NCBI GenBank assembly: GCA_016929525.1
Contig: JAFGIP010000071.1
Coordinates: 1 to 40,150, forward strand
DNA: 40,150 bases
Source: Bacteroidales bacterium
Lineage (GTDB): Bacteria; Bacteroidota; Bacteroidia; Bacteroidales; UBA10428
Direction of reading: 5' to 3'
Shown here: positions 1-40,150 of the stretch, piece after piece
How positions within the stretch are numbered: position 1 is the first letter of the stretch
How the letters are laid out: each line of letters begins with the position of its first letter
Notes under the pieces: generated by a model
What the model saw: only the letters and a program-made list of their open reading frames with translations
Told to the model about the DNA's origin: nothing
Databases searched by the model: none
Program-made: the position numbers and the translations under genes

Positions 1-83
1 AGGAATGGCAGAGTGGTCGAATGCGGCGGTCTTGAAAACCGTTGTACCGCAAGGTACCGGGGGTTCGAATCCCTCTTCCTCCG
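1..83 (+). tRNA. tRNA-Ser(UGA), 5' end cut by two bases
   Basis: Class II tRNA. The anticodon loop CTTGAAA (31-37) carries anticodon TGA (33-35) and is closed by GCGGT/ACCGT. A long variable arm, GTACC-GCAA-GGTAC (44-57), is typical of serine tRNA. The T arm with TTCGAAT is at 59-75, and the 3' acceptor strand TTCCTCC is at 76-82 with discriminator G83. The 5' acceptor strand should read GGAGGAA, but the window starts at its third base, so two bases lie outside. CCA is not fully encoded (CCT follows). Confidence 0.95.
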
Positions 84-88
84 CCTTC

Positions 89-136
89 GCTCGCCTTCAT
101 TCCGATGATAATCGGAATGAAGGCGAGCTTCTGTTT
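89..136 (+). terminator. Perfect 18-bp hairpin after tRNA-Ser
   Basis: The arms 89-106 and 111-128 are exact reverse complements (18 bp) around a GATA loop, followed by TTCTGTTTTA. Position directly behind the tRNA and the T-rich tail suggest a transcription terminator. The stem is longer than an ordinary terminator needs. Confidence 0.7.
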
Positions 137-290
137 TATCCCTTTCGTTTGTTAGATTGTCAATAGTTGATTCGGCGAGCTCTGCGTGTTTGTTATTAAA
201 CTATACTATCAAGATTTAAGAAAAGGAATTTAAAAGATTGAAAACATATCTTTTGACCTCAACTTCGAGCTTTAAACTTTAAACTTTGGA

Positions 291-2132
291 CTAATTAAAT
301 TGATTATCATGTAACTTCTTAAACTCACCGTTAAGTGCAAGCAACTCTTCGTAGGTTCCTTTCTCGATAATTTTCCCTTTGTGAAGGACGAATATTCTGT
401 CGACATTCCGAATGGTTGAAAGCCGGTGGGCGATAACAATACTGGTACGGTCTTTCATTAAGTTGTAGATAGCTTCCTGAACTAAGCGTTCCGATTCGGT
501 ATCGAGTGCCGAAGTGGCTTCATCTAAAATAAGTACTGGTGGGTTTTTAAGTATAGCCCTGGCTATACTTAAACGTTGGCGCTGGCCTCCCGATAATTTA
601 CTGCCACGGTCACCGATATTTGTCTGGTAACCGTTATCGGTCTGGATGATAAACTCATGTGCATTTGCAATTTTAGCTGCTCTGACCACATCTTCCTCTT
701 TTACATCTTCCATACCAAAGGCAATATTGTTGTGGATAGTATCATTAAAAAGAATAGCTTCCTGGTTCACAATTCCCAATAATCCCCTTAGATCCTTTAA
801 TTTAAGCTTTTTAACATTTATTCCGTCAAACAGTATCTCTCCTTTTTCGATATCATAAAAACGCGGTAACAGATCAACCAGCGTTGATTTTCCTGATCCG
901 GATTGTCCTACAAGTGCTATGGTCTGCCCACGTATTATTTTCAGGTTGACATCATTAAGGACATACTCTTCGTTGTATTTGAACCATACATTTTTATATT
1001 CAACCAAATTGTTAAACTTACTAACAGCAACAGGATTTTCGTTATCGCGGATTGTAACTTCGGTATCAAGCACTTTATCTATACGTTCCATTGATGCAAG
1101 TCCCTTTTGTATGTTATAAAATGCTGAGCTGAATGCTTTTGCAGGATTAATAATATTATAAAACAGTACGAGATATATCATGAACTGCTCAAAATCTAAA
1201 AGACTTTTTTGGTTGAGAATCAGCATCCCTCCATACCACATTACCATAACAATGACCATAGTGCCCATGAGCTCACTTGTTGGATGTGCCAGTGCATGCC
1301 TGCTCATTAATGAATTCATTATTCTCCTGTACTGATTGTTTTGCTTGCTTTGCTTAACCTGCATTACATTTTCGGCATTGAATGCTTTTATAACCCTTAA
1401 TCCGCTTATAGTTTCTTCAATAGTGGACAGTATTTCACCCATCTTATTCTGACCTTTAAGTGAACGTTTTTTAAGTGTTCTGCCGATAAGTCCGATTACG
1501 ATACCGGCAACGGGGAATAATATAAATACAAACAGTGTAAGTTGCCAGCTCATAAAAATCATGGCTGAAATTGTAAGAAGAATTATAACAGGATTCTTGA
1601 AGAACATGTCAAGCGATGTCATTACAGAATGTTCAACTTCTGTAACATCTCCGGTTACCCTGGCGATGATATCTCCTTTGCGTTCTTCCGAAAAAAAACC
1701 TATCGGAAGCGCGATCATGCGCTTGTACATCTTATTACGTATATCCCTAACAACGCTGTTGCGAATTAATACCATTGAATAACTTGCTGCGAAGGTAAAT
1801 CCCGTTTTAAGAAGAACCATAAAAAGAAGGAATATACCTATAAATATTAGGGCTTTAAATTCTCCGTGCTCCAAAGATAAATTTCCTATGAATGCATATA
1901 AGTTATTCATTATATCCTCCCGCGGAATATGAAAAGGAATAATAGAAATATCGATATCACGATATTCGGGGATTACAGTACCCTTGTTCAGCAGGATCCT
2001 GAGCAGCGGTATCATAGAGATAAATGAAAAGATACCGAATATGGCCCCCAGGATATTAAAAACAATGTTTATAGCGATGGTCCCTTTATAAGGAGGAAGA
2101 AATCTGCGAAATAATCGTATTGCGTCTCTCAT
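291..2132 (-). CDS. MsbA-type ABC exporter (membrane domain plus ATPase)
   Basis: A 613-residue half-transporter that would work as a homodimer in the inner membrane and export a lipid, lipopolysaccharide core or drug-like substrate by ATP hydrolysis. The N-terminal half (about residues 15-345) has the hydrophobic segments of an ABC type 1 exporter. The ATPase domain (about 375-610) has Walker A GQSGSGKS (409-416), signature LSGGQ (513-517), Walker B VLILDE (533-538) and the switch His569. Length and domain order match MsbA and related lipid exporters. It starts 3 bp after purB ends, so both are probably co-transcribed. The substrate cannot be told from sequence; MsbA-like lipid A flipping is only the most common role. 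Confidence 0.93.
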   Translation of the reverse strand: MRDAIRLFRRFLPPYKGTIAINIVFNILGAIFGIFSFISMIPLLRILLNKGTVIPEYRDIDISIIPFHIPREDIMNNLYAFIGNLSLEHGEFKALIFIGIFLLFMVLLKTGFTFAASYSMVLIRNSVVRDIRNKMYKRMIALPIGFFSEERKGDIIARVTGDVTEVEHSVMTSLDMFFKNPVIILLTISAMIFMSWQLTLFVFILFPVAGIVIGLIGRTLKKRSLKGQNKMGEILSTIEETISGLRVIKAFNAENVMQVKQSKQNNQYRRIMNSLMSRHALAHPTSELMGTMVIVMVMWYGGMLILNQKSLLDFEQFMIYLVLFYNIINPAKAFSSAFYNIQKGLASMERIDKVLDTEVTIRDNENPVAVSKFNNLVEYKNVWFKYNEEYVLNDVNLKIIRGQTIALVGQSGSGKSTLVDLLPRFYDIEKGEILFDGINVKKLKLKDLRGLLGIVNQEAILFNDTIHNNIAFGMEDVKEEDVVRAAKIANAHEFIIQTDNGYQTNIGDRGSKLSGGQRQRLSIARAILKNPPVLILDEATSALDTESERLVQEAIYNLMKDRTSIVIAHRLSTIRNVDRIFVLHKGKIIEKGTYEELLALNGEFKKLHDNQFN

Positions 2133-2135
2133 GAT

Positions 2136-3479
2136 CTATATTCCTGTGTAATTCGAAGGTGAGATCTTTTTTAACTCCTTCTTCACACTATAGTCAATAT
2201 CTAACGAGTCGATAAATGATAATATTTTTTCCTTAGTAATTTTATCATTGGTGCGTGTCAGTTTAAGCAGAGTTTCGTATGGATTTGGATATCCCTCTCT
2301 TCTCAGAATTGTCTGAATAGCCTCTGCAACAACACTCCAGTTATCTTCCAGGTCGGTATTAATTTTATCTTTGTTCAGTATGAGTTTATCAAGTCCTTTC
2401 AGCATTGAATAATATGCTATAAGACAGTGGGCGAGGGGTACTCCGATATTTCTAAGTACAGTCGAATCGGTGAGGTCGCGCTGCAGTCTGGATATCGGTA
2501 ATTTACCAGCCAGATGACCGAAAATTGAATTAGCTACCCCAAGATTACCTTCTGCATTTTCAAAATCAATAGGATTAACTTTATGCGGCATGGCAGATGA
2601 ACCTATTTCCCCTTCCTTAATTTTTTGTTTGAAATAATCCATGGAAATGTATGTCCATATATCACGACAAAGGTCTGTCAGAATTGTATTAATGCGACTT
2701 ATTGTTTGGAACGATGCAGCAAGATTATCATAATGCTCTATTTGTGTGGTCGTTTGTTGCCGTTCTAATTGAAGCACATGATTAACAAATGCGTTACCGA
2801 ATTCATTCCAGTCCATATCGGGATATGTGACTACATGGGCATTGAAATTTCCGGTAGCTCCTCCAAATTTAGCAGAAACAGGAAGCTGTTTCAGTTGACC
2901 CAGTTGTGTCTGAATTCTTTCAAGGAATACTCTTAATTCTTTACCTACCCTGGTTGGAGAAGCCGGCTGGCCATGAGTTCGGGCGAGCATAGGCACATTT
3001 TCCCATTCCTCGCTTAACTCCAATAATTTTGAAGTGACTTTTTCGAGAAGCGGATAATAAACTTCTTCCAGACTCTCTTTGTAAGACAGTGGTACAGCTG
3101 TATTATTGATATCCTGTGATGTTAATCCGAAATGGATATATTCTTTATATGCTGACAGATTCAATGCATCGAACCTTTTTTTAATATAATATTCAACAGC
3201 TTTTACATCGTGATTGGTAGTCTTTTCAATTTCTTTTATCTCCTGTGCATTTTCAGGAGTAAAATCAAGATAAATGTGCCTTAAATTTTCAATTCCTTCT
3301 TTTTCAATACTTTGAAGTTGTGGAATATTGAAACGATACAGTGCGATAAAATATTCAATTTCAACTCTCAGACGATATTTCATTAATCCGAATTCTGAGA
3401 AATAGGGTGACAGCTTTTCAATTTTAGTTCTGTATCTGCCATCGACAGGCGATACTGCGGTAAGCTTATTCAAATCCAT
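2136..3479 (-). CDS. purB: Adenylosuccinate lyase
   Basis: Cytosolic purine enzyme that removes fumarate from SAICAR and from adenylosuccinate. The 447 residues match the E. coli-type PurB in length. Seen directly: the catalytic His in ARTHGQPA (His169) and the fumarase/aspartase superfamily signature GSSAMPHKVNP (293-303), whose flexible loop carries the catalytic Ser. I chose the ATG at 3479 (MDLNKL) over an in-frame TTG two codons upstream. A TAnnTTTG promoter element on the same strand (3497-3504) lies just upstream. It is the first gene of a two-gene operon with the ABC exporter. Confidence 0.96.
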   Translation of the reverse strand: MDLNKLTAVSPVDGRYRTKIEKLSPYFSEFGLMKYRLRVEIEYFIALYRFNIPQLQSIEKEGIENLRHIYLDFTPENAQEIKEIEKTTNHDVKAVEYYIKKRFDALNLSAYKEYIHFGLTSQDINNTAVPLSYKESLEEVYYPLLEKVTSKLLELSEEWENVPMLARTHGQPASPTRVGKELRVFLERIQTQLGQLKQLPVSAKFGGATGNFNAHVVTYPDMDWNEFGNAFVNHVLQLERQQTTTQIEHYDNLAASFQTISRINTILTDLCRDIWTYISMDYFKQKIKEGEIGSSAMPHKVNPIDFENAEGNLGVANSIFGHLAGKLPISRLQRDLTDSTVLRNIGVPLAHCLIAYYSMLKGLDKLILNKDKINTDLEDNWSVVAEAIQTILRREGYPNPYETLLKLTRTNDKITKEKILSFIDSLDIDYSVKKELKKISPSNYTGI

Positions 3480-3496
3480 AATCAATCATTAAAGCC

Positions 3497-3504
3497 CAAA
3501 GTTA
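3497..3504 (-). promoter_or_regulatory. Putative -7 element of the purB promoter
   Basis: The minus strand reads TAACTTTG, an exact match to the Bacteroidota -7 consensus TAnnTTTG, 18 bases upstream of the purB ATG. No clear TTTG (-33) is seen at the usual distance, so this is a partial match and would give a very short leader. Confidence 0.45.
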
Positions 3505-3652
3505 GAAAAAATCATTTTGTATTTATCTCTATAATACACAATAAGCAGAATATCCGGTTATTTCGCAGATATAAAGACATTATATCTGATTTGTATCGTT
3601 GTTATAATATTTGATGCAAACTTTTTATTTGCGAATTATTGAGCAATCCTTA

Positions 3653-3671
3653 ATTTCGTTGTACACGAAAT
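3653..3671 (+). promoter_or_regulatory. Inverted repeat upstream of nfeD
   Basis: ATTTCGT-TGTAC-ACGAAAT: 7-bp perfect arms around a 5-base centre, ending 9 bases before the nfeD ATG. It could be an operator or a small hairpin over the translation start region. No recognised regulator motif is matched. Confidence 0.35.
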
Positions 3672-3680
3672 ATAGCATAT

Positions 3681-5144
3681 ATGAAAATAAAACAATTACA
3701 ATTTATGTCAAAGGTATTGGGTCTGATCCTTTGCGTACAAGTCTTTACAGCTGCCTCAGTTAAAAATGATTCCCTTGATAGTATACAAGTTGATAAAATT
3801 CAGTATCCGGAGGTTGTATCTAAAGATGGTAAGCTTGTTTATATATTCGAAATACGAAAAGAAATAGCAAAACCGGTCTGGAGAATTACGCAGGAAGCTT
3901 TTGCAGAAGCATATCAGCTTAAAGCCGATTATATTTTAATTCATCTGAACACTTATGGAGGCAGGGTAGATATTGCCGATTCAATAAGAACAAAAATTCT
4001 TAACTCTGCAATTCCGGTTATGGTATTTATCGACAATCAGGCCATATCAGCCGGGGCATTAATTTCAATAGCAGCCGATAGTATCTATATGCGCACCGGT
4101 GGCAGTATTGGTGCTGCAACTGTTGTAAGTCAGTCGGGGGAAGTAGTTCCGGATAAATATCAGTCGTTCATGCGATCAACTATGCGTGCTACTGCTGAGG
4201 CACACGGGAAAGATACTATAATCCAGGGTAACGATACTATTTATAAATGGCATCGCGATCCGCATATTGCAGAAGCAATGGTCGATCCGAGGATCGTTGT
4301 TGAAGGGATAGTCGATTCCGGAAAAGTTCTTACACTTACTGCCGAAGAGGCAATCCAGGTTGGATATTGCGAAGGAAAAGTACAGAATATCAAAGAGTTG
4401 CTGAATAAAGCCGGGTTAAGTGAATACGAAACAAAACGATATAACCTCAGAGGGGTCGATAAGTTAATTGTTATATTACTAAACCCCGTTTTACAGAGTA
4501 TCCTTATACTGCTAATTATAGGGGGTATTTATTTCGAACTGCAAACACCCGGTGTTGGATTTCCGCTTGGAATTGCAGTTCTCGGGGCATTACTTTATTT
4601 TGCACCACTTTATATTGAAGGACTTGCCCAGAACTGGGAGATAATTGCATTCATTGTCGGATTAATATTGCTTGCGGTTGAGATATTCGTTATCCCCGGA
4701 TTTGGCGTTGCCGGGATATCGGGTATTATTCTGATTCTGATTAGTCTTACACTCAGTGTTATCGATAACGTTGTTTTTGAGTACGAAGGTCTGGCAGCTT
4801 TTACTATTGTTGCAAAGGTTTTTATCAGGATTATTCTGACGGTTTTCATTTCACTCTTTCTTGCCATCTGGATAAGCAGAAAGATTGGTACTTCTGCACT
4901 TTTTAAGGGAATTTCCCTTGCGGCCTCTCAGGAAAAGTCTGAAGGTTATGTAAGTATTGATGTTCATCAGAAAGATATGATTGGTAAATCAGGTACTGCG
5001 TATACTGTGCTTAGGCCATCAGGGAAAGTTAAGGTTGAAGGAGAATTGTTTGATGCCATATCGGAAATTGGTTTTATTGATAAAGGTTCCGACATTAAAG
5101 TTATCCGGGATGAAGCAGGTCAGTTGTATGTAATAAAAGTATAG
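3681..5144 (+). CDS. NfeD family membrane protein with ClpP-class serine protease domain
   Basis: Long NfeD protein (487 residues) that joins a periplasmic ClpP-like serine protease domain to a membrane domain and a C-terminal soluble OB-fold domain. The family is linked to membrane protein quality control, often with stomatin partners. Seen: N-terminal signal segment (1-25); protease core about 50-235 with the NTYGG oxyanion strand (90-94) and AISAGA containing the likely nucleophile Ser123; Lys159 is a possible catalytic Lys by analogy with the Ser/Lys dyad of the archaeal homologue. Hydrophobic helices occupy about 265-400 and the NfeDC-like domain about 425-487. No stomatin gene lies in the window. 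mltG follows after 34 bp. Confidence 0.88.
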   Translation: MKIKQLQFMSKVLGLILCVQVFTAASVKNDSLDSIQVDKIQYPEVVSKDGKLVYIFEIRKEIAKPVWRITQEAFAEAYQLKADYILIHLNTYGGRVDIADSIRTKILNSAIPVMVFIDNQAISAGALISIAADSIYMRTGGSIGAATVVSQSGEVVPDKYQSFMRSTMRATAEAHGKDTIIQGNDTIYKWHRDPHIAEAMVDPRIVVEGIVDSGKVLTLTAEEAIQVGYCEGKVQNIKELLNKAGLSEYETKRYNLRGVDKLIVILLNPVLQSILILLIIGGIYFELQTPGVGFPLGIAVLGALLYFAPLYIEGLAQNWEIIAFIVGLILLAVEIFVIPGFGVAGISGIILILISLTLSVIDNVVFEYEGLAAFTIVAKVFIRIILTVFISLFLAIWISRKIGTSALFKGISLAASQEKSEGYVSIDVHQKDMIGKSGTAYTVLRPSGKVKVEGELFDAISEIGFIDKGSDIKVIRDEAGQLYVIKV

Positions 5145-5178
5145 TTTAGGGTGTTATTAAACATAAACCGTTTATGCC

Positions 5179-6225
5179 ATGAAAGCACAGATATGGATTA
5201 AAAGGGTATTGTATGTTTTACTTGTGGTAATTGTTTTGGCTGGGATTAAAGCTTACAGCCTTTATAGCAGGGCATTTTCAGCCAATATAATTCTAAAGGA
5301 CAAACACGATCCGTATTTGTATATTCCTACAGGCACCTCGTATGAAGAAGTTCTTGAAATTTTATCAAAGAGCGGTAAGATAAGAAATATAGATGCCCTG
5401 AAGTGGGTTGCTCAAAAAAAGAATTATCCGAATCATGTAAAACCTGGCAGATATAAGCTTAAGAACCGTATGAGCAATAATGAACTCATTAATATGCTGC
5501 GCTCAGGAAGCCAGGAACCGGTGATGCTTACCTTTAATAATATAAGGACTCCCGATCAGTTGTCAGAAAGAATTGCAGAACAGTTGGAATTTAGTTCAGA
5601 TTCACTGCTCAAAGTTTTAATATCTGAGGCAGTACATAAAAAATATAATTTCAGTCAGCATACGTTCAGATGCATGTTTATTCCAAATACATATGAATTC
5701 TACTGGAATACTTCCCCTGAGAACTTTGTTGAAAGAATGTATAATGAATACAATGAATTCTGGACTAAAAAAAGAGTAAGGAAGTCGGAGCAAATAGGAT
5801 TATCAAAAGAGGAGGTTATAATACTTGCATCGATTGTGGATCAGGAAACAATAAAAGATGATGAAAAAGAAATTATTGCAGGAGTCTATATGAACAGGTT
5901 ACAAAAGAATATTCGTCTTCATGCCGATCCGACTGTAATATATGCCGTTGGCGATTTTTCAATTAAGAGGGTACTCAGAAAGCATTATAATATTGACTCT
6001 CCTTATAATACCTATAAACATGGAGGGCTGCCTCCGGGCCCGATATGTCTTCCGGAGATATCTTCTATTGATGCTGTTTTAAATTACAGGGAGCATTCAT
6101 ATTTATATTTCTGCGCCAAACCCGATTTTTCAGGCTATCATAATTTTGCAAAAACACTGGAAGAACACAACCGGAATGCAAAACTATACAGGAGAGAACT
6201 AAACAGACGACGTATTTATAATTAA
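5179..6225 (+). CDS. mltG: Endolytic peptidoglycan transglycosylase MltG (YceG-like)
   Basis: Inner-membrane lytic transglycosylase that cuts nascent glycan strands and is thought to set their length. It has 348 residues, close to E. coli MltG (about 340). One transmembrane helix (about 8-28) is followed by a LysM-like part (about 45-110) and the catalytic YceG domain. The family motif ASIVDQET (217-224) contains the conserved Glu (Glu223), and HADPTVIYAVG (248-258) and GGLPPGPI follow as in the family. Asp replaces the first Glu of the common ASIVEKET form. Probably in an operon with nfeD upstream. Confidence 0.93.
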   Translation: MKAQIWIKRVLYVLLVVIVLAGIKAYSLYSRAFSANIILKDKHDPYLYIPTGTSYEEVLEILSKSGKIRNIDALKWVAQKKNYPNHVKPGRYKLKNRMSNNELINMLRSGSQEPVMLTFNNIRTPDQLSERIAEQLEFSSDSLLKVLISEAVHKKYNFSQHTFRCMFIPNTYEFYWNTSPENFVERMYNEYNEFWTKKRVRKSEQIGLSKEEVIILASIVDQETIKDDEKEIIAGVYMNRLQKNIRLHADPTVIYAVGDFSIKRVLRKHYNIDSPYNTYKHGGLPPGPICLPEISSIDAVLNYREHSYLYFCAKPDFSGYHNFAKTLEEHNRNAKLYRRELNRRRIYN

Positions 6226-6301
6226 ATTGTCGATAACATTTTATATTTAATAATGAATAAGTCTTATTCGCGCTTTATTTTTATTTCAAATCTGAAACAG
6301 G

Positions 6302-7708
6302 ATGGATAAAATAAAGTTTGGGACAGATGGATGGAGGGGTATAATTGCTAAAGATTTCACCCTTTCAAATGTGGCAATGGTAGCGTATGCACTTGCACGA
6401 TGGCTTACAGGTAAATTTAAAGATCCGTGTGCTGTTATTGGTTATGATACCAGGTTTGGAGGGGAAATGTTTACCGAAGCAGTAGCAAAAATTCTGGCCT
6501 CGAAAAATATCAGGGTATATATTTCTGAGAGTTACGTTTCAACACCAATGGTTTCATTAGGAGTTGTTAAACTGAAGGCTAAATGCGGTGTGATGATTAC
6601 AGCAAGTCATAATCCTGCCGAGTTTAACGGAATTAAATTAAAAGGTGAACATGGTGGTCCTATGTTTATTAATGACCTTAGGGATATTGAAAACCTTATC
6701 ACTACCGATTATGAGTTTGACCTTGAAATGCTGAACTGGAATTATTTGGTTGAACAGGGTTTAATTCAGTATATAAATCTTGAGTCGATCTATTTGAAAA
6801 ATATTCATGATCATTTTGATATTGATCAGATTAACAATTCAGGACTTCGCCTGGCTTTTGATGCAATGTATGGGAGTTCTCAGAATATTTTTAAAAAGTT
6901 ACTACCTGATGTGGTGCTGTTTCATTGTGATGTCAACCCGACATTTCATGGCATACCGCCGGAACCTCTTCCTAAGAATCTGCATGAAATTGAGGAATAT
7001 ATTTTTCAGAAAAAAAACATTGATTGCACACTCGCAGTCGACGGAGATGGCGACAGGCTGGTATTATTCGATGAAAAAGGTAACTATCTGGACAGCCATC
7101 AGGTTTTCCTTCTGGTTATTTATTACCTGGCACATTATGAAAATATTAACGGTGTTGTAGTTGCAGGAGTTTCTTCAACGGGGAAAATAGAAACACTTTG
7201 TTCAAAATATAATCTTAAGGTAACCCGTACACCAATTGGTTTCAAAGAGATTTCACGTATTATGATAACTGAGAATGTACTGGCAGGAGGTGAAGAGTCT
7301 GGAGGTATAACAATTGGCAATTATATTCCCGAGAGAGATGGTATCTGGGTTGGGCTCTCTATATGGCAATGGCTTGCAAAGTCAGGGAAAAAATTGAGCG
7401 AACTTTTACAGGAGGTACGGGAAATTACCGGTGAGTTTGCTTATGAAAGAATTGATCTGGAGATAAATAAGAATCTTAGAAATAAAATCCTGGAGCATTG
7501 TAAAAACAATGTATTCGATCATTTTGGGACTTTTCAGGTGAAAAACATACAGACTATCGATGGTTACAAATTTTTCTTCGACAATGAAAGGTGGGTTCTT
7601 ATCAGGGCTTCAGGCACAGAGCCGTTACTCAGAATATATATTGAAGCGGAAAATCAGTCGGTTGTTACAGATATAGCCAGTTCTGTAATTGGAACTCTTA
7701 AACTGTAA
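6302..7708 (+). CDS. Phosphohexomutase (phosphoglucomutase/phosphomannomutase family)
   Basis: 468-residue alpha-D-phosphohexomutase, cytosolic, interconverting 1- and 6-phosphate sugars for cell-wall or polysaccharide precursors. All four family motifs are present: the phosphoserine loop TASHNP (Ser102), the metal loop DGDGDR (247-252), the sugar loop GGEESGG (329-335) and the phosphate-binding RASGTEP (435-441). The sugar loop GEESGG is common to several subfamilies, so phosphoglucosamine mutase (GlmM), PgcA-like or ManB cannot be separated here. It lies 76 bp after mltG and meets murB tail to tail. Start is the ATG at 6302; no other good start lies nearby. Confidence 0.9.
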   Translation: MDKIKFGTDGWRGIIAKDFTLSNVAMVAYALARWLTGKFKDPCAVIGYDTRFGGEMFTEAVAKILASKNIRVYISESYVSTPMVSLGVVKLKAKCGVMITASHNPAEFNGIKLKGEHGGPMFINDLRDIENLITTDYEFDLEMLNWNYLVEQGLIQYINLESIYLKNIHDHFDIDQINNSGLRLAFDAMYGSSQNIFKKLLPDVVLFHCDVNPTFHGIPPEPLPKNLHEIEEYIFQKKNIDCTLAVDGDGDRLVLFDEKGNYLDSHQVFLLVIYYLAHYENINGVVVAGVSSTGKIETLCSKYNLKVTRTPIGFKEISRIMITENVLAGGEESGGITIGNYIPERDGIWVGLSIWQWLAKSGKKLSELLQEVREITGEFAYERIDLEINKNLRNKILEHCKNNVFDHFGTFQVKNIQTIDGYKFFFDNERWVLIRASGTEPLLRIYIEAENQSVVTDIASSVIGTLKL

Positions 7709-7733
7709 CAGATCAGAAGTTAAATTCTTTCTC

Positions 7734-8750
7734 TCAGACAATATTTACTTCAGGCTCAAGCGTTATTTTAAATTTGTCTGATACCCGTTTTTTTATGTAA
7801 TGTGCCAGTTCAATTACTTCTTTACCAGTCGCATTTCCAAGATTTATTAACACCAGGGGTTGTTTTTCATGTGTTCCGACATTTCCTTTCTTAATTCCTT
7901 TGCATCCGCATTTATCAATTAACCATGCAGCTGATAACTTGGCAGTGTTTTTATCTATCGGGTAGACAGGGATATCAACATATTCCTTTTTTAATATATC
8001 AGCTGTTTTGTTAGTTACTATCGGATTTTTAAAGAAGCTACCTGCATTACCCGTGATATTAACATCCGGAAGCTTTTCATATCTTATCTTATTTATTACT
8101 TCTCCCAGGGTCTTGATATTTATATCCTGATATTTTTTTAATTCCAGTTCAACGCTACCATAGTCAAATATCAGTTTATGAGGGGGTTTCGATAACCGGA
8201 AGGTAACATATGTGATAAAGAAATCATTTTTAAGTTTTTGTTTGAATATACTGGTTCTGTATCCGAATTCACATTCATTTACAGAAAATATGTATTTTTT
8301 CCCATCGGACAGATTAACACCTTCTACTGTCTCTATCAGATTTTTAACTTCTGCACCATAAGCGCCGATATTCTGAACCGGGGCTGCACCAACATTACCT
8401 GGTATTTTAGTTAGATTCTCGAGTCCTCCCCAATTATTATTCAGACAATACCCAACAAACTCATCCCAGTTTTCACCGCTACCCGCTTTGATCAACACTG
8501 AAATTTCATCTTCTCCCAGCAATTCAACGCTACTGACTGAGGAATGCAAAATAATTCCATTGAAGTCTTTTGTAAAAAGAATATTACTTCCACCTCCAAG
8601 AATCAGATGAGACTTTTCTTTGAATATATCGGAACTGACTATCTCAACAATCTGCTCAGGTTTGCTAACATCAGCAAAAAGATCTGTTTTTACATCAATG
8701 CCAAATGTATTATGAAGTTTAAGACTATAATTATGTTTAATTTCTAACAT
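7734..8750 (-). CDS. murB: UDP-N-acetylenolpyruvoylglucosamine reductase
   Basis: Flavoenzyme of peptidoglycan synthesis that reduces UDP-GlcNAc-enolpyruvate to UDP-MurNAc with NADPH. The 338 residues match the long, type I (E. coli-like) MurB. Seen: FAD-binding LGGGSNILF (51-59) and IPGNVGAAPVQNIGAYGAEV (117-136), catalytic Arg in GYRTS (Arg165), proton-donor Ser in GNAGSFFKNP (Ser238), and the C-terminal LEPEV carrying the catalytic Glu. The type I Tyr-loop region is present. Transcribed divergently from the glycosyltransferase; a TAnnTTTG element sits at 8767-8774. Confidence 0.97.
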   Translation of the reverse strand: MLEIKHNYSLKLHNTFGIDVKTDLFADVSKPEQIVEIVSSDIFKEKSHLILGGGSNILFTKDFNGIILHSSVSSVELLGEDEISVLIKAGSGENWDEFVGYCLNNNWGGLENLTKIPGNVGAAPVQNIGAYGAEVKNLIETVEGVNLSDGKKYIFSVNECEFGYRTSIFKQKLKNDFFITYVTFRLSKPPHKLIFDYGSVELELKKYQDINIKTLGEVINKIRYEKLPDVNITGNAGSFFKNPIVTNKTADILKKEYVDIPVYPIDKNTAKLSAAWLIDKCGCKGIKKGNVGTHEKQPLVLINLGNATGKEVIELAHYIKKRVSDKFKITLEPEVNIV

Positions 8751-8766
8751 GCTTTATCAAATGTCG

Positions 8767-8785
8767 CAAATATACAATAGTTTTG
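8767..8785. promoter_or_regulatory. Back-to-back -7 elements for murB and glycosyltransferase
   Basis: The minus strand has TATATTTG at 8774-8767 (toward murB) and the plus strand has TAGTTTTG at 8778-8785 (toward the glycosyltransferase). Both match TAnnTTTG and they are 3 bases apart, so two RNA polymerases could not easily sit here together. Neither has a clear -33 TTTG. Confidence 0.4.
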
Positions 8786-8828
8786 TGGCTTGAATTTAAT
8801 TGACTTTTTTTGCAAAAAATCTTTCGCA

Positions 8829-9947
8829 TTGATTAAAATAATCTCCTTCGTTTCGAATGATATTGTAACCGATAACAGGGTGCATAAAATAAGTAGCACA
8901 CTTGTCTATAATGGTTATGATGTAACTGTGGTTGGAAGAAAGTTCAGTGATAAACAGGACGATATTATTAACAGGAATTATAAAACACATCGTTTTAGAT
9001 TAATGTTTAATAAAGGTCCTCTTTTCTATTTAAATTTAAACCTTAGGATTATTCAATATTTGATTCGCAATAAAACAAATATTGTTGTATCAAATGATCT
9101 CGATACACTGCCTGGTTGTTTTATAGGTTCATCTATAAGGAGAAGGACTTTGGTATTCGATAGTCATGAACTTTTCCCGGAGGTACCTGAGCTGGTCCAC
9201 CGGCCAAAGATCAGGGGCATCTGGAAATTTCTTGAAAGATATTTTGTGCCGAAAGTAAAGCATGGTCTCACTGTTTGTCAATCTATTGCAGATTATTATC
9301 AAGATAAATACAACAGTGAGTTTGAAGTTGTAAGGAATGTGGGCAATTTTAAATTTGATGATGAATTTGAAGGTATTCATAAAAGTGAAGAGATTACCGT
9401 ATTATACCAGGGAGCACTGAATTATGGAAGAGGTATTGAACTAGCAATAGAAAGCATTCGGTTTTCAGACAATGTGAAGCTCTGGATATTAGGAAGCGGA
9501 GATATAGAAAACCGATTAAAGTCAATGGTAAAAAAACATGATCTGGAAGACAGGGTTGAATTCTTTGGACGTATACCACTTGAAGATTTATGGAATTATA
9601 CGCCCCGGGCACATATTGGAATTTCTATTGAAGAAAACCTCGGATTAAATTACCGTTACGCTTTACCAAACAAATTATTTGATTATATACAGGCCAGGAT
9701 ACCGGTTATAGTTTCCGATCTTCCCGAGATGGAGTCGATAATTAAAAAGTATAAAATTGGTAAAGTTCTGAAAGAAAGAACTCCTGAGGCTCTTAACTCC
9801 TTAATAATGGAATTAATTGAAAATGAATTAAAAAACGAAAGTTATTTTACAAACCTTGAATTTGCAGCACGGGAACTTTGCTGGGAAAGAGAGGAACACA
9901 AAGTAATTAAGTTGTTTAACGACGTAAACCGGAAAGTCTTGGTATAA
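8829..9947 (+). CDS. Glycosyltransferase, GT-B fold (family 4-like)
   Basis: Probable cytosolic sugar transferase for surface polysaccharide or glycolipid; donor and acceptor unknown. About 372 residues with a GT-B layout: N-terminal half beginning IKIISFVSNDIVTDNRVHK, a linker near the middle, and a C-terminal nucleotide-sugar half with YQGALNYGRGIE, WILGSGD, VEFFGRIP and a late donor-site region (ALPNKLFDYIQARIPVIVSD). No in-frame ATG exists at the N terminus. I prefer the TTG at 8829, because family N termini begin right there and because a TTG at 8790 would lie at the predicted transcript start. Its 3' end overlaps the convergent DUF2062 gene by 32 bp. Confidence 0.85.
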   Translation: MIKIISFVSNDIVTDNRVHKISSTLVYNGYDVTVVGRKFSDKQDDIINRNYKTHRFRLMFNKGPLFYLNLNLRIIQYLIRNKTNIVVSNDLDTLPGCFIGSSIRRRTLVFDSHELFPEVPELVHRPKIRGIWKFLERYFVPKVKHGLTVCQSIADYYQDKYNSEFEVVRNVGNFKFDDEFEGIHKSEEITVLYQGALNYGRGIELAIESIRFSDNVKLWILGSGDIENRLKSMVKKHDLEDRVEFFGRIPLEDLWNYTPRAHIGISIEENLGLNYRYALPNKLFDYIQARIPVIVSDLPEMESIIKKYKIGKVLKERTPEALNSLIMELIENELKNESYFTNLEFAARELCWEREEHKVIKLFNDVNRKVLV

Positions 9948-10404
9948 ATCTTTTTATTACCCTGAAGAGGCAGTAGTATACTAATATTGATAATGGTATT
10001 GACAGTATCAGCCACACACCTATTGCCGAAAGATTTATCAACCACAAGTCATGCATAGCCCCCCAGAAATCAGCTTTAAAGAGACCGATGTATTGTTTAA
10101 CTGTAAAAGAACTGTCCGACTTTAGTAAAAGAGAATCGCCTATTTTTAGAAACGGAACAAGTAAGGCAATCTGAACAGGGTGTACAATATAATGAGCTAT
10201 CTGCACTGCAATGAAATTAAGTCTTAGTGCAATAGCAATTCCTCCCACAAGTAATGTAGTAATACCATATATTGGAATCAGACCTACAATTAAACCAATG
10301 GTTAACGATACTGCTAACTTTTCAATTGATATTCCTGCTAAAATTATTTTTTTCAAAGGGAAGAGAAACTTACGTTCTGCCCAGCCCATAATCATCATTT
10401 TCAT
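9916..10404 (-). CDS. DUF2062 membrane protein
   Basis: 162-residue membrane protein recognised as DUF2062 by the block running from LAVSLTIGLIVGLIPIYG through ALRLN to QIAHYIVHPVQIALLVPF. Three to four hydrophobic helices (about 28-55, 65-90, 120-150). In Bacteroidota this domain often follows or is fused to glycosyltransferases, and here its gene is convergent with one, overlapping by 32 bp. The molecular role is unknown. Several Met codons at the start (MKMMIM) leave the exact start open by a few residues. Confidence 0.8.
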   Translation of the reverse strand: MKMMIMGWAERKFLFPLKKIILAGISIEKLAVSLTIGLIVGLIPIYGITTLLVGGIAIALRLNFIAVQIAHYIVHPVQIALLVPFLKIGDSLLLKSDSSFTVKQYIGLFKADFWGAMHDLWLINLSAIGVWLILSIPLSILVYYCLFRVIKRFIPRLSGLRR

Positions 10405-10652
10405 CTTATGCTTAATTGCCTTTGCTATACCAATACGTCAATTTCTCAAAGGAGTTACTGTTTATAATGGTTTTTTTGCAAAAAAATTTTTTTACTGATT
10501 ATTTTTTTGTTAACTGGTTCCATACATCGCTGGAACGGTCGCTAAAGATAATATTATTTCTTGAGTTGACTCATGAATTATCAACATAAATAAAAATCAT
10601 CAAAGAAAAGTATAAAATGCGATCCTGAATTTCTAATATAATTGTACGAATG
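10405..10652. other. Intergenic, AT-tract with nested palindromes
   Basis: No gene seen. At 10471-10493 the plus strand reads T7-GC-A7-T7, so T7GCA7 and A7T7 are both perfect palindromes sharing the A tract. GTTCCA/TGGAAC (6-bp arms, 8-base loop, near 10518-10537) and TGAGT-TG-ACTCA (near 10562) are further small inverted repeats. A bent or intrinsically flexible upstream region for the DUF2062 gene is possible; none of this looks like a terminator. Confidence 0.4.
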
Positions 10653-10889
10653 CTATGAATGATTTGTCTCATGTTTAAAAATCTGATAAATATCATTCTG
10701 ATATAAATCAGGATTATCTGCACATTCTTTATACAATTCGTTTATCGCTTGTTCCAGAGATAACGCACCAAGGTTCAGTCTTTTTTTAATCGCATTTAAC
10801 TTCATTTTAAGCAAATGGCTTGAAATGTTATATTTACCTGTTTCCAATAGTAATTCACGCCATCCTTTATTTTTTATTGACGGGATCAT
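10653..10889 (-). CDS. Small conserved-looking protein of unknown function
   Basis: 78 residues, beginning MIPSIKNKGWRELL. No family is recognised. It is predicted soluble and largely helical: a basic stretch (LLKMKLNAIKKRLNL, about 28-42) followed by an acidic helix (SLEQAINELYKECADNP). It has no signal peptide and no membrane segment. I accept it as a gene because its composition resembles a folded protein and no other reading frame competes. It is divergent from the nitroreductase pseudogene; the intergenic gap is about 93 bp. Confidence 0.5.
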   Translation of the reverse strand: MIPSIKNKGWRELLLETGKYNISSHLLKMKLNAIKKRLNLGALSLEQAINELYKECADNPDLYQNDIYQIFKHETNHS

Positions 10890-10982
10890 GGCGATAAGGT
10901 TTGGTTATACATAAGTTACAAAAAAATTCAATTCAGTGGAACTCCTTTCTTAACTAATTGTTATTTATATAAAATTGGTGTT

Positions 10983-11567
10983 ATGAATCCGGAAATCATT
11001 TCTCAGCTGATCAGAAACAGAAAGTCAACATTTATTAACGGTCTGAAAGAAAGGGGAAAAATTAATAATTCGGTTATTGAAAACATTTTAGAAAATGCTG
11101 TCTGGGCACCATCGCATGGATTAACTCAGTCCTGGTTTTTTAAGGTATTTGCTGATGATGGTATAGCAACTTTTTTTTCTGTACAATAAAAAATTTATAA
11201 GCAAACTACAAATCCTGATAAGTTCAGTCAAATAAAATATGATAAGTATACAGATAAAATTAAAAGGGTGTCACACATAATAGCCGTAATTGCCAGGCGT
11301 GATCCAAAGAAAAAGTTTCCAATGCAGGAAGATATCGTATCGGTATCCTGTACGCTGCAGAATATTTATCTTTCATTACAGGAGTTTCAAATAGCAGGGT
11401 ATTTGAGTACAGGAGACATTTGTTATACAAATCAGATGAGAAAATTCTTATTACTGGAAGAAGAAGAGTAATGTATCGGATTTTTTATTCTGGGAATTGC
11501 GGATTAAAATTACTCAAGAGAGGAACGGAAAAGAATTCCAGCCAAAGAAAAAAACGAGTGGGTCTGA
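10983..11567 (+). pseudogene. Nitroreductase, broken by three in-frame TAA codons
   Basis: One continuous frame of 195 codons translates into a nitroreductase-family flavoprotein (starting MNPEIISQLIRNRKST, with ENAVWAPSHGLTQSW, RRDPKKKFPMQEDIVSVSC and SLQEFQIAGYLSTGD, ending RIPAKEKNEWV). It is interrupted by TAA at 11187-11189, 11469-11471 and 11505-11507, but there is no frameshift: both ends and the middle share the same phase, and sequence on each side of every stop continues the family pattern. The intact enzyme would have bound FMN and reduced nitro or quinone compounds with NAD(P)H. No usable full-length product can be made unless the stops are read through. Terminal stop TGA at 11565. 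Confidence 0.85.
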
Positions 11568-11571
11568 AAAT

Positions 11572-11599
11572 AAAAAAGGAGTCATACAACTCCTTTTTT
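11572..11599. terminator. Bidirectional terminator, 11-bp stem
   Basis: Perfect arms AAAAAAGGAGT (72-82) and ACTCCTTTTTT (89-99) around CATACA. It gives a T-run on both strands, so it can end transcription of the nitroreductase pseudogene (plus) and of the GH30 gene (minus). Confidence 0.8.
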
Positions 11600-11622
11600 A
11601 GATATTGATTTACTGGAATTTA

Positions 11623-13098
11623 CTATTCAGATATCATTGTAATAATAGAATGAGCAAAGCTTTTAGTTGTTACCAGCTTGTTATCGATCCAAAGATCGAA
11701 GTTGGTTTCCCTGTCTGTCAGGTTAAGGACAACTGTTGCCAGAGAACCATCAGGATTTATAAAGGAAGTTGCCAGCAGATCATCTGAGTTTGAAGATGCG
11801 ATAACCCTTTTGGCTCCCGGTCTGATGTATTTGGAAAAATGTCCCATATAATAATATGAGTTCATATAATGGAGTTCGCCGCTTCTTGTATCGCCAATAA
11901 TTGGTGCAAAACAGAAGTTGCTTACATGATTTGGGCCTCCTGTTTCATCAAGCAGTATATTCCAGTCTACCCAACCAACAGTTCCATTATTCAGATCGCG
12001 AAGTATCGATTCGCCATACCGTTCACCCCAGTTCCACTGGTAAATATTTTCCATATTAAAAGGAAAAACACAACCTTCGGTAAAGAGGAGGCTTTTATCA
12101 GGGAAGGCTTCTTTTACTCGTTTCACATTTTCAAAATGATCGCCGGAGTACCAGTGAAAACCTGTTCCCCAGACATACTTTGAAGCTTCCGGATCATCAT
12201 ATACTGTTTGTGCACGCTGGAACATTACACCACGGTTGTGATCCCAGATAATAATTTTTGTATCCGGGTATTTTGAGTTTTTAACTGCGGGTCCGAGAAA
12301 GTCACGAACAAAATCTCTTTCTTCTGCTGCTGTGAAAATACAAGATTCCCAGGTTTGAACTGCCATTGGTTCATTTTGAACTGTAAGTCCCCAGATGGGT
12401 ATTCCTGTTTTGGTGTATTCATCGATAAAGCGTAGGTAGTAATTTGCCCATGCTTTATTATATTCAGGTTTTAGTTTACCTCCCTGAAGCATATGATTAT
12501 TTGTTTTCATCCAGGCAGGCGGACTCCAGGGTGAAGCAAATAATATCAGCTTTCCTTTGGTAATTTTCATTGCAGCCTTAATTAAAGGTATTCTGTATTG
12601 TTTGTCTGTTTCAATGCTGAAATGTTCAAGTAGCGTGTCATTTTCAACTTCTGTATAGGCATAACTTGAGCTTGAAAAGTCACAACTATTGATGTGTGTT
12701 CGGCAAAAAGAGTAACCAATACCAATCTCTTCTGAAAAGTAAGCTGCCAATATTTCCTGCTGCTTATTCTCAGGTAGTCTATAGAACGTTTCAGCTGCAG
12801 CATCAGTAAAAGCTCCGCCAAATCCCAGAATGGTCTGGAAAGTCTTGTCGGGATCAACGATAATTGTTGGTCGGTGTTCATCAGGTTCGGCTGCATCCGG
12901 TTTAAACCGTAATTTTTCTACTGATGCTAACTTTAGAGATGTGTCTTTGGCAGTGACAATTACTTCCGTCATACTAAATTCGGGATTAATGACGGATCTT
13001 TTATTTCCTGAATATTCAGTTTGTCTTTGACAGGCGGTGATTAATGCTGTGACGAGAATGATAATAAAAATAAAATTCTCTTTTAGGTTAACTTTCAT
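11623..13098 (-). CDS. GH30 family glycosidase, lipoprotein
   Basis: 491-residue retaining glycoside hydrolase of family 30 (glucosylceramidase-like beta-glucosidase/beta-1,6-glucanase group). Lipoprotein signal with LITAC (Cys23), so it should be anchored to a membrane, probably facing the periplasm or cell surface. The (beta/alpha)8 barrel spans about 85-430 with ILGFGGAFTDAAA (90-102), FASPWSPPAWMK (187-198), the acid/base Glu243 in QNEP, and the nucleophile Glu341 in FTEGC. The C-terminal beta domain (about 430-491) closes the protein. Substrate specificity cannot be fixed from sequence. No SusC/SusD genes are nearby, so this is not part of a polysaccharide utilisation locus within the window. 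Confidence 0.93.
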   Translation of the reverse strand: MKVNLKENFIFIIILVTALITACQRQTEYSGNKRSVINPEFSMTEVIVTAKDTSLKLASVEKLRFKPDAAEPDEHRPTIIVDPDKTFQTILGFGGAFTDAAAETFYRLPENKQQEILAAYFSEEIGIGYSFCRTHINSCDFSSSSYAYTEVENDTLLEHFSIETDKQYRIPLIKAAMKITKGKLILFASPWSPPAWMKTNNHMLQGGKLKPEYNKAWANYYLRFIDEYTKTGIPIWGLTVQNEPMAVQTWESCIFTAAEERDFVRDFLGPAVKNSKYPDTKIIIWDHNRGVMFQRAQTVYDDPEASKYVWGTGFHWYSGDHFENVKRVKEAFPDKSLLFTEGCVFPFNMENIYQWNWGERYGESILRDLNNGTVGWVDWNILLDETGGPNHVSNFCFAPIIGDTRSGELHYMNSYYYMGHFSKYIRPGAKRVIASSNSDDLLATSFINPDGSLATVVLNLTDRETNFDLWIDNKLVTTKSFAHSIITMISE

Positions 13099-13330
13099 AC
13101 TAATTGTTTTATAGGGGTTATATTAATTCTATTTAAACGGTCAGTAAACCTATTTAAAATAAGCATAATTTCAAAAATCAGTATGCAGATTTTTTTACGC
13201 AGAATTTCCAAATTCATACGCAAATTCAGTTATGGAGCATTTCTATAGCAATACTTTTAACTCAAATTTCTTTTTAAGAAAAGGGTCTTATCCTTTTTTT
13301 GGGTTTCTGTCAATAAAAATACGGTTTAAA

Positions 13331-13338
13331 TATCTTTG
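13331..13338 (+). promoter_or_regulatory. Putative -7 element of aldo/keto reductase promoter
   Basis: TATCTTTG matches TAnnTTTG exactly and is 58 bases upstream of the chosen ATG. The same octamer occurs upstream of pntAA. The -33 element is weak (only TTTCTG near 13304-13309). The rest of 13099-13396 shows no gene or clear repeat. Confidence 0.5.
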
Positions 13339-13396
13339 AGTCTGATTTTAACAAGTCTTTAAGAATTTGGTTGTTTATAATAAAAGGAATGAATTA

Positions 13397-14569
13397 ATGG
13401 AATATAGAAGATTTGGAAAGACAGGGGAAATTATAAGTACAATTACATTAGGAGGCATGCGATTTATTCATGGCTGGGATGATCCGCGTGAAGAAATTCC
13501 CCGGGATACACTCGATCAGTGTACCGAGTTAGTAAAACTTGCATTTGAATCAGGGATTAATCACATTGAAACAGCATATGGTTATAAGAAAAGTGAACAT
13601 TCTTATGGAATAGTTCTGAATGATATTCTGAATATTCCTCGTGAATCTTATTATCTGATGACTAAAGGAGATCCGGCAACGGCGGGCGATACCCGCAAAT
13701 TGGTAGAATCTCAGTTAAAAGCATTGAAAACTGATTATTTTGATTTTTACGGATGGCATGGGATGAATAATTTAAACAGATACATGGAAGCATGTAAAAG
13801 TAATGGTCCTGTTGTAGAGTTGCTGAAGCTGAAGGAGGAAGGTGTGATCAAACACGTTGGTTTTAGTACACATGCTCCGTTGCATGTTATTATAAAAGCT
13901 ATTGAAACTGATCTGTTTGAATTTGTCAATCTTCATTATTATTATTTCTTTCAAAGAAATTTCGCTGCTATTGCTTTGGCTGAAACAAAGGATATGGGGG
14001 TTTTTATTATCTCTCCCAATGACAAGGGTGGACAACTTTTTAATGCACCTCCTAAAATAAAGGATGCTGTTACACCTTCAACACCAATACAATGGAATGC
14101 GCGATTCTGTCTAAGATTACCCTCTGTACATACTTTATCATTTGGAATGACCGAAGCTGCCCATTTTAAAGAAATGAAAGGGATTTTTCCAACATCAATT
14201 CCTCTTTCACAAAGCGACAGGCAAATAAAACATAAACTGGATGGTTTTGAACTAGAAGATCCTTTTACCTGTTACGATGGCTATGATCTGCAGTTTGATC
14301 CGTCGGGGATTAATATTCCGGAAGTTCTTCGCTTCAGAAAGCTTCTGAAATGTTATGATATGAAAACCTATGGACAATATCGTTATAACATGTTTGAAGA
14401 AGATGATCATTGGTTTCCTGGTAAATATCCCACCCCGGAGAGAATTGAAATGATCGATACCAGTAAGGTGCCTGATAATATACCGATTAAGCAACTTATT
14501 TCTGAAACACATAAAGAGCTATATAAACCAAAAAAGAATATAAAGATTAATACCAGGGCAAAAAAGTAG
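13397..14569 (+). CDS. Aldo/keto reductase, COG1453-like, without Fe-S cysteines
   Basis: 390-residue TIM-barrel oxidoreductase of the aldo/keto reductase superfamily. Barrel features: YRRFGKTGEIISTITLGGMRF at the start, HIETAYGY (57-63), Lys90 in MTKGD and His121 in GWHGMN as likely catalytic residues. After the barrel, a C-terminal extension aligns by eye to the ferredoxin-like tail of COG1453 proteins (GINIPEVLRFRKL, then a YGQYRYNMF segment), but only one Cys remains where CxxCxxCxxxCP would be expected (TCYDGYDLQFDPSG). The ATG at 13397 is preferred over upstream non-ATG starts because AGGA precedes it at good distance. Substrate unknown. Confidence 0.85.
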   Translation: MEYRRFGKTGEIISTITLGGMRFIHGWDDPREEIPRDTLDQCTELVKLAFESGINHIETAYGYKKSEHSYGIVLNDILNIPRESYYLMTKGDPATAGDTRKLVESQLKALKTDYFDFYGWHGMNNLNRYMEACKSNGPVVELLKLKEEGVIKHVGFSTHAPLHVIIKAIETDLFEFVNLHYYYFFQRNFAAIALAETKDMGVFIISPNDKGGQLFNAPPKIKDAVTPSTPIQWNARFCLRLPSVHTLSFGMTEAAHFKEMKGIFPTSIPLSQSDRQIKHKLDGFELEDPFTCYDGYDLQFDPSGINIPEVLRFRKLLKCYDMKTYGQYRYNMFEEDDHWFPGKYPTPERIEMIDTSKVPDNIPIKQLISETHKELYKPKKNIKINTRAKK

Positions 14570-14629
14570 GTGACAATAATAATAATTTTCTGATATTGTA
14601 ATTTTATTCAAGAACACAAAACTGAACTT

Positions 14630-15211
14630 ATGAGAACCTTGTTATTTACTATATTGATTTCACATTTTTTATTACTGGATGCTCAGAATAAATTATTGGA
14701 TACCAGGGACAGCAATGAATATAATACTGTACAGATAGGTAATATGATATGGATGGCAGAGAACCTGAATTACAATGCAGGTGAGGGAGCGGTTTGTTAT
14801 AATAATACAGATTCAAATTGTGTGAAGTATGGCAGACTGTATGTTTGGGAAGTCGCGTTGAAATCATGTCCGTCTGGTTGGCATTTACCGACAGACGAGG
14901 AATGGAAGAAACTGGAGGTTATAATTGGGATGGATTCATCATTGACAGACATTGTTGGTACCAGAGGTAATAATGAAGGTATTTCTTTAAATGAAGGAGG
15001 AAATTCCGGATTTGAAGCTCTTTTTGGGGGATACAGGTTATGGTGGGACAAGTCATATCATTATTTGGATCATTATGGTGATTATTGGGCTGCTACCGAA
15101 GATAGTAAAGAGGAGGCCTGGTATAGGAATTTTAGTAAATATGACCCTGCTGTTTATCGCAACAGGATAAATAAGAAATATGCCTACTCAGTAAGGTGTG
15201 TGAAAGATTAA
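14630..15211 (+). CDS. Secreted FISUMP-domain protein
   Basis: 193 residues: signal peptide (1-18, hydrophobic, cleaved near LLLDAQ) followed by one FISUMP domain (Fibrobacter succinogenes major paralogous domain). The domain is recognised by VQIGNMIWMAENLNY, CYNN, YGRLYVW, CPSGWHLPTDEEW, YWAATE and the closing SVRCVKD. This C-type-lectin-like fold is found in secreted or outer-membrane proteins; its ligand is generally unknown. The DUF362 gene starts 17 bp after its stop, which suggests a two-gene operon. Confidence 0.85.
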   Translation: MRTLLFTILISHFLLLDAQNKLLDTRDSNEYNTVQIGNMIWMAENLNYNAGEGAVCYNNTDSNCVKYGRLYVWEVALKSCPSGWHLPTDEEWKKLEVIIGMDSSLTDIVGTRGNNEGISLNEGGNSGFEALFGGYRLWWDKSYHYLDHYGDYWAATEDSKEEAWYRNFSKYDPAVYRNRINKKYAYSVRCVKD

Positions 15212-15228
15212 TATTAAACCTGGAAAGT

Positions 15229-16800
15229 ATGAGCAACTCAAGAAAAATCGATTTAATGCCTGATTGGTTAAAAAAAATGAACCGCTTTTTAAAACAAGGA
15301 AGATTTCCGGTTAAACTGATATTTATTGTTATATCAGTGCTCTCAACTATTTGGTTTTTAATTCGGGTAATTCCAAAGCCAAGCCGGGCAACATATCCCT
15401 GTATGCAGGTTGCTTTCCCGTTCATGTCAGGTTTTATTATCTGGATTATTTCATTATCGGGTTCTTTTATAGCATTTAGAAAAGCTCGCTTACATTTCTT
15501 ACAGGCCCGTTACATGGCAGCATTTATTCTACTGCTTACCGGAACTCTTTCTTTATATATATTCCTGACTAAAAATGCAACACCTGTAATAGCCAATGTT
15601 GAACCCTGGTATCAACCAAATGATCCCGTTGGTGTAGCAAGAGGAATTTTTCCGGGAAGGGTAGCCTGGGCTCATGCCCCCGGAGCAGCAAATTGGGATG
15701 GCAAAACAGGTTACTGGTGGGAAGACCATTATAACAACCAGGTAAAAATCGATATGCTTTTTGATGAAGCACTGCTTTCACTAACTGATGAAAAAACAGT
15801 GACAGATGCATGGAATGCTTTATTTGTCAGTTTTAATCAAAAAATTAAAGAAAAGCAAACCGGTTATACTGTTAATGAAACAATAGCCATTAAAATAAAT
15901 CAGAACAATACTTATAGTCACGAAAACACAAATGAAATCAATACGACTCCTCAGCTGGTTCTTTCCGTTCTGAAAAGCCTGATTAATGATGCGAATATAA
16001 ATCAGCAACATATAATTGTTTTTGACAACAGCCGGTTTATTACAGATAATATTTTCAGCAAGTGTCATGGTTCATTCCCTGATGTACTATATATCGATAA
16101 TTCTGGAGGCAATGGAAGAATAAAAGCACAGTATGCTCAGGAGGCTTTACCATATTCAAAGGACAATGGCCGTCTGGCACGCGGACTGGCTAAATGTATG
16201 ATAGATGCTGATTATATAATTAACATGGCAGTTCTGAAAGGACATGTTGGACAGGGGGTAACACTATGTGCAAAGAATTATTATGGTGCAACCAATATAC
16301 ATGCCGACTGGAGGAAAAATGTACACAATAACTTCGATCAGGAACGCGATGGTAGTCCGCGGTATATGACATTTGTTGATTTCATGGGCCATAAAAATAT
16401 GGGAGAAAAGACCATGTTATTCCTTATTGATGCCATTTATGCCAGTAAATTTGTTGATGGTGTACCTTCGTTTAAAATGCAGATGAGTCCTTTTAATAAT
16501 AGCTGGCCGTCAAGTCTGTTTTTATCTCAGGATGGTGTTGCAATAGACGCTGTAGGCATGGATTTTATAATAAATGAATGGCCTGATGCTCCGGACCTGA
16601 AATATTGTGATCATTATTTACGCGAGGCTGCAATGCTGCCTGATCCGCCCTCAGGAACATTTTATGACCCGGAAAAAGATGGAACAGGCTTACAAAGTCT
16701 GGGTGTACTGGAACATTGGAATAATCCTAATGACAAACAGTATAGTCGAAACCTGGGTAAGGAGAAAGGAATTGAATTAATCTATAAAATTCTTGATTAA
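15229..16800 (+). CDS. Membrane-anchored DUF362 protein
   Basis: 523 residues. Three hydrophobic helices (about 28-46, 62-82, 94-113) with a conserved-looking SRATYPCMQ between the first two, then a large soluble domain (about 130-520) of the DUF362 type: GIFPGRVAWAHAPGAANWDG, DYIINMAVLKGHVGQGVTLCAKNYYG and VAIDAVGMDFI. DUF362 proteins are often found with Fe-S or sugar metabolism, but the function is unproven; no ferredoxin CxxCxxC motif is present in this one. I start at ATG 15229 (MSNSRK), since the upstream in-frame ATG overlaps the previous gene. It ends 1 bp before rex (convergent). Confidence 0.8.
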   Translation: MSNSRKIDLMPDWLKKMNRFLKQGRFPVKLIFIVISVLSTIWFLIRVIPKPSRATYPCMQVAFPFMSGFIIWIISLSGSFIAFRKARLHFLQARYMAAFILLLTGTLSLYIFLTKNATPVIANVEPWYQPNDPVGVARGIFPGRVAWAHAPGAANWDGKTGYWWEDHYNNQVKIDMLFDEALLSLTDEKTVTDAWNALFVSFNQKIKEKQTGYTVNETIAIKINQNNTYSHENTNEINTTPQLVLSVLKSLINDANINQQHIIVFDNSRFITDNIFSKCHGSFPDVLYIDNSGGNGRIKAQYAQEALPYSKDNGRLARGLAKCMIDADYIINMAVLKGHVGQGVTLCAKNYYGATNIHADWRKNVHNNFDQERDGSPRYMTFVDFMGHKNMGEKTMLFLIDAIYASKFVDGVPSFKMQMSPFNNSWPSSLFLSQDGVAIDAVGMDFIINEWPDAPDLKYCDHYLREAAMLPDPPSGTFYDPEKDGTGLQSLGVLEHWNNPNDKQYSRNLGKEKGIELIYKILD

Positions 16801-16801
16801 C

Positions 16802-17413
16802 CTATAAATTGATGTTATAGATAATTCCCTCCAGTTTATTACTAAGGTTGATGTTATCTACTATTATTTCATCCGGGACTTTCAAAATGATAGGTGCAAA
16901 ATTCAATATTCCCTTGATACCTGCAGAAATAAGTATATTGCATAATTCCTGTGCAACCTGGAATGGTACAGCAATAATAGCAGTAGAAACATTATTATTT
17001 TTAATAACCTCACTTATTTTCTCAACAGGATAGATTGGTACGCCATAACTCTTATTTTGCTTTGAAGGATCAATATCAAAACCCGCAACTATATGCAGGT
17101 TCTTTTTAACAAAACGCTCGTTATATTGTATAATAGCCTTTCCAATATTACCTATACCAACAACTACAATATTTTTTCTTGAGTTACCAAATATATTGTT
17201 CAACTCAATCAACAGGGTATCGATATTATAACCGCCTCTCTTTCTTCCTTTGATTCCATAAACCGAGAAATCTTTTCTCACCTGAACGGCTGTTACTCCT
17301 GCAGCTTCTCCAAGATTGTATGAAAAAATAGTATTTACTCCTAATTCTTTGAATCGTAGCAAACAAAGTTTATACTGTAACAGTCGTCCAATATCGCTTC
17401 GCACCAGTGACAT
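16802..17413 (-). CDS. rex: Redox-sensing transcriptional repressor Rex
   Basis: 203-residue Rex. Dimeric repressor that leaves DNA when NADH binds, so it derepresses fermentation, hydrogenase or respiration genes at a high NADH/NAD+ ratio. N-terminal winged helix (about 1-76), with RKDFSVYGIKGRKRGGY as the recognition-helix and wing region, then a Rossmann domain with VVVGIGNIGKA (83-93) for NAD(H), and a C-terminal swapped helix. Slightly short of the common 210-215 residues. It is transcribed away from the Hdr-hydrogenase genes from a shared 215-bp region that holds an operator-like site, so it very probably controls them. Confidence 0.95.
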   Translation of the reverse strand: MSLVRSDIGRLLQYKLCLLRFKELGVNTIFSYNLGEAAGVTAVQVRKDFSVYGIKGRKRGGYNIDTLLIELNNIFGNSRKNIVVVGIGNIGKAIIQYNERFVKKNLHIVAGFDIDPSKQNKSYGVPIYPVEKISEVIKNNNVSTAIIAVPFQVAQELCNILISAGIKGILNFAPIILKVPDEIIVDNINLSNKLEGIIYNINL

Positions 17414-17431
17414 TAATGTTCCGTTTGTAAC

Positions 17432-17448
17432 TTAATAGTGGTTATTAA
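17432..17448. promoter_or_regulatory. Inverted repeat near the rex start
   Basis: TTAATA-GTGGT-TATTAA, 6-bp arms, 19 bases upstream of the rex ATG. It could be an autoregulatory site, but it does not match the Rex consensus well. Confidence 0.25.
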
Positions 17449-17521
17449 TTTCAAGTATTTACATAAAATACCTATAAATGCTGCAATTTACGGTAATTGT
17501 CCATATAACACATTATTTTTA

Positions 17522-17539
17522 TTGTATTTATTTTCACAA
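17522..17539 (+). promoter_or_regulatory. Candidate Rex operator
   Basis: TTGTATTTATTTTCACAA is 18 bp with the spacing of the Rex operator consensus TTGTGAA-N4-TTCACAA. The right half is exact (7/7) and the left half keeps TTGT (4/7). It lies midway between rex (17413) and the first Hdr gene (17629), as expected for a Rex-controlled divergent region. A further AT-rich palindrome, AATATTAATATT, lies near 17597. Confidence 0.5.
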
Positions 17540-17628
17540 AAAATTGATTTCATTCCGATAATATCTTATTTTTATTTCGTTAATGTGATTTTTAGAATAT
17601 TAATATTAAATACAAAATCCTCTGAGCC

Positions 17629-19440
17629 ATGAGAAAAGCAGTTAAAACTGGCATCTATTTTTCTCACCCTGTTGGTAGTCAAGCTCATACAATCAATTAT
17701 AGGGAACTTTATAAATATATTAAAAATGTTCCGGTTGTAACAAAAATCTGGGATTCTACCGTAAATCCCATATCTGATGAAGAATACTTTACAGGTGAGA
17801 TAACAAGTAAGTCCATAAACAGAATTATTATTGCCGGGTATTTGCCGGGTTACCTAAAATCGATTTTTTCTAGATTTTTAAAAAAGGCCGGAGAAGAAGC
17901 AGAAAACATTTCATTGGTTGAACTGTACGAACATCCTTTACCAGATGTGCCAAGCACGGAAATTGCAAAATCAAAACTGATCTGTGCAATATATGATGTG
18001 CCCTATGAAGCGGCTATATTGGCCGAGATGAACCCATCGCAATCGGAAACCCTTGTAATTGGAGGTGGGATAGCTGGTATACAGGCAGCACTGGATATCG
18101 CCAATAGTCATAACAAAGTATATCTGGTAGAAAAAACCGGAACAATTGGCGGACACATGGCTATGTTCGATAAAACGTTTCCAACACTCGATTGCGCCGC
18201 ATGTATTCTCACACCTAAAATGGTAGAGGTGAGTAACCACCCTTTCATCGAATTAATGACATATAGTGAAATTAAAAAGATATCCGGTATTCCTGGTAAT
18301 TATTCAGTAAACATATTACAGAAAGCAAGAAGGGTTAATGTAAACACATGTACAGGATGTGGCACTTGTGCCGAAAAATGCCCGGGTACTTCAAAAAGTG
18401 AATTCGATGCAGGAACAACGATGCGTAAGGCAATTTATATGCCTTTCCCACAGGCAGTTCCTAATAAATATCTTATAGATGCTGATTCATGCCGATATGT
18501 GCAGAATGGGAAATGCGGAGTCTGTGTAAAAAACTGCCCGGTTGAGAACTGTATCAATCTGGATGAAAAAGATAAGGAGGTTGAAGTACAGGTTGGAAAT
18601 ATTGTTGTAGCAACAGGTTTTAAAACCTTTAATGCTTCAAGAATGGAACAGTATGGTTATGGGAAATATCCTAATGTACTTACATCTCTGGAGTTGGAAC
18701 GACTTGTTAATGCAGCAGGTCCTACCGGGGGGAAAATTAGCTTCCGAACACAGGATAAAAAAGGGAATTGGGTTTTTACTGCAGAAGGCCCTGAACCAAA
18801 GAGTGTAGCAATTATTCATTGTGTCGGGAGCAGGGATGAAAATTATAATAAATATTGTTCCCGGGTATGTTGTATGTATTCTCTGAAACTTGCTCACCTT
18901 ATTAAAGAAAAATTACCCGATGCTGAAATTTTTGAACATTATATTGATATGAGAGCATTTGGCAAGGGTTATGAGGAATTCTACGACCGTATTCTTCATG
19001 AAGGTATACATATTATTCGTGGCAAAACTGCTAAAATAGAAGAACACCAGGATAAATTACTTCTTCGCACGGAAGATATCGAGCATAACAGGATACTTGA
19101 GCAGGAGGTCGAGATGGTTATATTATCTGTCGGGCTTGAACCCAATAATGAAACAGGTGATCTTGCCTCGATACTTGGGATTGGTTTATCTGCAAATGGA
19201 TGGTTACAAGAGGCCAATAGTCTAAGCAACACTACTGAAACGAGTAGCGGAGGTATTTTTATAGCCGGAACATGCCAGGGACCAAAGGATATCCCCGATT
19301 CTGTTGTTCAGGCTTCGGCAGCAGCTTCAGGAGTAATTCAAAGTATCATGCTGAAAAAAACAGAACAAAGCATGAAAAATATATCATTATCAACCATCGA
19401 ATCAAAAGCCAGGGAACTTTCCCTGATAAATGGAGAATAA
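17629..19440 (+). CDS. HdrA-like flavoprotein (QmoA-like), inserted-ferredoxin type
   Basis: 603-residue soluble flavin and Fe-S protein of the HdrA/QmoA family, expected to carry electrons inside an Hdr/Qmo complex. N-terminal region (1-135) has the HdrA N-domain shape but none of its cluster cysteines. FAD domain starts at VIGGGIAGIQAA (143-154); LDCAACILTPKM (188-199) is an HdrA hallmark. An inserted ferredoxin domain (about 236-315) has C241xxC244xxC247xxxC251P and C288, C296xxC299xxxC303P for two [4Fe-4S]. A C398-x11-C410-x3-CC set can bind one more cluster. The C-terminal ferredoxin domain of full HdrA is absent. The start is firm: an in-frame TGA is two codons upstream. First gene of the operon. 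Confidence 0.88.
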   Translation: MRKAVKTGIYFSHPVGSQAHTINYRELYKYIKNVPVVTKIWDSTVNPISDEEYFTGEITSKSINRIIIAGYLPGYLKSIFSRFLKKAGEEAENISLVELYEHPLPDVPSTEIAKSKLICAIYDVPYEAAILAEMNPSQSETLVIGGGIAGIQAALDIANSHNKVYLVEKTGTIGGHMAMFDKTFPTLDCAACILTPKMVEVSNHPFIELMTYSEIKKISGIPGNYSVNILQKARRVNVNTCTGCGTCAEKCPGTSKSEFDAGTTMRKAIYMPFPQAVPNKYLIDADSCRYVQNGKCGVCVKNCPVENCINLDEKDKEVEVQVGNIVVATGFKTFNASRMEQYGYGKYPNVLTSLELERLVNAAGPTGGKISFRTQDKKGNWVFTAEGPEPKSVAIIHCVGSRDENYNKYCSRVCCMYSLKLAHLIKEKLPDAEIFEHYIDMRAFGKGYEEFYDRILHEGIHIIRGKTAKIEEHQDKLLLRTEDIEHNRILEQEVEMVILSVGLEPNNETGDLASILGIGLSANGWLQEANSLSNTTETSSGGIFIAGTCQGPKDIPDSVVQASAAASGVIQSIMLKKTEQSMKNISLSTIESKARELSLINGE

Positions 19441-19443
19441 ATC

Positions 19444-20535
19444 ATGAACAGGGTCGATCCAAAATTTAAAGACAAACTTAAACCTTATGGTATATCAGAC
19501 TGGAATGAATGTTTTCATTGTGGGAATTGTACCGCTATTTGTTCTCATTCTGAAGATAGTTTATTGATGCCAAGGAATGGAATAAGGGCCATTCAGTTGG
19601 GTCTTAAAGATAAAATTCATAATAATGTTGATCCCTGGTTGTGCTATTATTGCGGAGATTGTAGTGAAGAATGTCCGCGAAATGCCAATCCGGGTGAATT
19701 GATGATGGCTTTAAGAAGATACCTGACTACAGTCTATGACTGGACAGGTGTTTCCCGCATTTTCTATACTTCGCGTACAGTAATGATAGCCGCCTTTTTG
19801 ATTGTTGCTGCTGCAGTTGTGGGAATCGGAGCAATGTATTCCTTTCAGCTTGAACCAATAATGGAGTTTGGACACTTATTTGAAAAAATTGCGATTATTT
19901 CTGTTGCAGCATTTATCCTTTTACCGAATATTATTAGAATGTTCCGATTGACATTAATAAAACAAAAAATAAAAGTGCCACTTTCAACATTATTATCCGG
20001 AATCGCTGACCTTGTGATCAATATGTTTACACAGAAAAAAACATTAGACTGTAAAGAAAACAGAGTAAGATGGTTTGAGCACTTTATTCTGGTACTGGGT
20101 TATTTATTGCTGCTTGCTACAACAGTTTTTCTAAACTGGTTTGGTACTGATAACATTTATATAATCATATTTGGATATGTTGTTGGAGCTATAACTTTTA
20201 TTGTGACTTTCGATTTTATAATAAGACGAATAAGAAAGAAAGCAGAGATAAGCAAATTCTCCCATCTTTCAGACTGGATGTTTGTTGTTTGGCTTTTTCT
20301 TATGGGTCTTTCAACTTTTTTAATCAGGGTATTTATTGATATAGGTATAATTCAGGATCATCTCTGGTTATACCTTGTCCATTTAATTATACTTGCTCAG
20401 TGGGCAGTTATTATTGTGCCATTTGGAAAATGGATGCACTTTCTTTATCGTTCATTTGCCATATATATTGCTGAAATGAAGAAAAAAGCGCTGTCGCTGA
20501 AACAACAAAATCAAGTAACAACAATTACTGCGTAA
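19444..20535 (+). CDS. QmoC-like: HdrC ferredoxin fused to membrane domain
   Basis: 363 residues. The N-terminal HdrC-type part has two [4Fe-4S] motifs, C23xxC26xxC29xxxC33 and C67xxC70xxC73xxxC77P. A C-terminal membrane part follows with about six helices (roughly 112-131, 146-166, 212-232, 238-260, 277-297, 306-327). Several histidines lie in or beside helices (His144, His213, His306, His313, His332), suitable for heme b, as in QmoC/DsrM/HdrE-type subunits. The fused layout is that of QmoC, the quinone-facing subunit of Qmo. The gene begins 3 bp after the HdrA-like gene. Role inferred: passing electrons between the Hdr flavoproteins and menaquinone. Confidence 0.85.
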   Translation: MNRVDPKFKDKLKPYGISDWNECFHCGNCTAICSHSEDSLLMPRNGIRAIQLGLKDKIHNNVDPWLCYYCGDCSEECPRNANPGELMMALRRYLTTVYDWTGVSRIFYTSRTVMIAAFLIVAAAVVGIGAMYSFQLEPIMEFGHLFEKIAIISVAAFILLPNIIRMFRLTLIKQKIKVPLSTLLSGIADLVINMFTQKKTLDCKENRVRWFEHFILVLGYLLLLATTVFLNWFGTDNIYIIIFGYVVGAITFIVTFDFIIRRIRKKAEISKFSHLSDWMFVVWLFLMGLSTFLIRVFIDIGIIQDHLWLYLVHLIILAQWAVIIVPFGKWMHFLYRSFAIYIAEMKKKALSLKQQNQVTTITA

Positions 20536-20545
20536 ATTATTTTGT

Positions 20546-22276
20546 ATGGAAGAAATAAGAATTGGTGTATATATATGTTGGTGCGGATCTAACATAGCTC
20601 AGCTGATCGATGTGAAATTCATCGCAGGCGAAATTAAAAAGCTCGAGAACGTTATAATTTCTAGAGATTATAAGTATATGTGTTCTGATCCGGGGCAGGA
20701 AACGTTGATTGCTGACATCAAACAAAATAAACTGAACCGGATTGTGGTAGCAGCGTGCTCACCCCGGATACATGAACCAACTTTTCGCAAAGCTCTTGAA
20801 AAGGCGGGATTGAATCCATATATGTTCCAGATGGCAAACATTCGTGAGCAGGATTCATGGGTTCATATCGATAAGGAATATGCTACATTAAAAGCTGTTG
20901 CCCTGGTAAAGGCAGCTGTAAGCAGAGTAAAGCACCATGAACCTTTAAATAAAAAGTCTGTTGAAGTTAATTCTGCAACTATGGTGATTGGTGGTGGCAT
21001 TACCGGTTTAACCTCCGCATTGGAAATTGCACAGGCGGGCAAACAGGTATATTTGATTGAGAAATCTGATTCTCTGGGGGGAATAACGGCCAAAATCGAT
21101 CTTACTTACCCGGATTTGAAAAGTGCAGGTCAGATGATTCGTCCTAAAATTTCACAAGTACAAAATCATAATTTGATAGAGGTCTTCCTGAACACGATCC
21201 TTGAAGATATTAGCGGATACGTAGGTAATTTCAGTACCAAAGTAAGAAGAAACGGTACATCGGAAGAAATAACCTTTGGAAATATAATAGTTGCTACCGG
21301 GTTAAAACCGTTCAGTCCTGTGACAATTCCTGAATATAAATATAAAGTACTGCCAGATGTGATAACCTCCATTGAACTGGAGAAGATGCTTCAGGATGGA
21401 ACAGTTAAAACTAGTGATGGTTCAAAACCGGATAATATTGCAATTATACACTGTGTTGGCAGTCGCAATGAACAATATCATCCTTATTGCTCTCGCACCT
21501 GTTGTTCAACAGCCTTAAAATATGCAAATCAGCTCAGAAGCTTGCTGCCAGATGCTCACCTGTTTGATATATATGCAGATATGAGGGCTTATGGTAAAGG
21601 TTGTGAAGAATTTTATACCAATACTTCAAACAAGAATATCATGTTTTTGATGTATGATCAGAAAAACGGATTACCTGAAATCAGAAAAGCAAACAGCTCA
21701 GATAATGCAGGTATGATCATAACATTTAGTGAAAAATTGTCTGGTGAAAATATCGAAGTACCGGTCGATCTGGTAATATTGATGACTGCTGTTGAAGCCC
21801 ATGAAGATGCAAAAGAGGTTGCACGATTAACAGGTATAAGTCTGTGTGGTAACGATTTTTATATCGAAAAACACCCAAAACTCGATCCTGTTGCTACCAC
21901 AACAGATGGTGTATACATAGCAGGTACATGCCAGGGTCCGAAAGGTATTGACGAAAGCATAGTACAGGCAAAAGCTGCTGCAGCAAAGGTATTATCAATG
22001 ATAGCTATGGGCAGCATTGAGATTGAAGTAGCTGTTTCACACGTTAACGAAGAAGTATGTTGCGGATGTCAGACCTGTATAATGGTGTGTCCATATAAGG
22101 CAATAAGTTTCGACGAAGAAAAAAATGTTTCTGTTGTTAATGAGGCTTTATGTAAAGGTTGCGGTACTTGTGGATCAACTTGTCCTACCGGTGCAATAAA
22201 AAGCCTGCATTTTACCGATATACAAATTCTCTCTCAAATTGAGGGCCTCTTAAAAACTGAATCTGAAACTATCTAA
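20546..22276 (+). CDS. HdrA-like flavoprotein (QmoB-like), C-terminal ferredoxin type
   Basis: 576 residues, HdrA/QmoB family. The N-domain is intact with Cys11, Cys13, Cys46 and Cys71 (ICWCGSN, MCSDPGQ, AACSPR) for one [4Fe-4S]. FAD domain from VIGGGITGLTSA (147-158). C303-x11-C315-x3-C319-C320 is the atypical HdrA cluster motif. The inserted ferredoxin domain of HdrA is missing, and the LDCAAC hallmark has become LKSAGQ. The C-terminal ferredoxin (about 500-552) has C505xxC508xxC511xxxC515P and C536xxC539xxC542xxxC546P. Next gene is MvhD, which in QmoB is fused to this position; here the two are separate genes 10 bp apart. Confidence 0.88.
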   Translation: MEEIRIGVYICWCGSNIAQLIDVKFIAGEIKKLENVIISRDYKYMCSDPGQETLIADIKQNKLNRIVVAACSPRIHEPTFRKALEKAGLNPYMFQMANIREQDSWVHIDKEYATLKAVALVKAAVSRVKHHEPLNKKSVEVNSATMVIGGGITGLTSALEIAQAGKQVYLIEKSDSLGGITAKIDLTYPDLKSAGQMIRPKISQVQNHNLIEVFLNTILEDISGYVGNFSTKVRRNGTSEEITFGNIIVATGLKPFSPVTIPEYKYKVLPDVITSIELEKMLQDGTVKTSDGSKPDNIAIIHCVGSRNEQYHPYCSRTCCSTALKYANQLRSLLPDAHLFDIYADMRAYGKGCEEFYTNTSNKNIMFLMYDQKNGLPEIRKANSSDNAGMIITFSEKLSGENIEVPVDLVILMTAVEAHEDAKEVARLTGISLCGNDFYIEKHPKLDPVATTTDGVYIAGTCQGPKGIDESIVQAKAAAAKVLSMIAMGSIEIEVAVSHVNEEVCCGCQTCIMVCPYKAISFDEEKNVSVVNEALCKGCGTCGSTCPTGAIKSLHFTDIQILSQIEGLLKTESETI

Positions 22277-22286
22277 CATTTGAAAT

Positions 22287-22712
22287 ATGACTTTTGAACC
22301 AACAATAGTATCATTCCTATGTAACTGGTGTTCGTATACCGGTGCTGATCTGGCAGGAACGTCACGTATTCCTTATTCGCCCAATCTAAGAACTATACGA
22401 ATTATGTGCTCCGGTCGCATTGAACCGACTTTCGTCATGAAAGCATTTCGTGAGGGAGCTGACGGGGTATTAATGTGCGGATGTCATCCGGGAGACTGCC
22501 ATTACCACGAGGGTAACTACAAATGTTTAAGAAGGTATCATCTTCTTCAGAAATATATAGTGCAGATGGGCATTGAAAAAGAAAGAATGCGCCTTGAATG
22601 GATTAGTGCCAGTGAAGGGAAACAGTTTGCGGCCCTGGCTGATGAATTTACAGAAACAATTAAAAAACTTGGCCCAAGCAAGATTAAAAAAGTGATGGAA
22701 ACACTGACGTGA
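22287..22712 (+). CDS. mvhD: Hydrogenase Fe-S subunit MvhD/FlpD-type
   Basis: 141-residue MvhD family protein, which carries a [2Fe-2S] cluster and connects the hydrogenase to HdrA. The diagnostic motifs are all present: [11 protein letters not shown] (11-21; Cys12, Cys15), MCSGR (Cys41) and [11 protein letters not shown] (63-73; Cys64, Cys66, Cys71). Length is the usual 130-145. Its place between the second HdrA-like gene and the hydrogenase genes is exactly where such an electron bridge would be encoded. 78 bp separate it from MvhG, with no terminator. Confidence 0.93.
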
Positions 22713-22790
22713 AATATATAAAAAATATTAAGTGAATGTATTAAGAAAAGATTATACCAAGTAACTATATCAAAACTATTAATTAGGAAT

Positions 22791-23780
22791 ATGGAAAAGG
22801 AAAAACCAAAACTTAACCTGGCAGTATACTGGGGAGCAGCATGTGGTGGTTGCTGTGTATCTGTGCTCGATGTACACGAAAAATTATTTGACGTTGTTGC
22901 CAACGCAAACCTTGTATTTTGGCCAATCGCACTTGATACTAAATACAGCGACGTTGAAGCAATGCCTGACGGGTTTATTGATGTGACTCTTTATAACGGT
23001 GCTATAAGAAACAGTGAGAATGAACATATTGCTAAATTATTACGACAAAAAACAAAAGTTATGGTCGCTTATGGCTCCTGTGCTCACCTGGGTGGTATTC
23101 CCGGACTGGCAAATTTTCATACCGGAAAGGAAATATTTGAAAGAGTATATGTAAGCTCGGAATCAACTGTAAATAAAGAAAAAATATATCCACAGACCAG
23201 TTATAAAATTCCTGAGGGAGAACTGACTTTACCTGAATTTTATAATGATGTAAGGACTCTCGGACAGGTTGTGGACGTTGATTACTATCTTCCCGGATGT
23301 CCGCCTCAGACAGAGAGGTTACTTGAGGTATTCATGGCTATTGTTAAAAAGGAAGAGCTTCCACCCAATGGATCAGTTATAGGAGCTACAGATAAAGGTC
23401 AGTGTGATGAATGTCCCAGAAAACGTTCCGATAATAAAAAGATAAAACAGTTTAAAAGACCTGTAGAAGTAATTGACGACGGAGAAACATGCTTTCTCGA
23501 GCAGGGACTTATATGTATGGGCCCGGCTACACGATGTGGCTGTGGATACAGGTGTATAGAGGGGAACAGCCCTTGTCGTGGATGCTATGGTCCTCCTCCT
23601 GGTTCACCTGATCCGGGTTCTAAAATGATGTCGGCAATCGGTACCATGGTAGGCTCTGACGATCCGGAAGAGATCGCGAAAATTGTTGAACAGATCGAAG
23701 ATCCGGCAGGAACTTTTTATCGCTTTAGTCTGCCGGCAGCTATTCTAAGACGAAAATTAATTGAAACTACCGTATCATGA
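22791..23780 (+). CDS. mvhG: [NiFe] hydrogenase small subunit, MvhG-like
   Basis: 329 residues, electron-transfer small subunit. The N-terminal domain has the proximal-cluster cysteines: AACGGC (Cys18, Cys21), GSCAHLGG (Cys97) and PGCPP (Cys170). The C-terminal part (about 200-270) is rich in Cys (205, 208, 234, 242, 249, 251, 255, 262, 265), suited to two more clusters. No twin-arginine signal is present, so it is cytoplasmic, as in group 3 enzymes. Its TGA overlaps the large-subunit ATG (ATGA at 23777), so translation is coupled. Confidence 0.94.
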   Translation: MEKEKPKLNLAVYWGAACGGCCVSVLDVHEKLFDVVANANLVFWPIALDTKYSDVEAMPDGFIDVTLYNGAIRNSENEHIAKLLRQKTKVMVAYGSCAHLGGIPGLANFHTGKEIFERVYVSSESTVNKEKIYPQTSYKIPEGELTLPEFYNDVRTLGQVVDVDYYLPGCPPQTERLLEVFMAIVKKEELPPNGSVIGATDKGQCDECPRKRSDNKKIKQFKRPVEVIDDGETCFLEQGLICMGPATRCGCGYRCIEGNSPCRGCYGPPPGSPDPGSKMMSAIGTMVGSDDPEEIAKIVEQIEDPAGTFYRFSLPAAILRRKLIETTVS

Positions 23781-25237
23781 AACAATATACCATTGATCCA
23801 ATAACAAGGCTAGAAGGCCACGGTAAGATAGAAATATTCTGTTCCGATGAAGGAGAAGTTGAAAATGTATATTTCCAGGTACCGGAACTTAGAGGGTTTG
23901 AAAAGTTTTGTGAAGGCAGGCTGGTTGAAGAACTCTCACAAATAGTGACTAAAATCTGCGGAGTATGTCCCGGTTGCCACCATATGGCTTCAGGCAAAGC
24001 TGCGGATGCGGTATATAGTTTGGAGATTCCACCAACTGCAAAAAAACTTCGTGAACTTTTTTACATGGCTCATTTCATTCATAGTCATATTGCTCATTTT
24101 TATGCCCTTGCAGCACCCGACTTTATTGTAGGACCGGGAGCTCCTGCAGCAGAAAGAAATATTCTTGGTGTAATCTCGAAAGTAGGGACCGAAATTGGAA
24201 CAGAAGTAATAAAACAAAGAAGAAGGGCACAGGAAATACAGGCACTCCTTGGAGGACACCAGACTCATGTGGTAATGAATATACCCGGGGGGGTTCGGAA
24301 AGGACTAACTGAAGAAGAAAGAGATGAAATTATTATTAAGGCTAAAGATTTTATTGAATTCTCAAAATTTACTATACAAATTTTTAATGATGTTGTTCTG
24401 GGTAATAAAGATTATGTAAATTTGATTTTAAATGGTCCTTATTCTCTGAAAATACATTCGATGGGTCTGGTCGATGAGAATAACAATGTTAATTTCTACG
24501 ATGGCAAAGTACGTGTAGTAAATACGACAGGAAAAGAACTGTGCAGGTATAAAGGGGTTGAATACTTAAATCATATTGAAGAAAGAGTGGAACCCTGGAG
24601 TTATTTGAAATTCCCGTACTTAAAGAAGAAGGGGTGGAAAGGATTCGTTGATGGCGAAGATTCGGGAGTATATCAGGCAACTCCTTTATCACGATTAAAT
24701 GCTGCCGATGGGATGGCTACACCGCTTGCTGACACTGAATATAAAAGAATGTTTGAAACACTTGGAGGTAAACCTGTTCATTCAACTTTGGCAATGCATT
24801 GGGCCAGGTTGATTGAACTTCTGTATGCATCTGAGAATCTATTACGTCTTGCTACAGATAAGGAAATAACAGGTAAGGAATTACGAAACATTCCAAGTAA
24901 AGTGATTGGCGAAGGTGTTGGAATAGTTGAAGCTCAGCGGGGTACTCTCACACATCATTATTGGACAGATAAAAAAGGAATAGTCACAAAAGTGAATATA
25001 ATAGTAGGGACAACTAATAATAATGCTGCCATATGCATGTCGCTTAAAAAAGCAGCACAGGGCCTTATTAAAAAGGGCAAAGAAGTGACCGATGAAATAT
25101 TAAATATGGTCGAAATGGCTTTCAGAGCTTACGACCCATGTTTTTCGTGTGCCACGCATAGCTTGCCTGGCGAGATGCCTCTGATTGTAAATATACATAA
25201 ACACAATGGAGAGATTATAAAAACATTTAAAAGATAA
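23777..25237 (+). CDS. mvhA: [NiFe] hydrogenase large subunit, MvhA-like
   Basis: 486 residues, catalytic subunit for reversible H2 oxidation. All four Ni-binding cysteines are present: L1 motif KICGVCPGCHH (Cys61, Cys64; Lys in place of the common Arg) and L2 motif DPCFSCATH (Cys455, Cys458, His461). A 25-residue tail after His461 should be removed in maturation by the protease encoded next. RLEGHGK and GGHQTH are also typical. Association with MvhD/MvhG and HdrA genes indicates group 3c-like (Mvh) rather than a group 1 uptake enzyme; the subgroup is inferred from context. The hyp maturation genes are not in this window. Confidence 0.94.
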   Translation: MKQYTIDPITRLEGHGKIEIFCSDEGEVENVYFQVPELRGFEKFCEGRLVEELSQIVTKICGVCPGCHHMASGKAADAVYSLEIPPTAKKLRELFYMAHFIHSHIAHFYALAAPDFIVGPGAPAAERNILGVISKVGTEIGTEVIKQRRRAQEIQALLGGHQTHVVMNIPGGVRKGLTEEERDEIIIKAKDFIEFSKFTIQIFNDVVLGNKDYVNLILNGPYSLKIHSMGLVDENNNVNFYDGKVRVVNTTGKELCRYKGVEYLNHIEERVEPWSYLKFPYLKKKGWKGFVDGEDSGVYQATPLSRLNAADGMATPLADTEYKRMFETLGGKPVHSTLAMHWARLIELLYASENLLRLATDKEITGKELRNIPSKVIGEGVGIVEAQRGTLTHHYWTDKKGIVTKVNIIVGTTNNNAAICMSLKKAAQGLIKKGKEVTDEILNMVEMAFRAYDPCFSCATHSLPGEMPLIVNIHKHNGEIIKTFKR

Positions 25238-25253
25238 CCCAAAATCATTTCCT

Positions 25254-25781
25254 ATGAACGCACCTAAAACTACACTAATCCTGGGTATCGGAAACGATAT
25301 TCTGTCTGATGACGGTATTGGAATCAGATTAGTAAATGACCTTAAAGTCCAGCTGGATGAAGATACACTCCAGTTCGATACTCTTAATGTTGGCGGACTG
25401 GAAATTGTTGAACAGATACAACCATACAATAAAGTAATTATTATCGATGCGATAAAAACAAAACAAGGTGTTCCCGGAGAAGTAATGCACCTGACACCTG
25501 AAATCTTCAAACAAACTTCACACATCTCAAGTTTTCATGATATATCTTTTCTTACTGCCATTAAATTCGGACATAAAATTGGGATGAATATTCCAGAACA
25601 GATTGACATTATTGCTATAGAGATTGTCGAAGACATGGTTTTCAGCAGTCAGCTTTCTCCGATAATACAAAAGAGATACAAAAGGATATTAAAAGAAGTG
25701 GTTAAAATAACAAAAACAGTACTGGCAAAAACAGATAATAATACTCGATTACAATATTCCAATTATAAGGTAGTTTCCTGA
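25254..25781 (+). CDS. Hydrogenase maturation protease (HybD/HycI family)
   Basis: 175 residues. Endopeptidase that trims the C-terminal tail of the hydrogenase large subunit after nickel insertion. Metal-sensing residues match HybD: Asp20 in GIGNDILSDDGIG, Asp65 in IIIDAI and His95 in SFHD. It begins 16 bp after mvhA and ends the operon. No clear terminator follows in the 75 bases before the 25857 inverted repeat. Confidence 0.92.
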   Translation: MNAPKTTLILGIGNDILSDDGIGIRLVNDLKVQLDEDTLQFDTLNVGGLEIVEQIQPYNKVIIIDAIKTKQGVPGEVMHLTPEIFKQTSHISSFHDISFLTAIKFGHKIGMNIPEQIDIIAIEIVEDMVFSSQLSPIIQKRYKRILKEVVKITKTVLAKTDNNTRLQYSNYKVVS

Positions 25782-25856
25782 TATAATTATTCTTGGCCGG
25801 TGAAACAGAAAATATCGTAAAATAAGTGTTTTGCAGGAATATTCTTTTTTACTATA

Positions 25857-25879
25857 TTACACAATGATATCATGTGTAA
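25857..25879. promoter_or_regulatory. Inverted repeat upstream of CBS gene
   Basis: TTACACA-N9-TGTGTAA: perfect 7-bp arms, with TGATATCA (itself a palindrome) in the centre. It ends 30 bases before the CBS-protein ATG and lies 75 bases after the hydrogenase operon. This is the size and symmetry of a dimeric regulator's operator. It is not the Rex consensus. Confidence 0.45.
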
Positions 25880-25909
25880 AAATTCAGAATTAATTTTAAA
25901 ATATATACC

Positions 25910-26350
25910 ATGTATTCAGTAAAAGATATTTTAGATGAGAAAGGGTACGATGTTTTCACGATCGATCCGGATGCCAGCGTTTACGAAGCTTTGAAGAAAA
26001 TGGCAGGACAAAATGTTGGAGCTCTTTTGGTCGTAAAAGGTGATCAGGTTATTGGGGTATTCTCCGAACGTGATTATGCCCGTAAGATTATCTTAATGGG
26101 AAAATCTTCTAAAGATTCCAAAGTTGGTGACCTTCTTTCTGAAAGGATTTTTTATGTTAAACCCACAACCAAAACAATAGAGTGCATGCAGTTAATGACC
26201 GACCACAAGGTAAGGCATTTGCCCGTTCTTGATGAAGGAAAACTCGTGGGGATTGTCTCAATCGGTGATATAGTTAATAAAATCATACAGGATCAAACCA
26301 AAACAATACAGCAGCTGGGAGATTATATTCTGGGAAAGACATTACCGTAA
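25910..26350 (+). CDS. CBS-domain pair protein
   Basis: 146 residues made of two CBS motifs (about 10-65 and 75-135), with GALLVV, VIGVFSERDYARKI, VRHLPVLDEGKLVGIVSIGDIV. Stand-alone CBS pairs bind adenine nucleotides (AMP, ATP, NAD or similar) and report energy state; the partner is unknown here. It is set apart from the hydrogenase operon by an operator-like repeat and is followed by a terminator, so it is probably transcribed alone or as a read-through tail of the hydrogenase genes. Confidence 0.9.
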   Translation: MYSVKDILDEKGYDVFTIDPDASVYEALKKMAGQNVGALLVVKGDQVIGVFSERDYARKIILMGKSSKDSKVGDLLSERIFYVKPTTKTIECMQLMTDHKVRHLPVLDEGKLVGIVSIGDIVNKIIQDQTKTIQQLGDYILGKTLP

Positions 26351-26396
26351 AACTATAAAGCGCATTTTCAAGATTTAATTTCAATGGGATCATGAG

Positions 26397-26422
26397 CAGG
26401 GCTTTTTGCAGCCCTGTTTTAG
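26397..26422 (+). terminator. Rho-independent terminator after CBS gene
   Basis: CAGGGCT (26397-26403), loop TTTTGC, AGCCCTG (26410-26416), then TTTTAG. A 7-bp GC-rich stem with T tail. Confidence 0.85.
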
Positions 26423-26438
26423 TTATTATAATTAACCT

Positions 26439-26567
26439 ATGCACAACAAACTTGTAAAAGACCGCTTTAATAAGCAAGCTGAACAATTTGCGAATTGGAG
26501 AATCGGGAAAAATATAGAATATTTTCAGGGATATTATGATTTTTGCAATTTACAATCATCTAAATAA
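26439..26567 (+). pseudogene. Truncated methyltransferase-like remnant
   Basis: An open frame of 42 codons (MHNKLVKDRFNKQAEQF, then ANWRIGKNIEYFQGYYDFC) resembles the first residues of SAM-dependent methyltransferases, which often begin with RFNKxAExFxNW and KNIEY before the glycine-rich SAM motif. It stops at TAA (26565) before any SAM-binding loop, and maeB's end follows 22 bases later. A decayed or truncated gene is the best reading; a genuine tiny protein is possible. Confidence 0.4.
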
Positions 26568-26589
26568 CAAAATTGCAGTTTATTTCTGA

Positions 26590-28875
26590 TTACAGTTCAA
26601 TTATTTTCTCACTGGTTGTCTGGGCATCAACAACTGTTATAGAAGCCATATTGACAATTTCCCGCACAGAACTGCTTATCTGGAGTATATGTACTGGCTT
26701 TTTAAGCCCCAGTAAAACAGGTCCGATAATTTCCGCATCACCAAGTTCATGCATCATTTTATAGGCTATGTTACCTGCACTCAGGTTAGGGAATATAATG
26801 GTGTTCACATCATGATAGGCAAGTTTTGAAAATGGGAAATGTGACATGCGTAATTCTTTGTTAAGAGCATAATCGGCCATCATTTCTCCGTCTACTATCA
26901 GGTCGGGATAATTCCTGTGCAATAATTCAACAGCTGCATGTGCTTTTGCCGGGCTTCCATCTCTAATCTGACCAAAGTTGGAGTAAGAAACAAGTGCTAT
27001 TTTAGGTTCAATGTTGAATTTTTTAACCTCATTTGCTGTAAGCAGGGTTGTATCTGCTAATGTCCTTTCGGAAGGTTCTGTATTTACCGTTGAATCTGCA
27101 AAGAAGAAAGGACCTCTTTTAGTCAGGATTATATACATACCGGCAATATGGTTCAGGCTGTTGTTGTAACCAAGAATTTGTACAGCCGGTCGAATCACAT
27201 TTGAGTACTTAGCTGTTAATCCGGAAATAAAGCCATCAGCATCACCAGTTTCAACCATGGTTATACCAAAGTAATTTCTGTTAAGAATTTGCTCCTGTGC
27301 TTCAAGCTGAGTCATTCCTTTACGGTGTCTTTTTTGGTAAAGAATATCTGCATAGATCTTTCTGCGTTTTTCTTCTGACGGTGATTTAGGATCAATGATT
27401 ACCAGATCTTTAATATTTAATTTATATTCAGAAGCTATTTTATTTATTTCCTCAGGATTGCCCAATAATATAGGTTTGGCAATTTTTTCGTTTCTTACCA
27501 TTTCCACAGCTTTAAGAACCTTATAATTGTCGGCCTGGGCGAACACTATCTTTTTGGGTTCCTGCTTTGCTTTAATACGTATTTCATTGACCAACTGATT
27601 ATATAATCCCATCCGTTTCATTAATTCAATTTTGTAAGTTTCCCAGTTTTTGATTTTTTTCCTGGCGACACCGGTTTCAATTGCTGCTTTTGCAACTGCT
27701 AATGCAACTGTTGTAATCAATCTGGGATCGAGTGGTTTCGGAATTATGTACTCTTTTCCAAACACAAGGTTTTTACTTTTATATGCAAGGTTCACGCTTT
27801 CCGGAACTTCCTGTTTGGCAAGATCAGCAAGGGCATATGCTGCTGCTTTCTTCATTTCTTCGTTAATAGCACGTGCTTTAACATCGAGTGCACCACGAAA
27901 AATGAATGGAAAACCAAGTACATTATTTATTTGGTTTGGATAATCTGACCTCCCTGTAGCAAATATCAGATCACCACGGGCATCCATGGCATCCTCATAA
28001 GAAATCTCCGGATTTGGGTTGGCCATGGCAAAAACAATTGGATCGTTTGCCATAGTTTTAAGCATCTCCTTACTCAATACCCCGGCTACTGATAAGCCCA
28101 GGAAAACATCTGCTCCTTTAATAGCTTCTTCCAGTGTCTTTTTATCTGTTTTCTGAATGAACAGCATCTTGTACTTGTTAAGATCGGTTCGTCCTTCTCT
28201 TATTACACCTTTGCTGTCAACCATAGTAACATTTTCCTGCTTTACGCCAAGGCTTATATATAATTTAGAGCAGGATATTGCCGAAGCTCCGGCACCATTT
28301 ACTACTACTTTAATGTCTTCTATTTTTTTACCATTGATTTCTAATGCATTTAAAAGTCCGGCTGCTGAGATTATTGCTGTCCCATGCTGATCATCATGAA
28401 ATACCGGAATATCAAGTTCTTTAATAAGCCGTTCTTCAATTTCAAAGCATTCAGGAGCTTTAATGTCTTCCAGATTAATTCCTCCAAAAGTCGGTGATAT
28501 CGCTTTAACAGTTCTGACAAAGTCGTCAACATTCTTTTGATCTACTTCTATGTCAAAAACATCGACATCGGCAAAAACTTTAAAGAGTAACCCTTTGCCT
28601 TCCATGACAGGTTTTCCTGCCAGGGCTCCGATATCACCCAAACCAAGGACTGCAGTGCCATTTGATATTACGGCCACAAGATTATTTTTTGCTGTGTATA
28701 TATATGAATCTTCAGGATTCTTTTCTATCTCGCGACATGGTTCAGCAACACCAGGTGAATATGCAAGCGAAAGATCGTACTGAGTATTATAAGGTTTTGT
28801 AGGAATTACTTCTATTTTACCCGGTCTGCCAGATGAGTGGTACCTGAGTGCATCTTCTTTAGTAAAACTTGCCAT
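26590..28875 (-). CDS. maeB: NADP-dependent malic enzyme with phosphotransacetylase-like domain
   Basis: 761 residues. Oxidatively decarboxylates malate to pyruvate with NADP+, giving NADPH. The malic enzyme domain (about 1-430) has [15 protein letters not shown] with Tyr39, catalytic Lys94 in GKGLLF, the metal region FHDDQHGTA (159-167) and the nucleotide loop NGAGASA (193-199). The C-terminal phosphotransacetylase-like domain (about 430-761) is regulatory in MaeB and senses acetyl-CoA. Full length for the family. It is alone in its transcription unit; the 354-bp upstream gap contains two inverted repeats. Confidence 0.95.
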
Positions 28876-28970
28876 ACCTGTTAAGATTTATAATCTTTAT
28901 ATTACCTCCTTTTTCATGAGTAAAAATAGAAATTATAAGTCTTATAAAACCGAAATGTGAGAAGTAATAT

Positions 28971-28994
28971 CAAATCTATTCTAAAATAGATTTG
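28971..28994. promoter_or_regulatory. 10-bp perfect inverted repeat, maeB upstream
   Basis: CAAATCTATT-CTAA-AATAGATTTG, 10-bp arms around four bases. Each arm contains TAGATTTG (28987-28994 plus; 28978-28971 minus), a TAnnTTTG match, so the palindrome may overlie a -7 element reading toward maeB. It could be an operator or an RNA hairpin. Confidence 0.4.
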
Positions 28995-29039
28995 TTTGTA
29001 ACAGGGATCATAAATTATAAGGTATTTTACCTTTCAATG

Positions 29040-29067
29040 ATTTAACTTTTGTATTGTTAAGTTAAAT
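29040..29067. repeat. 9-bp inverted repeat
   Basis: ATTTAACTT and AAGTTAAAT around a 10-base loop (TTGTATTGTT). AT-only arms. Possibly a weak terminator after sucB on the minus strand, though no clean T-run follows. Confidence 0.3.
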
Positions 29068-29229
29068 AGTGATTGGAATAAAGTGAATATACTTACCATC
29101 CTGAGAATATTATTGAACATATCACTGATTTATATAATGATAATTAACGCATTAATAGCGCTTACTCTTTTGAAGAAAGGAATTAATTTCCTGACTTAAC
29201 TGTCTGAACAGTAAAATAATGCCTTGTTA

Positions 29230-30453
29230 TTACAGATCCAATAAGATTTTAATCGGATCGTCACTTTCAGGAATCATTTTAACGGGGGACTCTAGAAGCT
29301 CTTTTACCTGAACCAGGAAACTTACTGAATCGCGTCCGTCTACAAGGCGATGATCGTATGAAAGTGCAAGGTACATGATTGGGCGTATTTCAACTTTTCC
29401 ATCGATAGCAACAGGCCGGTCAACTATATTATGCATGCCCAGAATGGCTGTTTGCGGAGGATTGAGTATAGGTGTGGAAAGCATCGAACCGAAAATACCC
29501 CCGTTGGTTATGGTAAAAGTACCGCCTGTCATTTCTTCTATAGAAAGGCGAAACTTCCTTGCTTTTTCTGCAAGGACAACAATATTTTTCTCAATATCGG
29601 CAAGATTCATACTTTCGGTATTCCTGAGAACCGGTACCATAAGCCCTTTATCAGTCTGGACTGCAATTCCGATATCCACAAATTTTGGATAAACAATATT
29701 CTCACCCTCAATTTGTGTATTGACTTTTGGAAATATTTTCAATGCTTCAGTTACAGCCTTTGTGAAAAATGACATATAGCCCAGCTTCACTCCATGTTTT
29801 TCAGTGAAATCTTTCTGGTATATTTTCCTGAGAGCTATTACCTCTGTCATATCTACTTCATTGAATGTAGTAAGCATTGCTGTTTTATTTTTAACTGCAA
29901 CCAGTCTCTCACTTAACTTTTGTCTTAAAGATGACATGGGTTCTTTTACTGATTCACGTGACCCTGACATCTGAATCACAGATTTTTGATCATCAATTTT
30001 ATCATTTAATACTTTATTTACTTCTTTGGTGGTAATCTTTTTTAATCCACTAACAATATCTTCAACCGAAAGATTATTTTCATTCATCATCTTTTTAGCC
30101 AGTGGAGTGACTTTTATTCCTTTTTTTATTTCAGGTGTCTGCGCAGTTTTCTCTTTTAAATATTCTTCTTTTACAGGTTGAGCTGGTACTTTTTTTTCTT
30201 CAGTTTCAGGAGCTGAAACTGAGGTATCAATATTACATGCTACTGTTCCTACTTTTAGGGTATCCCCTTCCTGAACAAGAAATTTAATTTTACCGGCTTT
30301 TTCTGCAATCAAAGGAAGTGTTGCTTTATCCGATTCTACTTCGGCAATTTCCTGGTCTTTTTTCACAAAACTTCCATCTTCAACAAGCCAGTTGGCAAGT
30401 TCTACTTCAGTTATCGATTCACCCGGTGAAGGAATTACAATTTCTATTATCAT
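29230..30453 (-). CDS. sucB: Dihydrolipoyllysine succinyltransferase (E2 of 2-oxoglutarate dehydrogenase)
   Basis: 407 residues; core subunit that transfers the succinyl group from E1 to CoA. Lipoyl domain (about 1-75) with EVESDKATL, lipoyl-Lys43; a proline/glutamate linker (about 80-112); E1/E3-binding domain with [12 protein letters not shown] (about 115-150); catalytic domain (about 180-407) with [10 protein letters not shown] (His368, Asp372). Its ATG overlaps the sucA stop (ATGA), so the two are translated together. No E3 (lpd) gene is in the window. Specificity for succinyl rather than acetyl transfer is inferred from pairing with SucA. Confidence 0.95.
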
Positions 30454-33284
30454 TTCTGATGCTGTTTATTTTCCTTTTCCATGAAATACTTGTATTGTTT
30501 TAAGATCTCTTGTCTCGTGCTTCCATCTGTACAATTCAATGTACAATATTTTTGTTTTTTTTCGCATATACATTCACGAAATACCTTTGTGATAAGCTCT
30601 TCCTGCTGTAAATTATGAATTTTGTTAAGACCTGTTGCCGGGCTTCCGCTTGCCTGTCGGGCTATCGGGTAAATTTTATAATTACCAAACTCATCTGATA
30701 CATGTCTCCATGCTCCCATGTTAATGGGTTCTTCCTGAATCCATAAATTAAGTAAAGAATTCTTATATTTTCTAAGAACGGCATGTACATTGGATTCTGG
30801 GAACGGGTGCAACTGTTCAAGCCTGATTATGGCAATATCTTTTGCATTATATTCTTTTTTTCTGGCGAGGAGATCATAATATACTTTACCTGAACAAAAT
30901 ACGATCCTGTTTACAGCTTCAATATCAACATCTTCATCATCTATAACAGGGTAAAACCTTCCATTTGCTAATTCTTCCAGAGTAGAAGTACATTCAGGAT
31001 GCCGTAACAGACTTTTTGGTGTAAATACTATCAACGGAACTCTGAAATTCCTTAGCATTTGCTGTCTGAGCAAATGGTAGAAATTTGCTGGTGTGGTAGG
31101 TATCACTATTTGCATATTGTTTCTTGCAGCCAGCGATAAAAATCTTTCAATTCGGGCACTGGAGTGTTCAGGTCCCTGACCCTCGAAACCATGGGGAAGG
31201 TAAAGCACCAGTCCGTTCATAAGTCCCCATTTTTCTTCCGCCGAAGCAATATATTGATCAATAATAACCTGCGCTACATTATGAAAATCACCAAACTGCG
31301 CTTCCCATACTGTTAAACCTTTGGGAGTTGCAAGAGCATATCCGTATTCGAATCCTAAAACACCATATTCATTCAGAGGAGAATTGTATATGTTAAAACT
31401 CGCTTGTTTTTCACTTATATATTTAAGAGGCGTAAATGTTTTATCTGTACTTTCAATAATATGAGCAGCATGCCTGTGAGCAAAAGTTCCCCTGACACTA
31501 TCCTGCCCGCTGATTCTCACAGGATATCCCTCGTAAACGAGCGTACCATAGGCTAATAATTCAGCCATCGCCCAATCTAGATTGTTGTCAGCAATCATTT
31601 TTCTTCTGTCGGCTACCAGTTTTTCTGTTTTTTTGATGAATTTTTCATCCTTCTTCAACTGACAAATTTTATCACCAATGTATTTTAAAAGATCGACGGT
31701 TACTTCATTTGGGAAGTGTTTATCAAAATCTGAACGTTCGGTATACTTAAAATCTTTCCAATCACCGTGAAGAAATTGCTGTATGTTTACTTTTCCCAGT
31801 GTTTTGGATATTTCAAATTTTTCCTCAAGGAATACATCGAAATCGGTTTTTATTTTATCTGTTTCATCTTGATTATAAACTCCTTCACTGATTAATTGTC
31901 TGGTATATATTTCAAGTGGGTTTGGATGTTTTGCTATGGCTTTATATAAAGTGGGCTGGGTATAACGGGGTTCATCACCTTCATTATGTCCATACTTCCT
32001 GTAGGAAAGAATGTCGATAAAAACATCGGTATAAAAATTCTGTCGATAATCCATCGCTAATTTAATGGTATGGATAAGAGCTTCCACATCATCACCATTA
32101 ACGTGGAAAATTGGACATTTTGTAACTTTTGCCACATCGGTACTGTAAGTGCTGCTTCGGGCGTCGAGGTAGTTCGTGGTAAAACCGACCTGGTTATTGA
32201 TAACGATGTGTATTGTACCACCAGTAATATAACCGTTAAGTTCCATCATTTGTATTACCTCGTAAACTACTCCTTGTCCTGCAATAGCTGCATCACCATG
32301 AATTAAAATGGGTGACAGCTTTGTAAAATCACGTTTGTGTACATGCTCTATTCTTGCCCGCGCTATTCCTTGTATAACCGGTGATACAGCTTCAAGGTGC
32401 GATGGATTGGGAGCCAGATTTAAGTCAATCGTTTCGCCATTCTCAAGTTTATACCTGTTACCATACCCAAGGTGATATTTTACATCACCCAGATCAACCG
32501 ATTCATCGTACTCTTCGGCTATGAATTCCTGAAAAATGTTTTCGTATGGTTTTCTCATAATGTTACCCAGTACATTGAGTCTTCCCCTGTGAGCCATACC
32601 AACTGTGAATTCAGATATACCTTTTTCCGAACCATATTCAATAATATAGTGAAGAGCCGGTATAAGGGTTTCTGTACCTTCAAGAGAGAACCTTTTTTGT
32701 CCTGCAAATTTTTTATGGATAAAATGTTCGAAACCAACGGCCTGATTCAGAAGATTGAAAATCTTTCTTTTTTCTTTCTTGTTAAATGATGTCTCGTTTT
32801 GGCTGCCCTCTATTCTTTCCTGTAACCAGCTTATTCGTTCGGGTTTACGAATAAACATGTACTCGGAACCTATTGAGGAACAATATGTCTTTTCAAGAAA
32901 TGCGACAATATCCTTTAATGTTGACGGACCCATTCCAATTTCTTTTCCAGCCCGGAATTCTGTCGACATATCATCTGCAGAAAGTCCGTAATTTTTTAAA
33001 TTAAGTGTGGGGGTGTATTTTCTTCTTGTTCGGACCGGGTTTGTTTTAGTAAACAAATGTCCTCTCTTCCGATAAGCATTGATCAGATTTATTACACGAA
33101 ATTCTTTATCAAGATTTTCATTTTCTGTTGTATCTGATTCCGGATATATTGTTCTGGCAAACTCGAATCCCTTAAAAAAGTCCTTCCATGATCTCTCAAG
33201 CAAATCTGGATTTTCCATATATTGCCTGTACATCCGCTCTATCGTCTCTATATCTGTGTTCCCGAGAAATGAATTTTCATCCAT
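30450..33284 (-). CDS. sucA: 2-oxoglutarate dehydrogenase E1
   Basis: 944 residues, thiamine diphosphate-dependent decarboxylase of 2-oxoglutarate in the TCA cycle. Homodimeric single-chain E1o. N-terminal segment with [20 protein letters not shown], used to bind E2; [11 protein letters not shown] (229-239) and [17 protein letters not shown] (327-343) are E1o hallmarks, the latter in the ThDP/Mg region. Later motifs include FAHRHAAHI and [12 protein letters not shown]. Length is close to the E. coli enzyme (933). The TAnnTTTG element at 33326-33333 is on the same strand. First gene of sucAB. Confidence 0.97.
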
Positions 33285-33325
33285 CTTTTCAATCCTTTTT
33301 CATACCTTAATCTAAGGGTAATTAT

Positions 33326-33333
33326 CAAAGGTA
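33326..33333 (-). promoter_or_regulatory. Putative -7 element of the sucA promoter
   Basis: The minus strand reads TACCTTTG, an exact TAnnTTTG match 41 bases upstream of the sucA ATG. No clear -33 element is seen. Confidence 0.45.
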
Positions 33334-33373
33334 GTTTATGTGTTTATTTAAATTTTAATCTCTTTGGTAAAAT

Positions 33374-33411
33374 GTTAAACAAACTAATGATCTGTTGGTT
33401 TACTGTTTAAC
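33374..33411. promoter_or_regulatory. Inverted repeat in the sucA-pnt divergent region
   Basis: GTTAAACA (33374-33381) and TGTTTAAC (33404-33411) are perfect 8-bp arms, 22 bases apart, with a further imperfect match (AAACTAA and TTGGTTT) inside. It lies between the two divergent promoters and could be a shared operator or looped site. Confidence 0.35.
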
Positions 33412-33444
33412 GATTTATATGTTGATACTAAACAATTCATAAAC

Positions 33445-33475
33445 TTTGTCGGTTACATTCTTTAAAATATCTTTG
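33445..33475 (+). promoter_or_regulatory. Bacteroidota-type promoter for pntAA-pntAB-pntB
   Basis: TTTG (33445-33448) and TATCTTTG (33468-33475) are separated by 19 bases, the full TTTG-N19-TAnnTTTG pattern of Bacteroidota housekeeping promoters. Transcription would start near 33482, about 13 bases before the pntAA ATG at 33495. Confidence 0.75.
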
Positions 33476-33494
33476 AGTTAATAAGTAATAAATA

Positions 33495-34616
33495 ATGAAT
33501 ATTGGGATATTACGCGAGTCGGGAACAGAAAAAAGAGTTATAATCACTCCGGAGGTTGTTAAATCTCTGATCGATATGAAGGCCGGTGTTTATATTGAAA
33601 AGGGTGCTGGCGAAAAAGCGACTATTTCAGACAAACAATACGTTAATGCCGGAGCATCAATTGGGACAAAAAGTGATGTTTTTGATATATGTAAAGTTAT
33701 TCTCAAGATTAACAATTTAACAGAAGAGGAATTAAAAGCTCTTAAAAAAGATCAGGTTGTAGTAGCTTCGCTCAACCCATTTATTAATATACAAACTGTT
33801 AAAAAACTGGCTGATGAAAAAGTAACATCATTCAGCATGGAACTCGTGCCAAGGATAACACGAGCACAATCGATGGATATTCTTTCTTCAATGGCAACAG
33901 TGGCTGGCTATAAAGCTGTTCTGGATGCTGCTATGCATCTGCCGAAATTTTTTCCGATGTTTATGTCTGCTGCCGGTACCATTAAACCTGCAAAAATACT
34001 TATTTTGGGAGCCGGGGTGGCTGGCTTACAGGCTATTGCAATTGCACGTAAGTTGGGGGCCGTTGTTGAGGTATTTGATGTACGTTCGGCAGTAAAGGAT
34101 GAGGTGAAAAGTCTAGGCGGTAAGTTTATTGAGGTCGAAGGTGCTGTTGAGGATAAGAATGCAGGGGGATATGCTGTCGAACAAACTGAAGAATTCAAGG
34201 AACGACAGGCAAAGCTTATTCATGATCATACTATAAAATCTGATGTTGTGATTTGTACAGCTCAAATTCCAGGTAAAAGAGCTCCTGTCCTGATTAAAAA
34301 AGAAACGGTTGAAGGGATGAGATCTGGATCGGTAATTGTTGATCTGGCCGCTTCTACAGGCGGAAACTGCGAGATAACAAAAGATGGGGAAACTATTTTA
34401 TATCATGAAATAACTATCATTGGAAAGTCTGATTATCCTTCCGATATGCCTTACGATTCAAGTTTGATGTTTGCGCGCAACGTACTTAATTTCTTAAAAC
34501 TGATAATAGATGAAGAAGGAAATCTAAATCTCGATTTTGAAGATGAGATTATAAGAAACACATGCCTTACTTACAACGGCGAAATTATCATCGATAAAGT
34601 AAAATCAACAATGTAA
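33495..34616 (+). CDS. pntAA: NAD(P) transhydrogenase alpha subunit, NAD-binding part
   Basis: 373 residues, soluble domain I of the proton-translocating transhydrogenase, binding NAD(H). Family start MNIGILRESGTEKRVIITPEVV; Rossmann motif LGAGVAGLQAIAIARKLGA (about 172-190) followed by VFDVR; VIVDLAASTGGNCE near the C terminus. In this split form the membrane part of alpha is a separate gene, which follows after 10 bp. Confidence 0.96.
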   Translation: MNIGILRESGTEKRVIITPEVVKSLIDMKAGVYIEKGAGEKATISDKQYVNAGASIGTKSDVFDICKVILKINNLTEEELKALKKDQVVVASLNPFINIQTVKKLADEKVTSFSMELVPRITRAQSMDILSSMATVAGYKAVLDAAMHLPKFFPMFMSAAGTIKPAKILILGAGVAGLQAIAIARKLGAVVEVFDVRSAVKDEVKSLGGKFIEVEGAVEDKNAGGYAVEQTEEFKERQAKLIHDHTIKSDVVICTAQIPGKRAPVLIKKETVEGMRSGSVIVDLAASTGGNCEITKDGETILYHEITIIGKSDYPSDMPYDSSLMFARNVLNFLKLIIDEEGNLNLDFEDEIIRNTCLTYNGEIIIDKVKSTM

Positions 34617-34626
34617 TAAAGAAAGC

Positions 34627-34941
34627 ATGGAGCAGATTCTGATATATTTTTCTGAAAACAAAGAGGCTATTTTTATTATTGTTTTATCGATATTCCTGGG
34701 CATTGAAGTTATTTCTCATGTACCCTCAGTGCTTCATACCCCGCTTATGTCAGGAGCAAATGCAATTAGCGGTGTAATTATTATTGGGGGTATTATTCTG
34801 CTGGGCCATGCTGACCTGACTGAATGGTCCCTGGAGTTTTTCCTGGGAATACTGGCTGTTCTTTTTGGTACTCTGAATGTTGCGGGAGGCTTTGTTGTTA
34901 CCGATCGCATGCTGGAAATGTTCAGGAAAAAAAGAAAGTAA
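34627..34941 (+). CDS. pntAB: NAD(P) transhydrogenase alpha subunit, membrane part
   Basis: 104 residues with three hydrophobic helices (about 11-29, 43-62, 70-92); SHVPSVLHTPLMSGANAISG is the domain II signature. It forms the membrane channel with PntB helices. The gene sits between pntAA and pntB. Confidence 0.95.
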   Translation: MEQILIYFSENKEAIFIIVLSIFLGIEVISHVPSVLHTPLMSGANAISGVIIIGGIILLGHADLTEWSLEFFLGILAVLFGTLNVAGGFVVTDRMLEMFRKKRK

Positions 34942-34973
34942 TTAATTGAATTTTGATAAAGAATTATTGTCAG

Positions 34974-36386
34974 ATGACTGATAATACGATAGATGTTGGA
35001 CAGATAGTACTGGATTTCAGTTACCTGGTTTCCGCCATACTTTTTGTGATAGGATTAAAACTACTGAGCAAACCTGAATCGGCTAAACGAGGGAACTTGT
35101 ATGCAGCCACAGGAATGGTGCTGGCAATGATAACAACCTTGTTTCTCCATAAAGATATTCAAGGAAATTCTATCCCTTTAACAAATGTACTTGTCATAGT
35201 ACTTGTTATTTCTATAGGCACGGTATTAGGCGCAGTTATCGCACGAAAGATAAAAATGACCGCAATGCCTCAACTGGTATCATTTTACAATGCCACAGGC
35301 GGGGCTGCTTCGGCTCTTGTTGCACTAATGGAATTTTCAAATCCTGATAATTCTTCAATTCTTGTTACTTTGCTGGGTCTTGTAATAGGGAGTATTGCAT
35401 TCAGCGGAAGTATGATAGCCTATGGCAAGCTTGATGGCTGGATTAAAGACTGGTTATCTCCCGCTATGAAATATGTCAACCTGTTTATGTTAGTGCTGGT
35501 AACTGCCGTTGTTGTATATCTTATGATTGCTGCTGATCCGTTAATCAGTAGTTCAGTTCTTATTTACATACTTTTTATTATTTCACTGCTTTATGGGATT
35601 TTCTTTGTTATGCCTATAGGTGGTGCCGATATGCCTGTCGTAATTTCGTTACTCAATTCATTTACCGGCATTGCTGCCGCTATGGCTGGCTTTATTTATA
35701 AGAACCAGGCAATGATCCTTGGAGGTATTCTTGTAGGAGCTGCAGGTACAATTCTTACTATTCTGATGTGCCGGGCCATGAACAGATCTCTGTTAAATGT
35801 TATTATTGGTGCATTTGGGGGAGGAGGAGCTGTTGCTGGTAACAGAGAAATAGGTATAATTAAAGAGATATCTTTGAGTGATGCTTCGATATTACTGAAT
35901 TATGCGCAGAAAGTTGTAATAATTCCAGGTTACGGACTTGCTGCCGCTCAGGCACAGCATGTTTGCAGTGAACTGGATGCATTACTTACCGAAAGAGGGG
36001 TTGAAGTAAAATATGCAATTCATCCCGTAGCCGGTAGAATGCCCGGACATATGAATGTGTTGCTGGCAGAGGCTGATGTTCCTTATGAGAAATTAGTGGA
36101 AATGGATGATATCAATCCTCAAATGCCGGGAATTGATGTAGCTATTGTAATTGGAGCAAACGATGTTGTTAACCCTGCTGCAATTGATGATCCATCCGGC
36201 CCGATATATGGAATGCCTATTATTAATGCACATGAGGCCAAAAACATTATTGTAATGAAACGAGGGATGGGTAAGGGATATGCAGCTATTGAAAATTATC
36301 TTTTCTATGGCGATAAAACCCGCATGTTATTTGGCAATGCAAAGGATTCATTACAGAAACTTGTAGCTGAAATAAAGAATCTTTAG
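34974..36386 (+). CDS. pntB: NAD(P) transhydrogenase beta subunit
   Basis: 470 residues. N-terminal membrane domain II with about nine helices (about 10-260), then domain III binding NADP(H): PGYGLAAAQAQH, HPVAGRMPGHMNVLLAEA and VIGANDVVNPAA. Uses the proton gradient to make NADPH from NADH. I start at ATG 34974 (MTDNTID), 32 bp after pntAB, instead of an in-frame TTG seven codons upstream. Ends before a strong terminator. Confidence 0.95.
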   Translation: MTDNTIDVGQIVLDFSYLVSAILFVIGLKLLSKPESAKRGNLYAATGMVLAMITTLFLHKDIQGNSIPLTNVLVIVLVISIGTVLGAVIARKIKMTAMPQLVSFYNATGGAASALVALMEFSNPDNSSILVTLLGLVIGSIAFSGSMIAYGKLDGWIKDWLSPAMKYVNLFMLVLVTAVVVYLMIAADPLISSSVLIYILFIISLLYGIFFVMPIGGADMPVVISLLNSFTGIAAAMAGFIYKNQAMILGGILVGAAGTILTILMCRAMNRSLLNVIIGAFGGGGAVAGNREIGIIKEISLSDASILLNYAQKVVIIPGYGLAAAQAQHVCSELDALLTERGVEVKYAIHPVAGRMPGHMNVLLAEADVPYEKLVEMDDINPQMPGIDVAIVIGANDVVNPAAIDDPSGPIYGMPIINAHEAKNIIVMKRGMGKGYAAIENYLFYGDKTRMLFGNAKDSLQKLVAEIKNL

Positions 36387-36410
36387 TTTGGATGTTGACT
36401 TAAATTGTTG

Positions 36411-36438
36411 AAAGTCTGATTTTATCAGACTTTTTTTG
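36411..36438 (+). terminator. Rho-independent terminator after pntB
   Basis: AAAGTCTGA (36411-36419), loop TTTTA, TCAGACTTT (36425-36433), then TTTTG. Perfect 9-bp stem with T-run. Confidence 0.9.
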
Positions 36439-36470
36439 TTGATATGTTCGTCATCAATATCTGTAAGTCT

Positions 36471-36548
36471 ATGGAAATTAAGCATATTATTGTAACCATT
36501 ATTTTCCAGGTTTCGTTTCATTTTAGTGGTAAATCTGAAGAATTATGA
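36471..36548 (+). CDS. Possible 25-residue leader peptide
   Basis: ATG at 36471 opens a 25-codon frame (MEIKHIIVTIIFQVSFHFSG and five more) whose TGA overlaps the ATG of the large secreted-protein gene as ATGA. The peptide is hydrophobic in the middle. The overlap would allow coupled translation, but a chance open frame of this length is easy. Confidence 0.25.
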   Translation: MEIKHIIVTIIFQVSFHFSGKSEEL

Positions 36549-39500
36549 AAAGTTTATTCCAATCCTTCACAAATTCCGTATATAGTTATTATAAACACGG
36601 TGTTATATCGATCGTTCTTACTATTTTATTTACTTTATTGTCAGCTGTAGCTGTTGGACAAACGACCATATTCCAGTTTGATTTTGAGGGAAGTACTGCT
36701 CCAACAATTGACAATGCAGTAGGAACACCTGCAGTTAATGCAAATGGTATAACTCCGGCTTATAGCGGATTTTTAACATGCTTAGGTTCTAATTCATATT
36801 ATGCAGCGGGATGGAGTGCCGGTGAAAATTATGAATTTACTGTAAATACCACGGGTTATGTAAATCTTACATTTTCATACTGTGACGCAGTAGCCGGGGA
36901 CAGATTTAACAGTATTTTGGTAAGGGTGAGCCCTGATGGTACAAACTGGACAACTGTTCTGAATTCTTATGATCCTGCGCAGTACACAACAGTTACTCGC
37001 ACAACCAATATATTTCCAACTTCTTGTGAAAATGCTTCGACAGTTTACATTCAGATTTACAAAGATGACAATCCCTTCAGGAACAGAAATTATTACATTG
37101 ATAATGCGACCTTGACAGGAGATGTTGCCAACCCAACTTCAACATTATCTTCTCTGGACCCTGCCGTAGGTGCCTCCAATATTTATCAGGGCGGAACCAA
37201 CCAGGTTCTTTATTACTTTACTACAGATATTACCAATAGTGATGCTACTTTAAATTCTTTATCATTTACCACATCTGGCACATATACAAGTTCTGATATA
37301 ACGTTATTCAGGTTATTATATAATACATCTTACGATTTTTATACAGCTTCACAAACAGGTTCAGATATAACCAATTCCCTGGGTATCGGGACCCATACAT
37401 TTACAGGTCTTTCGCAGACAACAAGCGCAGGAACTAAAGGGCATTTCTGGATTGTTGCCAATCTTGATGCAGGTGCTGTTCCATCCAATACAATATCAGT
37501 AAACGCATTAACAGCTAGTGACCTAACATATGCAAGCGCAACAGTCAATGGCACAGCATATGCCGGCGGAGTTCAAACTATTGAGTTTGTAGTAGATTCC
37601 GACGGAGACGGAGTGGGAGACCTATTTGATTATGATGATGATAATGATGGTGTAACCGATGAAGATGAAAATCAACCGTGCAATACCTCACCGGCTGAAT
37701 TATTCACAAACGGTGACTTTGAATCGGGCAATATCGGTTTTACATCTGATTATTTATATAATCCGGTCAGCGGATGGGATGAAGGTGTATACACAGTTAC
37801 AGACGACCCAAGTGCCTGGCATCCTCATTTCTCAGCTTGTGGTGATGCAACAACAGGTTCTGGTAACATGATGGTTATAAATGCTAGTCCGGTTGAAGGC
37901 ACAGTAATATGGAGCTCAGGATCTATAGCGATAACCCCCAATACTACATATACTTTTAGTTTAAACCTTGCTTCCGTTCACCCAAGCAACCCGGCTGATC
38001 TTATTTTCCGCATAAATGGCATAGAACTGGGAGCTATTTTCAGTGCATCATCAACAACCTGTATTTGGGAGAACGTAGGTATTAACTGGAATTCAGGAAG
38101 TCTGGCAAGCACTACCTTTGAGATAATCAATAAAAAAACCATTGCCGGAGGTAACGACTTTGCACTGGATAATATTTCCTGTACATATTTTGTCGATTGT
38201 GATTCAGATGGTGATGGTGTAGTCGACAGGCTTGACAGGGATTCAGATAATGACGGAATATATGATCTTATTGAAGCCGGAGGAACTGATTCAAATAATG
38301 ACGGAATAATTGACAATACAATCGATGCTGATGGTGATGGCCTGGCAGATATAATAGACAATATTAATTCCGGACATGGAGCTATAGAGGTGCAAAGCGG
38401 AACACCACTGCCAAATCCTGATACGGATTCAGACGGTTCAGTTGATCGTATAGATACAGATAGTGATGGTGATCTTTGTAATGATCCATTGGAAGCGGGA
38501 TTCACAGATCCTGATGATGACGGAATGTTAGGGAACTCACCGGTTACAATCGATAGCTGGGGTGTGGTGACAGGCTCCGGAGGATATACTACACCTGACA
38601 ATAATGATAGCTCAGGAGGTTATGATTATTTACAGCAGGTACCATATATTTCAGCACAACCTGTTGATCAAAATATTTGCTTATTATCTGTTTCAGACGC
38701 TACCTTCTCAGTTCCAGATAATAACTCAGGTGGAACTTACCAGTGGGAAGTTAGCTCGAATGGGGGTTCATCTTGGTCGGATGTTGTTGATGGAGGAATT
38801 TATTCGGGAGCTACAACCAATACACTTAATCTCACTGGTCTGGCAGTTGCCTTGGATAATTATTTATTTAGATTAAAACTAACTCACCCCGCTTATGCTT
38901 GCTCACCGTTATACTCCGATGTTGTAACATTAAGGGTGCATTCAGATTTACCGGCAGCACCTGGGAGTATAAACGGTTGGAGCGAAACTTGTCCGGCGAT
39001 AATCGCAACCTATAGTATTTTATCTGTACCCAACTCGGTCACTTATAACTGGAGTGTTCCGACCGGCTGGAGTATAAATTCAGGAACAGGAACCACCTCA
39101 ATCGATGTTACAACAGGGGCAGTAGGTCAGAATGGTAATATTGCTGTATCTACTTCAAATAGCTGTGGTACATCATCAGAGAGTACACTTCCGGTAGCGG
39201 TTGCTTATCCGGCACCTGCTTTTACTGTTGCACCGGTGACTGACCCTTGCCAGAGTGAAGATGTTACCTACACTACACAGGTTGGTAAGAGTAATTATAA
39301 CTGGAATGTTCCCGGTACTGACGGAACGGATTATTCAATAATTTCAGGAGGTATCGGTGCAACCGACAATACAGTAACTCTTCGCTGGTTGACAACGGGT
39401 AGCAAAACTGTCACTGTTACTTATACGGCAGGAGGCTGTGAAGGGCCAACACCGGCAGCTTCAACAATTAATGTAATACCCGGACCAATTGTTGATGCCG

Positions 39501-40150
39501 GCAGCAATGAATCAATATGCTCGGGATATTCAATTGATTTAAGTACAATTACTATTATACCTTCTGCTTCAAATTATAGCAGTTTACTCTGGACAACTTC
39601 CGGAGATGGTTCTTTTGATGACAATACATCATTAACACCTGTTTACACCCCTGGTTCTGACGACATATCTTTAGGAAGTGTAGTTTTAACATTAAATGTT
39701 ACTGCTATTGCACCTTGCAGTAATGTAAGTGATTTTATGTCGGTTATTATTAATGCTGTGCCTGACATTGTAAATCCGGGTAATCAAACAGCTTGTGGAA
39801 ATTATGCCTTACCTGTAATTGTAGGTACAAATTTGACAGGGAATCAGTCGTATTATACGGGTTCGGGAGGATCTGGTTCTCCTTTAACAGCAGGGACATC
39901 AATTACTAGCACTCAGACTATATATATTTATGATGAGACGGGCACTTCACCAAACTGTTTTAATGAAGAAAGCTTTGTAGTGACCGTGAACGCATTGCCA
40001 ACAGTAGATCTTGGAGCCGATCAGACAATTTGTGCCGATGGCTCGGCAACCTTCGATGCAGGGGCAGGCTTCAGCGCATACTCATGGTCAACCGGAGATG
40101 CAACCCAGACAATAACAGTCAACACAACCGGTACGTACTCAGTAACAGTA
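36545..40150 (+). CDS. Very large secreted calcium-binding repeat protein (3' end outside window)
   Basis: The frame opened by ATG 36545 stays open for all 1202 codons to the window edge. Signal peptide about 1-38 (VISIVLTILFTLLSAVAVGQ). An N-terminal beta-rich domain (about 40-200) ends in YYIDNATLTG. Thrombospondin type 3-like calcium repeats appear as DSDGDGVGDLFDYDDDNDG (about 350-370), again at about 551-603 and 626-660, with a lectin-like segment (about 380-548, NGDFESGN to FALDNISC) between. From about 690 Ig/PKD-like modules follow, rich in Thr, Ser and Gly with regular Cys; the last one visible starts LGADQTICADGSATFDAG. This is typical of Bacteroidota adhesins and T9SS cargo; a C-terminal sorting domain is expected but is not in view. 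Confidence 0.85.
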   Translation, partial: MKSLFQSFTNSVYSYYKHGVISIVLTILFTLLSAVAVGQTTIFQFDFEGSTAPTIDNAVGTPAVNANGITPAYSGFLTCLGSNSYYAAGWSAGENYEFTVNTTGYVNLTFSYCDAVAGDRFNSILVRVSPDGTNWTTVLNSYDPAQYTTVTRTTNIFPTSCENASTVYIQIYKDDNPFRNRNYYIDNATLTGDVANPTSTLSSLDPAVGASNIYQGGTNQVLYYFTTDITNSDATLNSLSFTTSGTYTSSDITLFRLLYNTSYDFYTASQTGSDITNSLGIGTHTFTGLSQTTSAGTKGHFWIVANLDAGAVPSNTISVNALTASDLTYASATVNGTAYAGGVQTIEFVVDSDGDGVGDLFDYDDDNDGVTDEDENQPCNTSPAELFTNGDFESGNIGFTSDYLYNPVSGWDEGVYTVTDDPSAWHPHFSACGDATTGSGNMMVINASPVEGTVIWSSGSIAITPNTTYTFSLNLASVHPSNPADLIFRINGIELGAIFSASSTTCIWENVGINWNSGSLASTTFEIINKKTIAGGNDFALDNISCTYFVDCDSDGDGVVDRLDRDSDNDGIYDLIEAGGTDSNNDGIIDNTIDADGDGLADIIDNINSGHGAIEVQSGTPLPNPDTDSDGSVDRIDTDSDGDLCNDPLEAGFTDPDDDGMLGNSPVTIDSWGVVTGSGGYTTPDNNDSSGGYDYLQQVPYISAQPVDQNICLLSVSDATFSVPDNNSGGTYQWEVSSNGGSSWSDVVDGGIYSGATTNTLNLTGLAVALDNYLFRLKLTHPAYACSPLYSDVVTLRVHSDLPAAPGSINGWSETCPAIIATYSILSVPNSVTYNWSVPTGWSINSGTGTTSIDVTTGAVGQNGNIAVSTSNSCGTSSESTLPVAVAYPAPAFTVAPVTDPCQSEDVTYTTQVGKSNYNWNVPGTDGTDYSIISGGIGATDNTVTLRWLTTGSKTVTVTYTAGGCEGPTPAASTINVIPGPIVDAGSNESICSGYSIDLSTITIIPSASNYSSLLWTTSGDGSFDDNTSLTPVYTPGSDDISLGSVVLTLNVTAIAPCSNVSDFMSVIINAVPDIVNPGNQTACGNYALPVIVGTNLTGNQSYYTGSGGSGSPLTAGTSITSTQTIYIYDETGTSPNCFNEESFVVTVNALPTVDLGADQTICADGSATFDAGAGFSAYSWSTGDATQTITVNTTGTYSVTV

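What the first reader, a model, noticed from the sequence alone, without database searches (positions are those of the whole stretch)
16802..25781. Membrane Qmo/Hdr module joined to a [NiFe] hydrogenase under divergent Rex control
Seven same-strand genes encode two HdrA-like flavoproteins, a QmoC-type HdrC-membrane fusion, MvhD, MvhG, MvhA and the maturation protease, with rex divergent. HdrB and its CCG domains, the disulfide-reducing part of classical Hdr-Mvh, are absent, and AprAB, the usual Qmo partner, is absent too. The subunit list predicts a complex in which H2 electrons pass MvhG, MvhD and the HdrA pair to the quinone pool through the QmoC-like subunit, perhaps with flavin-based bifurcation to ferredoxin or NAD. 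I do not recognise a characterised enzyme of this composition in Bacteroidota. Subunit identities are seen; the complex and its direction are inferred.
Basis: partly seen in the sequence, partly recalled or inferred. Interest (0 to 1): 0.88.

Follow-up and report, generated by a model that had tools for sequence, protein, structure and literature searches.

The report
Quinone-linked [NiFe] hydrogenase gene cluster
A conserved gene cluster in Bacteroidota genomes appears to build a membrane enzyme that takes electrons from hydrogen gas and passes them to the cell's quinone pool, and probably to ferredoxin too, much as was proposed earlier for two hot-spring archaea; the enzyme itself still has to be tested.

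Summary
In detail: rex(-) at 16802-17413, then seven + strand genes to 25781 (hdrA1, qmoC-like, hdrA2, mvhD, mvhG, mvhA, protease). MvhA groups with methanogen MvhA/VhuA (group 3c), apart from HoxH. Order is conserved: of 20 further loci, 20 have hdrA1 beside qmoC; 13 reach mvhD-mvhG-mvhA and 7 end at contig ends. The two HdrA keep complementary iron-sulfur ligands (13 rows each): HdrA1 the inserted ferredoxin domain and 'Cys197', HdrA2 the N- and C-terminal clusters, a published sign of heterodimeric HdrA. Best reading: a Qmo-type complex that oxidises H2 and reduces menaquinone, probably bifurcating to ferredoxin; complex, direction and bifurcation are inferred. Corrections: AprAB is in the genome, on another contig beside its own canonical qmoABC; and the subunit list is not new, since an 'Mvh-Qmo-Hdr' cluster with the same proposed reaction is published for Ca. 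Methanoglobus (PMC10945360, passages). Added here: a conserved bacterial version, relatives with HdrABC beside the same hydrogenase clade, complementary cysteines, and a Rex-like site.

The parts
16802..17413 (-). rex, redox-sensing transcriptional repressor (203 aa), divergent from the operon
   Evidence: NF003996 197 bits, cut-off 138
17522..17539 (.). Rex-box-like palindrome TTGTATTTATTTTCACAA in the rex-hdrA1 spacer, one mismatch to TTGTGN8CACAA (consensus recalled)
   Evidence: 2 of 300 shuffles of the spacer as good; same-genus L037 has a perfect match at nearly the same place, 0 of 300. Over the whole window the pattern with up to two mismatches is at chance (18 found, mean 23.8 expected)
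17629..19440 (+). hdrA1 / QmoA-like flavoprotein (603 aa): FAD domain, inserted 2x[4Fe-4S] domain (C241/244/247/251, C288/296/299/303), cluster by FAD (C398/410/414/415), C192 = 'Cys197'; N-terminal domain without the cluster cysteines, no C-terminal ferredoxin domain
19444..20535 (+). qmoC-like membrane subunit (363 aa): HdrC-type 2x[4Fe-4S] (C23/26/29/33, C67/70/73/77) + helical membrane part with H213, H274, H313, H332
20546..22276 (+). hdrA2 / QmoB-like flavoprotein (576 aa): N-terminal cluster cysteines C11/13/46 (C71), cluster by FAD (C303/315/319/320), C-terminal 2x[4Fe-4S]; no inserted domain, no 'Cys197' (Q196)
22287..22712 (+). mvhD/FlpD electron-transfer subunit (141 aa)
   Evidence: PF02662 E 5.9e-54
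22791..23780 (+). mvhG, hydrogenase small subunit (329 aa)
   Evidence: PF01058 81 bits; VhuG-like 221 bits
23777..25237 (+). mvhA, group 3c [NiFe] hydrogenase large subunit (486 aa), with KICGVC and DPCFSCATH nickel-ligand motifs (roles recalled)
25254..25781 (+). hydrogenase maturation protease (175 aa)
   Evidence: TIGR00072 92 bits, cut-off 47
25910..26350 (+). CBS-domain protein, also next to the operon in same-genus G001 and G002; possibly part of the operon
26394..26419 (+). terminator-like hairpin after the CBS gene (pattern match only; the count in the region is at chance)

Best explanation
The operon encodes one membrane-anchored complex, a Qmo-type H2:menaquinone oxidoreductase. MvhA splits H2; electrons pass MvhG and the MvhD [2Fe-2S] cluster into the C-terminal ferredoxin domain of HdrA2. 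HdrA1 and HdrA2 form an obligate heterodimer, because the [4Fe-4S] cluster at their interface needs N-terminal cysteines from HdrA2 and Cys192 ('Cys197') from HdrA1. A flavin in this pair sends one electron stream through the FAD-side cluster to the HdrC domain and membrane part of QmoC and on to menaquinone, and probably a second stream through the inserted ferredoxin domain of HdrA1 to ferredoxin (2 H2 + MK + Fd -> MKH2 + Fdred). Rex represses the operon when NADH/NAD is low (Rex behaviour recalled). Shown: genes, order, conservation, cysteine pattern, 3c placement. Inferred: complex formation, quinone as acceptor, bifurcation, uptake direction, Rex binding.
For: Gene order: 20 of 20 loci with hdrA1 beside qmoC, 13 reaching mvhA and the other 7 cut by contig ends, 8 of the 12 family I loci among the 80 kept QmoC hits reach mvhA, the other 4 end at contig ends (maps). 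MvhA falls with MvhA/VhuA of solved HdrABC-MvhAGD, 100/99, apart from HoxH. Complementary cluster ligands in 13 HdrA1 and 13 HdrA2 rows, and the same logic in the genome's canonical QmoA/QmoB. HdrA1 and HdrA2 are each one clade (100/99, 100/97). Domain roles from PMC9012536, section 15 part 1 of 2: MvhD -> C-terminal ferredoxin domain -> FAD -> HdrBC, and via the N-terminal cluster -> inserted domain -> ferredoxin. QmoC H213 and H332 invariant and H313 at 90% or more in 74 rows; the better model's highest-probability fold matches are NarI (up to 0.93) and EtfD (0.77), though E is about 1. Rex-like site. hypD and an rnfB over its cut-off are in the genome. The same reaction is proposed for the archaeal cluster, which is highly transcribed.
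Against: No biochemistry for this complex was seen. QmoC scores below the qmoC cut-off (141.7 of 300); heme ligands are not established (H274 varies; fold matches weak or meaningless). Nothing shows ferredoxin reduction: the canonical QmoA of the same genome keeps the inserted clusters too. 5 of 13 HdrA1 rows, not the window's, keep a cysteine in the first of the four N-terminal columns. Direction is open. One of five loci without adjacent rex (L044) also has one-mismatch Rex sites, and for four of eight rex-adjacent rows the site is no better than 28-45 of 300 shuffles. PMC10945360 also offers that QmoC and QmoB there may be remnants of sulfate reduction (passage).
Confidence: 0.6

Rival explanations
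1. Same complex run in reverse: a confurcating, H2-evolving enzyme that takes electrons from reduced ferredoxin and menaquinol together and disposes of them as H2 at low H2 pressure (syntrophy).
For: Same anatomy. Confurcation by QmoA and QmoB is mentioned in PMC6037941 (passage). Rex, which senses NADH/NAD (recalled), fits a sink for excess reductant (inference).
Against: Menaquinol to H2 is strongly uphill except at very low H2 (recalled potentials). The genome also has a HoxEFUYH-type hydrogenase that could serve H2 release.
Confidence: 0.2
2. Plain H2:menaquinone oxidoreductase without bifurcation; the inserted ferredoxin domain of HdrA1 is only an internal relay.
For: H2 to menaquinone is downhill by itself (recalled potentials). 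The canonical QmoA of the same genome keeps the inserted clusters too.
Against: The inserted domain is kept in 13 of 13 HdrA1; in the HdrABC-MvhAGD model of PMC9012536 it is the ferredoxin exit.
Confidence: 0.25
3. The hydrogenase and the Qmo-like proteins form two separate enzymes that merely share an operon, the Qmo-like part serving another donor as in hydrogenase-free relatives.
For: QmoC of the window is closer to hydrogenase-free QmoC than to some hydrogenase-linked ones.
Against: Conserved tight order, including a permuted version that keeps the same set (L039, L043, L045, L210). HdrA2 has the C-terminal domain that receives electrons from MvhD in Hdr-Mvh. In L040 and L047 an HdrABC set takes the same place beside a 77% and 75% identical MvhA.
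Confidence: 0.07

Closest known systems
Mvh-Qmo-Hdr gene cluster of Ca. Methanoglobus hypatiae, there also credited to Ca. M. nevadensis (Archaeoglobi), PMC10945360 (passages read)
   Same: MvhAGD, two HdrA (one called QmoB by their tool), QmoC fused to HdrC, no HdrB; H2 bifurcation to menaquinone and ferredoxin proposed there
   Different: Archaea; no Rex mentioned in the passages read; sequences and gene order not compared here; stated there as a hypothesis
HdrABC-MvhAGD of methanogens (group 3c hydrogenase complex)
   Same: MvhA/G/D and HdrA architecture; MvhA same clade
   Different: no HdrB, HdrC is fused to a membrane domain, HdrA homodimer replaced by two complementary HdrA
QmoABC of sulfate reducers (type I)
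   Same: two complementary HdrA-type flavoproteins plus QmoC; same pattern in the genome's own aprBA-linked Qmo
   Different: hydrogenase instead of AprAB; MvhD not fused to the QmoB-like protein; QmoC below family cut-off; QmoA-like protein keeps an N-terminal domain
Type II Qmo of PMC10504309 (section 9 and passages)
   Same: QmoAB closer to HdrA than to canonical QmoAB; occurs with or without Apr and Dsr; function there called in need of study
   Different: no hydrogenase link in the parts read (the word hydrogenase does not occur in the main text held); their reference sequences were not in my trees
Heterodimeric or fused HdrA of ANME archaea and Moorella, PMC9012536 (section 15 part 1 and passages)
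   Different: partners named there are HdrBC, HdrD, FdhAB or MetFV, not QmoC plus MvhAG

Membership tests
Group 3c [NiFe] hydrogenase (Mvh) | large subunit groups with MvhA/VhuA rather than HoxH (3d) | tested here: met
   38-row tree, 100/99 split (the methanogen rows are long branches); 42.5% identity to 5odc MvhA, 36.6% to 5xf9 HoxH
Group 3c [NiFe] hydrogenase (Mvh) | MvhD and MvhG subunits, nickel-ligand CxxC motifs | tested here: met
Classical HdrABC-MvhAGD | HdrB with two CCG domains in the complex | tested here: not met
   PF02754 finds one CCG protein in the genome, in an etf/acyl-CoA-dehydrogenase cluster
Classical HdrABC-MvhAGD | one HdrA with all four domains | tested here: not met
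   domains split over HdrA1 and HdrA2
QmoABC (type I) | QmoC over the NF038018 cut-off (300 bits) | tested here: not met
   141.7 bits; the aprBA-linked copy in the same genome scores 393
QmoABC (type I) | linked to aprBA | tested here: not met
   aprBA sits on C9 with its own qmoABC
QmoABC (type I) | two HdrA-type flavoproteins with complementary clusters plus HdrC-membrane fusion | tested here: met
Type II Qmo | QmoAB closer to HdrA than to canonical QmoAB | tested here: inconclusive
   the tree agrees by branch length, but its canonical rows are long branches that join each other, and the paper's reference sequences were not fetched
Mvh-Qmo-Hdr (Methanoglobus) | MvhAGD + two HdrA + QmoC-HdrC in one cluster | tested here: met
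   subunit list against the text of PMC10945360
Mvh-Qmo-Hdr (Methanoglobus) | sequence kinship with the archaeal cluster | not tested
   archaeal sequences were not fetched
Heterodimeric HdrA | one copy with N-terminal cluster and no Cys197, the other with Cys197 and no N-terminal cluster | tested here: met
   13 of 13 HdrA2: all four N-terminal cysteines, no Cys197. 13 of 13 HdrA1: Cys197, and at most one of the four N-terminal cysteines (5 of 13 keep the first; the window keeps none)
Qmo / Mvh-Qmo-Hdr | menaquinone reduction, heme b, ferredoxin reduction | not testable with these tools
   needs protein

The most novel reading that the evidence does not exclude
A clade-wide bacterial [NiFe] hydrogenase that bifurcates H2 electrons to membrane menaquinone and soluble ferredoxin through a heterodimer of two HdrA proteins: flavin-based bifurcation wired directly into the respiratory quinone pool, evolved by swapping HdrABC and Qmo-type partners around one hydrogenase. 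It would also give a function to part of the type II Qmo family.
Probability: 0.45. Interest if true: 0.78.

Novelty: new member of a known kind. Interest (0 to 1): 0.58.

Why it matters
In the papers I saw, quinone-linked flavin bifurcation from H2 is proposed from Archaeoglobi genomes and one enrichment culture. A conserved family in Bacteroidota makes the idea testable in bacteria as well; record names suggest springs, cold seeps and the Black Sea as habitats (my reading of the names), and mesophilic relatives might be easier to handle than archaea grown near 75 C. The family I loci with names that I checked are MAG records. The heterodimer prediction (one cluster shared between HdrA2 and Cys192 of HdrA1) can be tested by single mutants. 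Operons that carry HdrABC, NuoEF-like, Etf-linked or fused-HdrA partners beside related MvhAGD show how one hydrogenase is plugged into different acceptors.

Tried and rejected
1. 'Classical Hdr-Mvh with HdrB elsewhere': rejected; the CCG protein found lies in an etf/acyl-CoA-dehydrogenase cluster.

2. 'Works for AprAB': rejected as the main role; aprBA has its own qmoABC on C9. No dsrA and no TIGR00339 sat were found in the genome, which is 97.7% complete, so absence is not proof; other kinds of sulfurylase were not sought.

3. MvhA as HoxH/group 3d: rejected. The genome's second [NiFe] enzyme is the Hox type.

4. Kept as weak support.

5. One origin of hydrogenase-linked QmoC: the 10 rows of the window's order held together are rejected (AU p 0.0027), but hydrogenase-linked rows of both orders together stand against the hydrogenase-free ones (99/98). 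Exchange of the membrane subunit or shared ancestry: undecided.

6. Promoter and terminator scans are at chance; the Rex pattern is at chance over the whole window and gains weight only from its place and from relatives. Rex-adjacent loci fetched later (L201, L209, L212, L215) were not scanned.

7. Literature: ten searches. One search found the archaeal prior art. Papers opened: PMC9012536, PMC10504309 (a section and passages each); PMC12054007 (outline and abstract); PMC9727166, PMC2702500, PMC5109826, PMC6037941, PMC8470020, PMC10945360, PMC7380581 (passages). All others were seen as listings only. None of the parts read describes this cluster in Bacteroidota; nothing outside this library was searched. 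Buessecker 2023, the source of the M. nevadensis claim, is not held, nor are two other papers sought.


Full report
OBSERVATION. The window carries rex(-) 16802-17413 and, divergently, seven + strand genes: 603, 363, 576, 141, 329, 486 and 175 aa. A CBS protein (25910-26350) follows and is also next to the operon in same-genus G001 and G002. Upstream, a DUF362 protein (15196-16800) ends just before the convergent rex.

THE HYDROGENASE. The best solved-structure match of MvhA is the MvhA of the HdrABC-MvhAGD complex, E 3.2e-119. In a 38-row tree it falls with the rows of 5odc, 9sw2 and 9sfi, 100/99, apart from seven HoxH-type rows and the 7t2r HydL row (the program warns of long methanogen branches). 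The genome's second [NiFe] enzyme is HoxEFUYH-like. hypD is present.

CONSERVATION. Of 148 relatives searched with MvhA, 47 match; 15, own genome included, hold the close form (72% identity or more, fragments included). In the stretches fetched, 9 of these 15 have the QmoC-type set (in G003 hdrA1 lies beyond the contig end), 2 (G096, G034) have hdrC-hdrB-hdrA in the same place, and 4 are cut by contig ends. Of these 80, 12 are family I: 8 reach mvhA and 4 end at contig ends; the other 68 show no MvhA in the stretch held. The sets overlap: by equal contig length L057 is G001, L083 is G003, L063 is L198 and L060 is L214. In 393 genomes drawn from the order, 33 match HdrA1 at E <= 1e-130; 26 hold it at 51% identity or more, and 7 only at 44-47% in frames of 658 to 691 aa, the size of full HdrA. 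Of the 26, six had been seen; 20 loci from 19 others were fetched (one of these genomes, G135, had been seen on another contig) and one, G777, was left out because the gene lies at a contig end. In these 20 loci, 20 have hdrA1 beside qmoC, 13 reach mvhA with the whole set (12 in the window's order, L210 permuted), and 7 are cut by contig ends. In an even draw of 395 genomes of the phylum, 33 match MvhA, Hox-type matches included. The 12 best non-own loci and one Hox locus were fetched. None has the window's arrangement: 4 have HdrABC, 3 a NuoEF-like set, 2 an Etf-linked set, 3 fused HdrA (one with a QmoC-like protein), 1 is Hox. So family I was not seen outside the order in that draw, though one named family I locus (L091) is labelled Chlorobiota.

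TWO HdrA, ONE DIMER. Published structure-based work says that HdrA is a dimer in which the N-terminal cluster takes one ligand, Cys197, from the other copy, and that tandem or fused HdrA with complementary losses probably form heterodimers (PMC9012536, section 15 part 1 and passages). C192 of HdrA1 aligns with that cysteine of the 5odc chain (alignment, numbering counted by me). In 13 of 13 HdrA1 rows the inserted clusters and Cys197 are present, the C-terminal ligands are missing, and at most one of four N-terminal cysteine columns is filled (5 of 13 keep the first; the window none). In 13 of 13 HdrA2 rows the four N-terminal and the C-terminal ligands are present and the insert and Cys197 missing. 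The cluster beside FAD is kept in all 26. The canonical QmoA/QmoB of the same genome follow the same logic, so this is a Qmo design. HdrA1 and HdrA2 are each one clade (100/99 and 100/97). Their exact relation to canonical QmoA/QmoB is unsure, because those rows are long branches that join each other.

THE MEMBRANE SUBUNIT. QmoC has eight invariant cluster cysteines and invariant H213 and H332, with H313 at 90% or more, in 74 rows. H274 varies. The better model (pLDDT 85) has NarI chains as the highest-probability matches (up to 0.93), but with E about 1. It scores below the qmoC cut-off. Its tree does not match that of the HdrA subunits: the window's QmoC lies on one side of a 100/100 branch with QmoC of hydrogenase-free clusters.

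REGULATION. In the spacer, TTGTATTTATTTTCACAA (17522-17539) has one mismatch to the recalled Rex box; 2 of 300 shuffles do as well. The same-genus locus L037 has a perfect box at nearly the same place (0 of 300), and L068 a one-mismatch box (2 of 300). All eight rex-adjacent rows scanned, of which L057 repeats L037, have a match within two mismatches, but for four of them (L039a, L058, L059, L061) 28 to 45 of 300 shuffles do as well. Among five loci without adjacent rex, one (L044) has one-mismatch sites.

GENOME CONTEXT. The genome has aprBA-qmoABC on C9, a third Qmo-like set with DsrE-like, TusA and FlpD proteins on C71, and an rnfB over its cut-off, so reduced ferredoxin would have a user. 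dsrA and TIGR00339 sat were not found.

MECHANISM. With recalled potentials (H2 -414, menaquinone -75, ferredoxin about -500 mV) the bifurcating reaction 2 H2 + MK + Fd is downhill by roughly 49 kJ per mol, so it is feasible; so is plain H2:menaquinone transfer. The retained inserted domain favours bifurcation but does not prove it.

PRIOR ART. PMC10945360 (passages) reports MvhAGD, two HdrA and a QmoC-HdrC fusion in Ca. Methanoglobus hypatiae, as earlier in Ca. M. nevadensis, highly transcribed, with H2 bifurcation to menaquinone and ferredoxin proposed as a hypothesis. PMC10504309 (section 9) defines type II Qmo, whose role it leaves open. The finding is thus the bacterial, clade-wide member of a kind already proposed, not a new kind.

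VERDICT. Observation confirmed; interpretation partly supported. Chief corrections: aprAB is in the genome, and the composition has archaeal precedent.

Noticed in passing
own genome C9:17.4-24.9 kb (L191:9426-16870): aprB-aprA-qmoA-qmoB-qmoC of canonical type in a Bacteroidota genome in which no dsrA and no TIGR00339 sat were found; the role of APS reductase here is unclear.
   Followed up: partly
own genome C71:36.2-42.7 kb (L193:4205-10726); L086, L099, L120, L122 and others: Hydrogenase-free Qmo-like cluster (in the own genome Crp/Fnr, DsrE-like, TusA, FlpD, two HdrA-type, QmoC), common among the 80 kept loci, incl. records named Petrimonas, Labilibaculum and Paludibacter; function undefined.
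   Followed up: partly
L177:2682-11411: QmoC-like protein plus a 1490 aa fusion of two HdrA with a GltD/DPD-like part (Fer4_20, Pyr_redox_2) plus MvhDGA: perhaps another quinone-linked version with an NAD(P)H site.
   Followed up: partly
L172:6325-15544 and L174:2764-11134: MvhDGA with full HdrA and an HdrC-like protein that shows CCG-type motifs by eye (print); in L172 also a NarI-Fer4-CCG membrane protein and an Etf alpha by Pfam, in L174 similar neighbours by eye: possible Etf-linked electron transfer.
   Followed up: no
L166, L167, L169: MvhDGA with NuoE/NuoF-like subunits and an HdrA-related protein whose N-terminus is a [2Fe-2S] domain (Pfam run on L166 only): probably NAD-linked.
   Followed up: no
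genomes G044 (L039), G115 (L044, L045), G644 (L209, L210): Two paralogous hydrogenase-Qmo operons in one genome, in the two different gene orders.
   Followed up: no
window 14630-16800: FISUMP-domain protein overlapping a DUF362 protein (its N-terminus looks membrane-spanning to the eye), just upstream of and convergent with rex.
   Followed up: no
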